Made by a program: the position numbers and the translations under genes. A DNA stretch of 64,000 bases from Acidobacteriota bacterium (GTDB lineage: Bacteria > Acidobacteriota > B3-B38 > Guanabaribacteriales > JAGGZT01). The notes beneath the pieces are model-generated. The model was not told the origin of the DNA. It searched no databases and saw only the letters and a program-made list of their open reading frames with translations. This document shows, piece after piece, positions 1 through 64,000 of this stretch (the stretch's first letter is position 1; each line of letters starts with the position of its first letter). The stretch is taken from assembly GCA_021161905.1 (NCBI GenBank), contig JAGGZT010000050.1, positions 1-64,000 on the forward strand, given 5' to 3'.

Positions 1-503
1 ACCGCCCCTAAGGTGTTCACCCCGTAGAGCACCCCCACCCGAAAACCAAGATGGGACCCTCGCCTAACAAGATGACGGGAAAGGAGAGGAAGGGTACCTC
101 CCATCAGGATGGTCGGAGGAAGAAGGATGAGAGCACAAAGAAGAAATCGGGAAAGACCAAAGATAACCCCACTTCCGTTGAATAGACGATAGAACGGTAT
201 GTAAAGCGAGGCCGCTCCCTTGAAGAGGAAGGGTGAGAAAAGGGCAAAAAGCCCAATCAGCCCTTCGAGAAGGGCATATAGCCTGAGAGGATTTCTCACT
301 TTATCAGCGATCCGCCCGAAGAGGAAACTCCCCAAAGCAAGCCCTCCCATAAACACGGAAAGAAGGGTGCTCGTGGCATAAACGGTGTTCCCGAAGACGA
401 GAACCAGGTATTTAAGCCAAACCATCTGGTATAAAAGGGCGGTAAAACCGGAAAGAAAGAATAGCCCTAACACAGCCGAAAGCGATTCCCCTCTTCTTAC
501 CAT
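1..503 (-). CDS. MFS/spermidine-synthase-like membrane protein, N-terminal part (cut by window edge)
   Basis: The frame opens with ATG at 503 behind an AGGGAGAAAG ribosome site and runs off the left end, giving about 167 residues. The protein begins MVRRGESLSAVLGLFFLSGF and shows four to five hydrophobic segments. The stretch around ALLYQMVWLK, then FGNTVYATSTLL and GGLALGSFLFGRIADK, is typical of the membrane half of the fused MFS-type transporter/spermidine-synthase-like family, which usually carries a SpeE-like Rossmann domain further on. That second half is outside the window, so the enzymatic part is not seen. A terminator at 553-583 separates it from the upstream ligase gene, so it probably has its own promoter, though I saw no clear one. 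Substrate unknown. Confidence 0.75.
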   Translation of the reverse strand, partial: MVRRGESLSAVLGLFFLSGFTALLYQMVWLKYLVLVFGNTVYATSTLLSVFMGGLALGSFLFGRIADKVRNPLRLYALLEGLIGLFALFSPFLFKGAASLYIPFYRLFNGSGVIFGLSRFLLCALILLPPTILMGGTLPLLSRHLVRRGSHLGFRVGVLYGVNTLGA

Positions 504-552
504 CTTTCTCCCTTAGATTATCTTTCAGAACTTACTCTATACGCCTTAAAAA

Positions 553-583
553 GGAAAAAACTATCGCTCTTTTTTAAAGAGCG
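553..583 (-). terminator. Rho-independent terminator overlapping the end of the O-antigen-ligase/TPR gene
   Basis: On the minus strand an 8-bp perfect stem (CGCTCTTT/AAAGAGCG, 565-583) with a 3-base loop is followed by a T run (plus-strand A run at 555-560). The stem forms from the last codons of the gene that stops at 561. Confidence 0.7.
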
Positions 584-2471
584 TCTTTGGTTGCGCCAGA
601 AGTTCCCTGAGGTAGGGGGAACTATCCCTCAAGCTTTCGTATTTCCTGGCTATCTCCTCCGCTTTTTTCATCTCCTTTTTCCCTTCTTCCACCCTTCCCA
701 ATAAGAGGTAGAGCTTGCCCAAATCATAATGGCCAGCGATATAGTTTGGCTCAAGCGATATCGCTTTCTTAAGCGTATCTTCCGCAAGGGAGTATTTCCT
801 CAAATCTATATAGAGATAAGCCAGACCCCGGAGGAGAAAGACATCATAAGGACGAAGCGATAACGCCCGTTTATATTCAGCTTCAAGTAGCCGGTATGCC
901 TCCTCAGTGGTGAACCCCTTCTCAAGTAGGGCGAGATAGCAGTTTATCCTTCCGATAATAAAGCGCGGATCAGCAGGAGAGAGCCTTTCCGCCTGGTTGT
1001 AGGAAAGAAGGGCGTAGTAAAATGCCTCAATACTACCCCGTTTTCTGAAGTAACTGAGGTAGAGGTCGGCAAGAGCAGCACGATAATGGGGTTGGATGGG
1101 GATGATTCTTACCGCTTGCCTCAACAACGCGCTTCCGGAAACGATCTCCCCTTTCTCAACCTTAAGGAGCCCCTCCCGATAATATCGTTCGCCGACGAAG
1201 GGGAGTAGCGAACCCAAGACAAAGAGAGGTAGATAGAAGATCACTCCATATAAGAGGAGTATCTTCCCGTTAGAGAGGCGAAGGTTAAGGTTTCTTCCCC
1301 CTTTTGTCTGGGAGGCGAGGATAGCGATGAGGATGAAGGTTAAGTAAAGGACGCCTCGCGAGCGGAAGATGCTCGAAAAGAACGCCTGGAATAACACTGC
1401 AGAAAGGGAGAGAATAGGAGCAAAGGTGTAAGGAGGGGTATCGTTCTTTCTCACGAATCCCTTGACCTCGCGGAAAAGGAGGAATAAAGCGACTATGAGA
1501 AGCGCTCCTCCTATTGCCCCTGTTTCTACAGTAAATTCGAGAAAGCTGTTATGTGCCTGGCGTGGTATCTTGGCGTACCTCCCTATCGCCTCGGCTACAG
1601 GGAAGTTGTAAGGCTCGGCAGCGATCTTGAAATTGCCCAGACCGACCCCAAGTAAAGGATGATCGAAGAACATCCTTAAAGACATCCGCCAGATATCGAT
1701 TCGGGTGAAGGCGTAGATATCGTATCGTTTAATTAGGTGATCTCTCAAGGGATTGGGGATTAGGACCACCGCCAATAGGATGAGGAAAAGGGCGATGAGA
1801 GTGCGTTTTTTCCCCTTAAGAAATGCGATAAGGGCAAGGATGAAGAGGAAGCTAAGGAATCCTCCTCGCGATTTGGTAAGTAGAAGAATGAAGAAAAGAA
1901 ATCCTCCGATACCCCCGAGGAGGACATTGGTTCTCTTCCCCTTCTTTCCTGAAAATAAAAGGGCGATAACTACCCCCAGAGATATGTTAATGAGTGATGC
2001 TAAGTGGTTGGGGTTGATGAAGCTTCCTGATGCCCTATCGAGGTTAAGTACGAAATACTGTCTTAAGGCGATTACCCCTTCGATGAGAGAGACGATCAGG
2101 ATTAGGAGGAAGATAATGGATATTGAGCCCTTCTCCCCGGAGAGGAATCTTCTCACTGCCAGGTAGAGGATAAAGCCGAAGAGGAGATCGAGAGAGGAGA
2201 GAAGGGTGGCGTAAGGATAAGAAGAGTAGAAATAACCCGAGAAGCAAAAAGCGATGAGGACTAAGAAGAGAGTTTCAAATAAGTGAAATTCCGCTTCCCC
2301 TTTTTTCCGGAACATAACGAGAGAAAAGAGAGAAAGGGCGATGATCATAGATTGCACGATGAGGATGGTATTGTTTTCACTCGTCCCACCGCCAAAGGGT
2401 AGAGTGAAGATAAGAGAGGAGAGGATGATAAAGGGGAATAGGTGATTTGTTGATCTTAGTATCCTAACCAT
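561..2471 (-). CDS. O-antigen ligase (Wzy_C) family membrane protein with C-terminal TPR repeats
   Basis: About ten to eleven hydrophobic segments fill residues 10-430. The periplasmic-loop signature RQAHNSFLEFTVETGAIGG is characteristic of the O-antigen ligase/polymerase superfamily (WaaL, Wzy_C, PglL-type oligosaccharyltransferases). The last ~200 residues hold TPR-like helices (for example PNYIAGHYDLGKLYLLLGRV). These enzymes move lipid-linked glycans onto an acceptor at the outer face of the inner membrane. The frame is open from TTG at 2483, but ATG at 2471 directly follows GAGGAGGGAA and is preferred. It starts 8 bases after the stop of a paralogous ligase gene (2480-4240), so the two are likely co-expressed. 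Closeness to a pilin suggests glycosylation of pilin or a surface glycan; the acceptor cannot be read from the sequence. Confidence 0.85.
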   Translation of the reverse strand: MVRILRSTNHLFPFIILSSLIFTLPFGGGTSENNTILIVQSMIIALSLFSLVMFRKKGEAEFHLFETLFLVLIAFCFSGYFYSSYPYATLLSSLDLLFGFILYLAVRRFLSGEKGSISIIFLLILIVSLIEGVIALRQYFVLNLDRASGSFINPNHLASLINISLGVVIALLFSGKKGKRTNVLLGGIGGFLFFILLLTKSRGGFLSFLFILALIAFLKGKKRTLIALFLILLAVVLIPNPLRDHLIKRYDIYAFTRIDIWRMSLRMFFDHPLLGVGLGNFKIAAEPYNFPVAEAIGRYAKIPRQAHNSFLEFTVETGAIGGALLIVALFLLFREVKGFVRKNDTPPYTFAPILSLSAVLFQAFFSSIFRSRGVLYLTFILIAILASQTKGGRNLNLRLSNGKILLLYGVIFYLPLFVLGSLLPFVGERYYREGLLKVEKGEIVSGSALLRQAVRIIPIQPHYRAALADLYLSYFRKRGSIEAFYYALLSYNQAERLSPADPRFIIGRINCYLALLEKGFTTEEAYRLLEAEYKRALSLRPYDVFLLRGLAYLYIDLRKYSLAEDTLKKAISLEPNYIAGHYDLGKLYLLLGRVEEGKKEMKKAEEIARKYESLRDSSPYLRELLAQPKTLFKKER

Positions 2472-2479
2472 TTCCCTCC

Positions 2480-4240
2480 TCAAGGCTGTTTCTTTATCTC
2501 CTCTTCCAATCTCTTTTTTACCTCATCCCGCCACTCACGATAAACCTTCTTGGTGGGATATAGCCTTCGTGCTTCTTCTGCCTGATAATAGGCATTGATC
2601 AGTTCTCCCCTAATGTAGTAGAGCTTGCTCAGTTGGTAGTGGAGGTAGGGGATAAAATAGTTCAGCTCTATCCCTTTCTTATAGAGGGAGATTGCCTGCT
2701 CGATGTCGGACATACTTGGTTTTTTCCCGCCTTCCGCCAGGATGATCTCCGCCTCAAGCAAGGGGTGGTTACTGTTTTCTGGATCGAGGCGGGAGGCGAA
2801 TCGTATCTGAGAAAGAGCTTTTTCGTATTCTCCGTTCTCGAAACTCCTTTTCGCCTCTGAGGCGACGATTTCTCCCAAGAAGGGGATGAAGAAAAGGATT
2901 ATGAGGAGGAATGCAGAGGCTAACAACGCAGTTATTATTATCCCCTTCTTTCTCGGGGAAAGCCTCGGAAGGGGGATGTTTTTCTTCGAAGGGAGACCGC
3001 TTTCCCCAATAAATAGGGAGAAGATCAGCGCTCCTAAAAGTCCCAGGCTGGGGAAGTAGTAGTTGATGTCGATCAGGTTATGGAGAAACAGGATGAAACA
3101 GGAAGTGGCGAGGGCGATGGGGAAGCCAGTTTCAAAGGAGGTTAGGTTTTTCCTCTTTCTTTTGCGGAGTCTGATTATCGCCCTTAAAAAGAGTAGCACG
3201 ATAAAGAGGGTGGGGAGGAGACCTCCAATTGGGCCCATTTCCGCTCCCCACTGGATCAGGGTGTTGTGGGCGAATTGGGTCTCGCCCCATTCTTTTCTCT
3301 TATATTGCGGATAGACAGTGCCGTAATTGCCTAAGCCCACCCCTACTATTGGATGGTCGGCGATTATTCTTCCTCCTATTGCCCAGTTGTCGAGACGGAG
3401 GGCGATGGGGTTCTCTGGAGTGGATATTTTCCAGATAGGCGCTCCCCTCTTCTTGCTTATCGGTATGAGAAGGAGGGTCAACAAAAGGGCTATGCCGATG
3501 GCGATCAGGATGTTTTTCCCCTTTTTTACTAAGAAAAGCAAAGCCAAGGTGGTTCCTCCAACCAGGACGAAAGGACCGCCGAAGGAGCCGGCGAGCACCA
3601 TCACTAAGATAAGCCCAGCGAGGAGGCTGGATGAGAGAAGTAAATGTTTTCTGTCTCTCAGGCTTATCGCGAAATAGAGGAGGGAAAATGGAGAAACGAT
3701 GGCAAGGAAACCGGATAGGGTGGTAGGGAGAGCAAAGGTGGCGAATACCCTTTTCTGAGAAAGCCTTTTTAATATCTCCTCCTTGACCTCTGGTGGGAGT
3801 TTCATCTTTTCCAATATCTCGGGTATAAGGGGAAGGCTAACTGTGTATTGATAGAGGGCGTAGGTCACCACGATGCCAGTAGCAATGAGTATGGCGAACA
3901 GGAAAATCTCCTTTTGTCTCTTATTGGACTTCAAATTGGTGATGAGGAAGAAGATGAGGAAGTAGGTGAGGCTGAGGAAAAGATAATCCCTCGTTTTGGC
4001 GAAATAAACGCTTTCTTTTGAAGAAACGGCAATAAATAGGAAGGTGAGGAGAAGTATAAAAGAATGAGGAAGGAAAAGACATTCCCTTTTTTCGCTTATT
4101 ATCCTCACGCCCTTTATGACGGTGATGATGATGATGATGAGAGTAGCGATTATGAGGTTGGTTTTATAGATCTCTCCAGGCAGAATCAGGTTTAAGAGAA
4201 TGACAGCGAGGATGAGATAAAAGATGAATTTATCCTCCAT
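2480..4240 (-). CDS. O-antigen ligase (Wzy_C) family membrane protein with C-terminal TPR region
   Basis: A second, divergent member of the same family as its downstream neighbour. It has ten or more membrane segments, the ligase-type loop FAHNTLIQWGAEMGPIGG, the conserved HPIVGVGLGNYG motif just before it, and a C-terminal helical TPR region with a basic, Glu-rich end. The frame opens at 4261, but ATG at 4240 sits behind TTAGGAAGGAAA and gives a protein starting MEDKFIFYL, so 4240 is preferred. A terminator at 4271-4311 stands between it and the pilin, so transcription may be by read-through or from an unseen promoter. Two different ligase-type proteins in tandem suggest two acceptors or a polymerase plus a ligase. 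Confidence 0.85.
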   Translation of the reverse strand: MEDKFIFYLILAVILLNLILPGEIYKTNLIIATLIIIIITVIKGVRIISEKRECLFLPHSFILLLTFLFIAVSSKESVYFAKTRDYLFLSLTYFLIFFLITNLKSNKRQKEIFLFAILIATGIVVTYALYQYTVSLPLIPEILEKMKLPPEVKEEILKRLSQKRVFATFALPTTLSGFLAIVSPFSLLYFAISLRDRKHLLLSSSLLAGLILVMVLAGSFGGPFVLVGGTTLALLFLVKKGKNILIAIGIALLLTLLLIPISKKRGAPIWKISTPENPIALRLDNWAIGGRIIADHPIVGVGLGNYGTVYPQYKRKEWGETQFAHNTLIQWGAEMGPIGGLLPTLFIVLLFLRAIIRLRKRKRKNLTSFETGFPIALATSCFILFLHNLIDINYYFPSLGLLGALIFSLFIGESGLPSKKNIPLPRLSPRKKGIIITALLASAFLLIILFFIPFLGEIVASEAKRSFENGEYEKALSQIRFASRLDPENSNHPLLEAEIILAEGGKKPSMSDIEQAISLYKKGIELNYFIPYLHYQLSKLYYIRGELINAYYQAEEARRLYPTKKVYREWRDEVKKRLEEEIKKQP

Positions 4241-4270
4241 TTTCCTTCCTAATGATAGCAATAAAAGGGC

Positions 4271-4311
4271 AAAAAAAAACAGCCCCTTTACGCTCTTAAA
4301 GGGGCTGTTTT
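4271..4311 (-). terminator. Terminator downstream of the pilin gene
   Basis: A long stem (CAGCCCCTTTA paired with TAAAGGGGCTG, loop around 4290-4296) is followed on the minus strand by nine T residues (plus A run 4271-4279). It lies 10 bases after the pilin stop and should make the pilin transcript mostly monocistronic, as expected for a highly expressed pilin. Confidence 0.85.
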
Positions 4312-4321
4312 GGCTTCAAGA

Positions 4322-4783
4322 TCAGGTCTGGACGCCCTGCGGATATACGGTGAACTGCCCATCGAAGAAGATGATGTCATCGTCGAAGCTGGTGGTGGTG
4401 TGGGGAGTAGCAGTCCAGGTTGGGGTGCTGCCATCACGACCACCAGAACCCAGGGAGTAATCCTGCTGGGAAGAGGTAGCGACATAGTGAAGAGCATTGC
4501 CCCAGCCGTCGAGGGTGGGGACCCTTCTCATATAGGTCGGCTGGAGATAGAGCAGATTGGCATCACCTGTCTGGGGATACTTGTTGTAGTCGATCTGATA
4601 GGTCTCAAGCGCAGTTCCTATCGATCTCATATCAGCCATCGTTCTCTTCTGTTTCGACCTCTGAATAGCACTCAGAAGGGACGGAACTGCAATTACCGCG
4701 ATGATCCCGATAATCGCCACCACGATCAAGAGCTCAATCAGGGTAAAACCTTTTGAATTCTTTCTCGCTAATTTGATTAACAC
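4322..4783 (-). CDS. Type IV pilin / GspG-like major pilin precursor
   Basis: The 153-residue protein has a short positive leader ending NSKG, a prepilin-peptidase site between Gly12 and Phe13, the class signature FTLIELLIVVAIIGIIAVI and Glu at mature position 5. The rest resembles the short GspG/pilin globular domain (YQIDYNKYPQTGD, DGWGNALHY) and ends in an acidic loop; it has no Cys. The start is GTG at 4783, nine bases after a strong GGAGGTGA site. It lies next to pilB/T/C/S/R and has a sigma-54 promoter of its own (4835-4850) and a terminator (4271-4311). This makes it the likely main pilus subunit (PilA role). The GspG-like fold leaves open that it serves a type II secretion pseudopilus instead. 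Confidence 0.9.
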   Translation of the reverse strand: MLIKLARKNSKGFTLIELLIVVAIIGIIAVIAVPSLLSAIQRSKQKRTMADMRSIGTALETYQIDYNKYPQTGDANLLYLQPTYMRRVPTLDGWGNALHYVATSSQQDYSLGSGGRDGSTPTWTATPHTTTSFDDDIIFFDGQFTVYPQGVQT

Positions 4784-4834
4784 CTTCTCTCACCTCCCTT
4801 TTTAAGGGTTAAAACCTTCCACCCTTTATTCTTA

Positions 4835-4850
4835 AGCAAGCTTTATGCCA
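4835..4850 (-). promoter_or_regulatory. Sigma-54 (-24/-12) promoter of the pilin gene
   Basis: The minus strand reads TGGCATAAAGCTTGCT. The -24 GG and -12 GC are 12 bases apart, start to start, as sigma-54 requires, and 9 of 10 core consensus bases match (TGGCA, TTGCT). The start of transcription would be near 4824, leaving a leader of about 40 bases with a strong ribosome site before GTG 4783. The sigma-54 activator PilR is encoded at 7386-8762, in agreement with pilin control in other bacteria. Confidence 0.85.
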
Positions 4851-4944
4851 TTATTAAAAACCACCTCATTTATAAGATACATCTTAAATTTAATGAAAAC
4901 AAGAGCTTTTTGGAAGATCCCTCCTCCCCTTAATGAGAAAGAGG

Positions 4945-7389
4945 CTAAAAGTGACGAAATTTGTCACTTATCAGTTGACGAAATCTGTCAACAACGCCTA
5001 TCTTTTTCCTCTCCCTACCCTTTACAAGGAGGGTTATTACAATTCCCAATGCAATGAAGGAGATAATCGCCCCATAAAGGAAGTTGAGAGGACGATAGCG
5101 AAGAAAAACCTTGTGTTTTCCCGGAGGGAGGAGAACGCCCTGAAAGAGGTAGTTTACCCTTATTAGTTTTGACTCCTTTCCATCCACCAATACCTCCCAG
5201 CCGGGGTAGTAGGTTTCGTTCACCACGAGCAGCCTTTTTCCCGGAGCGTTGGTTTTTATAATTATTCTTCCCGGTTGATAGCTTACGAGAATCGCTTCCC
5301 CTCCTTTTTCTTCTCTAAGTAAGTCCATCTTCTCCTCAGCTGGAACTACCGCCGCTTCACCCTTTGCCACCTCGGGTGAGAGGAGCAGGGAAAGTTCCTC
5401 TTCTTTTGATCTCGCTTTAATCAGTTTTTCCACTAAATAACAGCGGGGGAGAACGGAGTTATTGATATATATCTTGAGACTTATGTTCGCTCGGGGATAG
5501 TATTCGGATAGAAGCTTAAGGGAGGGGGAGTTTAAATGTTTGAAAGTTAGCAGGTAGCGCACATTGGTGAGGGAGAGAAGCTTTACCCGGTCGCTTTCGG
5601 GGAGGGAGTCGAAGAAGTTGAGGAGGTCAATATATCTGCTGAGGTTCGATTTGTCTATCTTGGTGTCGAAGGCGTAGGCAAGGTGGTGAGTAACCCCGGT
5701 TGCCGGACGGAGGACATCCCGTTCCCATACGAAACCCCACTCGAGAGAAGGACTGGGTAGGGCAAGCCCTATATGGGGTGGTCTCTTATCCCGGAAGATG
5801 CGGAAGGGTTTTTTATTATTCTCCCGTTCTATTAGGGTGACCGCCCGGGGCTTATAGGTGAAGAATTCAGGGGCTATGGTGGGGTTTATCCCGCAGTTGG
5901 CGGAGAAGAGATCCACTATCACCAAGCCGGTAGCCAAGCCGAAGGTGAGGAGTGAAGGGAATTTCTTCTTCTCCGAGAGGTAGATGATCCCGAACCCAGC
6001 GCTGGCTATGATTATCGCTCGGGATAAGCCCCTCATCACTATTTTGAAAGCGAGTTTAGAAAAGAAAGGAGCGCTTCCCCTTGGAATGTAGATCCGGCTA
6101 ATGAGGGTTTCGATTAGCCCAGGTTTTATCTTTCCGATGATATAAATTGTTCCCAAGCCGAAAATCACGATGGCAAGAATGAGGAGGCAGAGATTTAGTA
6201 TTCTTTTTTCCGTTTCCCTCTTCCTGAAGAGAAGCACCTCAAGCCCTATCCCAGAGAGAAGGGCAAGGGAGAGGATGGTGAGGTAAAACGATTTTCCGGG
6301 GTAGCGGAGGCTCTTTAGAAGAGGAAGGTGGGGATAGATCTTTTCAGCATAAGGGATATATCTTCCCAAGGAGAGAAGGAAACCGAGGGCTCCCAGCCCA
6401 GTGAAGAATAATGCCTTTCTCCTTCCTCGGAGGATGGCGATGATGGCTAAGGCGAGAGGGAAAGCACCGATATAGATACCCAAGATTAGGGGATAACCCC
6501 GATCGAAGAAAACCCTACCCCAGAATTCGGTGAAGTAGCGGTTGGTAGGACTTCCGAAGAAATTTGGTACCAGGAGTTCGATCAATCTCTTTGGGTTGAA
6601 GGAGAAACGGAACAGTTCCGAGTTTGGCAACCTAGCCCAGCGCATTGAATGGCGAAAGAGCTTCAAGGCAGGAAGAAGGAGGATAGACGAAAGGAGGAAG
6701 GATATTACCCCTCCAGCGAGGAGATAGGCGATATTTCCTCCTCGCTTGGCAAGGGGGGTCCTCTCCTCCTTTATGGGAAATAAAGCGTAAAAGCCGAGGA
6801 GGATGAAGATGAGAAGAAGGGCTACATACTCTCCTCCAAGCGTCGCTAAAGCGAGGACCAAGGAGAGGAGAATGAGCTCTCTACGCTTTCTCCCTTCAAT
6901 CAAACGGATAAAGAGAAAGAGAGCAAGCGGAGCCCAGGTGATGGTAAAGAGGGTATTTATGATGTTGCCCAGGGAGAGGATGAATCCACTGAAGGTGTAA
7001 ACCGAGGCGGCGAAGAAAGCCCCCTCGCTCTTCAAACCGATCTCCTTGGCGAGGAGGAAGAGAAAGAGACCTCCAGCGAAGAAGTGAAGGATGATGAGCA
7101 GAGTGAGGGTATGGGGGGTAGGTAGGAGATAGAAAAGGATCATAGGGGGGTAAAGGAGGCTGTAGTTGGGATCAGCGAGGAGTGGTTCCCCAAATGCTTG
7201 GTAGGGATCCCATAAAGGAAGGTTCCCCTTCCTTATCATCTCCGCTGCTGCTTTTTCTATTGGGTAGTGGTTCTGGAATATATCGCGAAGGTAGAAAACC
7301 TCTCCTTGAAAGAGGGAATAAAAAAAGAACAAAGAAAGCAATATCAATCCCAAGGCTAAGAAGAATATCCGTTCCTCTTTTTCCCTCAT
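4945..7389 (-). CDS. YfhO-family large membrane protein, GT-C-like
   Basis: This 814-residue protein has about 13 membrane segments. Its N-terminal outer loop, with [20 protein letters not shown] and [19 protein letters not shown], is the signature of the YfhO family. A long soluble part (about residues 510-770) resembles the YfhO C-terminal region, with [20 protein letters not shown]. YfhO relatives in Gram-positives help glycosylate teichoic or lipoteichoic acid, and the fold is that of polyprenyl-phosphate-sugar-dependent glycosyltransferases; the reaction here is not known. The start codon overlaps the pilR stop by four bases, so it is translationally coupled to the pil operon. The last codons contain the two palindromes ahead of the pilin promoter. 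Confidence 0.85.
4950..4992. promoter_or_regulatory. Two tandem TGAC-N7-GTCA palindromes, likely activator (PilR) sites
   Basis: Two 19-bp inverted repeats lie side by side: AGTGACGAAATTTGTCACT (4950-4968) and GTTGACGAAATCTGTCAAC (4974-4992), centres 24 bp apart. They share TGACGAAATYTGTCA. They stand about 125-170 bp upstream of the predicted sigma-54 start of the pilin, the normal distance for enhancer sites, and fall inside the last codons of the YfhO-like gene. A third copy with the same geometry is at 14598-14614 upstream of pilB. That PilR binds them is inference. Confidence 0.6.
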
Positions 7390-8762
7390 CGTTGATTCAG
7401 GTTGTATTTCTTCACGAAATAGCGAAAAGAGCGGAAGCTCATCCCGAGGAGTTCCGCCGCCTTCTTCTGCACCCCACCGGTTTTTGCCAAGGCGAGGCTC
7501 ATAAACTCCTTCCGTATCTCGGTGAGGTGTTTCTCAAGGTCTATCCCCCCTTCGGGGAGGACGATCCCTTCTTTAGGGAATTCTGTTTCCCTCCGTATCT
7601 GCTCTGGGAGACGCTCAGGAACGATGTATTCCCCGGTTTCCAAAGCTACTGCCCGTTCGATGGCGTTCTCGAGCTCCCGCACATTTCCGGGCCAATGGTA
7701 GCGGAGGAGTAACTCCTTTACTTCCGGGGTGAACCCTTTTATATTCTTCCCCGTCTCTTTATTGAATTTGGCGAGGAAATGGTCCGCCAGAAGAAGGATG
7801 TCTTCCTTTCTCTCCCGCAACAGGGGGAGTTTTATCTCGATGACATTTATCCTGTCGAAGAGATCATCACGAAAGGAACCAGAGGAGACCAGTTTTCGCA
7901 GGTCTTTATTGGTAGAGGCGATTACCCGTACATCTACCTTTATCTCCTTGGTACCTCCCACCCTCCTTATCGTCTTCTCCTGGAGCACCCGGAGGAGTTT
8001 AGCCTGCATCCGCAGAGGCATCTCGCTTATCTCATCGAGGAGGATGGTTCCCTTGTCGGCTACCTCAAACAGCCCCTTCTTATCGGAGAAGGCGGAGGTG
8101 AATGCCCCTTTCATATGCCCGAAGAGTTCCGATTCCAGAAGCTCCTCGGATAGGGCAGCGCAGTTTATAGACACGAAGGGGAATTCGCGACGGGGGGAGT
8201 TATAGTGGATTGCCTTTGCCACCAATTCTTTCCCGGTTCCTCTTGCCCCGGTTATGAGTACGGTGGAGTTGGTGGGGGCAACCTGTTCGATGAGCCGATA
8301 GAGCTCTATCATCTTTTTACTTTTCCCCATCAGGTTGCCGAAGCGATATTTCTCGATCAGCTCCCGGCGGAGGTATATGTTTTCTTCTTCGAGCCTTTTC
8401 TTTTCGAGCGCTTTCTCAATTATTAAGGTGAGCTCTTCGATGTCGAAGGGCTTGGTTATGTAATCGTAAGCACCAGCCTTCAGGGCTTGGACTGCGGTCT
8501 TGGTGGTGGCATAGGCGGTGATCATAATGACTATCGTCTCCGGAGAGTATTTCTTGATCTCTTTAAGGAGAGCGATCCCATCCATCTTTGGCATCTTGAG
8601 GTCACAGATGGCGAGATCGATCTCATTCTCCTCAAGGAAGGATAATGCCTCGAAGGCGCTTTTCGCCGTTTTGACCTCAAACCCCTGTTTTTTTAGCATC
8701 AGTGATAGAAAATGGCGGATGCTTTCCTCGTCATCCACCACCATAAGCTTAGCCTTGCTCAT
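7386..8762 (-). CDS. pilR: Sigma-54-dependent response regulator, PilR-like
   Basis: NtrC-type architecture in 458 residues. A receiver domain (1-120) has the acidic pair D10/D11, phospho-acceptor D54 and K104. An AAA+ sigma-54 activation domain (about 143-380) has Walker A GARGTGKE near 172 and the sigma-54 contact loop as GAFTSA at 219-224, a tolerated variant of GAFTGA. A Fis-type helix-turn-helix is at the C-terminus. It would activate sigma-54 RNA polymerase when phosphorylated by the sensor encoded just upstream (four-base overlap). The pilin promoter at 4835-4850 is the obvious target and the receptor promoter at 56596-56611 a possible one. Confidence 0.92.
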
Positions 8763-10441
8763 TTCATCTCATCCTGGAAAAGCCTTATTCTTTCCCTTTT
8801 CTCCCTCTTCATAATAGGGGGAAGCGATATCGTTACCTCTGTTCCTTCCCCTTTTCTACTTTGGACATCGATCCTCCCCCGGTGGTTCTGAACTATCCGA
8901 TAGACGATCGCCATTCCTAACCCCGTTCCTTCCTCAAACGATCCCTTGAACGGCTGGAAAAGGTCCTTCCGCTCCTCTTCGCTCATTCCCACCCCCTCGT
9001 CTTTGAAGGAGAGAATGAGCCCCTCATCGCCCTTTTTCTTCATCTTTATGATGAGCCTCCCCCCATCAGGCATCGCTTTGAGGGCGTTTCTCGCCAGATT
9101 CCAGAATACCTGTTTCATCTGGTTGGGATCGCAGTAGTATGCCATCCTCTGGTTGTTATCGAATAGTATTTGATGTTTCTCGTTGAGCTCTCGCGAGTTT
9201 TTAAGGAGAGCGATCGTCTCTTCAAGAAGAGCGGTTAGGTCTACCTCCATCGGATGGAAGGGGAGGGGTTTTGCATAATCGAGGAAGTTTTTCAAGATTC
9301 GGTTGAGCCTTTCCGATTCCCTCAAGATGATCTCCATCAGCTCTCCTCCTCGAGAGGAGATGAGGTAATCCTTCATCAGTAGCTGAATGGAACCGCTCAT
9401 TGCTGCCAATGGGTTCCTTATCTCGTGAGCGATACCGGTTGCCATCTCCCCTATTGCAGCAAGTTTTTCCTTTTGCTTCATCTCCTCTTCCAGCTTCTTG
9501 AGCTCTGAGAGATCCTGAAAGATGAAGATGTAACCATTAGGTTTGCCTCCCTTGGAGCGGAGAAAGGTAATACTTCCCCCTATGTATTTCTCCGTTCCAT
9601 CCTTTGCCCGGTAGCTCCGCTCATAGCGATAGAATTTCTTCTTTTTGAGGAAGTGTGATATCGATGAGAGCTTCTTCTCATCTATATCGAGGACTGTGGA
9701 GATGTGTTTCCCTATTGCCTCCGCCGGGGCAAAGCCAGTGATCTCCTTCGCCGCTCTATTGAGGGAGAGGATCCTTCCGGAAAGGGTGGTGGTGATAAGC
9801 CCACTACTCATACATTCGATTATATTCTGGTTGAAGTTTTCCAGGTCCTTTAACTGCTCCGCCCTTATCTTGAGCTCGATGTTGCTCCTTCTAAGACTTT
9901 CGGTGAGGTAACTGCTTAAGAGAGCGATGGTATAGAAGCCGAATGCGTGGACGAATCCGTTTAAAAACAGGCTCTTTGTAGGGGGGATGATCGCCGAATA
10001 GGGAAGGGGAACCGCCTTTTGGTAGATGAGGTAGAGGAGGAGGCTATAGCAGATGGTGCTCGCGGTGGCAACTATCAACGCTCCACGGCGGAGAAGAATA
10101 ATGGCAGCAGCGATGATGGAGATGAAGTAAAGGAGGGAGAAGAAGCTCTGCGAACTCCAGGTTACCTCAACGAGAAAGGTGATAAAGAGGAGGTCGACCA
10201 TTATCTGAAAATAGGCAAACGCTTTCTTGTTCTTAATGAAATTGAACAGGGTGGCGTAGATGATGGTAAGGAGGTAAACCAGCCCCACCACATAGTAGAG
10301 CGGGTTATAGGGTTGTATTTCCTCCTGATGAAGGAGTTGAACCCCGATAGCGGTCCCAAGCAGGGTGGTTACGATGACCGCCCGGAACCCCATCATCAGA
10401 AGGAGTTGTCGAGTGAGGCTCTTTTCTCTTTTTCTCCTCAC
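8759..10441 (-). CDS. pilS: Membrane sensor histidine kinase, PilS-like
   Basis: Six membrane segments occupy residues ~15-180, followed by a short coiled linker and a PAS domain (~205-315). The dimerisation/phospho-acceptor helix has [15 protein letters not shown] with His339, and the catalytic ATPase domain has the N box ([10 protein letters not shown]), DEGVGMS and GTGLGMAI boxes. Six-TM-PAS-kinase is the PilS layout. It overlaps pilC upstream and pilR downstream by four bases each. In Pseudomonas, PilS senses pilin in the membrane; whether that holds here is inference. Confidence 0.9.
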
Positions 10442-11640
10442 TGGAGCTTTCCAAGCAAGGTGAACATAGGCATATACATCGAGACGACGATGAAGCCGAC
10501 GGTAACTCCGAGGAAGAGGATGATCAACGGCTCCATAAGGGAGAGCATACCGGAAATAGCGGTGTCCACCTCATCTTCGTAAAAGTCGGCTACCTTGTTG
10601 ACCATTGCGTCCAGTTCACCAGTCTGCTCGCCCACCGAGATCATATGGGTTACCATCGGTGGGAAAAGCCCGGTCTCCCTTAAGGGGTCGGCGATCGTCT
10701 TTCCTTCCTCGATGTTCTTCCTCGCCAGGATGACCCCATCCTCTATCACCGCGTTTCCCGCAGTCTTAGCGGTAATCTCCATCGCATCGAGGATGGGAAC
10801 ACCACTGCTTACCAGGGTGCCGAGGGTTCGGCAGAAGCGGGCGATGGCTATCTTCCTCAGGATCTGCCCAATGACGGGCAACTTGAGCAGTGTCCCATCG
10901 ACCCTCCTCCTCCCGCTGTAGGTATGGTAATAGGCACGGAAGGCGAGGGCTAAGGCGACCAAACCACCTATGATGAAGAGGATATAGTTCCCGAGGAAGG
11001 TGCTCAGGGCGATGGTGATCCTGGTGGGGAGAGGAAGCTCAGCCCCTAACCCAGCGAACAAAGCGGCAAAGGTAGGAATGACCTTCCATAGGAGGATGAT
11101 GATCACCAGGATACTGATGGCGATAACCGCTATGGGGTACATCATCGCTGAGCGGATGGCGCCCTTTAATTTAACCGCTTTTTCAATGTAGGTGGATAAC
11201 CGCTGAAGGATGGTATCGAGGATACCACCTGCTTCTCCTGCTGCCACCATATTGCAGTAGAGATTGTTAAACACCTTGGGATGGCTCCTCAGGGCATCTG
11301 CCAAGGAGGAACCTGCTTCGATATCGTCCCTCACCGTATAGAGTATCCTTTGGAAAGTCTTGTTTTCCTGCTGGCTCGCTAAGATCTCAAAGCATTGGTT
11401 TAGGGGAAGACCGGCATCTATCATAAACGACAGCTGTCGGGTCATAACAGCCAGTTCCTTCTGCTTCACCCCTCCAGTGAGACGAGGTAAGGCTACCTCC
11501 TTGCCTCGTTCGGTGACCCGGGTCACCATTATCTGTTGTCTCCGGAGGTTGGCGATGACCTGGGCTTTATTGGGCGCCACCATTACTCCCTCTTTTGTCT
11601 GTCCTGTTCTGGTGCGCCCTTTCCAGGCATAAGTGGGCAT
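10438..11640 (-). CDS. pilC: Type IV pilus inner-membrane platform protein PilC (GspF family)
   Basis: 400 residues with the two repeated GspF domains and three long hydrophobic segments (about 165-190, 215-240 and 370-395). The start MPTYAWKGRTRTGQTKEGVM is typical of PilC. The motif MVAAGEAGGILDTILQRL in the first repeat and MISVGEQTGELDAMVNKVAD in the second are the family hallmarks. It is the membrane platform that the PilB and PilT motors turn or engage. It lies 23 bases after pilT and overlaps pilS by four. Confidence 0.95.
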   Translation of the reverse strand: MPTYAWKGRTRTGQTKEGVMVAPNKAQVIANLRRQQIMVTRVTERGKEVALPRLTGGVKQKELAVMTRQLSFMIDAGLPLNQCFEILASQQENKTFQRILYTVRDDIEAGSSLADALRSHPKVFNNLYCNMVAAGEAGGILDTILQRLSTYIEKAVKLKGAIRSAMMYPIAVIAISILVIIILLWKVIPTFAALFAGLGAELPLPTRITIALSTFLGNYILFIIGGLVALALAFRAYYHTYSGRRRVDGTLLKLPVIGQILRKIAIARFCRTLGTLVSSGVPILDAMEITAKTAGNAVIEDGVILARKNIEEGKTIADPLRETGLFPPMVTHMISVGEQTGELDAMVNKVADFYEDEVDTAISGMLSLMEPLIILFLGVTVGFIVVSMYMPMFTLLGKLQ

Positions 11641-11663
11641 CTTTTCCCCTCCCTGGATGTTAG

Positions 11664-12806
11664 TTATCTAATAGGCCTACTTCTTGGAATGCGGGGGGGT
11701 TGGTTGCCAATTACCCCTACCCCACGGTTTATCATCTCCATAAGCTCATCGGGCTTCGAGGAATAGGCGAGGGCAGTCTCCAGGGTGATCTGCTTCCTAA
11801 AGTAGAGGGTAGCCAGCGACTGGTTGAAGGTCTGCATTCCGTGTTTCGCCTGCCCCGCCTGCATTGTAGCGTAGATCTGATGTATCTTATCCTCACGGAT
11901 GAGGTTTCTTATCGCTGCATTGGGCACCAATACCTCACAGGCGAGCACCCTTCCCTTACCGCTTGCTTTGGGAAGGAGCGCCTGACAAATTATCCCCTCA
12001 AGGACGAACGAAAGCTGCGCCCTTACCTGGGGTTGCTGGTGGGCGGGGAATACATCGACGATCCGGTTTATCGTTTCCGCTGCCGAGTTGGTATGGAGGG
12101 TGGCGAAGGTGAGGTGTCCTGTTTCCGCGATGTTGAGCGCTGCCTCGATCGTCTCCAAGTCCCGCATCTCGCCTATAAGCACCACATCGGGGTCTTGGCG
12201 GAGTACGGAGCGAAGAGCATTGGCAAAGGAGTGGGTATCGGAATGTAGCTCCCGTTGGTTGACAATGCATTTCTTGTGGGAGTGGAGGTATTCAATCGGG
12301 TCCTCGATAGTTACGATGTGAAGGTGCTTCTCCGCATTTATTTTATCGATCATTGCCGCTAAGGTGGTCGATTTGCCCGATCCCGTAGGTCCGGTAACCA
12401 GAACAAGTCCCCGTGGTTTACGGCAGATCTCCTCCACCACCCGAGGGAGCCCTAAGGATTGAAAATCCATAATCTTCCACGGGATCACCCGGTAAGCAGC
12501 GGCGACAGCCCCTCGTTGGAAAAATACATTGCACCGGAAGCGAGCAAGGCCCTTCACCCCAAAGGAAAGGTCTATCTCCAGGTTTTCCTCCAATCGATGC
12601 TTCTGAGCATCGGTAAGGACACTGTAAGCGAGCGCCTTGGTCTGGGCAGGGGTGAGCGGTGGCATATTCAAGGGACGCAGTTTGCCATCGACCCTTATCT
12701 GGGGTGGAGAGTTGGTGGTGATATGAAGATCGGTCCCCCCCTCCTCTATCGTTATCTTGAGAAGCTCATGAAGGCTCAACGCCGTTTTCTGTGCCGAAAT
12801 CTCCAT
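11664..12806 (-). CDS. pilT: Pilus retraction ATPase PilT
   Basis: 380 residues. The N-terminal PAS-like PilT domain is followed by the secretion ATPase core with Walker A GPTGSGKST (~139-147), the Asp box with EDPIEYLH, Walker B VVLIGEMRDLETI, the His box GHLTFATLHTN, and the PilT C-terminal motif around GVIGNQPPR. It powers pilus disassembly and retraction. Eighteen bases separate it from pilB. The C-terminal arginine-rich tail ends RIPRSRPIR. Confidence 0.95.
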   Translation of the reverse strand: MEISAQKTALSLHELLKITIEEGGTDLHITTNSPPQIRVDGKLRPLNMPPLTPAQTKALAYSVLTDAQKHRLEENLEIDLSFGVKGLARFRCNVFFQRGAVAAAYRVIPWKIMDFQSLGLPRVVEEICRKPRGLVLVTGPTGSGKSTTLAAMIDKINAEKHLHIVTIEDPIEYLHSHKKCIVNQRELHSDTHSFANALRSVLRQDPDVVLIGEMRDLETIEAALNIAETGHLTFATLHTNSAAETINRIVDVFPAHQQPQVRAQLSFVLEGIICQALLPKASGKGRVLACEVLVPNAAIRNLIREDKIHQIYATMQAGQAKHGMQTFNQSLATLYFRKQITLETALAYSSKPDELMEMINRGVGVIGNQPPRIPRSRPIR

Positions 12807-12824
12807 AATCTCCTCCTAAAAGTG

Positions 12825-14537
12825 TTACTTTGCCGTTTCCCTTAACACCTCTTCGATGGTGGTGATCCCCTGTCTTACCTTGATGAGACCGCTTTCCCTC
12901 AGGGTGATCATCCCCTCTTCTCTTGCCTGATGCTTAAGCTCAAGGGTTGATGCCCCCTCGAGTATCATCTCCCTGATGGTGTCGCTCACCTCCATTACCT
13001 CGAAAACGCCGATCCGTCCTCTATAACCGGTATTATTGCAGTTGGGACAACCCGCTCCTTTATAAAGTCTTAGGTTTGGGATTTCATCAGGGGAAAAGCC
13101 AACATCGATCAGCGCTTCCGGAGGATAGGTGATTGGTTGCTTGCACTGGGGACATATTCTCCTGACCAATCTTTGGGCTACCACCAAAAGTAGGGAGGTG
13201 GAGACGAGGAACGGCTCGATCCCCATATTAAGAAGCCTGCTCACCGAGCTTGGGGCATCGTTGGTGTGAAGGGTGGAGAGGACTAAGTGCCCAGTGAGCG
13301 CTGCTTTGATCGCTATCTCTGCTGTTTCAAAGTCCCTTATCTCTCCCACCATTATGATGTTCGGGTCTTGCCTTAGGAAACTCCTCAAAGCGGTGGCGAA
13401 GTTCAGCCCGATCCGCTCATGCATCTGCACCTGGTTTATCCCATGGAGGTTAAACTCGACCGGATCCTCGGCGGTCATTATGTTAACCTCAGGGGTGTTA
13501 AGTCGGCTAAGGGCGGAATAAAGGGTGTTTGTCTTTCCCGATCCGGTAGGACCGGTAACCAGTACCATACCATAAGGTTTGCTTATCGCCTTTAGGAATT
13601 TCTCGAGCGAACTCGGCTCAAAACCGAGCTGGGTCATATCGAGCCTCAATTGATCCTTGTCCAGGAGCCGCATAACGATCTTTTCCCCAAATAGGGTGGG
13701 GAGGACCGATACCCGGATGTCGAGGTCCTTTGTGCCCGTCTTCGTCTTCATTCTTACCTTTATTCGTCCATCTTGGGGGAGTCTCTTTTCCGAAATATCG
13801 AGCTGGGAAAGTATCTTGATCCGCGAGGCAACCGCATCCTTGAGCTTTAACGGTGGGCTCATCACTTCGTACAGAACCCCGTCTATTCGGAAGCGAATCC
13901 GGTAGTCCTTTTCGTAAGGTTCTATGTGGATATCGCTTGCTCCCCGCTGGACCGCTTCAGAGAGGATGAGGTTGACCAATCGCACCACCGGAGCGTCCTC
14001 GGAGGACTTCTCCAGTTCCGCAATGTCTATTTCCTCTTCTTCGGCTTTTACCTCTATTTCTTCCGCAGTACCCTCCATATCCCCGAGTACCGTCTTCAGC
14101 TTTTCGTCCCAAGAAGCGCCGTAATACTTCTCTATCGCCTTCTTAATGCCCTCCTCAGTTGCCACTACTGGCTCCACATTGAGACCGGTCATAAACTTGA
14201 TGTCATCGAGGGCGAAGACATTGGTGGGATCAACCATCGCTATGGTGAGGGTAGCGCCTACCCTTCGTATCGGCATTACCATATATTTTTGACAGACATC
14301 AACGGGAACAAGGTTGGTTATCTCAGGGTCTATCTCCAGCTTGGATAGATTGACCGAAGGAACACCATACTGCCGGCTCAGGATCTGGGTTATCTGCTCT
14401 TCGGTCACATAGCCCAATTTCATCAGATGTTGCCCTAACCTTCCTCCCTCCCTTCGCTGGATCTCAAGGGCTTCTTTTAACTGTTCCGGGGTTATGATCT
14501 TCGCCTGAACCAGCATCTCTCCCAACTTCGAAGGCAT
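12825..14537 (-). CDS. pilB: Pilus assembly ATPase PilB (GspE family)
   Basis: 570 residues. An MshEN-type N-terminal domain (~1-140; GEMLVQAKIITPEQL, GRLGQHLMKLGYVTEEQI) precedes the N2 domain and the ATPase core. Walker A GPTGSGKTN is at ~329, Walker B IIMVGEIRDFETA, His box GHLVLSTLHTND. The tetracysteine zinc site CPQC...CPNC marks the assembly rather than retraction ATPase. An MshEN domain often binds cyclic di-GMP; whether it does here is not shown. First gene of the pil operon, behind a good sigma-70 promoter (14586-14614). Confidence 0.95.
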   Translation of the reverse strand: MPSKLGEMLVQAKIITPEQLKEALEIQRREGGRLGQHLMKLGYVTEEQITQILSRQYGVPSVNLSKLEIDPEITNLVPVDVCQKYMVMPIRRVGATLTIAMVDPTNVFALDDIKFMTGLNVEPVVATEEGIKKAIEKYYGASWDEKLKTVLGDMEGTAEEIEVKAEEEEIDIAELEKSSEDAPVVRLVNLILSEAVQRGASDIHIEPYEKDYRIRFRIDGVLYEVMSPPLKLKDAVASRIKILSQLDISEKRLPQDGRIKVRMKTKTGTKDLDIRVSVLPTLFGEKIVMRLLDKDQLRLDMTQLGFEPSSLEKFLKAISKPYGMVLVTGPTGSGKTNTLYSALSRLNTPEVNIMTAEDPVEFNLHGINQVQMHERIGLNFATALRSFLRQDPNIIMVGEIRDFETAEIAIKAALTGHLVLSTLHTNDAPSSVSRLLNMGIEPFLVSTSLLLVVAQRLVRRICPQCKQPITYPPEALIDVGFSPDEIPNLRLYKGAGCPNCNNTGYRGRIGVFEVMEVSDTIREMILEGASTLELKHQAREEGMITLRESGLIKVRQGITTIEEVLRETAK

Positions 14538-14585
14538 TGCTCCTCCTTCCCTATAAGGAATTCTATCGTTAACTTAGATGAACAT

Positions 14586-14614
14586 ATTTTACCCTCATTG
14601 ACAAAAATTGTCAA
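14586..14614 (-). promoter_or_regulatory. Sigma-70 promoter of the pilB operon with an embedded palindrome
   Basis: On the minus strand -35 TTGACA (14614-14609) and -10 TAAAAT (14591-14586) are exactly 17 bases apart. The -35 box is part of the 17-bp palindrome TTGACAAAAATTGTCAA (14598-14614). Its arms and 7-base spacing are the same as in the sites upstream of the pilin (4950-4992). A protein bound here would cover the -35 box, so repression is more likely than activation. Confidence 0.7.
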
Positions 14615-14648
14615 GGAGATTAGCCTGGTTCCTCAAATCCGTTCCTTT

Positions 14649-14677
14649 TTGACAATTAAAGCCGTCTGGTTTAAAAT
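14649..14677 (+). promoter_or_regulatory. Sigma-70 promoter of the dehydratase operon
   Basis: TTGACA (14649-14654), 17-base spacer, TAAAAT (14672-14677). The same two hexamers and spacing occur in the divergent pilB promoter 35 bases away. The predicted start, near 14684, leaves a leader of about 18 bases before ATG 14702. Confidence 0.7.
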
Positions 14678-14701
14678 CGTGAGCCTTGAACGGAGGGAGT
14701 G

Positions 14702-15721
14702 ATGAGGGGTGAAATCGGTTGGGTCTGTTCCTATACCCCGGTGGAGATCATCTCCGCTTCCGGGTTTCGCCCGGTCCGGTTGGCAACTTCCCCTCCCCTT
14801 AGAACAGTCCAGGCTGATGCCTACTTAAGAAGCAACCTTTGTCCCCTCGTTCGGGGTATTTTCGAGCTTCTGAACTCCGAGGGAGCGCCCTCATTATCTG
14901 GCGTGGTGCTTACCACCTCCTGCGATGCGATAAGGAGGCTTGCCGATGCCCTCACGCTCAGTTCGAAGCTCGATTATCTCTATATTATAGAGGTCCCTCG
15001 TGCCTCAACTGAATCTGCCTCCTCCTACTTCCGCCATCAGCTTTCCCTATTTAGAGATTCCCTTAAGCAACGATTTGGAGTGAGGATAGATGATGAAATC
15101 ATCTGGAAGGAGATAAGGGCATACAATCGGAGACGGGACACCTTGCGGTCCATCTTTCTTCGTTTGTTGGACGAGGGCAGGGGGATGGGAAGCTTCCTTT
15201 CTCTCCTCGACCGCTTTTTCGCCGGTGAGGAGGTCGAGCAGACGGAGGAGAAAGCGGTTATCGCCTCTTCTGCCAGGGATGTGGAGGCAGGACCGTCGCT
15301 TCTTCTTTCTGGAAGCAGGATCGATCAGCGGGAGCTCATCCTTCTTATTGAGGAGCTCGGAGGAAGGATATCCGCCTTGGACCTTTGCAATGGGGAGAGG
15401 GGGTTTGATTTCCGTATTCCCGAGGAGGGGGATGATCCACTCATCGCCCTCGCTTCCGGATATCTTTCTCGCCCTCCCTGCGCTCGGATGGGCGATATCA
15501 CGAGGCGGATGAGATATCTCAAGGAGCTTTCGCTGAAGAGAAAGGTGGTGGGGGTCATCTACCACACGATAAAGTTCTGCGATACCCAGGCTTACGACCT
15601 TCCCCTTATTTCCTCCGAGCTTGCTCTTCCCCTCCTCCATCTCGAGACCGATTGTAGCGGTAGTTTTTGGGGGCAGCTGAGAACGAGGATCCAGGCATTT
15701 ATCGAACTCCTTTCGGGTTGA
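14702..15721 (+). CDS. 2-hydroxyacyl-CoA dehydratase family subunit (HgdB/BcrC-like), shorter subunit
   Basis: 340 residues of the BcrC/BadD/HgdB family. The start GEIGWVCSYTPVEIISASGF is the family's typical N-terminus (CxYxPxEi region), and TTSCDAIRRLADAL and KFCDTQAYDLP carry the conserved Cys residues that bind the 4Fe-4S cluster. It ends with LLHLETDCSG...GQLRTRIQAFIELL, also conserved. Such subunits dehydrate 2-hydroxyacyl-CoA or reduce aryl-CoA by a ketyl radical mechanism after one-electron injection from the activator. ATG 14702 is preferred over GTG 14699 because it lies better behind GGAGG. No CoA transferase lies nearby, so the substrate is unknown. Confidence 0.85.
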   Translation: MRGEIGWVCSYTPVEIISASGFRPVRLATSPPLRTVQADAYLRSNLCPLVRGIFELLNSEGAPSLSGVVLTTSCDAIRRLADALTLSSKLDYLYIIEVPRASTESASSYFRHQLSLFRDSLKQRFGVRIDDEIIWKEIRAYNRRRDTLRSIFLRLLDEGRGMGSFLSLLDRFFAGEEVEQTEEKAVIASSARDVEAGPSLLLSGSRIDQRELILLIEELGGRISALDLCNGERGFDFRIPEEGDDPLIALASGYLSRPPCARMGDITRRMRYLKELSLKRKVVGVIYHTIKFCDTQAYDLPLISSELALPLLHLETDCSGSFWGQLRTRIQAFIELLSG

Positions 15722-15725
15722 GGAG

Positions 15726-16940
15726 ATGAAGATGGAGGAAGCTTTAAAGAGAGCTGGAGCAAAGACGATCTTCACCCTATACGAGATCCATCAGTGGTTG
15801 AAGATGAAGCGAGAGCCCTCCGCCTACAATGCCCTCATCCACCGCCTCATCTCCCATACGAGGAGGAGCTATAAAGGTAAAGTCCTCCTTACCGGATATC
15901 CCTTTCCTATGGAGCTCGCCCATAGCTTTGGCCTCCTCCCGATGATTGGGGAGATAGTCTCGGCGATGATAGCTTCAGCCCACCTCGAGGGATACGCCTT
16001 GAGGCTGGCGGAGAGGGAGGGGTACCTCCGGGACGGTTGTAGTTTCCATCGGGCTACCTTGGGGGCAGCACTTTCCCACTTTCTTCCAGTGCCAGCGGTG
16101 GTGGTTGCTCCTTCGATGATCTGCGATGGGGTGGGAAAGTTCTCCGAGGCGTTGGCTAAGCGGATGAGGCTACCTTACTATTTTCTCGATGTCCCTCATT
16201 CCTTATCTTCAGAGGCGGTGCATTATGTGGCGGGTGAGCTGAGGGAGATAACCACTCTTTTTGAAGAGGTTACCAAGACCAGGCTGTCAAAGGAGAAACT
16301 TCGCCGGGCGATCCTCATCTCCAATGAAACGAGGAGGCTTATGCTGAAGGTGGCGGAGCTTCGGAAGAGAAAACCCTCTCCGATGTATGGTAGATGGGCG
16401 TTCAATTTCGCCTTTATCTCCTTCCTCCTGATGGGAACGGAGGAACTCCTCGAATTATATCGAAGGCTTCTCTCCGAGTTAGAGGGGAAGCTTGCGAAAG
16501 GGGATCCTACCGAGGAGAGATATCGCATCCTCTTTCTCCTTGCTCCCCCTTATCATACGATGGAGCCTTTTCATATCCTCGAAAACCGAGGAGCCCACAC
16601 CGTTTTTGAGGAGCTCTCCTATGTCTATTGGGATGAGCTTGATCCGGATAAGCCCTTCATCTCCCTTGCTCGGAAGGTCCTTAAGAACCAGTTTTTGGGC
16701 TCGGCGGAGAGGCGGGCGGATGTGGTCAGTGAGCTTGCCTCCGAATACGATGTTGATGGTGCCATCCACTTCTCCCATTTTGGCTGTCGCCAGGGAGGGG
16801 GTGGGGTGAGGATACTTAAGGAAGCGCTCGCAAGCTTAGGGGTTCCCCTTCTCGATCTCGATGGGGATTGTGTCGATCCTTCTGGGTATTCCTCCGGGCA
16901 GGTGCGGACGAGGATTGAAGGCTTCCTCGAGATGCTATAG
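15726..16940 (+). CDS. 2-hydroxyacyl-CoA dehydratase family subunit, longer subunit
   Basis: 404 residues of the same superfamily as the previous gene and starting four bases after it. The features seen are LTGYPFPMELAHSFGLLPM (CoA-substrate side), LPYYFLDVPHSLSSEAVHYV, a Cys in HFGCRQGGGGVRIL, and the end LDGDCVDPSGYSSGQVRTR, which matches the paired-subunit ends of HgdA/HgdB-type proteins. The two subunits would form the catalytic heterodimer. Both subunits lack obvious extra domains. Confidence 0.85.
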   Translation: MKMEEALKRAGAKTIFTLYEIHQWLKMKREPSAYNALIHRLISHTRRSYKGKVLLTGYPFPMELAHSFGLLPMIGEIVSAMIASAHLEGYALRLAEREGYLRDGCSFHRATLGAALSHFLPVPAVVVAPSMICDGVGKFSEALAKRMRLPYYFLDVPHSLSSEAVHYVAGELREITTLFEEVTKTRLSKEKLRRAILISNETRRLMLKVAELRKRKPSPMYGRWAFNFAFISFLLMGTEELLELYRRLLSELEGKLAKGDPTEERYRILFLLAPPYHTMEPFHILENRGAHTVFEELSYVYWDELDPDKPFISLARKVLKNQFLGSAERRADVVSELASEYDVDGAIHFSHFGCRQGGGGVRILKEALASLGVPLLDLDGDCVDPSGYSSGQVRTRIEGFLEML

Positions 16941-16959
16941 GATATTAGGGGGGATGGTG

Positions 16960-17739
16960 ATGCGTTATTTCGCGGGAATAGATTCAGGAGCCCTCTCCAC
17001 CGAGGCAGTGGTGATCGATGAGAAGGGAAGGATGATTGGGGAAGCGGTGCTTCTGACCGGTGCCGATCCCCTTTCTGCAGTTAAGCGGGCGTATGATACC
17101 GCCTTGGGGAAGGCGGAGCTTGCAGAAAAGGACATCTCCTTCGTGGTGGCTACCGGCTACGGCAGAGGGCGGATCCCCTTTGCCTCTCTGGAGATAACCG
17201 AGATTAGCTGTCATGCTAAGGGGATGAGCTACCTCTTCCCCAAGGTGAGGACGATAATAGACATCGGGGGGCAAGACACCAAGGCGATAAGGGTGAACGA
17301 GGAGGGTAAGGTCGTCGATTTTGCGATGAACGATAAATGTGCTGCGGGAACTGGGCGTTTCCTCGAGGTTATGGCGAATGCCCTCGAGGTCTCGCTTGAG
17401 GAGATGGGTGAACTTGCCCTGAAGGCGAAGAGGGAGGTCAAGGTAAGCTCTATGTGTACCGTATTTGCCGAATCCGAGGTGGTATCCCTCATCGCCGAAG
17501 GACACCCTAAGGAGGAGATACTGCTTGGGGTCGCCTCCGCCATCGCCGATAGGACGATGGGGCTTATCGCCAAGATCGGTCTTACCCCTGATCTTGCGAT
17601 GAGCGGTGGAGTGGCTAAGAACCGGGCGGTGGTTAGGGCGCTCGCGAAAAAGCTGAAGCATAAAGTTCATATCCCAAAGGAGCCTCAGCTCGTTGGCGCC
17701 CTTGGGGCAGCCCTCTTTGCCCGGGAGAAAGGAGGCTAA
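16960..17739 (+). CDS. 2-hydroxyacyl-CoA dehydratase activator (ASKHA-type ATPase, HgdC/BadF/BcrAD family)
   Basis: About 260 residues. The ASKHA nucleotide-binding N-terminus reads YFAGIDSGALSTEAVVID, then IDIGGQDTKAI, and the two cluster cysteines sit in NDKCAAGTGRFLE and SSMCTVFAESEVVSL, so a homodimer would hold one 4Fe-4S cluster. It couples ATP hydrolysis to low-potential electron transfer from ferredoxin to the dehydratase. The frame is open further upstream, but ATG 16960 follows a GGGGGG site at about six bases and gives the usual N-terminus; ATG 16954 is the alternative. A YfhL-type ferredoxin is encoded at 20816-21070 and could be the donor (inference). Confidence 0.9.
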   Translation: MRYFAGIDSGALSTEAVVIDEKGRMIGEAVLLTGADPLSAVKRAYDTALGKAELAEKDISFVVATGYGRGRIPFASLEITEISCHAKGMSYLFPKVRTIIDIGGQDTKAIRVNEEGKVVDFAMNDKCAAGTGRFLEVMANALEVSLEEMGELALKAKREVKVSSMCTVFAESEVVSLIAEGHPKEEILLGVASAIADRTMGLIAKIGLTPDLAMSGGVAKNRAVVRALAKKLKHKVHIPKEPQLVGALGAALFAREKGG

Positions 17740-17741
17740 AG

Positions 17742-18671
17742 GTGAAGATATTGGTTACCGGAGGAGCCGGGTTCATTGGCTCTCACCTCGTGGATCACCT
17801 CATCGACCTGGGGCACGAGGTGGTGGTGGTAGATGATCTTTCCTTCGGTAGAAGGGAGAACATAAATCCAAAGGCTAAATTCTACCAGATCGACATACGG
17901 TCCCCGGAGTTGGGAGAGATCCTTAAAAAGGAACATCCTGACATCGTTAATCATCACGCTGCTCAGGTGAACCTACGCCGCTCGATGGAGGAGCCCCTTT
18001 TCGACGCCGAGGTAAATGCGGTTGGCTCCTTGAACCTCATCCATCAATCGGCTGAGGCTGGGGTCTCGAAGCTGATCTACAGTTCTACCGGTGGGGCACT
18101 CTATGGCGAACCAAAGGTCATCCCTGCCACCGAGGATCATCCGATCGCCCCCCTCTCCTTGTACGGGGTTCATAAGTATATTGTAGAACATTACTTAAGG
18201 CTTTACTCCACCTCTCATAACCTCCGCTATACCGTGCTCCGCTACGGCAATGTTTATGGTCCACGGCAAAATCCAAAGGGAGAAGCAGGGGTGGTGGCGA
18301 TCTTCTCCCTTAAGATGCTTCGCGGGGAACGCCCGGTTATCTTCGGCGATGGGTCGAAGACACGGGATTATGTTTACATAGAGGATGTGGTTCGGGCGAA
18401 TATCCTCGCCCTTGAGGGAGGGGATAACGAGGTCTTCAATGTCGGTACCGGGCTTGAGGTTACCGACCAGGAGATATTCGATAAGGTGCGGGAGAAGGTT
18501 GGTTGCGATATAGAGCCGATATATGGGGAGAAACGGCCCGGTGAGATAGACCACATCGCCCTTGCCTATACCAAGATAAAGAAAACCTTGGGCTGGGAGC
18601 CCAAGGTCTCACTCGATGAGGGAGTATCCCGCGCCGTCTCTTACTACCGGGAGAACATAGACCTATTCTGA
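17742..18671 (+). CDS. NAD-dependent sugar-nucleotide epimerase (GalE/extended SDR family)
   Basis: 309 residues with the Rossmann motif TGGAGFIGSHLVDHL at the N-terminus, the STGGALYG Ser/Thr position, and the catalytic YGVHK (Y-x3-K) near residue 145. The C-terminal GDGSKTRDYVYIEDVVRA and FNVGTG belong to UDP-glucose 4-epimerase-like enzymes. GTG start at 17742, two bases after the activator stop and six bases behind GGAGG, so it is co-transcribed with the dehydratase genes although it suggests sugar-nucleotide supply. The 3' end overlaps the convergent thioredoxin-like gene by nine bases. Confidence 0.9.
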   Translation: MKILVTGGAGFIGSHLVDHLIDLGHEVVVVDDLSFGRRENINPKAKFYQIDIRSPELGEILKKEHPDIVNHHAAQVNLRRSMEEPLFDAEVNAVGSLNLIHQSAEAGVSKLIYSSTGGALYGEPKVIPATEDHPIAPLSLYGVHKYIVEHYLRLYSTSHNLRYTVLRYGNVYGPRQNPKGEAGVVAIFSLKMLRGERPVIFGDGSKTRDYVYIEDVVRANILALEGGDNEVFNVGTGLEVTDQEIFDKVREKVGCDIEPIYGEKRPGEIDHIALAYTKIKKTLGWEPKVSLDEGVSRAVSYYRENIDLF

Positions 18672-19154
18672 CTTCCCCCTGGCTAATATCTGGGCTAAGT
18701 CCTCCTCGATGGAGATCTCCGGGGTCTCGACTATCCTTCCTATCTCCTTTCCCTGCTGGAAGAGGATGAAGGTTGGAACCCGTTCTATCCCCCTTTTTTT
18801 CGCTAAGCCCTCTGGATCGTGCTTTTTTCTGTCTACGCCGATGTAGATCACCTTGAAGTTCGGGTTATTTGCTTTCTCCATCACCTTGATGAACCGGGGT
18901 ACCTCTCGCTGGCTGTCCGAGCACCAGCTTCCGTAGAAGACCTCGATCACCGTTGGCTTGTCGTACGATTTTAGGAACTCGATCGCCCTTGGTGCCGGGG
19001 AGTAGAGGTTTGCCTTGGCGCGGAAGGAGCTATCGACCGCGAGTACTCGATTTAGATCTGCCCTTCCGATGAGCATCGGCTCCTTCTTCGCGCGGGCACA
19101 ATTGACCGATAAGAAAAGGCTGAGTATTGCTGCCATCAATAGAAACTTTTTCAT
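18663..19154 (-). CDS. Exported thioredoxin-like protein with a WCSDS active site
   Basis: 163 residues. The N-terminus MKKFLLMAAILSLFLSVNCA is a signal peptide; the Cys at position 19 could be a lipoprotein site, though Asn before it is unusual. A thioredoxin fold follows: VIEVFYGSWCSDSQREVPRF with the second active-site Cys replaced by Ser, and the cis-Pro loop RVPTFILF. A CxxS site cannot work as a normal dithiol oxidoreductase; it fits a monothiol, isomerase-like or binding role. No partner genes are adjacent. Confidence 0.8.
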   Translation of the reverse strand: MKKFLLMAAILSLFLSVNCARAKKEPMLIGRADLNRVLAVDSSFRAKANLYSPAPRAIEFLKSYDKPTVIEVFYGSWCSDSQREVPRFIKVMEKANNPNFKVIYIGVDRKKHDPEGLAKKRGIERVPTFILFQQGKEIGRIVETPEISIEEDLAQILARGKSE

Positions 19155-19264
19155 TTTATCACCTCATTTCTTTGGTTTATTGTTAGTAGTATATCCCAAA
19201 ATTTGGAAGGATGGTATAGAATTGGAAATATCGAGGGGTTAAGGGTTATACTGGAGGGCAAGTG

Positions 19265-19909
19265 ATGGAATGTAAATTAAAGAGTAGGATAATACTGGCT
19301 GTCTTCCTTTCCCTTCTTTTATTTACCGTTTTTTCTGCCAAAGCCGATGAGAGAAAGAAGCGGTTCGAGGTTCTATTTTCCGCCGGTGCTTCCTATGCCA
19401 CTTCCCGGCTGGGCTTCTCGCCAGGTGTTGGTTTTTCTTACTATATCACGAACAATATGGCTCTTTCCTTCGACTTCGGGGTAGCCTACCGAATCCCTGA
19501 ACTCGACTTCCGCCAGTACTGGATACCAAAATTAGAAGCGGCTATAACCCATATAACGGCAACGGTAGATAGTCAGTATCGTTTGCTTTCTTCGCTTAGC
19601 GTCGAGTACGATTTTGCCTTCCTTTCCCGGGTGGAACCCTTTATCACTACCGGTATCGGCTGGTGCTGGGATCGGGTGGACATTGAACTGTTTCACTTAT
19701 ATTTCTCAGATCCTCAATTGGTTGCGCCCGAAGCTTATTTGGAAAACATCAAATATCGCGATAGCGGTTCTTATCTTTTCCTCATCGGCGGTGGGATCAG
19801 ATATCCGGTGAGGGATAACGAGGTGTTGAAGATTATGGTTCGGACTCTTCATCCTGGTGGTGAATTTGCCACTTATCAGATAACAATCGGCTGGGGTTTT
19901 AAATTTTAA
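19265..19909 (+). CDS. Outer-membrane beta-barrel protein, copy A1 of a two-gene cassette
   Basis: A 214-residue exported protein with a signal peptide ending near SAKA, then alternating hydrophobic strands and a terminal aromatic signature ending GWGFKF, as in small outer-membrane barrels. It is clearly paralogous to the protein at 45932-46588: GASYATSRLGFSPGVGFSYY and IPELDFR are shared almost exactly, and both end GWGF(K/R)F. Start ATG 19265 lies seven bases behind GGAGG; a GTG at 19262 is also in frame. Function unknown. Confidence 0.75.
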   Translation: MECKLKSRIILAVFLSLLLFTVFSAKADERKKRFEVLFSAGASYATSRLGFSPGVGFSYYITNNMALSFDFGVAYRIPELDFRQYWIPKLEAAITHITATVDSQYRLLSSLSVEYDFAFLSRVEPFITTGIGWCWDRVDIELFHLYFSDPQLVAPEAYLENIKYRDSGSYLFLIGGGIRYPVRDNEVLKIMVRTLHPGGEFATYQITIGWGFKF

Positions 19910-19924
19910 TAACGAGAGGTCGAA

Positions 19925-20578
19925 ATGAGAATATTAAACAGCCTACTAAATAAGAAGTTGGTTTTTCCTCTTATGTTTTTCCTTGCTTCTTCAGTGGTTA
20001 CTTTTGGCGGCGATAAGGAGAAGAAGAACGAGCTCACCGGTTATGTAGGCACCTACATTTTCCTAAGTGAACCTAAGACCCACAGTTTCCTCTCTTTTAA
20101 AATTGAATACGAGAGAAAACTCTCAAATCGTGTTTCCTTGGCGGTATCAATGGGGTATGTCCCTTTGAAGTGGTCTGAATTATCGGACTCCGCCTCTTAC
20201 GACTTTTACAAGAGATTTGGTGATTCCTTTGATTACAATCAAGTTTCGAAGCCGGGGACTGAACTGATTTTCGATTTCGGTGCCTATATCTACTTCCCCC
20301 TGCCGAATAAACATATCGACCTCTTTCTCTACTTTGGCAACAGTTACTATTGGATGCGCGAGAGTCATATTGCACTTGATAATGAGGATCTTCATACCGA
20401 GCGCATCACAAATTCGGATTCCTTTTACTCCTTTTTAGATTTGGGCTTTGGATTTAGATACAGATGTAATGAACGCTATTCCATGAGAACCGAATGGAGG
20501 TGGAAAAACCTTCGTTATCTTTTTGCGGGAGAGGAGATAACCTGGGACTTCCTCCTTGGCTTAAGCTACCAATTTTAG
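19925..20578 (+). CDS. Outer-membrane beta-barrel protein, copy B1 of a two-gene cassette
   Basis: 217 residues with a signal peptide (hydrophobic run LVFPLMFFLASSVVTFGG) and a barrel-like pattern ending LLGLSYQF with terminal Phe. It is paralogous to the protein at 46611-47276: shared blocks are FLSFKIEYERKLSNRVSLAV versus FISFHLEYERRLSRRLSLAI, FDFGAYIYF versus FDFGCYIYF, and NERYSMR versus NERYSIR. It starts 15 bases after A1, so the pair is one transcript, closed by a terminator at 20630-20666. Base use looks AT-richer than the neighbours by eye. Confidence 0.75.
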   Translation: MRILNSLLNKKLVFPLMFFLASSVVTFGGDKEKKNELTGYVGTYIFLSEPKTHSFLSFKIEYERKLSNRVSLAVSMGYVPLKWSELSDSASYDFYKRFGDSFDYNQVSKPGTELIFDFGAYIYFPLPNKHIDLFLYFGNSYYWMRESHIALDNEDLHTERITNSDSFYSFLDLGFGFRYRCNERYSMRTEWRWKNLRYLFAGEEITWDFLLGLSYQF

Positions 20579-20629
20579 AATGTTAAGGTTATTCGGTTTC
20601 TTCAAGAAGGAGGCAAACCCTGCTTCCTC

Positions 20630-20666
20630 CACTTATCTTTAGCAATAAGTGCCTTTTTTTATTTTA
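20630..20666 (+). terminator. Terminator after the A1-B1 barrel pair
   Basis: Stem CACTTAT (20630-20636) pairs with ATAAGTG (20645-20651), followed by CC and seven T residues. Confidence 0.75.
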
Positions 20667-20722
20667 TCACCCCAGTTTTTGCCAGCCTATGCCAAGCTGA
20701 GAACAGGAGGGGGAGAATTTTA

Positions 20723-20752
20723 TTGAAATTCTGAAGCAAGTTGGTCTATAAT
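20723..20752 (+). promoter_or_regulatory. Sigma-70 promoter of the ferredoxin gene
   Basis: TTGAAA (20723-20728), 18-base spacer, TATAAT (20747-20752). The predicted leader is about 55 bases and includes a C-rich/G-rich stretch around 20758-20775 that could fold. Confidence 0.65.
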
Positions 20753-20815
20753 AAATTTCCCCTTTTGGGGGGTGGGTCTTGAGTGTCAATTTTTAAAGAA
20801 AGGCGGTGATTACAA

Positions 20816-21070
20816 ATGGCGTTAATGATCAGCGATGCTTGCATTAGCTGTGGCTCCTGCGAGCCCGAATGCCCCAATCAGGCTATTTCTCAGGGTGCCG
20901 ATCGCTATGTGATCGACCCCAATCGGTGCACCGAATGTGTTGGTTTTTACGATTCTCCTCAGTGCCAGGCGGTCTGCCCGGTTGATGCTCCGGTTCCCGA
21001 TCCCAATCACCAGGAGTCGAAGGAACAGCTGATGGAGAAGTTCAAGAAACTCCATCCAGATAAGGCATAA
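20816..21070 (+). CDS. YfhL-type 2[4Fe-4S] ferredoxin
   Basis: 84 residues with two cluster motifs. CISCGSCEPECPNQAI is at the N-terminus; the second, CTECVGFYDSPQCQAVCPVD, has the enlarged spacing of YfhL/Alvin-type dicluster ferredoxins, which often have one very low-potential cluster. It has its own promoter and terminator. It is a plausible electron donor to the ATP-driven dehydratase activator at 16960-17739, but no co-transcription is seen. Confidence 0.92.
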   Translation: MALMISDACISCGSCEPECPNQAISQGADRYVIDPNRCTECVGFYDSPQCQAVCPVDAPVPDPNHQESKEQLMEKFKKLHPDKA

Positions 21071-21132
21071 GTAGGTTGCCTTTTAAAGAAGCAATGATTA
21101 AGTTTATCCCCTTAAAAAGGGGGAAGGTGGAA

Positions 21133-21162
21133 AGTCCCAGCTTTAAGGCTGGGGCTTTTTTT
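21133..21162 (+). terminator. Terminator of the ferredoxin gene
   Basis: Nine-pair stem AGTCCCAGC/GCTGGGGCT with a six-base loop, followed by a T run at 21156-21162. It ends just before the ribosome site of the next gene at 21168. Confidence 0.85.
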
Positions 21163-21178
21163 GTTTAGGAGGTGTGCT

Positions 21179-23188
21179 ATGAGAAAGGCGTGGGTAGCAA
21201 GTTTTGTCTTGGTTCTTCTCCTTCCCGTTCTTCTTTTCTCCTCGCCGAAGAAGCTCGAAAAGGAGAGAAAGTACCTCCTGGAACAGGTAAAGGATGTTGC
21301 CCTCGTTCAGCTCTATGCCGATGGGTTCAAGAACCTCACTCCCAAGGAGCGGATATTCGCCTATTATCTCTCGCAGTCAGCCATCGCCGGGGATAGGATC
21401 CTTTACGACCAGAACCATCGCCACGCGTGGGAGATCAAGGATATTCTCGAGGAGATAATCACCCATCCCGCAGGTATCGACAAGGGAGTTTATGAGAAGA
21501 TCCTCACCTATACCAAGCTCTTCTGGATCCACCATGGGAACTACAATTGCCGTACGGGGAGAAAATTCGTCCCCGATTGCACCTATGAGGAGTTCCTCAC
21601 CGCAGCGAAGAAGGCGTTTAAAAACGGCGCCAATTTTGGGGTAAAAAGTGAGAAGGAGCTCTGTGCCAAGATCAGTTCGCTCAAGAAGACGATCTTCGAT
21701 CGCGATTACGAGCCGTTTTTGGTGAACAAGTCGCCTCATCCACCGGATGATATCATCACCGGTTCGGCGAACAACCTTTACTTCGGGGTTACCCTTCGTG
21801 AGGCGGAGATGTTCCCTGAGAAGTATCCCTTGAACTCGCGCCTCGCCAAGATAAACGGGAAGATCGTGGAGCAGGTGTACCGTGCTGGTGGTGATGGGGT
21901 TCCCCCTGGGCTTTATGCCGCTGAGCTCAAGAAGGTCATTTACTACCTGGAGAAAGCCCTTCCTTACACCTATGAGAAACAGCGAGAGACCCTTCGCCAT
22001 CTCATCCGCTATTTCAAGACCGGCGATCCCAAGGAGTTCCGTCGCTACAACATCCTCTGGGTTCAGGACGATCCACCGGTGGATATGATAAACGGGTTCA
22101 TCGAGGTATATAAGGATGCCCGTGGGATCAAGGGAGCCTACGAGGGGATCGTTTACTTCAGGAACGAGAAGGAAACCGCCCTGATGAAGAAGATAGCCAA
22201 GCTCGCCCCCTACTTCGAAAAGAAGGCGCCCTGGCTCGATAAATATAAAAAGAAGAAGTTCAAACCGCCGGTGGCGAACATCGTTGACATCCTGATGGAG
22301 ACCGGTGATGGTGGTCCTATAAGCTGGGGCGGGATAAACCTGCCCAATGCCCAGGATATACGGGAGACATATGGTAGCAAATCGATCGTTCTCCAGAATA
22401 TCACCGAGGGAAGGAGGAAGGTGAGTTCCGGTCTCCTGATCAAGGAGTTTGCCTTCACTCCGGAGGAGGTAGAGCTTCAGAAGGAGTATGGAAGCGAGGC
22501 ATCGAGGCTCCTTGTCGCCCTTCACGAGGTGATAGGCCACGGTTCGGGTAAGAAGAGCCCCAAACTCAAGGGTGACCCTTCGGAATACCTCAAGAATTAC
22601 TACTCCACTCTGGAGGAGGCGCGGGCGGATTTGATGGCTCTCTGGAACATCGGGGATCCCAAGTTGAAGGAGGTAGGAGTTGCCAGCAATCCTGCCAAAT
22701 TGCAGGAGCAGGCGTACCGTGCCTACGCCCGAGCAGACCTTCTCCAGCTTAGGGTGATACCCGAGGGAAACAAGATAGAGGAAGACCATATGCGGGCAAC
22801 CCACCTCATCGTCTCCTATCTCAGGGATAAGATCAAGGCGGTGAAGGTGGTAAAGAAGAATGGGAAGACCTACTTCGTGGTTACCTCGATAAAGAAGATG
22901 CGGGAGGGGGTTGGTGAGCTTCTTGCCAAGCTGATGAGGATAAAGGCAGAAGGGGATTATCAGGCGATAAAGAGGCTGGTAGATAAATACGGGACCTACT
23001 TCGATCCGGCGCTTAGGGATGAGGTGATCGCTCGGGTAAAGAAGCTGAATCTTCCCAACTACACCGCTTTCGTGATGCCGAAGCTCATTCCAGTAAAGGA
23101 TAAATCGGGTAAGATCATCGATGTGAAGATCACCTATCCTTGCGACTTCGTGAAGGAGCAGCTCGAATTTGCGGGCAAGGTGAAGTAG
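21179..23188 (+). CDS. Exported dipeptidyl-peptidase III-like zinc peptidase (M49 family)
   Basis: About 669 residues. A signal peptide (WVASFVLVLLLPVLLFSS) shows export, whereas eukaryotic DPP III is cytosolic. The zinc motif is HEVIGH at ~449-454 and the second motif LEEARADLMALW (~479-485) supplies the third ligand; bacterial M49 enzymes use HExxGH rather than HELLGH. The family releases dipeptides from the N-terminus of oligopeptides. Start ATG 21179 sits six bases behind GGAGGTG; the open frame extends to 21161 but without a signal-like start. Monocistronic, with a terminator at 23203-23237. Confidence 0.88.
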   Translation: MRKAWVASFVLVLLLPVLLFSSPKKLEKERKYLLEQVKDVALVQLYADGFKNLTPKERIFAYYLSQSAIAGDRILYDQNHRHAWEIKDILEEIITHPAGIDKGVYEKILTYTKLFWIHHGNYNCRTGRKFVPDCTYEEFLTAAKKAFKNGANFGVKSEKELCAKISSLKKTIFDRDYEPFLVNKSPHPPDDIITGSANNLYFGVTLREAEMFPEKYPLNSRLAKINGKIVEQVYRAGGDGVPPGLYAAELKKVIYYLEKALPYTYEKQRETLRHLIRYFKTGDPKEFRRYNILWVQDDPPVDMINGFIEVYKDARGIKGAYEGIVYFRNEKETALMKKIAKLAPYFEKKAPWLDKYKKKKFKPPVANIVDILMETGDGGPISWGGINLPNAQDIRETYGSKSIVLQNITEGRRKVSSGLLIKEFAFTPEEVELQKEYGSEASRLLVALHEVIGHGSGKKSPKLKGDPSEYLKNYYSTLEEARADLMALWNIGDPKLKEVGVASNPAKLQEQAYRAYARADLLQLRVIPEGNKIEEDHMRATHLIVSYLRDKIKAVKVVKKNGKTYFVVTSIKKMREGVGELLAKLMRIKAEGDYQAIKRLVDKYGTYFDPALRDEVIARVKKLNLPNYTAFVMPKLIPVKDKSGKIIDVKITYPCDFVKEQLEFAGKVK

Positions 23189-23202
23189 AGGTTGAAGGTG
23201 AA

Positions 23203-23237
23203 GGGGCGGTTTGGAGGAACCCAAACCGCCCCTTTTT
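23203..23237 (+). terminator. Terminator of the M49 peptidase gene
   Basis: Twelve-pair perfect stem (GGGGCGGTTTGG with CCAAACCGCCCC), short loop, then TTTTT. Confidence 0.9.
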
Positions 23238-23264
23238 CGTATAATGGGTGATGGGTCGAAAAAG

Positions 23265-24176
23265 ATGATAATCGAGGTAGAGAACCTTACCATAAAATAT
23301 GGAGAGCTGGCTGCCCTAAAGGGGGTGAGCTTCGCCACCAAGGGGGGGGCGGTGGGCCTTCTTGGTCCCAATGGAGCGGGAAAGAGCACCCTGATAAAGA
23401 CGCTTCTCGGTTTCCTCACCCCTGTTTCTGGTTCCGCTGCTGTTCTCGGCATCGATTCTTCCCGTTTCCCCCTCGAGGTCCGGAGGAGGATAGGTTATCT
23501 TCCCGAAGAGGACGCCTTGATCCCCGGCTTTACCGGGGTGGGGTTCGTAGCCTACGCTGGGGAGCTCGCCGGTATGGACTACCGCGATGCTATCGAGCGA
23601 GCCCATGAGATCCTCTACTTTGTAGGGCTCAAGGAGGCGAGGTACCGTCGGGTGGAGACCTACTCCTCGGGGATGAGACAGAGGGTTAAGCTCGCCCAGG
23701 CGCTGGTTCACGATCCAGAGCTTCTCCTCCTCGATGAGCCCACCATTGGAATGGACCCCAAAGGAAGAAAGGAGATGCTCGACCTCATAAAGGACATCGT
23801 GGAGAAAAAGGGGATAAATGTTCTCCTCTCAAGCCATATATTGCACGATGTGGAGTATGTCTGTAGCGAGGTGGTGGTTCTGAATCGGGGGGAGGTGGTC
23901 GTCTCCGGTGATTTAAAGGAACTCCTCGGCAGAGAAGAGGAGGTCTACGAGGTGCAGATCAGGGGTGAGCGAGATGGCTTTACCTCTCTTCTCAAGAAGA
24001 GGGGGGCAAGGGTTTATTTTGACGATGAAGAGGGGCTCTTTCGCATCTTTATGAAAAAAGAATGGGGATCTGCTCCCATATTCGAGGCGGCGAGAGATAG
24101 TGGAGTGGAGGTGCGTCATCTTCTTACGAGTAAGAGAACCCTTGAGGATCTATTTGTAAAGGTGGTGGAGGAGTAA
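23265..24176 (+). CDS. ABC transporter ATP-binding protein (first of two)
   Basis: About 303 residues. Walker A GPNGAGKST, signature YSSGMRQRVKLAQAL, Walker B LLLLDEPTIGMDPKG and the H loop SSHILHD are all present, then a ~90-residue C-terminal extension common in ABC-2-type exporters. ATG 23265 gives the canonical start MIIEVENLTIKYGE; ATG 23244 is in frame and a TATAAT overlaps it at 23240, so transcription may begin close by. It is the first gene of a four-gene run (ATPase, permease, ATPase, permease) with end-to-start contacts or overlap. Confidence 0.9.
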   Translation: MIIEVENLTIKYGELAALKGVSFATKGGAVGLLGPNGAGKSTLIKTLLGFLTPVSGSAAVLGIDSSRFPLEVRRRIGYLPEEDALIPGFTGVGFVAYAGELAGMDYRDAIERAHEILYFVGLKEARYRRVETYSSGMRQRVKLAQALVHDPELLLLDEPTIGMDPKGRKEMLDLIKDIVEKKGINVLLSSHILHDVEYVCSEVVVLNRGEVVVSGDLKELLGREEEVYEVQIRGERDGFTSLLKKRGARVYFDDEEGLFRIFMKKEWGSAPIFEAARDSGVEVRHLLTSKRTLEDLFVKVVEE

Positions 24177-25022
24177 ATGCCGATATATGAGCTGGGGTAT
24201 CGTCATTTTAAGGGGGAATTCAAGGGGCATACCCATCGCTTCCTCACCATCACCAAGCGTGGTATCGCCCTTTTATTCAAGAAGAGGCGGTTTCTTTACC
24301 TTATCATTCTTTCCTTCATCCCCTTTGTGGTGCGAGGGGTGGTAATCTACATCGCTACCCACTATCCCCAGGTCCGGCTGGGTGCCCTTACCTTGGACCC
24401 CAAGTTCTACCGCGATTTCCTCTTCCAGCAGATATTCTTCGTTTTAGTTATATCTCTTTATGCTGGTTCTGGGCTCATCGCCAACGACATCAGGTATAAC
24501 GCCCTTCAGATCTATCTCTCCAAACCGATAACCAGATTCGATTATATAGCAGGGAAGTTCGGGATCGTATCCTTCTTTATCCTTCTTGTTACCCTGATTC
24601 CTGGTCTTCTTCTCTTTCTTCTCAGGATCCTCTTCTCAGACGATCTCAGTTTCCTTTCGGACATTTACTTCGTGCCTTTCTCCATCATTGGATATTCGTT
24701 TATAATTGCGGTCTTTGTCAGCGTCCTTATCCTGGCTCTTTCGGCATTGGGGAGGAGTGCCCGCTTTGCCGGTATTGGGTTTCTTGCCATCTATTTCCTG
24801 AGTGATGTCCTTTTTCAGATCTTGCGCGGGATGTTTCGGGATTCGAACTTTGCCCTTCTTTCCTTCCGGGCGAATATGTCTCAGGTAGGGGCGATGCTTT
24901 TCGGCACCTCTCCCCGTTTTTCGCCCCCACCCCTCGCCTCGTTGGCGATAGTTATCCTTTCCATTTTGTTTTTCTTCATTCTACTTCATAGGCGGATTCG
25001 CGGAGTGGAGGTGGTCAAATGA
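24177..25022 (+). CDS. ABC-2-type transporter permease (first of two)
   Basis: 281 residues with six membrane segments; the loop GLIANDIRYNALQIYLSKPI and GKFGIV match the ABC2_membrane_2/NosY-like permeases. It begins on the base after the preceding ATPase stop and overlaps the next ATPase by four bases. Cargo unknown. Confidence 0.85.
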   Translation: MPIYELGYRHFKGEFKGHTHRFLTITKRGIALLFKKRRFLYLIILSFIPFVVRGVVIYIATHYPQVRLGALTLDPKFYRDFLFQQIFFVLVISLYAGSGLIANDIRYNALQIYLSKPITRFDYIAGKFGIVSFFILLVTLIPGLLLFLLRILFSDDLSFLSDIYFVPFSIIGYSFIIAVFVSVLILALSALGRSARFAGIGFLAIYFLSDVLFQILRGMFRDSNFALLSFRANMSQVGAMLFGTSPRFSPPPLASLAIVILSILFFFILLHRRIRGVEVVK

Positions 25023-25945
25023 GCGAGAAGGTGGTGGAGGCGAGAAACCTTTCCAAGTGGTACGGAGAGGTGGTGGGGATAAATGATCTTTCCTTCTCCC
25101 TTTCCCCCGGGGTGACGGGGCTTTTGGGACCGAATGGGGCGGGGAAATCGACCCTGCTCAAGTTGATCGCTGGGCTTCTCAAGCCGAGCAAGGGGGAGCT
25201 TCTCGTATTTGGTGAGGTCCCGTGGAAGAATCACCGGTTGAAGAGAAAGATCGGTTATTGTCCGGAACTCGATGCCTTCTGGCGTTATCTTACCGGGTTT
25301 GATTTTCTCTTAAATATAGCCCGTCTTTCCGGATATTCCGGAGAGGAGGCAGAAAAAAGGGTTTTAGCCTCACTCAAGGAGGTGGACCTCCTCTCCGCAA
25401 AGGATAAGAGGATAGCCGCTTACTCCCGGGGGATGAGACAGAGGATCAAGATAGCCCAGGCGATACTCCATGATCCGGAGCTTATACTTCTCGATGAGCC
25501 CTTGGCGGGGATGGATCCCATCGGAAGGAAGGCTATGATCGAGCTGATAAAAAGGCTGGGAAAAGAGGGGAGGACCCTTCTCGTCTCGAGCCACATCCTC
25601 CACGAGATCGAGGCGATGACCGAGGAGGTGATCTTGATCCATAACGGCAGGGTCATCGCCGAGGGGAATGTCCACCGAATAAGGGAGCTCATCGATGAGC
25701 ACCCCCATATGGTATTCTTTACTTGCAACGATCCAAGGAAGCTTGCTTCCCTTCTCGTTAAGTATCCCGATGTGGTCAATATCAGCTTCAGCGAAGACGG
25801 GAGAGGGGTTACCATACAGAGCGTAAAGCCGGATGAGTTCTACCGCCGACTTCCCGATATTGTCCTTGATAACGGGATCGAGATCGAGGGGATGCACTCC
25901 CCGGACGATAACCTCGAGGCGGTCTTCAACTATCTCGTAAAATGA
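25019..25945 (+). CDS. ABC transporter ATP-binding protein (second of two)
   Basis: 308 residues. Walker A GPNGAGKST, signature YSRGMRQRIKIAQAIL, Walker B LILLDEPLAGMDPIG and H loop SSHILHE are present, with a C-terminal regulatory-like domain. It is similar to the first ATPase (23265-24176) and could pair with it as a heterodimer. Confidence 0.92.
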   Translation: MSEKVVEARNLSKWYGEVVGINDLSFSLSPGVTGLLGPNGAGKSTLLKLIAGLLKPSKGELLVFGEVPWKNHRLKRKIGYCPELDAFWRYLTGFDFLLNIARLSGYSGEEAEKRVLASLKEVDLLSAKDKRIAAYSRGMRQRIKIAQAILHDPELILLDEPLAGMDPIGRKAMIELIKRLGKEGRTLLVSSHILHEIEAMTEEVILIHNGRVIAEGNVHRIRELIDEHPHMVFFTCNDPRKLASLLVKYPDVVNISFSEDGRGVTIQSVKPDEFYRRLPDIVLDNGIEIEGMHSPDDNLEAVFNYLVK

Positions 25946-25955
25946 GGAAAGGGGA

Positions 25956-26771
25956 ATGAAAGAGAGGATAAGAGATTGGTTCAGAGCTACTTACGCCGTC
26001 TTCAAGCTCTCATTTTCCACTCTTCTCAGGACGAAAAAGAGCCTCTTTCTCCTTCTTCTCGCTTGGTCCCAGGTGGGGTTTGCCTTGATCTGGCTTGTTA
26101 GTTGGTATTATGGCAAGGTGGGAAGTGGGGTTCACGGCTTGGGTGTTTTTTCGGCAATGATGGTTACCTCCTTCCTTCAGTTTCTTGTCTTAATCACCAC
26201 CCTCTTTTACGGAAGTGCCCTCATTGGTGATGAGGTAGAGGGGCGGACCCTGGCATATCTTCTCGTTCGTCCTCTCCCCAGCTCAAGCATCATCTCGGGG
26301 AAGTTCTTAGCCCTTATTTTAGGTTCTTCCCTGATAATATATCCCGCGGTTGTCGGCTGTTATGCCCTCCTTCTTGCCCCTTACGGGCTTTCTGGTGTTT
26401 TGCGGAATCTTCCCACCCTCTTTACCGATATCTGGGTGATACTCTTAGCCTTTTTTGCCTATGGCTCTGTCTTTTCCTTTTTCGGGACGAGTACCAAGCG
26501 TCCGGTGCTCCTCGGGGTTCTCTTCGCCTTTGGCTGGGAGAGCATAATTACCTATGTCCCGGGACAGGTGAACAAGCTCACTCTTATGCACTATGTCCAA
26601 TCCCTTTTCCCCCACCATGTATTTAGAGGGGATATGGCCAGTTTCCTTACCATCTTCCGGGAGCCAGCGGGTAAGGGAACCTCTCTACTTGTACTTCTCG
26701 GGGTGGGGGTGGCTTTTCTCTTCTTCTCAAGCCTTACCTTAGCCAACAAGGAGTATTACCTCGAGCAGTGA
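25956..26771 (+). CDS. ABC-2-type transporter permease (second of two)
   Basis: 271 residues, six membrane segments, with GSALIGDEVEGRTLAYLLVR and GKFLALILG as in the first permease. The stretch PSSSIISGKF is the coupling-helix region. Last gene of the plus-strand run; the next gene is convergent and starts three bases later, with no terminator seen between. Confidence 0.85.
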   Translation: MKERIRDWFRATYAVFKLSFSTLLRTKKSLFLLLLAWSQVGFALIWLVSWYYGKVGSGVHGLGVFSAMMVTSFLQFLVLITTLFYGSALIGDEVEGRTLAYLLVRPLPSSSIISGKFLALILGSSLIIYPAVVGCYALLLAPYGLSGVLRNLPTLFTDIWVILLAFFAYGSVFSFFGTSTKRPVLLGVLFAFGWESIITYVPGQVNKLTLMHYVQSLFPHHVFRGDMASFLTIFREPAGKGTSLLVLLGVGVAFLFFSSLTLANKEYYLEQ

Positions 26772-26774
26772 GTT

Positions 26775-28349
26775 TTATTCTTCCTCTTCCTCCTCAAGTT
26801 CGCCGGTTACCAACCTGATTGCCTCGGGAAGATATGAGATAAGATCACCTGCAGCGAGGGGGTATTCTCCTATTTCCTCTTCCGCTATGTCCCCAGCAAG
26901 GCCATGAAGGAAAACACCGAGGATGAGTGCCTCGCGCATCGGCAGACCCTGAGCGAGCAATCCTCCGACGATGCCGGAAAGGACATCGCCGGTTCCTCCG
27001 CTCGCCATCCCTGGATTTCCTGTGGGGTTGATATAGATTTCGCCGGCTGGGGAGGCGATGATGGTGCGGTATCCCTTTAGCACCACCCAGATCTTATGTT
27101 CTTCAGCGAACCTTTTCGCTATCTTGAGCCTTTCCTTTACCACCTCCGAGGCGGATATATTGAGGAGGCGAGCCATCTCCCCAGGATGGGGGGTGATGGC
27201 GATCTCCCTTCCCTCTCCGTGTAAAAGATCAACCGCTCCGATGAAAGCGTTGACCCCATCGGCATCGATGAGGATGGGAAGCTCTGCCTCAGTGACGAGG
27301 GTTTGCACCAGCCGTGTTGTCTCCTCGTTTCGCGAGAGCCCAGGACCGATCACCAAGGCGGTCTTCCCCTTGAGGAGCTCCCTCAGCCTGGGAAGGGCTT
27401 CCTCGCTTATCGTCTGCTCCTCGGTCTCGGGGAGGGGTTCGGTCATCACCTCGGTGAGCTTCACCTCGAGTATCGGGTTCAGACTTTTCGAGCAGGCAAC
27501 GGTGACGAGACCGGCACCGATCCTCAACGCCCCTTCCCCGGCAAGAGCGGCAGCGCCGGTTTTGCCCGGCGAACCAGCCACTATCAATAGATGTCCGTAA
27601 TCCCCCTTGTGGGTGTTTGGATGGCGGGGAGGAAGGAGCCCGGTGAGCATATCCTCCTCGATGAGCTCGATTTTCGCCCCTATTCCCCTTATGGCTTCTG
27701 GAGGCATCGATATGTTCGCTACCACTAAATCGCCAACGAACTCACAAGCAGGGGGAAGTATATGGGGTAGCTTGGGATAGGCGAAGGTTACCGTCAGATC
27801 GGCTGAGATGGTGGGGCCAATGACCTCGGAGCTCTCCCCGGAAAGGCCCGAGGGTATATCCACCGAGACAATGGGGCAGGGGGCCTGGTTCACCTCATCG
27901 ATAACCCGGGCGTAGTAGCCGGATGCAGGTGAGGTCAAACCGGTGCCGAAGATGGCATCCACGATGAGGTCGAACGAGGAGAGATCGGGACCTTCCTCTT
28001 CCCAAGCCCGCTCATCTGGAAGCTCGATCAGTGGTATGTCAAGTTTCCTCACTATCTCAAGGTTTGCCCTCGCATCCCCCTTGACATTGTCTGCCGGGGC
28101 GAGGAGGAATACGATGGGAAGATGTCCTCTGTTTAAGAGGTGTCTCGCCACCACCATTCCATCCCCGCCGTTATTCCCCTTGCCGGCGATAATGGCTACG
28201 GAAAGAGGCTGGGTGGGCTCCAGCCATTCCTTTATCGCCTCGACTACCTGGATGCCGGCGTTCTCCATCAGCACTATCCCGGGGATGCCCATCTCCTTTA
28301 TCGTTTTTTCGTCAGCCTTTCTCATTTGCTCCGAAGTCAAAACCTTCAT
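26775..28349 (-). CDS. nnr: Bifunctional NAD(P)H-hydrate epimerase/dehydratase
   Basis: 524 residues that fuse both NAD(P)HX repair activities. The N-terminal YjeF domain (~1-210) has AGKGNNGGDGMVVARHL and DAIFGTGL. The C-terminal ADP-dependent dehydratase domain (~225-510) has KGDYGHLLIVAGSPGKTGAA, ITPHPGEMARLL and GNPGMASGGTGDVLSG. The protein ends in an unusual tail of glutamates. Last gene of a minus-strand operon beginning with pgsA. Confidence 0.95.
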   Translation of the reverse strand: MKVLTSEQMRKADEKTIKEMGIPGIVLMENAGIQVVEAIKEWLEPTQPLSVAIIAGKGNNGGDGMVVARHLLNRGHLPIVFLLAPADNVKGDARANLEIVRKLDIPLIELPDERAWEEEGPDLSSFDLIVDAIFGTGLTSPASGYYARVIDEVNQAPCPIVSVDIPSGLSGESSEVIGPTISADLTVTFAYPKLPHILPPACEFVGDLVVANISMPPEAIRGIGAKIELIEEDMLTGLLPPRHPNTHKGDYGHLLIVAGSPGKTGAAALAGEGALRIGAGLVTVACSKSLNPILEVKLTEVMTEPLPETEEQTISEEALPRLRELLKGKTALVIGPGLSRNEETTRLVQTLVTEAELPILIDADGVNAFIGAVDLLHGEGREIAITPHPGEMARLLNISASEVVKERLKIAKRFAEEHKIWVVLKGYRTIIASPAGEIYINPTGNPGMASGGTGDVLSGIVGGLLAQGLPMREALILGVFLHGLAGDIAEEEIGEYPLAAGDLISYLPEAIRLVTGELEEEEEE

Positions 28350-28361
28350 TCTTCTACCTCC

Positions 28362-28769
28362 TTATTCCCGTTTTATCCAGTAGCCCGGTTTTTCCTCGAT
28401 CTCCCTTATCGCCTTATCGTCCGCCTTCTCGTAGTGAGCGATGAAGGTCTTCTTTATCTGCTCGTATTCCTCTTTAGGGAAGTACCGAGTGATAGGAAGA
28501 ATAAGTTGGGAAGCGGGGAAGAACACATATAGAATGAGCTCGTTTACCGGTTCTAAGGGAAGCCTGGTGTAGATTCGGTTGAAGCGGATGTGCTCGTCTT
28601 CATCGATCCAGATGGAATCCTGGGGGTCGTGTATCTCGAATTTGTGTTGGTTTTCCATATGGTTTGCCCAGAGGGCGAACTCCTTCAAGGGGACATAACG
28701 AACCTGACGGTTCGAAGGATCATCCCCTTTCTTTAGAACATAGCATTTAACCATCGGTATCCTTGCCAT
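28362..28769 (-). CDS. Conserved-looking protein of unknown function
   Basis: 135 residues, soluble, rich in charged and aromatic residues (YVPLKEFALWANHMENQHKF, IRFNRIYTRLPLEPVNELIL, PGYWIKRE at the end). No signal peptide, membrane segment or motif that I recognise. It has a good open frame with the neighbours' codon style and sits 12 bases before nnr and 18 after the K+ uptake gene, so it is probably real and co-transcribed. Confidence 0.6.
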   Translation of the reverse strand: MARIPMVKCYVLKKGDDPSNRQVRYVPLKEFALWANHMENQHKFEIHDPQDSIWIDEDEHIRFNRIYTRLPLEPVNELILYVFFPASQLILPITRYFPKEEYEQIKKTFIAHYEKADDKAIREIEEKPGYWIKRE

Positions 28770-28787
28770 CTTTCCCCTCCTTAAAAT

Positions 28788-30140
28788 TTACCCAAGCATC
28801 ACATTCTCCTCGGGGTAGGAGAAGCGGGTTACTGGTCCTCCTCTCTCTAAGGTGAGGAAGAAGGTAAGAGGTCCTAATCTTCCTACGAACATCAGGAGGG
28901 TGATGAATAGCTTGCCCAGCGATGAAAGCTTGGCGGTTATCCCGGTAGAGAGCCCCACCGTTCCGAAGGCTGATATCACCTCGAAGAGGACCTGACGGAG
29001 GGAGAAACCGTGGTGGGAAAGACTATCCTCAGTGATAAGCAGGGCTAAGGTGAAAAGTAGCACTATTGCCGCCGAGGCTAAGATTATCCCTACCGCTCGA
29101 TCGATGATCCGCTTGTTGATAGTGCGGTGAAAGATGTTCACCTGCTCCGATCTCCGAAGTTGAGAGAGAATTAGCGCAAGTATCACCCCGATGGTAGTTG
29201 TCTTTATCCCACCACCAGTAGAGCCAGGTGAAGCGCCGATGAACATCAAGATGGCGAAAAGGAAAAGGGTTGCCTCCCCTACCTTGGCGAAATCGACACT
29301 GCTGAACCCAGCGGTTCTTGGGGTAACTCCCTGGAAGATGGAGGTGTAGATTTTCTCCCTAAGGCTTAGGTTAGCCAAAGTGCCATTTTGTTCCAAGAAG
29401 AAGAAGCTCACCACTCCGATCAGGGTGAGGATGAGGGAGACGGTGATGGTCAGTTTTGTGTGAAGGGATAAGGGTTTTCTTTCCTCAGCTCTTTTCGTGC
29501 TGCGGCGAATGATTTCGGTTACCACCACAAAGCCAAGTCCACCGATGGTGATCAGTAGAGGCATCACGGTATTTATAATCCCGTTTCCTTTGAATCGAGC
29601 AAAGGAATCGGAGAAGGTGGAAAAACCAGCATTACAAAAGGCAGAAATCGAGTGGAATATGGCGTAATAGAGCGCAGTGCCAGCGCTCATCTGTTCTGAG
29701 AAGGGAAAATATAGGAGGAAAGCACCCACCGCTTCCACCCCAAAGGTTACCAACAGGACCATCCGCAGAAGACGGAAAAAGTCCTCCCATGGTTCAGGGG
29801 TATAAACCCCCTCGACCATTAATCTCTCTTTCAGGGAAACCCTTCTTCGCACCATAAACACGAAGAAGGTGGAAAAGCTCATTATACCCAGCCCCCCAAG
29901 CTGGATCAGAGAGAGGATTACCATCTGTCCGAAGTGGCTGAAGTAGGAACCGGTATCCACCACGATGAGGCCAGTTACGCAAGTGGCGGAAGTGGCGGTG
30001 AAAAGGGCATCGATCAAGGATATTTTTCCAGAGACAGTGGCTGCAGGCAAAAGTAGGAGAAGAGTTCCTATTAGGATCAAGGTGGCAAAACTTATTATCA
30101 CTATCTGAGCAGGCGCCAAGTCGCGTTTCGGGAATTTCAC
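28788..30140 (-). CDS. Potassium uptake membrane subunit (TrkH/KtrB family)
   Basis: 450 residues with four membrane-pore-membrane repeats and the filter sequences TSATCVTGL, ISAFCNAGFSTF, VTPRTAGF and FGTVGLSTGI; the gating-loop motif SPGSTGGGIKTTT is also present. At 450 residues it is the size of KtrB. A TrkA/KtrA RCK subunit is normally required and is not in this window. Confidence 0.92.
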   Translation of the reverse strand: MKFPKRDLAPAQIVIISFATLILIGTLLLLLPAATVSGKISLIDALFTATSATCVTGLIVVDTGSYFSHFGQMVILSLIQLGGLGIMSFSTFFVFMVRRRVSLKERLMVEGVYTPEPWEDFFRLLRMVLLVTFGVEAVGAFLLYFPFSEQMSAGTALYYAIFHSISAFCNAGFSTFSDSFARFKGNGIINTVMPLLITIGGLGFVVVTEIIRRSTKRAEERKPLSLHTKLTITVSLILTLIGVVSFFFLEQNGTLANLSLREKIYTSIFQGVTPRTAGFSSVDFAKVGEATLFLFAILMFIGASPGSTGGGIKTTTIGVILALILSQLRRSEQVNIFHRTINKRIIDRAVGIILASAAIVLLFTLALLITEDSLSHHGFSLRQVLFEVISAFGTVGLSTGITAKLSSLGKLFITLLMFVGRLGPLTFFLTLERGGPVTRFSYPEENVMLG

Positions 30141-30143
30141 CCC

Positions 30144-30854
30144 CTATTTCTCCTCTTTCGGTAAGGGACTTTCTTCATCTTTCCCCTTTCTCTCTTCGGG
30201 AGGAACGATCCCCCCGGAGACGATAAGCTTTAACGCATCCTCTATCGTTATGTCAAGGGGGATCACCTCAGATCTGGGAAAAAGGAGGAGCCAGCCCGAG
30301 GTGGGGTTGGGGGTGGTGGGAATAAATACATAGACTATCTCTCCAGAGAGGCTTCCTTTCGCCTTTTGGGTAACCGTAGCAGTAACGAAGCCGATGGTAT
30401 AGCTTCCCTTCCTCGGGTATTCCACCAGCACCACCTTGGAGAAGCTCCCGGTGAAGGAGGGGTTGAATGCCTCGATCAACTTCTTCAACGCACCATAAAT
30501 CCCCTTTACAAATGGTATCCGCATAATGATCCCATCGATTACTGCTCCCACCTTCTTCCCAATGTAGTTTCGACCGAGGATACCTATGAGGATGATGATG
30601 CCAAGGGTAATGATTAGTCCCACGATCGGGGCAAGGATTTTCATTAGCCCCAATCGTTCAATGGGGAGGCCAGTTAATTCAAGGACCTTTATTGCTATCG
30701 GGGTGAGATATTGATTTATCTTTCCGAAGAGGAAGGCGAGGAGAAAGAGGGTGATGAGAAGGGGAAGGAGAATGAGAATGCCGGTGACAAAGCTTCGTTT
30801 CAAAGTTGCCCTTAAGCCCAAGGTCTTCTTCTTGTCTCTCTCTTTTTTATCCAT
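30144..30854 (-). CDS. DUF502 family membrane protein
   Basis: 236 residues with two membrane segments near the N-terminus (LLPLLITLFLLAFLFGKINQ and IVGLIITLGIIILIGILGRN), then a soluble domain with RIPFVKGIYGALKKLIEAF and the PTTPNPTSGWLLLFP motif. These are the marks of DUF502 proteins, which are widespread and uncharacterised. The start overlaps pgsA by eight bases. Confidence 0.85.
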   Translation of the reverse strand: MDKKERDKKKTLGLRATLKRSFVTGILILLPLLITLFLLAFLFGKINQYLTPIAIKVLELTGLPIERLGLMKILAPIVGLIITLGIIILIGILGRNYIGKKVGAVIDGIIMRIPFVKGIYGALKKLIEAFNPSFTGSFSKVVLVEYPRKGSYTIGFVTATVTQKAKGSLSGEIVYVFIPTTPNPTSGWLLLFPRSEVIPLDITIEDALKLIVSGGIVPPEERKGKDEESPLPKEEK

Positions 30855-31395
30855 TCTGCGGAAGTTTGCTTATTTCTTTGGAGAATTTGATCACATAATC
30901 AAAGGCGGAGATGAGGGAGAGAGCTACGACGATCCACAAACCGATGATTCCTAAAAGGAAGAGAGGTCCCAAGATCTTCTCCCCTAATATCAGGATAAAG
31001 ATGGTTGCCCCCTGGGCGGTCATCTTTGACTTACCGAGAAAGGAGGGAGAAAGATCGATGCCCTCACTTATGGCTACATTCCTTAAACCGCTTATGGCGA
31101 ACTCCCTTCCCAAGATGACCACCACCATCCAGGAAGGAGCCCTGCCCAAGGCGACCAAGGGGATGAGGGCTGATGATATGAGGAGCTTATCCGCGATGGG
31201 ATCGAGGATCTTCCCCAATCTGGTGACATATCCCCGTTTTCTCGCTATATAACCATCGAAAAGGTCAGTGAGAGCAGCGGTGAGGAATATGATACTTCCG
31301 ATCAAATCGCGATATTTGAAGGGGGAAACAAGCACTATTACCAAAATAGGGATAAGCACCATCCGGCTGATAGTGAGGTAATTGGCTAAATTCAT
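30847..31395 (-). CDS. pgsA: CDP-diacylglycerol-glycerol-3-phosphate 3-phosphatidyltransferase
   Basis: 182 residues with several membrane segments and the complete CDP-alcohol phosphotransferase motif across DLFDGYIARKRGYVTRLGKI and LDPIADKLL (DG-x2-AR-x8-G-x3-D-x3-D). It makes phosphatidylglycerol phosphate. ATG 31395, right after GGGGGG, gives the usual start MNLANYLTISRM; the frame is open to 31416. First gene of a probable five-gene operon that runs to 26775. Confidence 0.9.
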   Translation of the reverse strand: MNLANYLTISRMVLIPILVIVLVSPFKYRDLIGSIIFLTAALTDLFDGYIARKRGYVTRLGKILDPIADKLLISSALIPLVALGRAPSWMVVVILGREFAISGLRNVAISEGIDLSPSFLGKSKMTAQGATIFILILGEKILGPLFLLGIIGLWIVVALSLISAFDYVIKFSKEISKLPQNG

Positions 31396-31459
31396 CCCCC
31401 CCTTTTCTCTCATCACGCCTCCTCACTGAATACCCGTGGAATTAAACCAATCGGGGCAA

Positions 31460-31489
31460 ATTATATTACAGAGGAGGATACCAAGTCAA
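31460..31489 (-). promoter_or_regulatory. Sigma-70 promoter of the pgsA operon
   Basis: Minus strand TTGACT (31489-31484), 18-base spacer, TATAAT (31465-31460). Confidence 0.7.
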
Positions 31490-31611
31490 CCGATTTTAGG
31501 GGATTGTTCTGGGGAAGGGACATCCCTCTCTTTCTCTCGGAGCGAGAAATAGGGGTGGGTCGGGGAAGAAGAAAGCCCTTGGGGTTTTTCATAAACAGGG
31601 TGTTAAGTACA

Positions 31612-33984
31612 TCACAATGTCTTATGTTCCGTTCGAGCGATTATCTCGTTCTGAAGGTCAGTGCCGAGATGGCAGAAGTAATCGCTGTAGCCCGCTACCC
31701 GGACGATGAGGTTGCGGTATTCCTCCGGTTTCCTTTGGGCTTCTTTTAATGTCTCCGCGCTTACTACATTGAACTGGATATGGTGTCCATCCAACTTGAA
31801 GAAAGCCCGAATGAGATGTAGCAACTTGTTGATACCCTCTTCGTCCTTTAATAGGTCGGGCATAAACTTCTGATTGAGCAGGGTTCCTCCGGTTCTCGCA
31901 TGGTCGAGTTTGGCGACCGATTTGATCACCGCGGTAGGTCCCTTTGTATCAGCACCCTGGCTGGGGGATATGCCATCGGAAAGGGGCATGCCCGCTCTTC
32001 TTCCATTGGGTGTTGCCCCCACAACTTGGCCAAAGTAGATATGGACAGTGGTGGGGAGCAGATTTACCCGATACTTTCCTCCCTTGGTGTTGGGCCTTCC
32101 GTCGAGTACCTCGAAATATGCCTCGAAGAGCTCCTTCATAATATCATCCGCGTAATCGTCGTCGTTGCCGTATTTTGGGGTTTCGTTCACCAGCCTCAGG
32201 CGGATATCCTCCTTCCCCTCGAAGTTTTTCCTTAAGGCGTCGAGTAGCTCCTCCATAGTGAAGTTCTTCTTGTCGAATATGTGATATTTGATCGCGGACA
32301 TCGAATCGGTTAAGGTGCCTACGCCAACCCCCTGGATGTAAGTGGTTCTGTATCTTGGTCCTCGGGAGTGATAGTCTTCACCCTTCTCGATGCAGTCATC
32401 GAACAGAAGCGACATAAAGGGGGCAGGCATCCGGGTAGCATAGATCCTCTCGATGATGTTGTTTCCCTTTATCTTGATGTCCACGAAGTGCTTAAGCTGT
32501 TTTTTATATGCCTCCATAACCTCGGCGAAGGTCTTGAATTTGGTGGGGTCCCCGGTAGCAAGGCCGATCTTCTTCCCCGTATTCGGATCTACCCCGTTGT
32601 TCAAGGTGATTTCGAATATCTTCACCCAGTTCATATAGCCGGTTAAGATGCAGCTTTCTTTTCCAAATGCGCTGATGGTGACACAACCGCTGGGACCGCC
32701 CGATCTTGCGTCTTCTATTGATTTTCCTGCCCGGAGGAACTCTTGGATTATCACATCGGTGTTGAATATCGATGGTTGTCCGAAGCCGGTCTTGATGATC
32801 TTAAGAGCCCTTTTAAGGAGGCTGTCTGGGTTCTTCTTGCTCAACTGAACGCAGGAGCTCGGCTGAACGAGCCTCATCTCGTCTATCACATCGAGGATGA
32901 GATAGGAGAGCTCGTTGGTGGCGTCTGAGCCATCCTTCTTCAGCCCACCGACATTTATCAGGGCAAAATCGGTGTAGGTGGCGCTCTGTTCCTCGGTTAT
33001 TCCCACCTTGGGCGGTGCTGGCTGATTGTTGAACTTTATCCAGAAGCACTCGAGGAGCTCCTTTGCCCGCTCCTTGGTCAGGGTACCCTCCGCCAACCCC
33101 CTCTTATAGAAAGGATAAAGGTGTTGATCCAACCTCCCCGGGTTGAAGGAATCCCAGGTGTTCAGCTCTATGGTTACCCCGAGATGGACGAACCAGTACA
33201 TCTGGAGCGCCTCCCAGAAATCCCTTGGAGGATGGGCGGGTACCCAGGAACAGATCTCGGCGATCCTCGTAAGCTCCTTCCTCCTTTCCGGATCGTCTTC
33301 TTTTTCTGCAAGCTCCCTCGCCTTTTCCGCATACCTCTCCGCAAACCGGATCAGCGCATCGGCAGCTATCTCCATAGCCTGAAGCTCCTGGTCCTTATCG
33401 TAGGCCAGGGGATCGTTGAAGAAGTCGAGCGCCTCCCTCGCCCTTCTTATCTCCTGTTTGAGATCGAGGAGCCCCTTCTTATATATCTTGTCGTCGAGGA
33501 TGGCATGGCCCGGTGCCCGCTGTTCCATAAACTCGGTGAACACCCCTGCTTCGAAGGCGTCGAGCCATTCTCGGGACATCGAGGAGAATATCGCCTCCCG
33601 GATGGTCTTTCCCCTCCAGAAGGGGATGATCTTCTCCTTGTACACCTTCCTCACCTCATCGCTTACGATGAACGGGGTTCTCCTTCGCGAATTGAGTATC
33701 TCGAGGTCCTCGAGACTATGGCAGCAGAGCTCGGGATAGGTGGGGGTTGCCTTTGGAGCTGGTCCTTTTTCCCCCACGATCAGTTCGCCATCGTTGATGC
33801 ATATCTCCTTGTTCTCCAAGATATATTTGAAAGCAAGAGCCCGTCTCACCGGCTCGGATAAGCGGTTGCCCATATTCTTTGCATAAAACTCCGTTATGAG
33901 TTCCGCCCTCTCTGCGGAGATGTAGGGAGCGGTGTTTACGCTTTGTTCCCGTAGTTTCTTAACCCTTTCGTTCATAGTGCTCAC
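31612..33984 (-). CDS. Glycyl radical enzyme, PFL2/HypD-like, with an altered active site (Cys434-Val-Thr436)
   Basis: 790 residues. The C-terminal radical loop RVAGYSDYF puts the radical at Gly765 and the thiyl Cys is Cys434 in GPSGCVTISAFGKE. As far as I recall the structure of Clostridioides difficile trans-4-hydroxyproline dehydratase HypD (789 aa), its pocket residues H160, D278, S334, D339, F340, C434, Y450, T645 and G765 all sit at the same numbers here. The catalytic Glu436 is Thr (codon ACC at 32677-32679, minus strand). PFL itself has a Cys-Cys pair, and eliminases such as GDH and CutC have GCVE. The enzyme is therefore a HypD-frame member with a non-standard catalytic base, and its reaction is open. 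Overlaps its activase by four bases. No proC or other obvious pathway gene is next to it. Confidence 0.9.
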   Translation of the reverse strand: MSTMNERVKKLREQSVNTAPYISAERAELITEFYAKNMGNRLSEPVRRALAFKYILENKEICINDGELIVGEKGPAPKATPTYPELCCHSLEDLEILNSRRRTPFIVSDEVRKVYKEKIIPFWRGKTIREAIFSSMSREWLDAFEAGVFTEFMEQRAPGHAILDDKIYKKGLLDLKQEIRRAREALDFFNDPLAYDKDQELQAMEIAADALIRFAERYAEKARELAEKEDDPERRKELTRIAEICSWVPAHPPRDFWEALQMYWFVHLGVTIELNTWDSFNPGRLDQHLYPFYKRGLAEGTLTKERAKELLECFWIKFNNQPAPPKVGITEEQSATYTDFALINVGGLKKDGSDATNELSYLILDVIDEMRLVQPSSCVQLSKKNPDSLLKRALKIIKTGFGQPSIFNTDVIIQEFLRAGKSIEDARSGGPSGCVTISAFGKESCILTGYMNWVKIFEITLNNGVDPNTGKKIGLATGDPTKFKTFAEVMEAYKKQLKHFVDIKIKGNNIIERIYATRMPAPFMSLLFDDCIEKGEDYHSRGPRYRTTYIQGVGVGTLTDSMSAIKYHIFDKKNFTMEELLDALRKNFEGKEDIRLRLVNETPKYGNDDDYADDIMKELFEAYFEVLDGRPNTKGGKYRVNLLPTTVHIYFGQVVGATPNGRRAGMPLSDGISPSQGADTKGPTAVIKSVAKLDHARTGGTLLNQKFMPDLLKDEEGINKLLHLIRAFFKLDGHHIQFNVVSAETLKEAQRKPEEYRNLIVRVAGYSDYFCHLGTDLQNEIIARTEHKTL

Positions 33985-34886
33985 CCTCCGACTTTTACCC
34001 TTATTCCGAATCCCCTTAACTCATCGACCACCTGGGAGATCCTCTCCTCCGATGGTGGCTGAGCCTTAAATTCTCTTCCCCGGCTTATCAACCTCCTTCC
34101 CTTTTCCACCCCTCCTTTGTGGTAGGGGAGGATGTCGATCTCCTCCACCCCCCTTAATCGGGAGACGAACTCGGCGATAGCTCTGATCTCATCTCGGTCA
34201 TCATTTATCCCGGGGATTAGCGGTATGCGGATGAAGATACGGCTACCGGCGGAAGATAGAACTTCTAAGTTCTTGAGTATCAGTTCATTATCCACGCCGG
34301 TGTAGCGTTTGTGCCTTTTTTCATTCATCAGCTTGATATCGTAGAGGAAGAGATCCGTTTTCTTAATCAGCCGTAATAACTCGTTGGTGTCGGCGTAGCC
34401 TGAGGTGTCCACCGCCGTGTGGATCCCCTTCTCCTTACAGGCGCTGAGAAGGGCGTAGAGGAATTCGGGCTGAGCAAGGGGTTCTCCTCCAGAAAAGGTT
34501 ACCCCTCCGCCAGATTCATCGTAGAAGATGATGTCCTTTTCTACCTCCTCCATCACCTCGTCTACGGTAGCCTCCTTTCCTACCATCTCTCTGGCATTTG
34601 CCGGGCATACCGAAACACAAACGCCGCAGAGCTTGCACCTTTCGGGATCAGTTGTGGGAAAGCCGTTTGAGCTCGATATCGCCTTATTAGGGCAGGCGAG
34701 GATACATCTTCCGCACCCGATACACCTCCCTCTCCAGAACATAAGCTCGGGCTCAGGTTTCTGACTTTCCGGATTGTGGCACCAGAAACAGGCAAGAGGG
34801 CATCCCTTGAGGAATACCGTCGTCCTTATGCCGGGACCATCGTGGATGGAATACCTTTTTATATCGAATATAACCCCTTTGATCAC
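33981..34886 (-). CDS. Glycyl-radical enzyme activating enzyme (radical SAM)
   Basis: 301 residues. The radical-SAM cluster motif is CPLACFWCHNPES (C-x3-C-x2-C). It is followed by a two-cluster ferredoxin insert, CIGCGRCILACP and CKLCGVCVSVCP, found in activases of GDH, CutC and HypD type but not PFL activase. It abstracts H from the glycine of its partner using SAM. Start ATG 34886 is 12 bases after the gntR stop, and the end overlaps the enzyme gene. Confidence 0.95.
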   Translation of the reverse strand: MIKGVIFDIKRYSIHDGPGIRTTVFLKGCPLACFWCHNPESQKPEPELMFWRGRCIGCGRCILACPNKAISSSNGFPTTDPERCKLCGVCVSVCPANAREMVGKEATVDEVMEEVEKDIIFYDESGGGVTFSGGEPLAQPEFLYALLSACKEKGIHTAVDTSGYADTNELLRLIKKTDLFLYDIKLMNEKRHKRYTGVDNELILKNLEVLSSAGSRIFIRIPLIPGINDDRDEIRAIAEFVSRLRGVEEIDILPYHKGGVEKGRRLISRGREFKAQPPSEERISQVVDELRGFGIRVKVGG

Positions 34887-34898
34887 CGGTCGCGCCTC

Positions 34899-35594
34899 TT
34901 AAGCCTTCTCCTTGATCTCATTCTCATAAAAGGAGTAATACCTCTTGATGAATCTCTTCTGGACCTCAAAACCCCAATGGACATCACGAAGGAACCTCGC
35001 TGCTCCCTCTCTGTCCCCTTCCTCTATCAGCCTTATCAATTCCTCATGCTCCTTTATGGAGGCTTCCTCCCACTCCCTCACATAGCCCTTCCTCCTCGGG
35101 AAGTCGTAAAGACGCTGTTTCAGTGTCATCACCCATCTTACCAGCCTCTCATTCTGGGAAAGATCGAGATAGACATTGTGGAAGGCGAGGTTCTTTTCGT
35201 AATAGAGGTCAAAGTTGTCCTTTTCGATCGCTTTTTGCATCTCGAGGTTTAGTTTCTTCATCTTCTCGATGTGGCCGGAGGAGAGCTTATCGAAGACCTC
35301 GAGCAGTACCGAGGAGGCGAGGGCTCCGATGATCTGATAAGAATCCTTTATGTCCTTGAGGGTCAGACGATTCACCAGAACCCCGCGCCGGGGGAGGATG
35401 GTTACGAAGCCCTCGGAATCGAGCTGGATCAGGGCGTCCCTCAACGGGGTTTTGCTTATGCCGAGCTCTCTGCTTAACCTGTTGAGATTTATGAAGGAGC
35501 CGGGAAGGAGGTTTCCTTTATTCATTTCGCTTCTTAGATAATCGTAGACCTGCTCCCGCAATAGCTTAAGATTGATGATTTCCTTTTTCCTCAT
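34899..35594 (-). CDS. GntR/FadR-family (FCD) transcriptional regulator
   Basis: 231 residues with an N-terminal winged helix (LREQVYDYLRSEMNKGNLLP, NRLSRELGISKTPLRDAL, GFVTILPRRGVLV) and an all-helical FCD ligand domain carrying the metal/acid-binding residues in FHNVYL and KEHEELIRLIEEGD. FCD regulators usually bind small carboxylates. As first gene of the operon with the activase and the glycyl radical enzyme, it probably regulates itself and them, with the effector near their substrate (inference). A palindrome at 35625-35649 is the likely operator. Confidence 0.9.
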   Translation of the reverse strand: MRKKEIINLKLLREQVYDYLRSEMNKGNLLPGSFINLNRLSRELGISKTPLRDALIQLDSEGFVTILPRRGVLVNRLTLKDIKDSYQIIGALASSVLLEVFDKLSSGHIEKMKKLNLEMQKAIEKDNFDLYYEKNLAFHNVYLDLSQNERLVRWVMTLKQRLYDFPRRKGYVREWEEASIKEHEELIRLIEEGDREGAARFLRDVHWGFEVQKRFIKRYYSFYENEIKEKA

Positions 35595-35624
35595 AAGCAG
35601 TCCGCACCATCTATGTGCCCTAAG

Positions 35625-35649
35625 TATCTAATATGTAATATATCAGATA
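35625..35649. promoter_or_regulatory. 25-bp interrupted palindrome, candidate GntR operator
   Basis: The arms TATCT-x-ATAT and ATAT-x-AGATA mirror each other around a five-base centre. It overlaps the -10 box (35637-35642) of the gntR promoter, so a bound regulator would block it, which fits autoregulation. Confidence 0.6.
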
Positions 35650-35666
35650 TCAGAGGGAGGAGTCAA
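35637..35666 (-). promoter_or_regulatory. Sigma-70 promoter of the gntR-activase-glycyl radical enzyme operon
   Basis: Minus strand TTGACT (35666-35661), 18-base spacer, TATATT (35642-35637). Leader of about 35 bases to ATG 35594. Confidence 0.65.
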
Positions 35667-35705
35667 GGGAAAATCTCGCCTCGCCTTCGAAGGAGGTTGA
35701 TATCC

Positions 35706-35733
35706 TTGACAAGCGGAGAAAAATCCCTATTAT
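35706..35733 (+). promoter_or_regulatory. Sigma-70 promoter of the QueD-like gene
   Basis: TTGACA (35706-35711), 16-base spacer, TATTAT (35728-35733). The -35 box is about 40 bp from that of the divergent gntR promoter. Confidence 0.65.
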
Positions 35734-35783
35734 GAAGGGGGTGAAGGATGAAATTGATACCTCCAGGGTGAGAGAGATCACTG

Positions 35784-36155
35784 ATGAAGGGAAAGAAGCT
35801 ATTCCTTTCTGGTTTTTTTTATGCGAGCCACCAGCTTAGACTTCCCGGAGGACGAAAGGAGCCCCTTCACCGCCATCGTTTCAAGATAGAGGCGGTGGTG
35901 GAGAGGGGGAGGGACTCGTTTCCCCTTCCCGAACTTATCCGGGCGTTCGAGGAGAGCATTCGTCCCTTTGACGAGGCAAATGTGAACGAGATCCCCGAGT
36001 TTAAAGAGGAGCTGAACCCCTCCACCGAGAATATGGCTTATTACCTTTTCGGGAGGCTGGAGAGGCTCCTTCCCAAAAACTGCCATCTGAGAAAGGTAAC
36101 CCTCTGGGAGACGGAGGATTCCGCTGCCTCCTACATCGTGGTTGGGGTCTTATAA
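35784..36155 (+). CDS. QueD/6-pyruvoyl-tetrahydropterin-synthase-like protein without the usual Cys
   Basis: 123 residues of the small T-fold pterin synthase type: one zinc His in FYASHQLRL, two more in PLHRHRFKIEAVV, and LNPSTENMAYYLFGRL and VTLWETEDSAASY near the end. The normal catalytic motif C-x3-HGH is here K-E-P-L-H-R-H: Cys is absent and Gly is Arg. It keeps zinc ligands but probably does not do the 6-carboxytetrahydropterin (queuosine) reaction in the usual way. A Glu in place of Cys occurs in PTPS-III types. No other queuosine genes nearby. Confidence 0.75.
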   Translation: MKGKKLFLSGFFYASHQLRLPGGRKEPLHRHRFKIEAVVERGRDSFPLPELIRAFEESIRPFDEANVNEIPEFKEELNPSTENMAYYLFGRLERLLPKNCHLRKVTLWETEDSAASYIVVGVL

Positions 36156-36170
36156 GAGGGAGGTTTTTCG

Positions 36171-37199
36171 ATGTGGTCCTTATGGCTTCAATTTATCATC
36201 TTCTCTGCCATCATCATCTATGCTGGCATAAGGCTTTCTTTCTTGGGGGATAAGATAGCGGAGAAAACAGGTTGGGGGAGGACCTTCATCGGGGTTGCCT
36301 TCCTCGCCCTGGCGACCTCTCTGCCCGAGGTGACCACTTCCCTTGCTGCTGTTTCCATCAGGGCGGTTGATATCGGGGTGGGGAATATCTTGGGGAGCAA
36401 CGCCTTCAACCTGTTGATAGCTGGTTTCGTCCTCCTCCTGGTGAAGAGGTTCTTCGGGACCCCCAAATCCCGGTCGAGTCATCTTCTTTCCGGCTCTTTG
36501 GGGATCCTACTTTGTGCCCTCGTCGGAGGAGCGATCCTCTTTCGCCGTCTCTCTCCGGGAAGCCTCCCCAGTCTTTGGGGAATAGGAGGGGAGTCCTTTA
36601 TTCTGTTTCTGGTCTATCTTTTGGGAATGAGGATGATCTTCCGGGAGGAAAGAAGGATCATTGCCGAGGAGGAGCCCTCCATCCCTTCGGTTACCACCTC
36701 CTCCCTTGCACTATTTTCCTTTTTCGCCCTCTATACCGCTCTCATCCTCTTCTCCGGAATAAGGCTTGCTAAGCTCGGGGATGTAATTGCCACTCATCCC
36801 TTTTCCATTTTGGGGAGGAAGGTCCTTCTTGGGCAGACGGTGGTAGGGCTTTTTCTGATAGCGATAGTTACCTCTCTTCCCGAGCTCGTCGTCTCGATGA
36901 CCTCTCTCAAGATCGGTGCTTACGATATGGCGGTGGGGAACCTTTTAGGGAGCAATATGTTCAACCTGATGATCTTCAGCTTCGCCGATTTCATCTATCC
37001 CCGTTCCTCCCTTTTCGCCTCGGCAAGCCTCGGTAATTTGGGAATAATCGCCCTCATCATCGCGATGACCGCGGTGGTGATGCTCGGTTCTGCCCTCCCC
37101 GGTGAAGAAAGGAGGTTCAAGCTCGAGGGATTGGCTATAATCTCCCTTTATTTTCTGGGGAGTTTTCTTCTGGTGAGGTTAAACCTGGTTATAAGATAA
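36171..37199 (+). CDS. Sodium/calcium exchanger family membrane protein (CaCA, YrbG-like)
   Basis: 342 residues in two inverted halves with about ten membrane segments. The alpha-repeats are FLALATSLPEVTTSLAA with VGNILGSNAFNLLIAG, and IAIVTSLPELVVSMTSL with VGNLLGSNMFNLMIF. These contain the ion-binding acidic residues. It would move Ca2+ or a similar cation against Na+ or H+. It lies 15 bases after the QueD-like gene. Confidence 0.9.
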   Translation: MWSLWLQFIIFSAIIIYAGIRLSFLGDKIAEKTGWGRTFIGVAFLALATSLPEVTTSLAAVSIRAVDIGVGNILGSNAFNLLIAGFVLLLVKRFFGTPKSRSSHLLSGSLGILLCALVGGAILFRRLSPGSLPSLWGIGGESFILFLVYLLGMRMIFREERRIIAEEEPSIPSVTTSSLALFSFFALYTALILFSGIRLAKLGDVIATHPFSILGRKVLLGQTVVGLFLIAIVTSLPELVVSMTSLKIGAYDMAVGNLLGSNMFNLMIFSFADFIYPRSSLFASASLGNLGIIALIIAMTAVVMLGSALPGEERRFKLEGLAIISLYFLGSFLLVRLNLVIR

Positions 37200-37211
37200 G
37201 GAGGAAGGGAT

Positions 37212-37409
37212 ATGGAATGCCCCAATTTGAAGAAGAACCTTGCTCGATGCAACTGCACCTATGAACCCTGTAGCCGTAAGGGAAAGTGTTGTGAATGCCT
37301 TGCTTATCACTTAAGCCATAGGGAGCTTCCCGCCTGCTTCTTCCCTCCGGAGGTGGAGCGGACCTACGATCGCTCAATCGAGCGTTTCCTTTCGCTCAAC
37401 CGAGGATAG
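37212..37409 (+). CDS. DUF6485-type small Cys-rich protein
   Basis: 65 residues with eight Cys: [36 protein letters not shown] recognise this as the short DUF6485 pattern of anaerobes; a metal or Fe-S role is suggested by the Cys spacing but not known. Good ribosome site (AGGAGGAAGG). The last 36 bases overlap the convergent Fe-S protein gene. Confidence 0.75.
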
Positions 37410-38675
37410 GGAGGCGGTCTTTTCTTCCTCGAGGTGTTCCGAGAGGATTTCCACGATATGGCGGACCCTGATCGAGAGACGGTTCCGCATTACCCCTTCC
37501 CTGAGGTAAATGATACACCCGGGGCAGTCGGTTGCCACCACCTCTGCCCCGGATTCTTTTATCTTCTCTATCTTCTTCTGGTTTATCTTGGTCGCCACTT
37601 CGGGGTAGAGGATGCTGAAGAGCCCCCCGAAACCACAACAGAGGTCCGCTCCCTTCATCTCCTTAAATTTCTCCCCCAAGGAGAGGGAAAGGAGCTTCCT
37701 CGGTTCCTCCTCAATCCCCTGAACCTTCTTCAGATGGCAGGGGTCGTGGTAGGTGGTAAGGCTGTCTTTCTCCTTTGGCAGAAAGTGGAATAGCTCCCGG
37801 TGGTGGTAGATGAATTCGGTTATATCCATTACCTTTATCTCCTTCCCCTTTCTGTTCTTGAACTGGTAGTAGTGTTTGAGAGCACCACCGCAGGTAGCGC
37901 AGGCGGTAACGATCGTTTCCACATCGGTTTTCTCAAAGGCGGAGATGTTTTTTTGAGCGAGTTTATTGGCGAGTTTGCTCATCCCAGAGTAAGAAGCAGG
38001 AAGACCACAGCATACCTGATCCCTCGGCACCACCACGGTGAACCCCGCTTTGGTGAGGAGGGCGATCGTCTTTTCCCCCACCTCAGGAAGGAGATAGTTG
38101 GTAGCACAGCCGACGAAGAAACCTATCTTGCCCCGTATCTTTCCTTCCCCTTCGTTTTCGCCCTGATATCGGGGAATGAAGAACCGGGAAGCGATGGGAG
38201 GAAATATCTTATGATAGCGAAGAAAGGGTATGGGGAAACGGAGCCTGAGTCCGCTTTCTTTAGGGATCTTCCTCAGGAATATCTTCTGAAGGATCCTTCC
38301 GAGAGAGAATAGAAACCGTTGCCATAAAGCTGGGTGAAATGCGGAGAGGATGAGTCTTCTCGTAAGCGGCACCCCGAAGGTATCGGAAAGCTCCTTCCTC
38401 GCGGGAAGCATTATACGGAGGTAATCGACGCTCATCGGGCAGTTCGCCTGGCAGGTACCGCAGAGAAGACAGAGGGAGAGAACCTTCAACAGCTCCTTTC
38501 TCTCCGGAATCTCGCCCGCCACCTTCTTTTCCACCAAGGCGAGCTTTCCCCGGGCGACTGCCGGTTCTACCCGAAGCACATCGAACACAGGGCACACGCT
38601 TCGGCACAAACCGCACTTAACACAGCGAAAAAGGACATCCTCCGGTAGTGCTTCAAGATGGTATTCGGGATACAT
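37374..38675 (-). CDS. GlcF/HdrD-like (Fe-S)-binding oxidoreductase subunit
   Basis: 433 residues. Two 4Fe-4S motifs at the N-terminus ([12 protein letters not shown] and [12 protein letters not shown]), then two CCG domains ([10 protein letters not shown] with [11 protein letters not shown], and [11 protein letters not shown] with [10 protein letters not shown]). This is the electron-transfer subunit of glycolate or lactate dehydrogenases and of heterodisulfide-reductase-like complexes. No FAD subunit is adjacent, so the partner is unknown. Confidence 0.9.
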
Positions 38676-38688
38676 CGTTTCTCCTATT

Positions 38689-39006
38689 TCAGATCAGGGT
38701 TTGTTCGATCCAATCGAGGTAATCGGCTGAGCCCTCGCTTATCTCGATCGCCACCACCTCAGGACATTCGTAGGAGTGGAGGGATTTTATCCTTTCTTCC
38801 ACCCGGCTTACCAGGTTTTCCTTCGTCTTTATGAGGAGAAGCGTCTCCCCACTTTTCTCTATCTTCCCCTGCCACCAGTAGCGAGATCGGATCTTGGGGA
38901 TGATGTTGACGCAGGCAGCGATCCTATCCTCAAGGAGGGCGTTTGCTATTTTCTCAGCTTCTTTCTCCGTCTCGGTGGTGGTAAATATGATAACCTTCTT
39001 TTCCAT
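38689..39006 (-). CDS. cutA: Divalent-cation tolerance protein CutA
   Basis: 105 residues with the conserved CVNIIPKIRSRYWWQGKIE, ETLLLIKTKE and the end YECPEVVAIEI of the trimeric CutA family. It lies 13 bases before the GlcF-like gene on the same strand. Confidence 0.95.
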   Translation of the reverse strand: MEKKVIIFTTTETEKEAEKIANALLEDRIAACVNIIPKIRSRYWWQGKIEKSGETLLLIKTKENLVSRVEERIKSLHSYECPEVVAIEISEGSADYLDWIEQTLI

Positions 39007-39080
39007 CCTCTCATCTCCCCCATCTTTAAGCCCTTTATGATAGATTATTTCCCTTCTTATTGCAATAAGGGCAAATTTCC

Positions 39081-39110
39081 TTGGTAGTTTACTCCTTCTT
39101 ATGGTATAGT
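39081..39110 (+). promoter_or_regulatory. Probable sigma-70 promoter of the phosphohexomutase-eno-ftsB operon
   Basis: TTGGTA (39081-39086), 18-base spacer, TATAGT (39105-39110); leader about 37 bases to ATG 39154. Confidence 0.5.
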
Positions 39111-39153
39111 ATTAAATCAAAAGAGCTTCGCCCTATTTAGTTAAGGAGGGTAA

Positions 39154-40560
39154 ATGATAAGGTTCGGTACCTCCGGCTGGCGAGGGATAATTGGGGAGGA
39201 GTTTACCTTCCACAACCTCCGCCTTCTGTGTCAGGCTATTGCCAATATATTGAGAGCGGACGGGAATTCAGAAAAAGGGGTGGTGATCGGTTATGATACC
39301 CGCTTTCTATCGGAAAGGTTTGCCCAGGAAGCGGCTAAGATATTTACCTTCAATCGGGTAAAGACCTATCTTACCCGTCGGGATGTGCCAACACCAGCCC
39401 TTTCCTACGAGGTGAGGAAGAGGGAGACGGCGCTTGGCTTGAACATCACTGCTTCCCACAATCCTCCGGAATACAACGGGGTGAAGCTCTTTACCGGCAA
39501 CGGTGCCACTGCCCTTCCCGAATTCACCGACCGGGTAGAAGAGGAGGTGGTGCGGGTGGCAAAGGAGGGGATACGGAGCGAGTACTATCTGAGCGAGTAT
39601 TACCTCGAGGAGATAGACCCGAGGGAGGAATATCTCTCCCTTCTTTCTGAGCGGGTGGACCTCGAACTAATAAGGAAATCGGGTTTGAAGATAGCCCTCG
39701 ATCTCCTTTATGGAACGGCGCGGGAGTATCTCGATGAACTTCTACTTGAGGCTGGTTGCCCCCTCGAGGTGCTTCATAACTTCCGTGATCCCTACTTCGG
39801 GGGATATAGCCCGGAGTCGAAGAAGGAGAACCTTCTTGAGCTGAGGAAGGTACTTCGGGAGAGGGATTGTCAGCTTGGGCTTGCCACCGATGCCGATTCC
39901 GATCGCTTCGGGGTGCTCGATGAGGGTGGGGATTACATTGCCCCAAACTACATTCTTGCCCTCCTCTTTCGTTATCTTCTTAAATCGAGGAAGATGAAAG
40001 GGGGAGTGGCGCGGAGTGTAGCTACCACCCACCTGATCGATGCCATTGCTGAGAGGAGCGAGATTGAGGTCTATGAGACCCCGGTCGGCTTCAAGTATAT
40101 TGGAGAGCTCATCCTCGAGGATAAGATAATCCTTGGGGGAGAAGAGAGTGCTGGCCTTTCCATAAAGGGGCATATCCCGGAGAAGGATGGGATATTGGCT
40201 TGCCTCTTGGTGGCGGAGATGGCTTCTTATTACAAGAAGAAGCTCCTTCATCTCCTGGAGGATATCTATCGGGAAGTGGGAAGGAGGTTCTTCCAGCGAA
40301 AGGTTCAGATAAGTTCTGCTTCCCATCTGGAGAAGAAGGTGAAGGAGAGGATGTCATCACCCCCTTCTGAGTTTGCCCGGAGGAAGGTGGTCAAGGTGAG
40401 CGATGTGGATGGTCTTAAACTCGTCTTCGAGGATGGGAGCTGGTTTCTTATCCGCTTTTCCGGTACCGAGCCGGTGATCCGCCTCTATGCAGAGGGGGAG
40501 ACGCCGGACAAGGTCGATGAACTCATAGATTTTGGAAGGAGATATTTCCTTGAGGCTTAG
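39154..40560 (+). CDS. Phosphoglucomutase/phosphomannomutase family protein
   Basis: 468 residues with the four alpha-D-phosphohexomutase parts. The phosphoserine loop is TASHNPPEYNGVKLF, the metal loop DADSDRFGV, the sugar loop GGEESAGLSI and the phosphate-binding loop RFSGTEPVIRLYAE. It interconverts sugar 1- and 6-phosphates; the GGEESAG type is typical of phosphoglucomutases. Ribosome site GGAGGG; eno follows after 18 bases. Confidence 0.93.
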   Translation: MIRFGTSGWRGIIGEEFTFHNLRLLCQAIANILRADGNSEKGVVIGYDTRFLSERFAQEAAKIFTFNRVKTYLTRRDVPTPALSYEVRKRETALGLNITASHNPPEYNGVKLFTGNGATALPEFTDRVEEEVVRVAKEGIRSEYYLSEYYLEEIDPREEYLSLLSERVDLELIRKSGLKIALDLLYGTAREYLDELLLEAGCPLEVLHNFRDPYFGGYSPESKKENLLELRKVLRERDCQLGLATDADSDRFGVLDEGGDYIAPNYILALLFRYLLKSRKMKGGVARSVATTHLIDAIAERSEIEVYETPVGFKYIGELILEDKIILGGEESAGLSIKGHIPEKDGILACLLVAEMASYYKKKLLHLLEDIYREVGRRFFQRKVQISSASHLEKKVKERMSSPPSEFARRKVVKVSDVDGLKLVFEDGSWFLIRFSGTEPVIRLYAEGETPDKVDELIDFGRRYFLEA

Positions 40561-41877
<1,317 letters not shown>

Positions 41878-41907
41878 ACTGAGGAAGGTAATTAGGGTGA
41901 TAATGGG

Positions 41908-42279
41908 GTGAGGCGGATCCTTTACATCCTTCTCGGGGCTATGGTGATAGGCCTTATCCTCCTCTCCATCGCCGGGGACAGGGGGCTGGTGGAACTTTCC
42001 CGAAGGAGGATAATCGTTTCTCAGCTCGAACGGGAGATAGAGCAGTTGCGAGTTGAGAACGCCAGGCTTTCCCGCGAGGTGGAAGCATTAAGAAGCGATT
42101 GGAGTTATCTTGAGAAGCTCGCCCGTGAAGAACTCGAGATGATAAAGCCAGGAGAGGTACTCCTTCTTCTTCCTTCGGATAGCAACCTCCCCTCAAAAGG
42201 GGGAAAGCGATTAGTCCTTCCTCGCGGAGATGAAGAGCCCCATTACCCCGATGTGAGAAAGCGCCCCGGCAAAAAGTAG
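41908..42279 (+). CDS. ftsB: FtsB/DivIC-like cell-division protein
   Basis: 123 residues. One N-terminal membrane segment (ILYILLGAMVIGLILLSIAG) is followed by a coiled coil (about 35-70, LEREIEQLRVENARLSREVE) and the FtsB-type ending AREELEMIKPGEVLLLLP. GTG start at 41908, 30 bases after eno; eno-ftsB order is widespread. The last 69 bases overlap the convergent gene at 42211. Confidence 0.88.
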   Translation: MRRILYILLGAMVIGLILLSIAGDRGLVELSRRRIIVSQLEREIEQLRVENARLSREVEALRSDWSYLEKLAREELEMIKPGEVLLLLPSDSNLPSKGGKRLVLPRGDEEPHYPDVRKRPGKK

Positions 42280-43545
42280 TGCCTCGAATTGCCTATTCAA
42301 TACCGACCCCACAAAAAGGACGAAGAGTCTCAAATCCCTTTTTATGAGTTTGGCGATGAGGCCTCGGTTCGGTTGTGGCTTGTGGTAGCGGAGAGCGAAC
42401 TCCTTTTTGGCGTAGCTCGGCATAATGAAGCCGATTCCCGCTATCGTTCCCAAGATCCAGGGGACGCTACCAGAAGCTGCCTGCCAGGCACTGTAGGTGA
42501 TCCCTAAGGCGATTACGATGTCGGCATAACGGTCGGTGACCGTATCGAACCATCCGCCGAAGGGACTGCATTTGAAGGTGAGCCGAGCCACCTCCCCATC
42601 GCAGCCATCAAGCACCGAGGCGAATTGGATCAGGATACCGGCAAGAAAGATGTAGGAATAACTGCTCTTAGCGAAGAGGAAACCGCCTATGATACAAAGG
42701 AGGAAGCTCGTTACCGTTATCAGATTGGGCAGTATCCCCCAGTCGGCGAGATAAGAGGAGAGAAAGCGGGATAAACGGCGATTGAGATATTGGGAGACAA
42801 AGCCATCCTCGTCCTTGGAGCTAATATGGGAAAGAAGTATCCTTTTTGCCTTTTTAAGATCTTCTTTCGTATCTACATCCTGCCAGAATAGCCCCTCGGT
42901 GGGGATGAAGAACATATTTCCTCGCTCAACGAGCTTCCTTATCCCCCCGGTAAGGGTGTAATCTCCCTCCTTGGCAGAGGCGCGGAGGGCGGGGAATAGG
43001 GTGGGGAAGCAGAAAAAGGCGCCGGTGTCGAGCCCATCAAATGAGGAGAGCTCCTTTCCGATAGCCACCAGCCGTTCCCCCTCAATCCGTACCTTGGTCG
43101 CCTCTTCCGTATCCTTTTCCTTATCCCAATTGAGGTCCACGGCGAGGAGGCAGCCATTCCTTAACCTTTTACCCTGAGCTATGAGCTTCTTCAGGATGTC
43201 CGGAGCAACTATATGATCACTCATAAGGAGGAGGAAAGGCTCATCCTCTTTTAGGTAGGGGGAAACTGCCAAGGCGGAGCTCCCGTTGCCCAGGGTCCAA
43301 TCATTGTTCTCCACCACCCGGATGGTGAGGCGATATCTCCTTTCCAGCTTCCGGAGGTATGAGGTCATTATCTTCTTCTTATACCCCACCACCACGAGGA
43401 ATTCGGTGACCCCTGCCTCGCGAGCGGAGAGGATTGCCCGTTCGATAAGGGTTAAGCCGAGAAGTTTGGTGAGCGGTTTCGGGGCGTTCCCGATGTGCGG
43501 TTTTATCCTTCTTCCTTCCCCAGCTGCGAGAATTACCGCCTTCAC
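42211..43545 (-). CDS. Bifunctional inositol-1-phosphate cytidylyltransferase/CDP-alcohol phosphatidyltransferase-like protein
   Basis: 444 residues in two domains. The N-terminal nucleotidyltransferase (~1-235) has MKAVILAAGEGRRIKPHIG, PKPLTKLLG and LLLMSDHI. The C-terminal membrane domain (~260-444) has the CDP-alcohol motif DGCDGEVAR followed by GGWFDTVTDRYAD. The same fusion makes di-myo-inositol-phosphate phosphate in hyperthermophiles (IPCT/DIPPS of Archaeoglobus), and related fusions make inositol phospholipids. Which product is made here is not shown, and no inositol-1-phosphate synthase is in the window. Confidence 0.85.
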   Translation of the reverse strand: MKAVILAAGEGRRIKPHIGNAPKPLTKLLGLTLIERAILSAREAGVTEFLVVVGYKKKIMTSYLRKLERRYRLTIRVVENNDWTLGNGSSALAVSPYLKEDEPFLLLMSDHIVAPDILKKLIAQGKRLRNGCLLAVDLNWDKEKDTEEATKVRIEGERLVAIGKELSSFDGLDTGAFFCFPTLFPALRASAKEGDYTLTGGIRKLVERGNMFFIPTEGLFWQDVDTKEDLKKAKRILLSHISSKDEDGFVSQYLNRRLSRFLSSYLADWGILPNLITVTSFLLCIIGGFLFAKSSYSYIFLAGILIQFASVLDGCDGEVARLTFKCSPFGGWFDTVTDRYADIVIALGITYSAWQAASGSVPWILGTIAGIGFIMPSYAKKEFALRYHKPQPNRGLIAKLIKRDLRLFVLFVGSVLNRQFEALLFAGALSHIGVMGLFISARKD

Positions 43546-43644
43546 CTTATCCCCCTTTGTTGTTTGTTAGATAGATTTGATAAGGTTATAGCTTAAAATT
43601 GCTCCTCCCGGGGCTTGAACGCTCCCCTTTTGCTAAGGAAGAGA

Positions 43645-43721
43645 TGGCGTCCCCAAGGGGATTTGAACCCCTGTTGCCGGCTTGAAAGGCCGGTGTCCTA
43701 ACCTGGCTAGACGATGGGGAC
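43645..43721 (-). tRNA. tRNA-Glu (anticodon TTC)
   Basis: Complete cloverleaf: acceptor GTCCCCA/TGGGGAC, anticodon arm CCGGC-CTTTCAA-GCCGG with TTC, T arm AGGGG-TTCAAAT-CCCCT, and an encoded CCA (43645-43647). Confidence 0.95.
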
Positions 43722-43827
43722 GCTTTAGTTATAAAAAACAAGCGCCTTTTTTATATTAAGGTTTCTTCCAAAAACTTCAACCCCTTTTTGAAAGGAAGAA
43801 ACCTCAGGAGAAGAATGAGAATAATTA

Positions 43828-43903
43828 TGGTGAGCCGTGCTGGATTCGAACCAGCGACCCTCTGCTTAAAAGGCAGATGCTCTACCTGCTGAGCTAACGG
43901 CTC
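43828..43903 (-). tRNA. tRNA-Lys (anticodon TTT)
   Basis: Complete cloverleaf: acceptor GAGCCGT/ACGGCTC, D arm with AGCTC-AGCAGGTA-GAGC, anticodon arm TCTGC-CTTTTAA-GCAGA with TTT, T arm CTGG-TTCGAAT-CCAG, and an encoded CCA (43828-43830). Confidence 0.96.
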
Positions 43904-44279
43904 ACCACTTGTATTTTAGGTTCAATCCTTATTTATGTCAAGGAAAATGGGTTTAGGGTTTTAGTAAGGGGTCGGGGTGATATTTTTCAAAATAGCATAA
44001 TGCAGGGACAGCCGCAAACGGCCTGTCCGTTTCTCATCTTTTGGCTGCCTCCTTCCCTGTTAGCGGAATTAATCTAAAATCAGTAAGAAGATAGCCTCGC
44101 ATCTCCAAGAAAATTTCCGAACCGGATCAGGCGATTTTTTAATTTTTTTTTCTTGACATACCTTAAAATTGAGGCTGATAGTATAAGTATAATATTTTCC
44201 AGAAGGAGCAGGAAGTAATATTATTATACTAGTTGAAGTAAGGGAGAGATTAACTAACTAGTTTTGGAAGGAGGGATTT
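43904..44279. other. Non-coding AT-rich stretch between tRNA-Lys and the Cys-rich protein gene
   Basis: No gene seen. A hairpin (GGACAG/CTGTCC, 44007-44029) is followed by an AT-rich tract with TTGACA at 44153 and several TATAAG/TATAAT boxes near 44182-44193; spacing to TTGACA is too long (23 or more) for a normal promoter. An inverted repeat ACTAGTT/AACTAGT is near 44229-44262. A strong ribosome site GGAAGGAGGG (44266-44275) ends the region. Confidence 0.5.
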
Positions 44280-44312
44280 AAGAGGTGGAAATTAAAGCTC
44301 TTAGTAGTAGGT

Positions 44313-45932
44313 TTGTGTATGGTCGTTTTTGGCTCGATTTTGGTCTCCTTTCAAGAGATCCCTAAGCCTAGTGCAGGCGGTCCATGCGAGTACTATTGTG
44401 TGATAACCAAAGTTCTTCAGAATCAGAATAGGAGAATGCTGACAGGAAATGTGAATACTGAATGTGAGTGGTGGCTGCCATCTCCTCATACCACCACTTG
44501 GACAAACTTATGCGTTAATTCGAATCTGGGTCTTCGTGTATCGGGTGGTTCTCAATTCATGGGATGGCACCCAGGCGAAGGGTGGAATTGTTGTCACCAG
44601 TGGTGGCCCACTCCCAATTGTGTTTATTACAACTATGCCGCCTGTACCCAGCAATTTACGACGCATGGTCCTTGCCAGCATGCTTCAGGTGAGCTCTGGA
44701 TTGATACCGACGAAGATATGGGATGTATTCTCTGTAGAGGTTATGTAGTAACTTCCACGGGAAACTTTATGTGCATCTATGACGATGATGGTGGTGTGGG
44801 GGATGATTTTATCCAGAGGATGAACTTTCCCGATTTAAGTGTTACATTACCAAATGACATGGGCAAGGGCGGGTGTAGCTCTTACGTCTACTCTGGATGG
44901 GAAACTCCTTCTTCGTGGCAAGACCCTGGTTATATGATTGTTAAATCTGAGCTCCGGCTTGGTGCCCGTGCAGCGCTTAAGAAAATTTGCGAAGGACCGG
45001 AGCCGGAACCCCAAAGGATGATCATCGGGAGTGTTAAAAATCACCTAACTACAAATAATCATTCTCCGATTACCGTTACACCTCATTCAACGGAGAAGAA
45101 GCTAATAAAAGGCTGCATAAAAGATAAGATCACCCTTCAGCCGATTAAAGGGGTCAAGGTTTCGGTTATAAAGGGAAAAGCGACCAGTGAGGATGAGAAA
45201 GCAAAAGCACCGATAATAACCGTTACCAATGACACCGGTGATTTCTACCTTGAGTGCGATTACGACGATGCTATCCTGGTGGTTGATGCTGAAGGGTACG
45301 CCATTGCTAGGAGGGCATTGATTTTCAATAAAGGGGAGGCGGTCAAGTATAAGGAAATTGAGCTTTCGCCAGCATCGATAGCAAAAGGAGGAATAAGGGA
45401 TAGAGTTACTAAAGCTCCGGTTAAAGCCGCCAATGTTATAATGGCGATGATTTCTCCTTTTGAGGCTGAAATAAAGACAGTAGCTACCGATGATAGCGGA
45501 TCATACGAGGCGGAGAGGTTGCCCGATGGAAAGAAGTATATAGTGATCATGGCCGAAGGCTATAACGCTGAGACAAGGGAGTTTGAGTTAGCGAGTAGCG
45601 AGGTTAGGTCCGGGGTTGACTTTGAGCTTACTAAGGCAGGGAGTATCTCCGGGTATGTGGTGGATAAAAACGGTAATCCGGTAAATGGGGCTCATATAGA
45701 GATTGTTTATAAGGATCTGCTTCCCTCTTCTCCGCTCAAGTTTAATTATTGGCACACCGGCACCATAGAGACAATATATGAAGGGTTTTTCTATGTGGGT
45801 AACATCCAGTCGTGGAAGAGATTTGTGATTGAGGTGACGCACAATGATTATAAACCGTTTAAATCTCCACTCCTAAGTCTTAAGCCCGGAGAGGAGGCAG
45901 AAGGGTTAAAGATCTTATTGGAGGGTAAGTGA
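44313..45932 (+). CDS. Exported Cys-rich protein with carboxypeptidase-regulatory-like domains; start codon apparently lost
   Basis: The readable protein has an N-terminal domain of about 200 residues with some fourteen Cys and many aromatic residues (CEYYC, NCC, GPCQH, CILC). It is followed by three repeats of the carboxypeptidase-regulatory type (GCIKDKITLQPIKGVKVSVI, GGIRDRVTKAPVKAANVIMA, GYVVDKNGNPVNGAHIEIVY). These are beta-sandwiches often seen in secreted proteins. The best in-frame start is TTG 44313, which falls inside a signal peptide. The frame from 44280 reads KRWKLKLLVVGLCMVVFGSI, a perfect signal, seven bases behind GGAGGG but with no ATG. Its stop overlaps the next start by one base, so it is coupled to the two barrel genes. 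Function unknown. Confidence 0.7.
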   Translation: MCMVVFGSILVSFQEIPKPSAGGPCEYYCVITKVLQNQNRRMLTGNVNTECEWWLPSPHTTTWTNLCVNSNLGLRVSGGSQFMGWHPGEGWNCCHQWWPTPNCVYYNYAACTQQFTTHGPCQHASGELWIDTDEDMGCILCRGYVVTSTGNFMCIYDDDGGVGDDFIQRMNFPDLSVTLPNDMGKGGCSSYVYSGWETPSSWQDPGYMIVKSELRLGARAALKKICEGPEPEPQRMIIGSVKNHLTTNNHSPITVTPHSTEKKLIKGCIKDKITLQPIKGVKVSVIKGKATSEDEKAKAPIITVTNDTGDFYLECDYDDAILVVDAEGYAIARRALIFNKGEAVKYKEIELSPASIAKGGIRDRVTKAPVKAANVIMAMISPFEAEIKTVATDDSGSYEAERLPDGKKYIVIMAEGYNAETREFELASSEVRSGVDFELTKAGSISGYVVDKNGNPVNGAHIEIVYKDLLPSSPLKFNYWHTGTIETIYEGFFYVGNIQSWKRFVIEVTHNDYKPFKSPLLSLKPGEEAEGLKILLEGK

Positions 45933-46588
45933 TGAAATTTAACTTAAGGGGGAGGATAGCGCTCATTATACTTCTCTTTACTTTTCCCTATTTTGCTTTT
46001 TCTGCTTATGCCGGGGAGAAGGAGAAAACGCCGCGGTTTGAAATCTTATTCTCCGGCGGCGCCTCGTATGCCACCTCCCGCGTCGGTTTCTCGCCCGGGG
46101 TCGGTTTTTCTTATTATCTTAGAAAGAACCTTGCTCTTTCACTCGACTTCGGCGTAGCCTTTAGTATTCCCGAGCTTGATTTCCGTGAGTTCGGGATACC
46201 GGTTGGTGAAGCTGTCCAACATACTGAGATAAGAGTGGAGAATCAATACCGTCTATTTTCTTTTCTCAGTGCCGAGTATTCTTTCGATATTTCCCCTCAA
46301 GTTAAGCCTTTTCTTACCGCCGGCGTTGGCTGGTGTCGTGATTATGCCGGCTTTTCTGTTTTTACCTGTGGCCGGTACTATCCGGACCCTTCGTGGTTCG
46401 TTTGGTACGAAACTAATATCGGAGATTATAAGCATCGTGAGGATAGGTTCCCTCTTCTCCTTTTTGGCGGTGGCATCAAATATTATGTGAGGGAGAAAGA
46501 TTTCCTCAAGGTTACCCTGCGGGGATTAGGTTTTGGAAGCGATTTTACCACCTACCAATTGATCGTCGGCTGGGGTTTCAGGTTTTAA
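45932..46588 (+). CDS. Outer-membrane beta-barrel protein, copy A2 of the two-gene cassette
   Basis: 218 residues, signal peptide ending near SAYA, barrel-like strands and terminal GWGFRF. It is the paralogue of 19265-19909 (FSGGASYATSRVGFSPGVGF, IPELDFRE, FGGGIKYYVRE). ATG 45932 overlaps the stop of the Cys-rich gene (TGATG) and lies seven bases behind GGAGG; the frame also allows GTG 45929. Confidence 0.75.
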   Translation: MKFNLRGRIALIILLFTFPYFAFSAYAGEKEKTPRFEILFSGGASYATSRVGFSPGVGFSYYLRKNLALSLDFGVAFSIPELDFREFGIPVGEAVQHTEIRVENQYRLFSFLSAEYSFDISPQVKPFLTAGVGWCRDYAGFSVFTCGRYYPDPSWFVWYETNIGDYKHREDRFPLLLFGGGIKYYVREKDFLKVTLRGLGFGSDFTTYQLIVGWGFRF

Positions 46589-46610
46589 AGATATAAAATG
46601 GGGAATAAGG

Positions 46611-47276
46611 ATGGAAAAATCAAATAGATTGCTCAAGAATAGAAAAATAAGCTTTCTTCTTCCCCTTTTCATGTTTTTGCTTTTCATTTCTTTATCGGTG
46701 AAAGCAGGGGAAGGAAACGGAGATGACAAAAATAGTATAACTGCCTATCTCAGTGGTTATTTTTATTGGGAAGAGACAGAAGGCAGTTTTATTTCCTTTC
46801 ACCTGGAGTATGAACGGAGGTTATCCCGCCGCCTTTCCCTTGCAATATCAGTGGGATATACACCCTTATTGAACTATTACGAAAATTCAGGTTTAGCCTG
46901 GGATAGTTTTCACCAAAAGGTCGGCGATAACTTCAGCCAGATCTCAGATGGTTCTCTGCTGATCTTTGATTTCGGCTGTTATATCTATTTTTATCAGTCT
47001 GATAATGAAGAATTTTTTGCCTATGTCGGAGGGAGCACCTGTTTATCAAAGGAAAACTATGAGATGATCGATAATAAATCTCCTCTTACTGAGAGCTATT
47101 CCTTCTTGCATTTCTCCATTTTCTCCCTTGGTGATATGGGAATAGGTTACAGTTATAAGATTAATGAGCGTTACTCCATTAGAGCTGATTTAAAGATGCT
47201 AGATCTTGCACTCTTTTTTGTAGGTCAAGCGCGGCCTGCGCCCCGAGTGAGTATTGGCTTATCCTACAGTTTTTGA
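46611..47276 (+). CDS. Outer-membrane beta-barrel protein, copy B2 of the two-gene cassette
   Basis: 221 residues with a signal peptide (LPLFMFLLFISLSVKAG) and barrel-like strands, ending GLSYSF. Paralogue of 19925-20578. It follows A2 by 22 bases. Codon use is AT-rich by eye and unlike purA just downstream. No clear terminator follows. Confidence 0.75.
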   Translation: MEKSNRLLKNRKISFLLPLFMFLLFISLSVKAGEGNGDDKNSITAYLSGYFYWEETEGSFISFHLEYERRLSRRLSLAISVGYTPLLNYYENSGLAWDSFHQKVGDNFSQISDGSLLIFDFGCYIYFYQSDNEEFFAYVGGSTCLSKENYEMIDNKSPLTESYSFLHFSIFSLGDMGIGYSYKINERYSIRADLKMLDLALFFVGQARPAPRVSIGLSYSF

Positions 47277-47394
47277 GGTTAACCTTAACTATAGGTTATC
47301 TTACAAAGAAACAAGATATTTTAACTGTAACAAGTCTGGTTCCCTGCTTCTCATCTTGAAGAAAATTTTAACACTGGATTAGAGAACCCCGATT

Positions 47395-48738
<1,344 letters not shown>

Positions 48739-48742
48739 AGAT

Positions 48743-48770
48743 TTCATATTACCATAATTCCCCCTGTCAA
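48743..48770 (-). promoter_or_regulatory. Probable sigma-70 promoter of purA
   Basis: Minus strand TTGACA (48770-48765), 16-base spacer, TATGAA (48748-48743). Confidence 0.5.
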
Positions 48771-48796
48771 AACAAGGATTATCAGGTTTAACTACA

Positions 48797-48825
48797 TTGA
48801 ATGTTGATGAGCAATGTGGTATCAT
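48797..48825 (+). promoter_or_regulatory. Sigma-70 promoter of hutU
   Basis: TTGAAT (48797-48802), 17-base spacer, TATCAT (48820-48825), divergent from the purA promoter. Confidence 0.55.
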
Positions 48826-48880
48826 TTTTCGAGGTTTTTAAAACAATAATTGTCAACCGATAGATTGGGGAGGAGAGAGG

Positions 48881-50530
48881 ATGACGAGGACGGTGAAAGC
48901 GCCAAGGGGAACAAAGCTCTCCTGTAAGGGCTGGGGCCAGGAGGCGGCGATGCGGATGTTGATGAACAACCTTGATCCTGAGGTGGCGGAGAAGCCCGAT
49001 GAACTCATCGTATATGGTGGTACGGGGAAGGCGGCTCGAAACTGGGAATGCTTCGACAAGATCGTGGAGACATTGAAGGAGCTGGAGAACGACGAGACCC
49101 TCCTTGTCCAGTCGGGAAAGCCGGTGGGTGTTTTCAAGACCCATCCTGATGCCCCTCGGGTGTTGATATCCAACGCGATGCTGGTCCCTGCCTGGGCTAC
49201 CTGGGAGAAGTTTTGGGAACTGGAACGGGCAGGGCTCATAATGTATGGCCAGATGACCGCTGGTAGTTGGATCTACATCGGCACCCAGGGAATCCTTCAA
49301 GGTACCTATGAGACCCTCGCTGCCTGTGCCAAGAAACATTTCGGCACCAGCCTGAAGGGGAAGCTGGTGGTCACTGCCGGCTTGGGAGGTATGGGCGGAG
49401 CCCAGCCCCTTGCCGTTACGATGAACGAGGGGGTGGCTTTGGTGGCTGAGGTGGACCCGGAGAGGATAAAAAGGAGGCTCGATACCGGTTATCTCGATGT
49501 TATGACCGATGATCTCGACGAGGCGATTAAGCTTGCCCTCGAGGCGAAGAAGAAGAAGGAGGCAAAATCGATAGGACTTCTTATGAACGCCGCCGACTTC
49601 CTCCCGGAGCTCGTCCGCAGGGATATCATACCCGATGTCCTCACCGACCAGACATCCGCCCACGATATCCTAAACGGCTATGTCCCTCACGGGATGGAAT
49701 ATAAGGAGGCGCTTGAACTCAGGAGAAAAAACCCCGAAGAGTACAAGAAGCGAGCGCTTTCCTCCATCGCCGTTCATATGGAGGCGATGCTCGAGCTGAA
49801 GAAGCGGGGCGCGGTCGCCTTCGATTATGGGAACAACATCAGAGGGCAGGCGATAAAGGCTGGGATCAAGGATGCCTTCGACATACCGGGCTTTGTCCCC
49901 GAATATATCAGACCCCTCTTTTGTGAAGGACGTGGTCCCTTCCGCTGGGTAGCCCTTTCCGGTGATCCCAACGACATTCGGGTGACCGATGATCTGGTTC
50001 TTGAGCTCTTCCCGGAGAACGAGATCCTCTGTCGTTGGATAAGGCTTGCCCGGGAACGGGTAAAGTTCCAGGGACTTCCCAGCCGTGTCTGCTGGCTGGG
50101 CTATGGGGAGAGGGCGCTTTTCGGCACCAGGATGAACGATCTGGTGGCAAAGGGCAAGATATCGGCGCCGATAGTGATAGGGCGTGACCATCTCGATACT
50201 GGCTCAGTCGCCTCGCCCAACCGGGAGACCGAGGGGATGAGGGATGGCTCCGATGCGATTGCCGATTGGCCCATCTTGAACGCCCTTCTCAATGCGGTGG
50301 CTGGTGCTACCTGGATCTCGGTGCATCATGGAGGTGGAGTGGGTATCGGTTACTCCATCCATGCGGGTATGGTCATCGTTGCCGAGGGGACGAAGAACGC
50401 TGAGGAGAGGCTCCAGAGGGTGCTCACTACCGATCCAGGGAGCGGTATCGTCCGCCATGCCGATGCTGGATATCCTGAGGCGATCAAAACCGCTAAAGAA
50501 AAGGGAGTGAAGATACCATTCCTCAAATGA
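48881..50530 (+). CDS. hutU: Urocanate hydratase
   Basis: 549 residues. Seen are [40 protein letters not shown], the NAD-binding [31 protein letters not shown], and the active-site region [16 protein letters not shown] with [13 protein letters not shown]. It converts urocanate to imidazolone propionate in histidine breakdown. It stands alone: no hutH, hutI or formimino-glutamate gene lies next to it. Confidence 0.97.
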
Positions 50531-50556
50531 GAGATTAACGAGGGCGAGGGTGGAGT

Positions 50557-50973
50557 ATGTTCCTCAAGGAGGAGAAAATCAAGCCCCTCGCCCTCGCTCC
50601 CTTTTTGAAGCAGGCGAAGAGGATGATCGAGGAGGCGTTCTCGCGGGCGAAGGTGGCTTCGCTAAAACCTCTCCTCTCGAAGAGAGGAATGATAGAGCTC
50701 AATTTCCCCCGTTTCTTCCCCGTGAAGGGATATGTCACTTCTAACCAGGCGATGCTCATCCTTTCTTCCTTCCTCAGGAAGGTCTCCCCGGTTAGATTTG
50801 AATGGAAAGGGGAGAGAATATTCAGGAAGGGAGGGAGGGTTTATTTGGTGGCGATGCTCCTTTATAGATTGAAGGCTGAAGGGCGGATGATCTCAAGTTC
50901 TCTTTTCTTCGTGCTCAATTGGGAGGAGGAAGAGAAGCGGTATCTTCTTTGCCGCATTTGGGCGGTGGATTGA
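50557..50973 (+). CDS. Small protein of unknown function, coupled to a sensor kinase
   Basis: 138 residues, basic, no signal peptide or membrane segment. It has EKIKPLALAPFLKQAKRMIE at the start and ALLYRLKAEG-type charged helices; I recognise no family. Good ribosome site (CAAGGAGG) upstream of GAAAATCAAG. Its TGA overlaps the ATG of the NtrY-like kinase by one base. In other phyla a small DUF4390 protein precedes ntrY; this one does not clearly match it. Confidence 0.55.
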   Translation: MFLKEEKIKPLALAPFLKQAKRMIEEAFSRAKVASLKPLLSKRGMIELNFPRFFPVKGYVTSNQAMLILSSFLRKVSPVRFEWKGERIFRKGGRVYLVAMLLYRLKAEGRMISSSLFFVLNWEEEEKRYLLCRIWAVD

Positions 50974-53900
50974 TGAAGAAAAGATGGTTCATCATAGCTT
51001 TCTTTATTCTCCTTGCCTCGGTCCTTCTTGCAGATAGCCTTTCCGACTTCAGAAGGTTCCCCCCTTTTATCACCTTTTCTCTTCCCCTTTTCTCTCTGGG
51101 GTTTCTCCTTTTTCTCATTCGTCTCCGGCGCCGTTTGGGCTGGGGATGGTTTCCCATTTTTCTGGCTTTTCTTCTCCTCTTGGCTTCATTCGCCGGAGCA
51201 GGGCTTCTTTCCCTAAGATACTATGTCTATTCCCAGCCTCGCCAGTTTCGAGAGAGGGAGATGAGGAGACGGGCGCTCGAGATCGAGGACAAGGTGAAGG
51301 CGCTTTATGCTCAAGCGGAAAGGATGGGGAAGGAATTGGCAGGGAGAATTTCTTCATCGGGGAATTCTTTCTCCACCCTCCAACTACCTGGTAAAGGAAA
51401 AGCTTCACATTGGGGTGTCTCTTTATATAACAGGGAAGGAAAGCTCATCTTCTGGCGAGGAAATGTATTTGAAGCTCCTGCCCTTCCCCTGAAAGGCAAG
51501 GGTAGCTCTCCTTTTGTGGGAAGGAATCTGGTCAATGTCTGGTTGAATTTTTCCTTCCCCTTAAAAGGGGGAAAGGATGGGGTTATTCTTCTCCATTATC
51601 TTGTCTCCTCTGAGCTCTCGTTTGGCCATTCAGCAAAAGAGGGAGCTCTCTTCCCCGCTATCAATGATAGGGTGAGTATAAGATGGCTCGATTTCCGTGA
51701 GGATACAGCCGAGCTCCGTCAGGTATTTGAACAATATGGGAAGTTCTTCTTCAGTCGACCTGAGGGGGGGAGAGAAGTCCTCTATTATCCCTTGATCCTT
51801 AAGGAAAGGCTCCTCGGAGTGGTGACCATAGGGGGACTGACCAGCGAGGGTTATATCGCGAGCTATGGTTTTCCGTTCAGGATCATCGTCTTTTTGACGC
51901 TTTTGTTCTTTTTTTCCTCTTTTGGAGTTTTTTTGGGTCTCAGGGCGGTTCGGACCAAGAAAATCTATTATCTTTTGCTCTCCGCGGGCGTTCTTTATGG
52001 ATTTAAGTTTCTCTTTCCTCTTTTCCCCATTATAAAGGAGGCGGATAGGATTTCTTTACTTAGCCCTCTTTACTTCGCTTCAGATAATCCTTTGCTTTTT
52101 TCTCGCTTTCCCCTCGAGTTCCTCCTCGGAGGAATGATTGTGTTCTTCCTCGTCCTGGTCCTTTCTTCACTTCTCTATTCCCTGAGGAAAAGTAGGGGGG
52201 GTTATGCAATAGCTTCTTTCTTAGCCGCTTCCTTCTCGGTTTTCTTACTACTTCTTCTTACCAAGGTAGTGGCTAAAGAGGTTCTTTCCTCTTCTGGAGT
52301 GAACCTTCTTCAGCTTCCTCTTTATTCTTTAGATGTTCCTCGGATTTTTCTTCTTTTCGGTATTATATTCTATTCTGTCTCCCTGTTTTTTCTTGCCTTT
52401 TCTCTCCTCAGAGTAGCGGTAGATTCTGCAGGGAACCTTTTTGGAAAGAGGGGGTGGGTTATTGTCCTCTTGCTCATTCTTATTCCCCTTCTCCTTTATG
52501 AGGGGAAGGAGGTTGCCCCCCAGGTGGTGGCTTTTATTCTCCTTTTGATGGCGGCTCTTTTTGAGGAAAGGGTCAGGAATTGGCTTAAGGGAAGATCCCT
52601 CGCCAGCCGTCTTTTGTTTTTCTTCACCCTCTTTTTTGGCGGTGTTGTTCTTTTCCTCCCCTATCTTGTATCTGCTCACATCGAAGTGGCGAAGGGGTTT
52701 ATCCATAACGCCTTCATCCCCCAGCTTCAAGGGGAGGAGGAGTGGATTCGGTTTCTCCTTTCTCGTTCCCTGGAGCAGGCTGCCTCCTCAAGGAGGGTGA
52801 GGGATGCCCTTGCCTTCTCCCGCCTCGGTGGGGTGGGAACCGCCTTTACCATTTGGCGGGAGATGCCCCTTTCCGCCTATAATTCCCTTCTCGCGGTGTA
52901 CGATGGAGAGGGTAAACTGAAGGACCTCTTCTCCCTTAACCTCCCCAAGGTGGTAAGAGATAGCCTAACTCCTGGTGAGGGGAAAATAGTCCTTAAGGAG
53001 GTAGAGGCAAGGATCGGGGGAAGGGCGATTCCTCTTCTCGAAGGGCGGATCACCGTTTTCGAGGGAGGCAAGCCACTCGGTACTATCCTCGCCCTGACCC
53101 CTTTGGGCTATCGTAGTCTTCCTTTCCTGTTAAGGGAGAGTGCTTACTCCGAGCTTATTCGGTCCTCCAAACTCGATCTTTCAGAAGAGAGGATCAGAAG
53201 TTACCATCCGGTGTTTACCGCGTACGGAAGGGATGGCAGGTTTCTTTTCAGCTCGGGCGATCTCGTTCTCCCGTTCCCCCAAAAATCGGAATTCGACCAT
53301 CCCCTGAGTACCGAGCTGGAGGTTGGTGGGAGGAGGTATCTCATCTTTTACCTCCCATCAGGGGATGAACTGTTGGTAATAGGTATCCCTTTTATCTCCT
53401 TCAGGGATTATCCCTTTCTCATCCTTGGTTTTTTTGTACTTGCCGTTATCTGCTTCTTGTTTTTTGCCTTTTTATGGTTTCTCCTCTCCCTCGAGAAAGA
53501 AGGAGGCTTTCCCTCTCCCATCCGGTTCATCCGGGGTAGTTTCTATCGAAGATTGGTTTTCGTTTTTCTTCTCCTCTCTGTGGTTCCCATCCTATTTCTC
53601 ACCTTTTATCTTCACCGTTACCTTGGGGCACGGCTTCGGATGGAGGTCCTCAGGCAGGGGCGGGAGACGGTGGAATTCGCCCGTCGGGTGGTCGAGGACT
53701 ACATTGTAAGTGAAGAGGGGAAAGGCAGAACCTCATTTCCTCTCACCGATACCTTAGCTCAGGCGGTGAGCGGATGGATAAATCGAGATATAGATATCTA
53801 CCTTCAAGGAGAACTGGTTGCTTCGAACCGAAGGGAGCTTTTCTCGGCGGGCATTCTTCCTTCGCGGATAAATGGAGAGATATACGAAAAGCTGATCTCG

Positions 53901-55313
53901 GACAGGATACCATTTGCCTCCGCTACGGAGGAGATAGGGGGGTTCCGCTATCTGGTGGTGAGCAGTACTATCGATCTTCCCAACGAGAGCCGTGCCATCC
54001 TTTCCATACCCCTCACTTTGGAGGAGCGGGGATTGCGAGAGGAGCTCGCCGATGTGAGTGAAGTCCTTCTTCTCTCTTCTCTTTTGCTGGTGGTGGTGGC
54101 GTCCCTTGTCAGCTACTCCATTGCCCGAAGGTTGACCAAACCGGTGAAGGAGCTTACCTCGGCAACGGAGGAGATATCCCGGGGGAATTTCGATCTCACC
54201 ATTGCCCCTACCACCGAGGACGAATTGAAATCCCTGGTGGAGTCGTTCAACAGGATGGCGAAAAACCTCAAGAAGCAACAGCTGACATTGAGAGAGCGAA
54301 AGGATTACATCGAGAAGATCCTTTTAAATGCCACCATAGGGATAATATCCGTTGATGAGAAGGGAAAGGTAACCACCATCAATCCGGCGGCGGTTGATAT
54401 TCTTTCTTTAGAAGAAGGGGGCGTTGGGGATGAAATACTTTCTCTTCTCTCGTCGTTTTCTCCTCTTAAGGCATTTATTCTTCAATTCTTGTCTAAGAGA
54501 GAGAGGTTGGAGGGAAACATCAGGCTTTCCCTTGCTCGGGAGGTAAGGGAGCTCCAGATAAGGGCTATTCCCCTGGTAGATGAAAGGGGAGGATATTCGG
54601 GGGCTATCTTTATCATCGAGGATATAACCGAGGTGATGAAATCCCATCGTCTCTCCCTATGGGCGGAGATGGCACGGATAATCGCCCACGAGATAAAGAA
54701 CCCCCTTACTCCCATCCGCCTCTCCGCCGAGCAGATCAGCCAGATACTCAAAGATCGCCCCTCAGGGTATGAGAGGCTTATAGAGAGATGTCTCGATACC
54801 ATAATCGACCAGGTGAAGAACTTGCGCGAGCTTTCCTCGAGGTTCTCCACCTACGCCCGGATCCCAACCCTAAAGTTGGAGCCGACCCCTATTCCCTCCC
54901 TTATCGATGAGGTTGTTTCACTTTACCTTTCCCCCTTCAGGGGTAAGATAGAAGTTGAGACGGACATCCCCTCGGATCTTCCCTCCCTTATGGTAGACAG
55001 GGAACTCCTGAAGCGAGCGTTGGTTAACATCGTGAAGAATGCGGTCGAGGCGATGGGAGAAAGGGGCAGGATCACCTTCCGGGGGAGGAAGGAGGGCGAT
55101 TATCTTCTTCTTACCATTGAAGATACCGGTCCTGGGATAGATGAGGAGATAAAGGAGCACCTCTTCGAGCCCTATTTTTCCACCAAGGCTTCTGGGGTGG
55201 GCCTCGGGTTAGCCATCACCAAGAAGGCGATAGAGGAACACGGAGGGAAGATAGAGATAGAAAGTGAGAAAGGGAAGGGGACAAAGGTTAAGATATGGCT
55301 TCCCCTTCCTTGA
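50973..55313 (+). CDS. Very large NtrY-like membrane sensor histidine kinase
   Basis: About 1446 residues, roughly twice a normal NtrY. At least two blocks of membrane segments (about residues 5-80 and 300-600) plus further segments before and after a periplasmic domain precede a HAMP (~1045-1095; RRLTKPVKELTSATEEISRG), a PAS (~1120-1225), the H box MARIIAHEIKNPLTPIRLSA with His1239, and an ATPase domain with NAVEAMGERG, EDTGPGID and GVGLGLAI. The N-terminal half has no recognised sensor domain. ATG 50973 gives a proper signal-anchor and is coupled to the previous gene; the frame is open from 50919. No cognate response regulator is next to it. Confidence 0.88.
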   Translation: MKKRWFIIAFFILLASVLLADSLSDFRRFPPFITFSLPLFSLGFLLFLIRLRRRLGWGWFPIFLAFLLLLASFAGAGLLSLRYYVYSQPRQFREREMRRRALEIEDKVKALYAQAERMGKELAGRISSSGNSFSTLQLPGKGKASHWGVSLYNREGKLIFWRGNVFEAPALPLKGKGSSPFVGRNLVNVWLNFSFPLKGGKDGVILLHYLVSSELSFGHSAKEGALFPAINDRVSIRWLDFREDTAELRQVFEQYGKFFFSRPEGGREVLYYPLILKERLLGVVTIGGLTSEGYIASYGFPFRIIVFLTLLFFFSSFGVFLGLRAVRTKKIYYLLLSAGVLYGFKFLFPLFPIIKEADRISLLSPLYFASDNPLLFSRFPLEFLLGGMIVFFLVLVLSSLLYSLRKSRGGYAIASFLAASFSVFLLLLLTKVVAKEVLSSSGVNLLQLPLYSLDVPRIFLLFGIIFYSVSLFFLAFSLLRVAVDSAGNLFGKRGWVIVLLLILIPLLLYEGKEVAPQVVAFILLLMAALFEERVRNWLKGRSLASRLLFFFTLFFGGVVLFLPYLVSAHIEVAKGFIHNAFIPQLQGEEEWIRFLLSRSLEQAASSRRVRDALAFSRLGGVGTAFTIWREMPLSAYNSLLAVYDGEGKLKDLFSLNLPKVVRDSLTPGEGKIVLKEVEARIGGRAIPLLEGRITVFEGGKPLGTILALTPLGYRSLPFLLRESAYSELIRSSKLDLSEERIRSYHPVFTAYGRDGRFLFSSGDLVLPFPQKSEFDHPLSTELEVGGRRYLIFYLPSGDELLVIGIPFISFRDYPFLILGFFVLAVICFLFFAFLWFLLSLEKEGGFPSPIRFIRGSFYRRLVFVFLLLSVVPILFLTFYLHRYLGARLRMEVLRQGRETVEFARRVVEDYIVSEEGKGRTSFPLTDTLAQAVSGWINRDIDIYLQGELVASNRRELFSAGILPSRINGEIYEKLISDRIPFASATEEIGGFRYLVVSSTIDLPNESRAILSIPLTLEERGLREELADVSEVLLLSSLLLVVVASLVSYSIARRLTKPVKELTSATEEISRGNFDLTIAPTTEDELKSLVESFNRMAKNLKKQQLTLRERKDYIEKILLNATIGIISVDEKGKVTTINPAAVDILSLEEGGVGDEILSLLSSFSPLKAFILQFLSKRERLEGNIRLSLAREVRELQIRAIPLVDERGGYSGAIFIIEDITEVMKSHRLSLWAEMARIIAHEIKNPLTPIRLSAEQISQILKDRPSGYERLIERCLDTIIDQVKNLRELSSRFSTYARIPTLKLEPTPIPSLIDEVVSLYLSPFRGKIEVETDIPSDLPSLMVDRELLKRALVNIVKNAVEAMGERGRITFRGRKEGDYLLLTIEDTGPGIDEEIKEHLFEPYFSTKASGVGLGLAITKKAIEEHGGKIEIESEKGKGTKVKIWLPLP

Positions 55314-56259
55314 GCTCCGTTTTTCTTCCCAAATAGCTTTCCCAGAAGCTTGAGAGTTGAGGATGAGGGGCTATTTTTTTCGTCCGAAGGATGTACCAGG
55401 TGACGATGATCAAGATAATGGTACAAATAAGCCCGCCCTCAGGACCGTAGCTACCCCCGGTTAATATCCTCCCTTTTTGATGGATTGATCTGAGCAGTGA
55501 GGATCCCTCCGATACCCCGGAGACGGGGAGGCCAAAGATAGTTCCCATAAAGTAGTTCCAGGAGAAATGGAGCCCAGAGGGGAACCAAAGCGATCTCGTT
55601 TTAATATAGGCGATGGAGAGCCACACCCCGGCAAGCACCGTATTCACCGTAGAGAGAAGGGTTGCGTTCGGGTTTCCTAAATGGGCGAGCCCGAAGATGG
55701 TCGAAAGGATGACAATGGCAGCGATCTCGTTTGTTCCTGCAATTAGATTCTGGAAGAGGTAACCACGGAATAGCAGCTCCTCGAAAGCAGATTGGAATAT
55801 GAAGAAGACCAGACTTATAAAGCCCACTTTAAAGATGAGCTCTTTTGTGATAAGGGAGGTCTCCACTTTTATAAGGCCAACCGCCCACTCAATGAGGAAT
55901 ATCACCCCTACCAGGATAAAGGAGATTATCAATCCCAGCAGGTACTCTTTGAGGAAGCCTTTATGAAAGGAGAAACCGATCGTCCTCGCCGGTCTTTTAT
56001 CGACAAAACGGGCGAAGATGGCGGATACGAAGAGGAGAAGGAAGAAGATCAGGGATCTCTCTATCAGAAGACGATAAGGGTAAGGGATAGGTAGTGGTGG
56101 GATTAAGGATAAGGGGGCACAGATCCTTTTTACCCTGGAGACGATTATAGATACCCCGAACGCTATCGAAAACAGGGTGAGGATGAAAAACAGTATGCGC
56201 CATCCCGCCCTCAACCTTCCTTCACGGATAAGTATCGAATTATTTTTTCTTTCTCCCAT
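55288..56259 (-). CDS. CPBP-family intramembrane metalloprotease
   Basis: 323 residues with eight or so membrane segments and the three motifs of the CAAX-protease/bacteriocin-processing (Abi) family: EELLFRGYLF (EExxxR), FGLAHLGNP (FxxxH) and HFSWNYFMG (HxxxN). Start ATG 56259 follows GGAGG by six bases. The end overlaps the convergent kinase gene by 26 bases. Substrate unknown. Confidence 0.88.
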   Translation of the reverse strand: MGERKNNSILIREGRLRAGWRILFFILTLFSIAFGVSIIVSRVKRICAPLSLIPPLPIPYPYRLLIERSLIFFLLLFVSAIFARFVDKRPARTIGFSFHKGFLKEYLLGLIISFILVGVIFLIEWAVGLIKVETSLITKELIFKVGFISLVFFIFQSAFEELLFRGYLFQNLIAGTNEIAAIVILSTIFGLAHLGNPNATLLSTVNTVLAGVWLSIAYIKTRSLWFPSGLHFSWNYFMGTIFGLPVSGVSEGSSLLRSIHQKGRILTGGSYGPEGGLICTIILIIVTWYILRTKKIAPHPQLSSFWESYLGRKTELKEGEAIS

Positions 56260-56595
56260 CAAGAACCTCCTTGGTTAGGCTATCTTTCTGGAAGATTTTT
56301 AAAATAATATCAAAAAATTTTACGATGAGAAAAGGAATTTTGTTCCTAACCTCGCCTTGGTTCAAAATATTGGACGGGGTTTATGAGAATGCATTTAGAC
56401 AAATGGGAATAACCTCCTTATATTATAATCACTTGTGGAAGTAGTTTTCGGGGGGTTCAAAAAAGTGGATTTCAATTCAAAAAAATGTATCCCAATAAAG
56501 AAGGAAATTTTGATGAGGAGGGTCTTTTTCGATTAAGTGTAAGAAAATAAGGAGCGACCTCTTGGAGATAGATTTTGAGGAAAGAGGATATGTTT

Positions 56596-56611
56596 TGGCA
56601 TATATATTGCA
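56596..56611 (+). promoter_or_regulatory. Sigma-54 (-24/-12) promoter of the Oar-like receptor gene
   Basis: TGGCATATATATTGCA has -24 GG and -12 GC 12 bases apart, with TGGCA and TTGCA matching the consensus. Start near 56622, leader about 93 bases. The 56260-56595 stretch upstream is AT-rich and gene-free. It has a TATAAT near 56422 and a small inverted repeat AGGAATTTTGTTCCT (56333-56347); no TGAC-N7-GTCA site is seen in it. Confidence 0.75.
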
Positions 56612-56714
56612 TCTCCTTCCTTGGAAAGGAGGTGAGAAGGGATCAAAAAAATAGGGGGATAGAGTGTGATAGATCAATTTAGTAAATAGCAAAGAGTAAT
56701 GGGAGGAGGGATTT

Positions 56715-59654
56715 ATGAAAAGAAAAATTGGATGGTTAGTGGTGTTGTTTGTCTTCGTCTTTGTGGGGGGCCTTTTTGCTCAGGAGCAGACCGGTCAGAT
56801 CGTGGGCACGGTGAAGGACGAGACCGGTGCCGTTCTTCCTGGCGTGACCATCCTCGCTAAGAGCCCTTCGCTCGTGGGCTATGCCAAGACCGTTACCGAT
56901 AAGTACGGTTATTATCGACTGCTCAATCTGCCACCAGGTACCTATACCATTACCGCCAGCCTGGAGGGGTTTGCCACGGTAAAGAGGGAGAACATCGAGC
57001 TCCGGTTAGGGAAGGTTCTCCGGGTTGATTTCACGATGAAGGTGGCAGCAGTGGCGGAGACGATCACCGTTACCGGAGAAGCGCCTCTCGTCGATGTGAA
57101 GAAGAGCGCTTCGGCGATGAGCATCACCAAGGAGATGTTCGCCACCCTTCCCCGGGGCCGTGACTTCCTCTCCGTGGTGGACCTGAGCCCGAGCGCCAAC
57201 TTCGAGAATATGTTTGGCGGTCGGCTGTCAGTGGATGGTGCCAGTAGCTCCGAGAATGTGTTCTTCGTCGACGGTCTCGATACCAGCAGTATGTACACCG
57301 GCAACTCATTGCTCACCGTTCCCTTCGAGTTTGTTGATGAGATCCAGGTGAAGACCGGCGGTTACGAGGCTGAGTACGGCGGTTCGATGGGCGGTGTTAT
57401 CAATGTGGTTACCCGGAGCGGTGGTGACACCTTCCATGGTGAAGGTGTGTTCTACTACAATGGTAGCTCTATTGCAGGGGGACCTCAGCCAACACTTCGC
57501 CTCGATCCTCTGGATCCGCATAAAGCCCAATATTTAACCTATGATGAAGATACCTGGTACCGGTTGGAGCCTGGGTTTAACCTCGGTGGGTACATCAAAA
57601 AGGGTAAGGTCTGGTTCTATAACAGCTATCTCCCGAACTATAGGAAGACCAAGCGCCATGTGACCTTTGTGCCCAGTGGGATCGAGGGTGATTATACTCG
57701 AGATCAGTACACCCACAATCTAATAGGTAAGATCACCGCTCAGCTCTCCTCCAAGATGAGGATAAGCGGTAGCTACGATCTCAACTGGTACAAATGGATT
57801 GGTGATCTTCCGAGCAGAGCTGGTACCGACAACCCAGATAAGAACTGGGCAGATACCGGTTATGTCTATCCCCGTTGGTCCGGTGCGGTCAACTTCAACT
57901 ACATCCCGAACCAGAACCTTATGTTCAGTGCCAGGGCAGGATACTTCTATACCAATGTGAAGCAGTTACTTGGTCCTCCTGGTCCGAGGTACTACTTCTC
58001 TAATACCAGCAATATCGGTATTCCCGGTATTCCCCCTGAGTATCAGCATGGCACTTACTGGGCGAACTACGGCTACTATGATGGTTATCAGACGAAGAAA
58101 GACATTCAGACGAGGACGATGGCTCGGGGAGATGCGACCTACTTCTTCCGCGCTGGTGGTGAGCACAATGTGAAAACCGGTGTCCAGTTCGTGAGGATAG
58201 CGGAGGATGTGGATGATGCCTATGCCCACAAGTATTACCGAATCTACTGGAACCGGACCTATCATTCCTCATTCAAAGGTGGTGACTATAAGGGAACCTA
58301 TGGCTACCTCGAGGTCCGTTGGCCCTTCGGCGTGGTAGCCAATGTCCACAGCGACAGATGGGCGATCTACGCTCAGGATAGCTGGACGATAAAGGATCGG
58401 CTCACCATCAACTACGGTGTCCGGCTGGAGAAGGAGGATATTCCTTCCTTCAGTGACCTCCCTGAGTATCAGTATCCACCGATCTCCTTTGGTTTCCTGG
58501 ATAAGGTGGCGCCTCGTATAGGCTTCGCCTACGATGTCGAGGGCGACGGTAATTCCAAGCTGTTTGGAAGCTATGGCATCTACTACGATGTGATGAAGCT
58601 GTCTATGGCTGAAGGTTCTTACGGCGGGTTCAAGTGGATTTCCACCTACTATCCTCTCAATAGATTCGATTACTGGAACTTCACCGATGATACCGATTTC
58701 GGCGAGCCGATTGAAGCGATCAACTGGCGTATCCCCTCTTTTGACACCACCGATCCCGATCTTAAACCCACCGCTCAGTGGGAGCTTTCCCTTGGTTATG
58801 AGCGGAAGCTCTCCGATGTCCTCGCGATTTCCATTCGTTACATCAGGAAGCGCCTGATTAGGACGATCGAGGATGTCGGTGTGGCTACGCCCGAGGGTGA
58901 GCAGTATTACATCACCAACCCCGGATTTGGCTGGTCGGTGAGCAAGAAGATAGAGGCTGGTTTACCGCCGACCGAGAAGGCGGTGAGACACTACGACGCG
59001 ATCGAGGTGAGGTTCGAGAAGCGGTACTCCGACAACTGGATGGGTGGGTTGAGCTACACCTGGAGCAGGCTGTGGGGTAACTACGCCGGTCTCGCCAGCT
59101 CCGATGAGTATGGGCGTCAGGATCCCAATGTTGAGCGGTACTTCGACCTCTGGTTTATGAACCGGGATCAGTATGGGAATGAGATCCTCGGTCTCCTTCC
59201 CACCGATAGACCACATCGGCTCAAGCTCTACGGTACCTATCACTTCGACTTCGGAATGAATGTCGGTCTCACCTTCTTTGCGATGAGCGGTACCCCGGTC
59301 TCCACTATGATCACCCTGAACAACCTGCAGGGTTACTATCCTGTCGGCAGGGGTGATATGGGTCGGACCCCGTTCTACACGATGACCAACCTCTATGTGG
59401 ATTACAACTTCAAGATCGGAAAGTACACCGCTCAGATCAACTGCAACATCGACAACCTGTTCAACCAGAAGATCGCCCAGAGGGTCTATGCCTATTACAA
59501 TATGATAAATATCGCGTTGACCGATGAGGAGATAATGGCCGGTTTCGATTACAAGACCCTGGTGCCGCCTGACGAGCTTGATCCTCGCTATGGGAAGGAG
59601 TACTCCTACACCAGCAAGATCAGCGCTCGCATTGGGTTCCGGCTCATATTCTAA
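56715..59654 (+). CDS. TonB-dependent, Oar-like outer-membrane receptor with N-terminal carboxypeptidase-regulatory domain
   Basis: 979 residues. Signal peptide (GWLVVLFVFVFVGGLFAQ), a carboxypeptidase-regulatory domain (~25-110; GTVKDETGAVLPGVTILAKS, GYYRLLNLPPGTYTITASLE), a plug domain (SSENVFFVDGLDTSSMYTGN, GYEAEYGGSMGGVINVVTRSG) and a large barrel ending in aromatic Phe (ARIGFRLIF). Oar-like receptors in Acidobacteriota take up or display large substrates. No TonB, SusD or glycosidase gene is nearby, so substrate cannot be told. It has a sigma-54 promoter and a strong terminator, and a large leader. Confidence 0.9.
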   Translation: MKRKIGWLVVLFVFVFVGGLFAQEQTGQIVGTVKDETGAVLPGVTILAKSPSLVGYAKTVTDKYGYYRLLNLPPGTYTITASLEGFATVKRENIELRLGKVLRVDFTMKVAAVAETITVTGEAPLVDVKKSASAMSITKEMFATLPRGRDFLSVVDLSPSANFENMFGGRLSVDGASSSENVFFVDGLDTSSMYTGNSLLTVPFEFVDEIQVKTGGYEAEYGGSMGGVINVVTRSGGDTFHGEGVFYYNGSSIAGGPQPTLRLDPLDPHKAQYLTYDEDTWYRLEPGFNLGGYIKKGKVWFYNSYLPNYRKTKRHVTFVPSGIEGDYTRDQYTHNLIGKITAQLSSKMRISGSYDLNWYKWIGDLPSRAGTDNPDKNWADTGYVYPRWSGAVNFNYIPNQNLMFSARAGYFYTNVKQLLGPPGPRYYFSNTSNIGIPGIPPEYQHGTYWANYGYYDGYQTKKDIQTRTMARGDATYFFRAGGEHNVKTGVQFVRIAEDVDDAYAHKYYRIYWNRTYHSSFKGGDYKGTYGYLEVRWPFGVVANVHSDRWAIYAQDSWTIKDRLTINYGVRLEKEDIPSFSDLPEYQYPPISFGFLDKVAPRIGFAYDVEGDGNSKLFGSYGIYYDVMKLSMAEGSYGGFKWISTYYPLNRFDYWNFTDDTDFGEPIEAINWRIPSFDTTDPDLKPTAQWELSLGYERKLSDVLAISIRYIRKRLIRTIEDVGVATPEGEQYYITNPGFGWSVSKKIEAGLPPTEKAVRHYDAIEVRFEKRYSDNWMGGLSYTWSRLWGNYAGLASSDEYGRQDPNVERYFDLWFMNRDQYGNEILGLLPTDRPHRLKLYGTYHFDFGMNVGLTFFAMSGTPVSTMITLNNLQGYYPVGRGDMGRTPFYTMTNLYVDYNFKIGKYTAQINCNIDNLFNQKIAQRVYAYYNMINIALTDEEIMAGFDYKTLVPPDELDPRYGKEYSYTSKISARIGFRLIF

Positions 59655-59670
59655 AGTGACTTAGACGATA

Positions 59671-59705
59671 AGGGGGGGAGATTTTCTCCCCCCTTTATTT
59701 TTTGT
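59671..59705 (+). terminator. Terminator of the Oar-like receptor gene
   Basis: Nine-pair stem GGGGGGAGA/TCTCCCCCC with a short loop, followed by TTTATTTTTT. Confidence 0.9.
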
Positions 59706-59711
59706 TTTAAT

Positions 59712-60320
59712 TTAGGCTTCGGGTTCTCTTGGGGAGAGCTCTTTGGTTATCTCGGCGATCCCCTTCTTTGCCTCGATGTAGAATACATCCGGCTTTTCGT
59801 CCCAACCCACTATGTTTAATATCTTTTTGTATCTCTCGAGCGCTTTAGTGTAATCCTTCAGTTTATAATGGTATATCCTCGCCATCTCGAGATGGGCGGG
59901 TAGTTCCTTGGGTGCCATCTCTATTATCTTCTCAAGGAACCCTATTGCTATTTCGTATTTCTCCTCGCGCAGTGCCATCTTGACCTTGTCATAATAGGGT
60001 GAGAGTAGAGTTTTTGTATCTGGGGTGGAGGAGAAGCCAAGGGCGAGGTTTATTCCGTGTTCCCCAATGAGTTCCACCAGGAGGAAGAGGAGAAAGCCGA
60101 TGGGAAATGAGAAGATAATGAGCAGGATGAAGGTGGGGACCCCGGTAAGGGCTCCGATGATGATAGAGATGGCGATAGCGGAGCCGGTGACGAAAGCCTG
60201 GAGGGTTAAATAGAAGTAGAGTTTCTCCCTCCTCGGGAAAAAGAGGGAAACGAACTCCCTTCCTCCTTTTTTTATCTTTCCTGAAAGGGAAGACCCGTTT
60301 TTTTGTTCGTTTCCTTCCAT
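59712..60320 (-). CDS. Membrane-anchored TPR protein
   Basis: 202 residues. A basic cytoplasmic start is followed by two membrane segments (~35-90; VTGSAIAISIIIGALTGVPT, IIFSFPIGFLLFLLVELIGE) and then two or three TPR helices pairs (EEKYEIAIGFLEKIIEMAP, YTKALERYKKILNIVG). A protein-interaction role is likely; partner unknown. Confidence 0.7.
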   Translation of the reverse strand: MEGNEQKNGSSLSGKIKKGGREFVSLFFPRREKLYFYLTLQAFVTGSAIAISIIIGALTGVPTFILLIIFSFPIGFLLFLLVELIGEHGINLALGFSSTPDTKTLLSPYYDKVKMALREEKYEIAIGFLEKIIEMAPKELPAHLEMARIYHYKLKDYTKALERYKKILNIVGWDEKPDVFYIEAKKGIAEITKELSPREPEA

Positions 60321-60433
60321 TAGCTAAAATTATAGAAAAATGTTTTTCAAAAATGAACCTTATACCACCATTTCTCGTTAAATTTTATGGTAGGAGAGGC
60401 TTTTTTTTAGTAGAATTTATTAGTGGATAAACG

Positions 60434-60739
60434 ATGATCGGTCCCAACTCGATTGTAATCCTTTATCTCAAAGAACCGCGCGAGAAGGTGTGGGGTCTTC
60501 TTCTTTCACTCGATCAGGCAGGGGTGGTGGTCCGAGGGATCTCGCTTGATTCCTTTGATGATTGGTGTCATGAACTTGCTAAGGGTGAGAGCCAGTTTCT
60601 CGGACTATCAGAGGTATTCTATCCTTACACCCGGGTGGAGAAGATTCAGCTTGATGAGGAAGGCGGACCCTCTTCCTCTTTTTCCGAACGGTTCAGGAAG
60701 ATAGTGGGAAAGGATGTACGAGAGTTTTTGGGGATCTGA
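60434..60739 (+). CDS. Protein of unknown function
   Basis: 101 residues, soluble and acidic: MIGPNSIVILYLKEPREKVW, VVVRGISLDSFDDW, LGLSEVFYPYTRVEKIQLDE. It could be a small RNA- or PilZ-like fold but I recognise no family. It precedes the tldD gene by 50 bases on the same strand. Confidence 0.6.
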   Translation: MIGPNSIVILYLKEPREKVWGLLLSLDQAGVVVRGISLDSFDDWCHELAKGESQFLGLSEVFYPYTRVEKIQLDEEGGPSSSFSERFRKIVGKDVREFLGI

Positions 60740-60789
60740 GGTTCCTTTAAGGATAATGGCTTTCCTATCTAACCGAGGAGGTGAAGCTA

Positions 60790-62343
60790 ATGGGAAAATC
60801 TTTCTATTCGCGGAGGGAGTTTCTGAAGAGAGGCGCCTATGGAGGAGCGGTTCTCTTTTCTGCTCCCTGGTGGGCAAAGGGACTTCTCGATTTTATGCCG
60901 GGGGTTGAGGTGAAAAAGAGAGGACTTCCTTTCGTTGACCATTTTGGCATTCCCCCGGAGGATATCGCTAAGGTGATTGGGACTGCTTTAGCGCGGGGTG
61001 GTGACTACGCGGATGTATATTTCGAGTACCGGGTGTTCAACCTTTTCCTTCTTGAGGAGCACAAGGTGAAGACCGCATCTCAGGGAGTGAGTTTGGGTGC
61101 GGGGGTAAGGGTGATCTCCGGGGAGAAGACGGGCTATGCCTATACCGAGGAGCTTACTTTGGATAAGCTTCGTCAGGCTGCGGACACAGCTGCTCTTATC
61201 GCGAAATCTGGCGGCAAGGTGGTGAAGGTAAGCCTTATGGAGGAGAAGATACCCTCCCGCTATCAGATTATGCTTCCCCCTGCCGAGGCGGGAGTGGATG
61301 AGCGGTTATCTTTCCTTTCTCAGGCAGATAAGGTTGCCTCCGCTTACGATCCGAGGATAAAGCGGGTCATCGTTTATTATCAGGATGAACTCAGGTTTAT
61401 CGAGATAGCTACCAGTGAGGGTGCCCTTATCCGCGATACCCAGCCGATGCTTCGGTTCATCGTGAGGACGATTGCCGAAGATAAGGGAGAGCGTCGGATG
61501 GGGTTTGCCGGCAAGGGAGGGAGGTATGGACTGGAGCTCCTTAAGGTTCATACCCCGAAGGAGATCGCCCGAGAGGCAGCGGAGCTGGCGGTGAAGATGC
61601 TCGATGCCAAGGAGGCTCCTGCTGGAGAGCAGATGGTTGTGCTTGCCAACGGCGAACCCGCGGTCCTCATCCACGAGGCGGTTGGCCATGGGCTTGAGGC
61701 TGATTTCAACCGGAAGAAGACCTCTGCCTTCGCCGATAGGATTGGAGATAAGGTCGCTACTGAGCTGGTTACGATCAAGGATTCCGGTGCCTTCGAGAAC
61801 CTTCGGGGCTCGATAAACACGGACGATGAAGGGACGATACCCGGGGACACGATGCTGATCGAAAAAGGGGTTCTCAAGGGATATATGTACGATAAACTAT
61901 CCGCGAGGCTGATGCGGGCAAAGACAACAGGTAATGGAAGGCGTCAGGGTTATTCCTTCTTCCCCATTCCCCGGATGACCAATACCTATATGGCTCCTGG
62001 TAAACATTCTCCGGAGGAGATAATTTCCTCGGTGAAGAAGGGGATCTATGCCAAGAGTTTCGCTGGTGGTCAGGTGGACATTACCAATGGTAAATTTGTG
62101 TTTATGGCGGTCGAATCCTATCTCATCGAGAATGGGAAGATAACCGCCCCCCTAAAGGATGTGACCTTGATCGGAGATGGTCCTACCGTTCTTACTCGGG
62201 TGGATATGGTGGGGAACGACTTCGCCTGGGATTCTGGGATAGGAACCTGTGGTAAGGGGGGGCAGGGGGTACCCGTAGGAATGGGTATGCCCACCATCAG
62301 GATCTCCCACCTCCTGATCGGAGGCACGAGGAAGGGAGCTTAA
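60790..62343 (+). CDS. tldD: TldD-family metalloprotease with a twin-arginine signal
   Basis: 517 residues. The N-terminus SFYSRREFLKRGAYGG is a Tat signal followed by a hydrophobic stretch, unusual since E. coli TldD is cytosolic. The metalloprotease motif HEAVGHGLEADFN is at ~298, and GTCGKGGQGVPVG near the end is typical. TldD works with TldE to cleave unfolded peptides or process small modified peptides. ATG 60790 lies behind GGAGGTGA; GTG 60781 is in frame but inside that site. Confidence 0.93.
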   Translation: MGKSFYSRREFLKRGAYGGAVLFSAPWWAKGLLDFMPGVEVKKRGLPFVDHFGIPPEDIAKVIGTALARGGDYADVYFEYRVFNLFLLEEHKVKTASQGVSLGAGVRVISGEKTGYAYTEELTLDKLRQAADTAALIAKSGGKVVKVSLMEEKIPSRYQIMLPPAEAGVDERLSFLSQADKVASAYDPRIKRVIVYYQDELRFIEIATSEGALIRDTQPMLRFIVRTIAEDKGERRMGFAGKGGRYGLELLKVHTPKEIAREAAELAVKMLDAKEAPAGEQMVVLANGEPAVLIHEAVGHGLEADFNRKKTSAFADRIGDKVATELVTIKDSGAFENLRGSINTDDEGTIPGDTMLIEKGVLKGYMYDKLSARLMRAKTTGNGRRQGYSFFPIPRMTNTYMAPGKHSPEEIISSVKKGIYAKSFAGGQVDITNGKFVFMAVESYLIENGKITAPLKDVTLIGDGPTVLTRVDMVGNDFAWDSGIGTCGKGGQGVPVGMGMPTIRISHLLIGGTRKGA

Positions 62344-62365
62344 AGCGGAGTGAAGGAGGAGGAAA

Positions 62366-63715
62366 ATGAGCGAACTTAAAGAATTGGCTCAAAAGGTAGT
62401 GAAGATGGCTCAAAGGTCTGGAGCCTCTGAGGCGGAGTGCTATGCCATAGAGCGGGAGGAGTTCGAGGTAGAGGTACGACTGGGCAAGGTGGAGAACCTG
62501 AAGCAGGCGAGGAGGAGGGCGCTTAGCCTCCGGGTGATCGTTGGTAAGAAGGTAGCCATCAATTATACCTCGGACCTTTCGGAAAAAGCCCTCGCCACCT
62601 TTGCCAGGGATGCGGTGGCGATGGCGAGATATATGGAGAGGGATGAGCTCGTCTCCCTCCCCGATCCGAGCCTCTATCCCAAGAGGATCCCTGATCTATC
62701 CTTATACGATCCCAATATAGCCGAGCTCCCTCCGGCAAAGAAAATAGAGCTGGCTAAGAGATGCGAGGAGGCGGCGCTCTCTTACGATAAGAGGATCGTG
62801 AACTCCGAGGGGGGAAGCTGTAGCACCAGCATCGGCACCGTTTATCTGGTCAACTCGGCTGGATTTTCCGGGAGTTATCGGGGAAGTGTCATAAGCATCT
62901 CTGCCGCTCCGGTCGCTGAGGAGAAGGGGAAGAAGCAGGTCGATTATTGGTTCTCGGCGGTGCGTGATCTCTCCCTTCTGGAGAAGCCCGAGGTGGTGGG
63001 GAGGACCGCTGGAGAGCGGGTGGTGAGGAAGCTCAATCCGAGGAAGGTAGCCACCAAGCATGTGCCGGTGATCTTCGATCCCCTTATGGCAGCGGATTTC
63101 CTCTCGGCGATATTCTCCGCTGTGTCCGGGAGTTCGGTTTATCAGCATGCCTCCTTCCTTGCCGATCAGCTGGGGAAGAAGGTTGCTGCTTCCTCGATCA
63201 CCGTTATCGATGATCCCCTCATCCCCAAAGGGCTTGGCTCCATCCCCTTTGATGGAGAGGGGGTAGCCACCTATAAGAAGAAGGTTTTCGATAAGGGGGT
63301 ACTTGAGACCTTCCTTCACAACACCTATACCGCGAAGAAGCTTAAAGCGAAGACTACAGGGAACGCCACCAGAGGGTTGACCTCGCCACCCGGAGTGGGA
63401 TACACCAACTTCTACCTCGAAGCGGGAGATGCGGACCCTAAAGAGATGATAAAAAGCGTGAAGGAAGGGCTCTACCTCACCAGTATGTTCGGCTTCGGTG
63501 CTAACCCGGTAACCGGTGATTTCTCCCGCGGTGCCGCAGGTATCTGGATCGTGAATGGTGAGCTCGCCTATCCGGTGGAGGAGATAACCGTTGCCGGCAA
63601 TATGAAGAATATGCTTAAAGAGGTGGAGGCGGTTGGCTCCGATCTCAAGTTGACAAGGGATATCTCCGCTCCCAGCTTAAAGTTCGCCAAGCTCACCGTA
63701 GCGGGTAGCGGGTGA
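62366..63715 (+). CDS. tldE: TldE/PmbA-family protein, partner of TldD
   Basis: 449 residues without the HExxxH site, with the PmbA marks NSEGGSCSTSIGTVYLVNSA, VIFDPLMAADFLSAIFSAVSG and the Cys-free ending GNMKNMLKEVEAVGSDL. It forms the inactive half of the TldD/E dimer. It starts 22 bases after tldD and has no signal peptide, although its partner does. Confidence 0.92.
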   Translation: MSELKELAQKVVKMAQRSGASEAECYAIEREEFEVEVRLGKVENLKQARRRALSLRVIVGKKVAINYTSDLSEKALATFARDAVAMARYMERDELVSLPDPSLYPKRIPDLSLYDPNIAELPPAKKIELAKRCEEAALSYDKRIVNSEGGSCSTSIGTVYLVNSAGFSGSYRGSVISISAAPVAEEKGKKQVDYWFSAVRDLSLLEKPEVVGRTAGERVVRKLNPRKVATKHVPVIFDPLMAADFLSAIFSAVSGSSVYQHASFLADQLGKKVAASSITVIDDPLIPKGLGSIPFDGEGVATYKKKVFDKGVLETFLHNTYTAKKLKAKTTGNATRGLTSPPGVGYTNFYLEAGDADPKEMIKSVKEGLYLTSMFGFGANPVTGDFSRGAAGIWIVNGELAYPVEEITVAGNMKNMLKEVEAVGSDLKLTRDISAPSLKFAKLTVAGSG

Positions 63716-63761
63716 TTTACTCTTTAGTTTAACTCGAGCGCCGGAGAAAGCGAGGGATTTT

Positions 63762-64000
63762 ATGAAAAGAGTTCGGGTTCTTCTCAGGATTTTAGCGGTA
63801 GCTTTCTTTCTCTATCTCTTTTTTGTAAGCATTGAGCTTCTCGGTGCTTCCTTTAAGCTGGCGGGACGATCCTTTGCGGAACAGCTTATCGCTACCACCT
63901 CTGACCCCCTGATAGGGCTGATAATCGGTATCTTAGCGACCTCGCTGGTACAGAGTTCATCGGTGACCACCTCTACCGTGGTGGGCTTGGTAGCGGGGGG
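63762..64000 (+). CDS. Na/Pi cotransporter family protein, N-terminal part (cut by window edge)
   Basis: The first 79 residues (MKRVRVLLRILAVAFFLYLF, then PLIGLIIGILATSLVQSSSVTTSTVVGLVAG). The QSSS motif marks the NptA/PF02690 family. It begins 46 bases after tldE, so co-transcription is possible. The rest lies outside the window. Confidence 0.8.
   Translation, partial: MKRVRVLLRILAVAFFLYLFFVSIELLGASFKLAGRSFAEQLIATTSDPLIGLIIGILATSLVQSSSVTTSTVVGLVAG

Follow-up and report, generated by a model that had tools for sequence, protein, structure and literature searches.

The window, a stretch of 64,000 nucleotides from an Acidobacteriota bacterium, encodes a glycyl radical enzyme (GRE) of the HypD type in which Thr takes the position of Glu436, a residue that is essential in Clostridioides difficile HypD (Table 1). 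The gene represents a branch of HypD that is widespread and apparently undescribed. The Thr436 subtype probably still dehydrates peptide-derived 4-hydroxyproline, with His160 and Thr436 in place of Glu436.

Table 1. Features of the HypD-like locus within the window.
Feature	Position	Strand	Basis
Glycine codon 765, glycyl radical residue in RVAGY	31690..31692	minus	codon read
HypD-like glycyl radical enzyme, Thr436 subtype	31612..33984	minus	NF043068, PF02901 and PF01228, alignment with 6vxc
Codon 436, ACC = Thr (Glu436 of the CXE motif in HypD)	32677..32679	minus	codon read; clade-wide
Codon 434, TGT = Cys, thiyl radical residue	32683..32685	minus	codon read
Radical SAM activating enzyme with ferredoxin-type clusters, overlaps the GRE start	33981..34886	minus	HypD-activase-like
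GntR/FCD-family transcriptional regulator, first operon gene	34899..35594	minus	profile; position conserved in related loci
Imperfect palindrome overlapping the -10 box, 17-nt arms, 82% complementary	35627..35654		sequence
Sigma-70-like promoter, TTGACT - 18 nt - TATATT, before the FCD gene	35637..35666	minus	consensus match only

The translation of the open frame comprises 790 residues from the GTG at 33984, with zero internal stops. A Shine-Dalgarno-like GGAGG is followed by an ATG at 33975, and the resulting protein of 787 amino acids is more likely to be the GRE product than that of the GTG start. The profile search revealed the domains PF02901 and PF01228, i.e., a full-length glycyl radical enzyme. 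The score against NF043068, the NCBIfam equivalog for HypD, was 1315 bits (cut-off 1100), and other members of the Thr clade scored 1199-1318 bits. By its sequence, the enzyme is placed in HypD by this automatic criterion, which is blind to residue 436. The annotation "HypD" spans two active-site types. Because the enzyme is devoid of a residue that is essential in HypD, it is described here as a Thr436 subtype beside HypD rather than as an established member. The best solved relative was C. difficile HypD (6vxc, 1105 bits; runner-up 572 bits), with 58% identity over the full length. The AlphaFold model (pLDDT 80.6, pTM 0.84) also had its best fold match in 6vxc (TM 0.93). The pLDDT was below 50 in the active-site loops (residues 159-163, 331-339, and 436-445), so the model confirms the fold, while the geometry of Thr436 is beyond its reach.

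Counted from the GTG at 33984, the relevant residues are R156, H160, D278, K326, S334, D339, F340, C434, V435, T436, Y450, T645, and G765. All residues named in an earlier note on this DNA were thereby confirmed, including the Thr at codon 436, and the HypD numbering used there agrees with the HypD paper (PMC7077986). The note had also stated that the residues fall at the same numbers without a gap. The numbering indeed coincides with that of 6vxc, but only beyond a single gap of one residue near residue 39, and with a start at 33975 the statement is valid in HypD numbering only. The HypD frame, the radical machinery (Gly765 and Cys434), and the substrate-binding residues were intact, as the note had claimed. 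One claim had to be corrected, namely, that the enzyme has lost the usual dehydration base. For HypD, it has been proposed that Asp278 serves as base toward the amine and subsequently as acid toward the leaving hydroxyl, which would be held by Glu436, tuned by His160 (PMC7077986). Based on this paper, Glu436 as the catalytic base of HypD was rejected, and Asp278 is intact here.

The Glu of the CXE motif, which starts with the thiyl Cys, is general in GRE eliminases, the HypD variants H160Q, D278N, D339N, S334A, F340A, C434S, and E436Q are inactive, and the variants Y450F and T645A are weak (PMC7077986). The inactivity of E436Q makes the replacement of Glu436 by Thr meaningful. The 12 published pocket and radical residues of HypD are, with the exception of position 436, invariant in the 37 rows of the Thr clade and in the readable Glu-type rows.

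The 80 nearest relatives were retrieved by a scan that covered 84,980 species genomes. Among these best 80, 36 sequences fell into the Thr branch, 35 with Thr436 and one with Glu. Adding the window sequence brings the branch to 37 distinct members (L003 and L053 denote one gene), and 36 of them carry Thr436. The motif GGPSGCVT[IV]S[AS]FGKES was present in 36 distinct sequences. Of about thirty HypD relatives from the same phylum, one also has GCVT, in the setting GGPSGCVTISAFGKES. The members stem from Planctomycetota, Acidobacteriota/Aminicenantes, Synergistota, Bipolaricaulota, Thorarchaeota, Lokiarchaeota, Hermodarchaeota, Theionarchaea, and Bathyarchaeota; in the sampled tree the clade is commonest in Planctomycetota and Asgard archaea, and all named records are metagenome-assembled. 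In contrast, all 92 Glu-type rows that were readable at position 436, distant HypDs included, have Glu there (a few genomes were reached twice; of 20 extra outgroup HypDs L203 and L215 were left out, and L196 was unreadable at 436). A tree computed with the trait columns removed grouped the Thr type into one clade with an SH-aLRT support of 99. The clade emerges among the Glu types when the tree is rooted on other GREs, a rooting that is weakened by long branches; Glu is, however, the general residue here in GRE eliminases (PMC7077986).

The GCVT clade is thus real, and a sequencing or assembly error at 32677-32679 has a negligible probability: 35 further sequences share Thr436 together with its clade-specific surroundings, and no point in favor of an error was found. 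All four Thr codons are used (ACA 18, ACC 10, ACG 6, and ACT 1 in the loci counted), which indicates that the amino acid is under selection. The loss of activity in the E436Q variant of C. difficile HypD (PMC7077986) might suggest a catalytically dead or regulatory paralogue. This is very improbable, because Thr436 is kept with four codons in two domains of life, the radical residues and the pocket are invariant, the activase gene adjoins the GRE gene in 19 of 23 non-Asgard loci, and the enzyme is the sole one of the HypD type in its genomes. In the open-access literature searched, no description of a GCVT clade, of a reaction assigned to it, or of a HypD without the CXE Glu was found. A search for viral homologs of the GRE found none.

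Ten positions separate the two types nearly perfectly (Thr type/Glu type): 161 (A/T), 162 (I/V), 331 (E/A), 333 (Q/E), 378 (C/variable), 431 (P/variable), 436 (T/E), 438 (S/G), 445 (C/Y), and 453 (W/L, M, or I). Eight of the ten, with position 436 itself counted among them, are at most three residues away from a pocket or radical position, while fewer than one would be expected (p = 8e-8; p = 2e-9 against variable positions only). A changed substrate would be consistent with this clustering around the pocket as well. The clade might dehydrate another isomer or analogue of hydroxyproline, i.e., a cis-4-, N-methylated, 3,4-dihydroxy, or otherwise 4-substituted proline: the amine and carboxylate site would be unchanged, while Glu436Thr, Thr161Ala, and Tyr445Cys would free space for a leaving group of different size or stereochemistry. 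The changes are concentrated on the side of the leaving group and next to Ser334, Glu436 is essential for hydroxyproline in C. difficile HypD (PMC7077986), and the GRE family is already diverse with respect to hydroxyproline isomers (8id1, 8iof, and 7vua). Nevertheless, we regard this explanation, the main alternative, as rather unlikely, since the orthologous operon partners are common to both types, no genome harbors both types although differing substrates should permit their co-occurrence, and the other readable hydroxyproline GREs retain the Glu (GCVE in 8id1 and GCIE in HplG). In a broader form, namely, a bacterial and Asgard GRE clade without the CXE Glu that either dehydrates a proline analogue in place of trans-4-hydroxy-L-proline or employs another proton relay, the proposal is likewise rather unlikely.

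The only Glu in the Thr branch is found in L084 from Thorarchaeota OWC2 (gene at L084:632-2983), where codon 436 is GAG. Every other mark of the clade and the gene neighbors are kept, and the sequence is nested within Thr-type Thorarchaeota, which indicates an apparent reversion to Glu436. The close thorarchaeal relative L056 has Thr436. Since Glu and Thr both occur at position 436 against the same background, the chemistry may work with either residue, based on this one assembly. A role of Glu331 as a stand-in acid that co-varies with Glu436 found no support: E331 is retained in the revertant L084, and T436 in L080, the one member with V331.

The gene order in the window is FCD regulator, activase, and GRE. 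The activase scored 414.6 bits against the HypD-activase profile and thus below the cut-off of 425, which is also true for the Glu-type activases L052 and L063 (397 and 404 bits). Sigma-70-like matches occurred five times in the region versus 3.2 expected; the palindrome is possibly an operator of the FCD regulator. In the loci of relatives the core of regulator, activase, and GRE is followed by an Xaa-Pro-type M24 peptidase. In Planctomycetota the GRE gene is followed by genes for an M2/M3-like peptidase, a PutP-like sodium symporter, and the M24 peptidase. A gene for a protein of the proline-racemase superfamily that is similar to trans-3-hydroxyproline dehydratases follows in L050 and L051, and L050 additionally contains a reductase of the ornithine-cyclodeaminase family. 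A function as proline racemase was rejected, because the protein carries Cys and Thr (SPTGTG), the type found in trans-3-hydroxyproline dehydratases. An intact gene of the same superfamily (G022:C12:4723-5691) lies beside L019 (G022:C12:3975-4423), where a second Thr-type HypD gene is left as a remnant with a broken frame, closest to L051 (74%).

The identities between partners of Thr-type and Glu-type enzymes were 56-63% for the M24 peptidase, about 64% for the M2/M3-like peptidase, 62-65% for the trans-3-hydroxyproline-dehydratase-like protein, and about 49% for the ornithine-cyclodeaminase-family reductase. As judged from these values, the operon partners are orthologous between the two types, which also have the activase and the FCD regulator in common, and the predicted gene context of both is that of peptide-derived hydroxyproline. 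A Glu-type HypD was found in none of the 37 Thr-branch genomes, and the other GREs of these genomes are at most 39% identical. The shared orthologous partners and the missing second HypD point to a hydroxyproline and not to an unrelated substrate.

Dehydration of trans-4-hydroxy-L-proline would yield delta-1-pyrroline-5-carboxylate (P5C), and the genomes were searched for enzymes that consume it. Above the respective cut-offs, proC was present in 15 of 37 Thr-branch versus 11 of 43 Glu-type genomes and P5C dehydrogenase in 8 of 37 versus 5 of 43, so that 20 of 37 versus 15 of 43 genomes contain at least one of the two sinks. In several Thr-type Planctomycetota, e.g., G412:C279, G425:C287, and G410:C515, proC adjoins an aldehyde dehydrogenase gene. 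This makes P5C a plausible product of the clade. The idea that the loss of proC indicates another product was rejected as a clade trait, because many Glu-type genomes are also devoid of proC and sinks are at least as frequent with the Thr type. In the window's own genome (G000, listed as 100% complete), neither proC nor an aldehyde dehydrogenase (PF00171) was found, and its P5C would need another outlet. This genome encodes one ornithine-cyclodeaminase-family reductase and two aldehyde:ferredoxin oxidoreductases. An FAD protein, a ferredoxin, and a FAD enzyme similar to the beta subunit of sarcosine oxidase are encoded consecutively at G000:C42:9004-11480 (L160:5-2481); they resemble a multi-subunit proline/hydroxyproline dehydrogenase and are possibly a partner in proline use. 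Two tandem genes for D-components of 2-hydroxyglutaryl-CoA dehydratase (14699-16940, plus strand) and a gene for urocanate hydratase (48881-50530) in the window point to an amino-acid-fermenting host. The window also contains adjacent genes for TldD-like and PmbA-like metalloproteases (60781-63715, plus strand).

The missing usual P5C outlets of the window's genome are in line with a suggestion of the earlier note, namely, that a new reaction other than dehydration is performed on a proline-like acid. The CXE Glu, which is general in GRE eliminases, is lost, and arylacetate decarboxylase (7e7l) exemplifies a GRE that is not an eliminase and has GCVL instead of GCVE. Like the enzyme described here it is devoid of a Glu two residues past the thiyl Cys; however, it is only 31% identical, has an aromatic carboxylate as substrate, and catalyzes a decarboxylation. 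A new reaction is improbable given that Asp278, His160, and Asp339 are invariant across the clade, that P5C sinks are at least as frequent in Thr-type as in Glu-type genomes, and that the surrounding operon genes fit the use of hydroxyproline.

The preferred reading is that peptide-derived trans-4-hydroxy-L-proline is most likely the substrate and would be converted to P5C. Asp278, Asp339, Phe340, Ser334, Tyr450, and Thr645, i.e., the amine and carboxylate site, are present. The adjacent radical SAM activase would generate the radical at Gly765, and Cys434 would take the C5 hydrogen. As proposed for HypD, Asp278 would deprotonate the amine and later protonate the leaving C4 hydroxyl. Instead of by Glu436, this hydroxyl may be held by His160 and the hydroxyl of Thr436, or by a water fixed by both, an arrangement that the remodelled residues Ala161, Glu331, Gln333, Ser438, Cys445, and Trp453 might enable. 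As E436Q is dead in C. difficile HypD, this compensation in the Thr436 type is an assumption.

C. difficile HypD (6vxc and 6vxe) is similar in the radical residues, the amine and carboxylate site, the adjacent activase, and the operons, but has the essential Glu436 at the position of Thr, and the clade differs from it at nine further positions around the pocket (161, 162, 331, 333, 378, 431, 438, 445, and 453). HplG, the hydroxyproline C-N lyase (7vua), is also a GRE that acts on a hydroxyproline and has the same fold (TM 0.90). However, it is 32% identical, cleaves a C-N bond, and keeps the CXE Glu, and an HplG-type identity was rejected based on the motif (GCVT versus GCIE). The entries 8id1 and 8iof, by their titles dehydratases of N-methyl-cis-4-hydroxy-L- and D-proline, are GRE dehydratases of hydroxyproline analogues, but they are about 33% identical, and 8id1 retains GCVE. 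In aminoacyl radical enzymes the radical Gly is replaced by Ala, Ser, or Thr (PMC11528403); the presence of Gly765 excludes this identity.

A natural and conserved HypD branch without Glu436, together with one Glu revertant, represents a ready test of the role of this residue. If the clade used a proline analogue or another proton relay, an undescribed step in the anaerobic degradation of proline-rich material of sediments would be performed by enzymes that are now automatically filed as HypD. The use of hydroxyproline via GREs in Planctomycetota and Asgard archaea appears to be little described. In the Asgard loci L056, L060, L076, L079, L081, L086, and L108 the HypD-like gene has no adjacent activase gene. 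In these loci, which belong to Thorarchaeota and Lokiarchaeota, it is located between genes for an archease and a putative RNA methyltransferase on one side and the rpl3-rpl4-rpl23-rpl2 operon on the other, a ribosomal gene neighborhood of a catabolic radical enzyme that is conserved across Asgard lineages.

Follow-up and report, generated by a model that had tools for sequence, protein, structure and literature searches.

Bacterial selenoproteins provide the closest described comparison for the locus reported here. A 2026 review recognizes 119 selenoprotein families and subfamilies, and in the known prokaryotic members selenocysteine (Sec) occupies active or redox sites (PMC13188914). Among the listed families, the TonB-dependent receptors of the FCYXU type and the GSU2204 barrel selenoproteins set a precedent for outer-membrane-associated proteins that contain Sec (PMC13188914), although in these the barrel itself carries the Sec, while here a separate secreted domain would do so. 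The locus lies in a 64,000-nucleotide stretch of DNA (the window) from genome G000, and encodes a Cys-rich domain joined to carboxypeptidase-regulatory (CPR) domains, followed by two small barrel genes. Its relatives in the sister family f2 (genomes G001, G002 and G003) resemble known bacterial selenoproteins in having a UGA on an invariant Cys column, SelA, SelB and tRNA-Sec in the lineage, and SECIS-like hairpins directly downstream, one of the three being too weak for the published model, but differ from them in that the Cys-rich domain has no apparent thioredoxin fold or UxxC/CxxU motif, and in that the protein is predicted to be secreted along with a CPR partner. As for the latter, the C-terminal half of the window protein consists of three CarboxypepD_reg/transthyretin-like domains (PF13620), but unlike in other proteins of this kind they are tied to one Cys-rich or Sec partner, to which they are fused in the window. 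Barrel 1, finally, recalls the 8-strand barrels OmpA, OmpX, Ail and NspA in size, strand number and best structural matches, but, unlike them, it belongs to a duplicated pair of genes that adjoins the Cys-rich/CPR module, and its sequence matches OMP_b-brl only marginally. A search of an f2 homologue against NCBIfam returned nothing, and none of the 119 families, as compared by description, fits. Judging from the sequences, this is probably a new selenoprotein family, with Sec in f2 and Cys in the window, whose product would probably serve a redox function in the envelope, with a CPR protein as its partner.

The frame of the window gene extends without interruption from 44262 to a stop at 45930-45932, giving 550 codons if read from 44280 (Table 1). 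The first-pass annotation had described a protein with about fourteen Cys and three CPR domains. The domains are indeed there, as PF13620 matches in three stretches at 72.7 bits (Pfam cut-off 32.3; E=3e-20); the protein is also Cys-rich as claimed, but the count was too low, since we find 17 Cys, 15 of them within residues 1-257. The stop/start overlap reported with the downstream gene is real as well: the TGA of the frame and the ATG of barrel 1 form TGATG at 45930-45934. The Cys-rich domain found no match in Pfam, NCBIfam or the PDB, and no homology to a solved structure. Its structure prediction, a check that had been proposed earlier, gave a pLDDT of 34 when the domain was modelled alone with AlphaFold, and the model was not used. 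A scan of genome contigs gave nothing beyond a weak Bdellovibrionia match, 35 residues long and confined to the CPR part, and a plasmid search gave no match.

Table 1. Features of the locus and of the first barrel pair, in window coordinates.
Feature	Position	Strand	Basis or remark
Shine-Dalgarno-like GGAAGGAGGG	44266..44275	+	sequence; no standard in-frame start until TTG 44313
Signal-peptide-like N-terminus KRWKLKLLVVGLCMVVFGSILVSF...	44280..44370	+	sequence; the C66 paralogue starts with a normal GTG at the equivalent place
Fused Cys-rich + CPR gene	44280..45932	+	sole uninterrupted copy in G000
Cys-rich domain, new family; invariant C40, C62, C105, C149	44376..45017	+	alignments
Cys149 codon TGT	44724..44726	+	same alignment column as the in-frame TGA in the three f2 homologues
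Three CarboxypepD_reg (PF13620) domains	45102..45929	+	Pfam match; separate gene in relatives
Barrel 1, 8-strand OmpA/OprF/OmpX-type outer-membrane protein	45932..46588	+	TGATG overlap with the Cys-rich/CPR gene
Barrel 2, second small barrel-like protein of the pair	46611..47276	+	homologue (19925) matches OMP_b-brl weakly
13-codon remnant of the partner C-terminus, GNIEGLRVILEGK followed by the stop	19224..19265	+	compared with the C-termini of other copies
First barrel pair, paralogue of 45932-47276	19265..20578	+	

The beginning of the gene deserves a comment of its own. Namely, the start had earlier been placed at 44280, but the codon there is AAG, and no ATG, GTG or TTG occurs in frame before the TTG at 44313. 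Since a good Shine-Dalgarno sequence and a signal-peptide-like stretch (KRWKLKLLVVG) nevertheless flank the place where a start codon is missing, that codon is damaged, misassembled or unusual, and because a standard one is lacking, the expression of the window copy is uncertain.

The class comprises four genomes, three of which belong to f2. Within f2, two distinct neighbouring genes encode the Cys-rich and the CPR protein, and barrel genes adjoin them, in the order barrel, Cys-rich, CPR in both G003:C97 and G003:C306, and Cys-rich, CPR, barrel in G002:C50. In other words, homologous units do exist in relatives, and the genes keep together within the order, so that the earlier reading holds insofar as a unit of the surface or envelope, including a secreted Cys-rich protein, does recur. 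Our search of the phylum, which covered 396 genomes (a second draw added none), yielded five further Cys-rich homologues, all five with an adjoining CPR gene, whose CarboxypepD_reg domain is detected by Pfam in G290, G010, G391 and G321 and by eye in G174; no barrel pair was seen near any of the five. Another pair of Cys-rich and CPR genes, with CarboxypepD_reg confirmed, stands behind a DsbA-like gene on an IMG/VR contig. As judged from gene order, the phylum-wide constant unit is the Cys-rich protein plus the CPR protein, encoded by separate adjacent genes in nearly every context other than the window. Since the Cys-rich gene stands beside a separate CPR gene in the relatives, the window frame is a fusion of both.

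Several details of these neighbourhoods may be recorded here. In G321 (L106 4516-7833), a long repeat protein (about 1100 residues) ends in the Cys-rich domain at its C-terminus, and a CPR-like gene comes next. A small protein whose membrane-like stretches are rich in glycine is encoded near the pair in three loci (L107 5910-6557, L108 5678-6184, L132 2510-2971), one of the three with a weak glycine-zipper match, and it is possible that this protein is a third partner. In L132 (IMGVR_UViG_3300044961_001037, 1070-5163), with L133 being similar, the genes for the DsbA-like, small, Cys-rich and CPR proteins are flanked by two 286-bp direct repeats (94% identical) within apparent phage genes. This block may reflect cargo transfer or an assembly chimera.

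What sets the f2 homologues apart is a single in-frame TGA, which occupies the identical place in all three (G003:C97, G003:C306 and G002:C50; two genomes of one family). An alignment of ten sequences has no more than four invariant Cys columns, and one of these, which in the window is Cys149, holds the TGA; the UGA is thus aligned with a conserved Cys of the homologues. Such a Sec/Cys position is not something that the window by itself could have revealed. An artefact of scoring Sec as Cys can be dismissed, as the same column results when the TGA is entered as X. All five distant homologues carry Cys at this position, as does the IMG/VR homologue (GGCLNM). Consequently, Cys was probably the original residue and Sec a later gain of f2; loss of Sec in the window's family is a conceivable alternative. 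Beyond the TGA, the frame stays open for 83-87 codons, up to a TAA stop (base-shuffle P 0.0006-0.0018), and coding constraint continues, with dN/dS values after the TGA (0.34, 0.54 and 0.46) similar to those before it. A change of the genetic code in f2 is ruled out, because TGA otherwise serves these genomes as a regular stop, ending 44 of 131 long ORFs, including the CPR genes of the same operons. This same ordinary usage is what one would expect if the TGA were a true stop here too, with the conserved downstream part being a remnant or a separate product. However, a true stop would not lead one to expect an identical position in three copies, a following stretch that is both open and constrained, or an invariant Cys at that very place in all other homologues, and we regard it as improbable.

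The sequences downstream of the TGA bear on the same question. In the bSECIS model, a hairpin has a loop of 3-9 nt and a stem of 4-16 bp, with G in the first two loop positions, is spaced 16-37 nt from the UGA, and has an energy of -7.5 kcal/mol or lower (PMC13188914). Two of the three loci fit it: G003:C97, with the loop GGTTC at a spacing of 17 and -8.9 kcal/mol, or alternatively with the loop GTT at a spacing of 18 and -10.8 kcal/mol, and G003:C306, with the loop CGTGA at a spacing of 26 and -8.4 kcal/mol. The hairpin of G002:C50 (GGTGA-GGTCT-TCACC, spacing 17) is of the kind seen in C97 but reaches only -4.8 kcal/mol against the limit of -7.5, and this weak signal is a point in favour of a true stop. 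In E. coli, the fdhF SECIS likewise carries a GGUCU loop, and its spacing is almost identical. Upon synonymous recoding, the hairpin is equalled or bettered in 0.3% of cases for C97, 0.4% for C306 and 12.5% for C50. Rfam, run with permissive thresholds around the TGA loci, returned nothing relevant.

Moreover, the genes needed for Sec are distributed accordingly. SelA is present at about 580 bits in all three f2 genomes, which speaks against a true stop. SelB scores above its cut-off in two of them, G001 and G002, with none found in G003 (79% complete). In G001 there is a tRNA-Sec of 71.9 bits, also called by ARAGORN; none was found in G002. In total, SelA is seen in three, SelB in two and tRNA-Sec in one of three incomplete f2 genomes (completeness about 80% for G001 and G003, and 93% for G002). 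In G000 (2.09 Mb in 72 contigs, 100% complete, 0.27% contamination), searches for SelA, SelB and tRNA-Sec all came back empty, and with a TGT at 44724 the window copy itself is not a selenoprotein. Taken together, the pattern means that the family with the TGA has Sec genes, whereas the window's genome, which carries Cys, is without them. The gene upstream of SelB, considered as a SelA candidate, proved to be glucose-6-phosphate isomerase, with SelA found elsewhere. Fragments of the tRNA-Sec 5' half, 36-42 nt long, lie beside the same neighbour genes at G001:C140:6723-6764 and G003:C178:1-36, and were not counted as genes on account of their length.

What could such a protein do? The account that we favour, and hold to be rather probable as a whole, is the following. 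Two secreted proteins that are normally paired, a Cys-rich domain and a chain of transthyretin-like CPR domains, are fused in the window. In f2, the fourth invariant Cys would be replaced by a UGA-encoded selenocysteine with the SECIS hairpin behind it, while the window lineage, with no detectable Sec machinery, carries Cys at 149. Cys/Sec149 would be the reactive residue of a redox protein in the envelope, acting through exchange with another invariant Cys or through reduction of an oxidant; the CPR partner may hold the Cys-rich protein at the surface, and the barrels would be neighbours that do not export it. We find a reactive residue 149 the most likely reading because the known bacterial selenoproteins have their Sec at redox or catalytic sites (PMC13188914), but the invariant residues form no UxxC or CxxU motif, and the redox role is inferred, like Sec insertion, physical pairing and location. 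What the sequences themselves show is the pair, its fusion, the position shared by Cys and TGA, the distribution of the machinery, and the decay of the partner next to intact barrels. The main rival to a reactive residue 149 is a structural disulfide role. Namely, the four invariant Cys could form two disulfides of a purely structural binding or adhesion protein, with CPR and barrels making up an adhesive complex devoid of catalysis. CPR domains are usually structural, the small barrels do resemble surface proteins of the Ail/OmpX type, and the alignment is without a UxxC/CxxU or thioredoxin signature, all of which would suit such a protein. However, as Sec occupies active or redox sites in known prokaryotic selenoproteins (PMC13188914), a purely structural Sec would be unusual, and we consider this reading unlikely, if worth keeping in mind. 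More tentatively still than our favoured account, and at slightly less than even chances, one can envisage a two-component extracytoplasmic system for selenium-based redox chemistry or metal handling, in which a secreted Sec protein with an apparently non-thioredoxin domain works with a dedicated CPR partner, the window carrying a fused Cys version. If true, this would extend the listed selenoprotein families by one whose domain is undescribed, extracytoplasmic and without a thioredoxin-type motif, and whose f2 genes a plain gene caller would truncate at the UGA. What is more, the Cys fusion of the window and the Sec versions of f2, with the machinery absent in one case and present in the other, would offer a clean comparison of Sec and Cys in one protein, and CPR would be a specific partner to test.

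This leaves the barrels, by which, according to the first-pass annotation, a disulfide- or metal-rich surface protein is exported, the two being dedicated to that task. Barrel 1 scores just under the curated cut-off of OMP_b-brl, and its model (mean pLDDT 56, two sequences) shows eight strands, with OmpA, the OprF N-domain, Ail, NspA and OmpX as best structural matches. In G000 there are six barrel pairs and one barrel-1 fragment, but the Cys-rich/CPR gene is open only in the window's 44280 copy, being broken, cut to a C-terminal remnant or missing beside the other five pairs. In particular, C66 encodes the Cys-rich and CPR parts in separate ORFs, the CPR part having its own signal-peptide-like start and a frameshift near 1300; C2 retains approximately the last 150 residues of the partner and C12 the last 50, while C71 has no recognisable remnant. 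The first copy, at 19265, had been said to lack the partner, which is correct for an intact one, but its last 13 codons remain (GNIEGLRVILEGK and the stop) and are joined to the first barrel pair by the same TGATG overlap. Trees of barrel 1 and barrel 2 both group C66 with C2 and C50b with C12, and the two barrels agree with a Mantel r of 0.68 (p 0.026). Therefore, duplication probably involved the whole unit together, with several losses of the partner, which makes the barrels independent of it. Export by dedicated barrels could draw on this duplication as a block and on the operon with its stop/start overlap, but barrel 1 is akin to 8-strand OmpA/OmpX/Ail proteins, five of six pairs persist without an intact partner, and the five distant homologues have no adjoining pair; an export-type barrel strictly tied to its substrate is not what we see, and we deem this reading very improbable. 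Most likely, the small barrels are OmpA/OmpX-like neighbours duplicated with the unit, and not exporters. A thioredoxin-domain lipoprotein-like gene (18663-19154, minus strand) adjoins the first barrel pair. Finally, contigs often end in or beside Cys-rich/CPR genes (G001:C3, C142 and C154; G003:C92 and C306; G000:C66 and C2), pointing to assemblies broken by repeated, near-identical copies.
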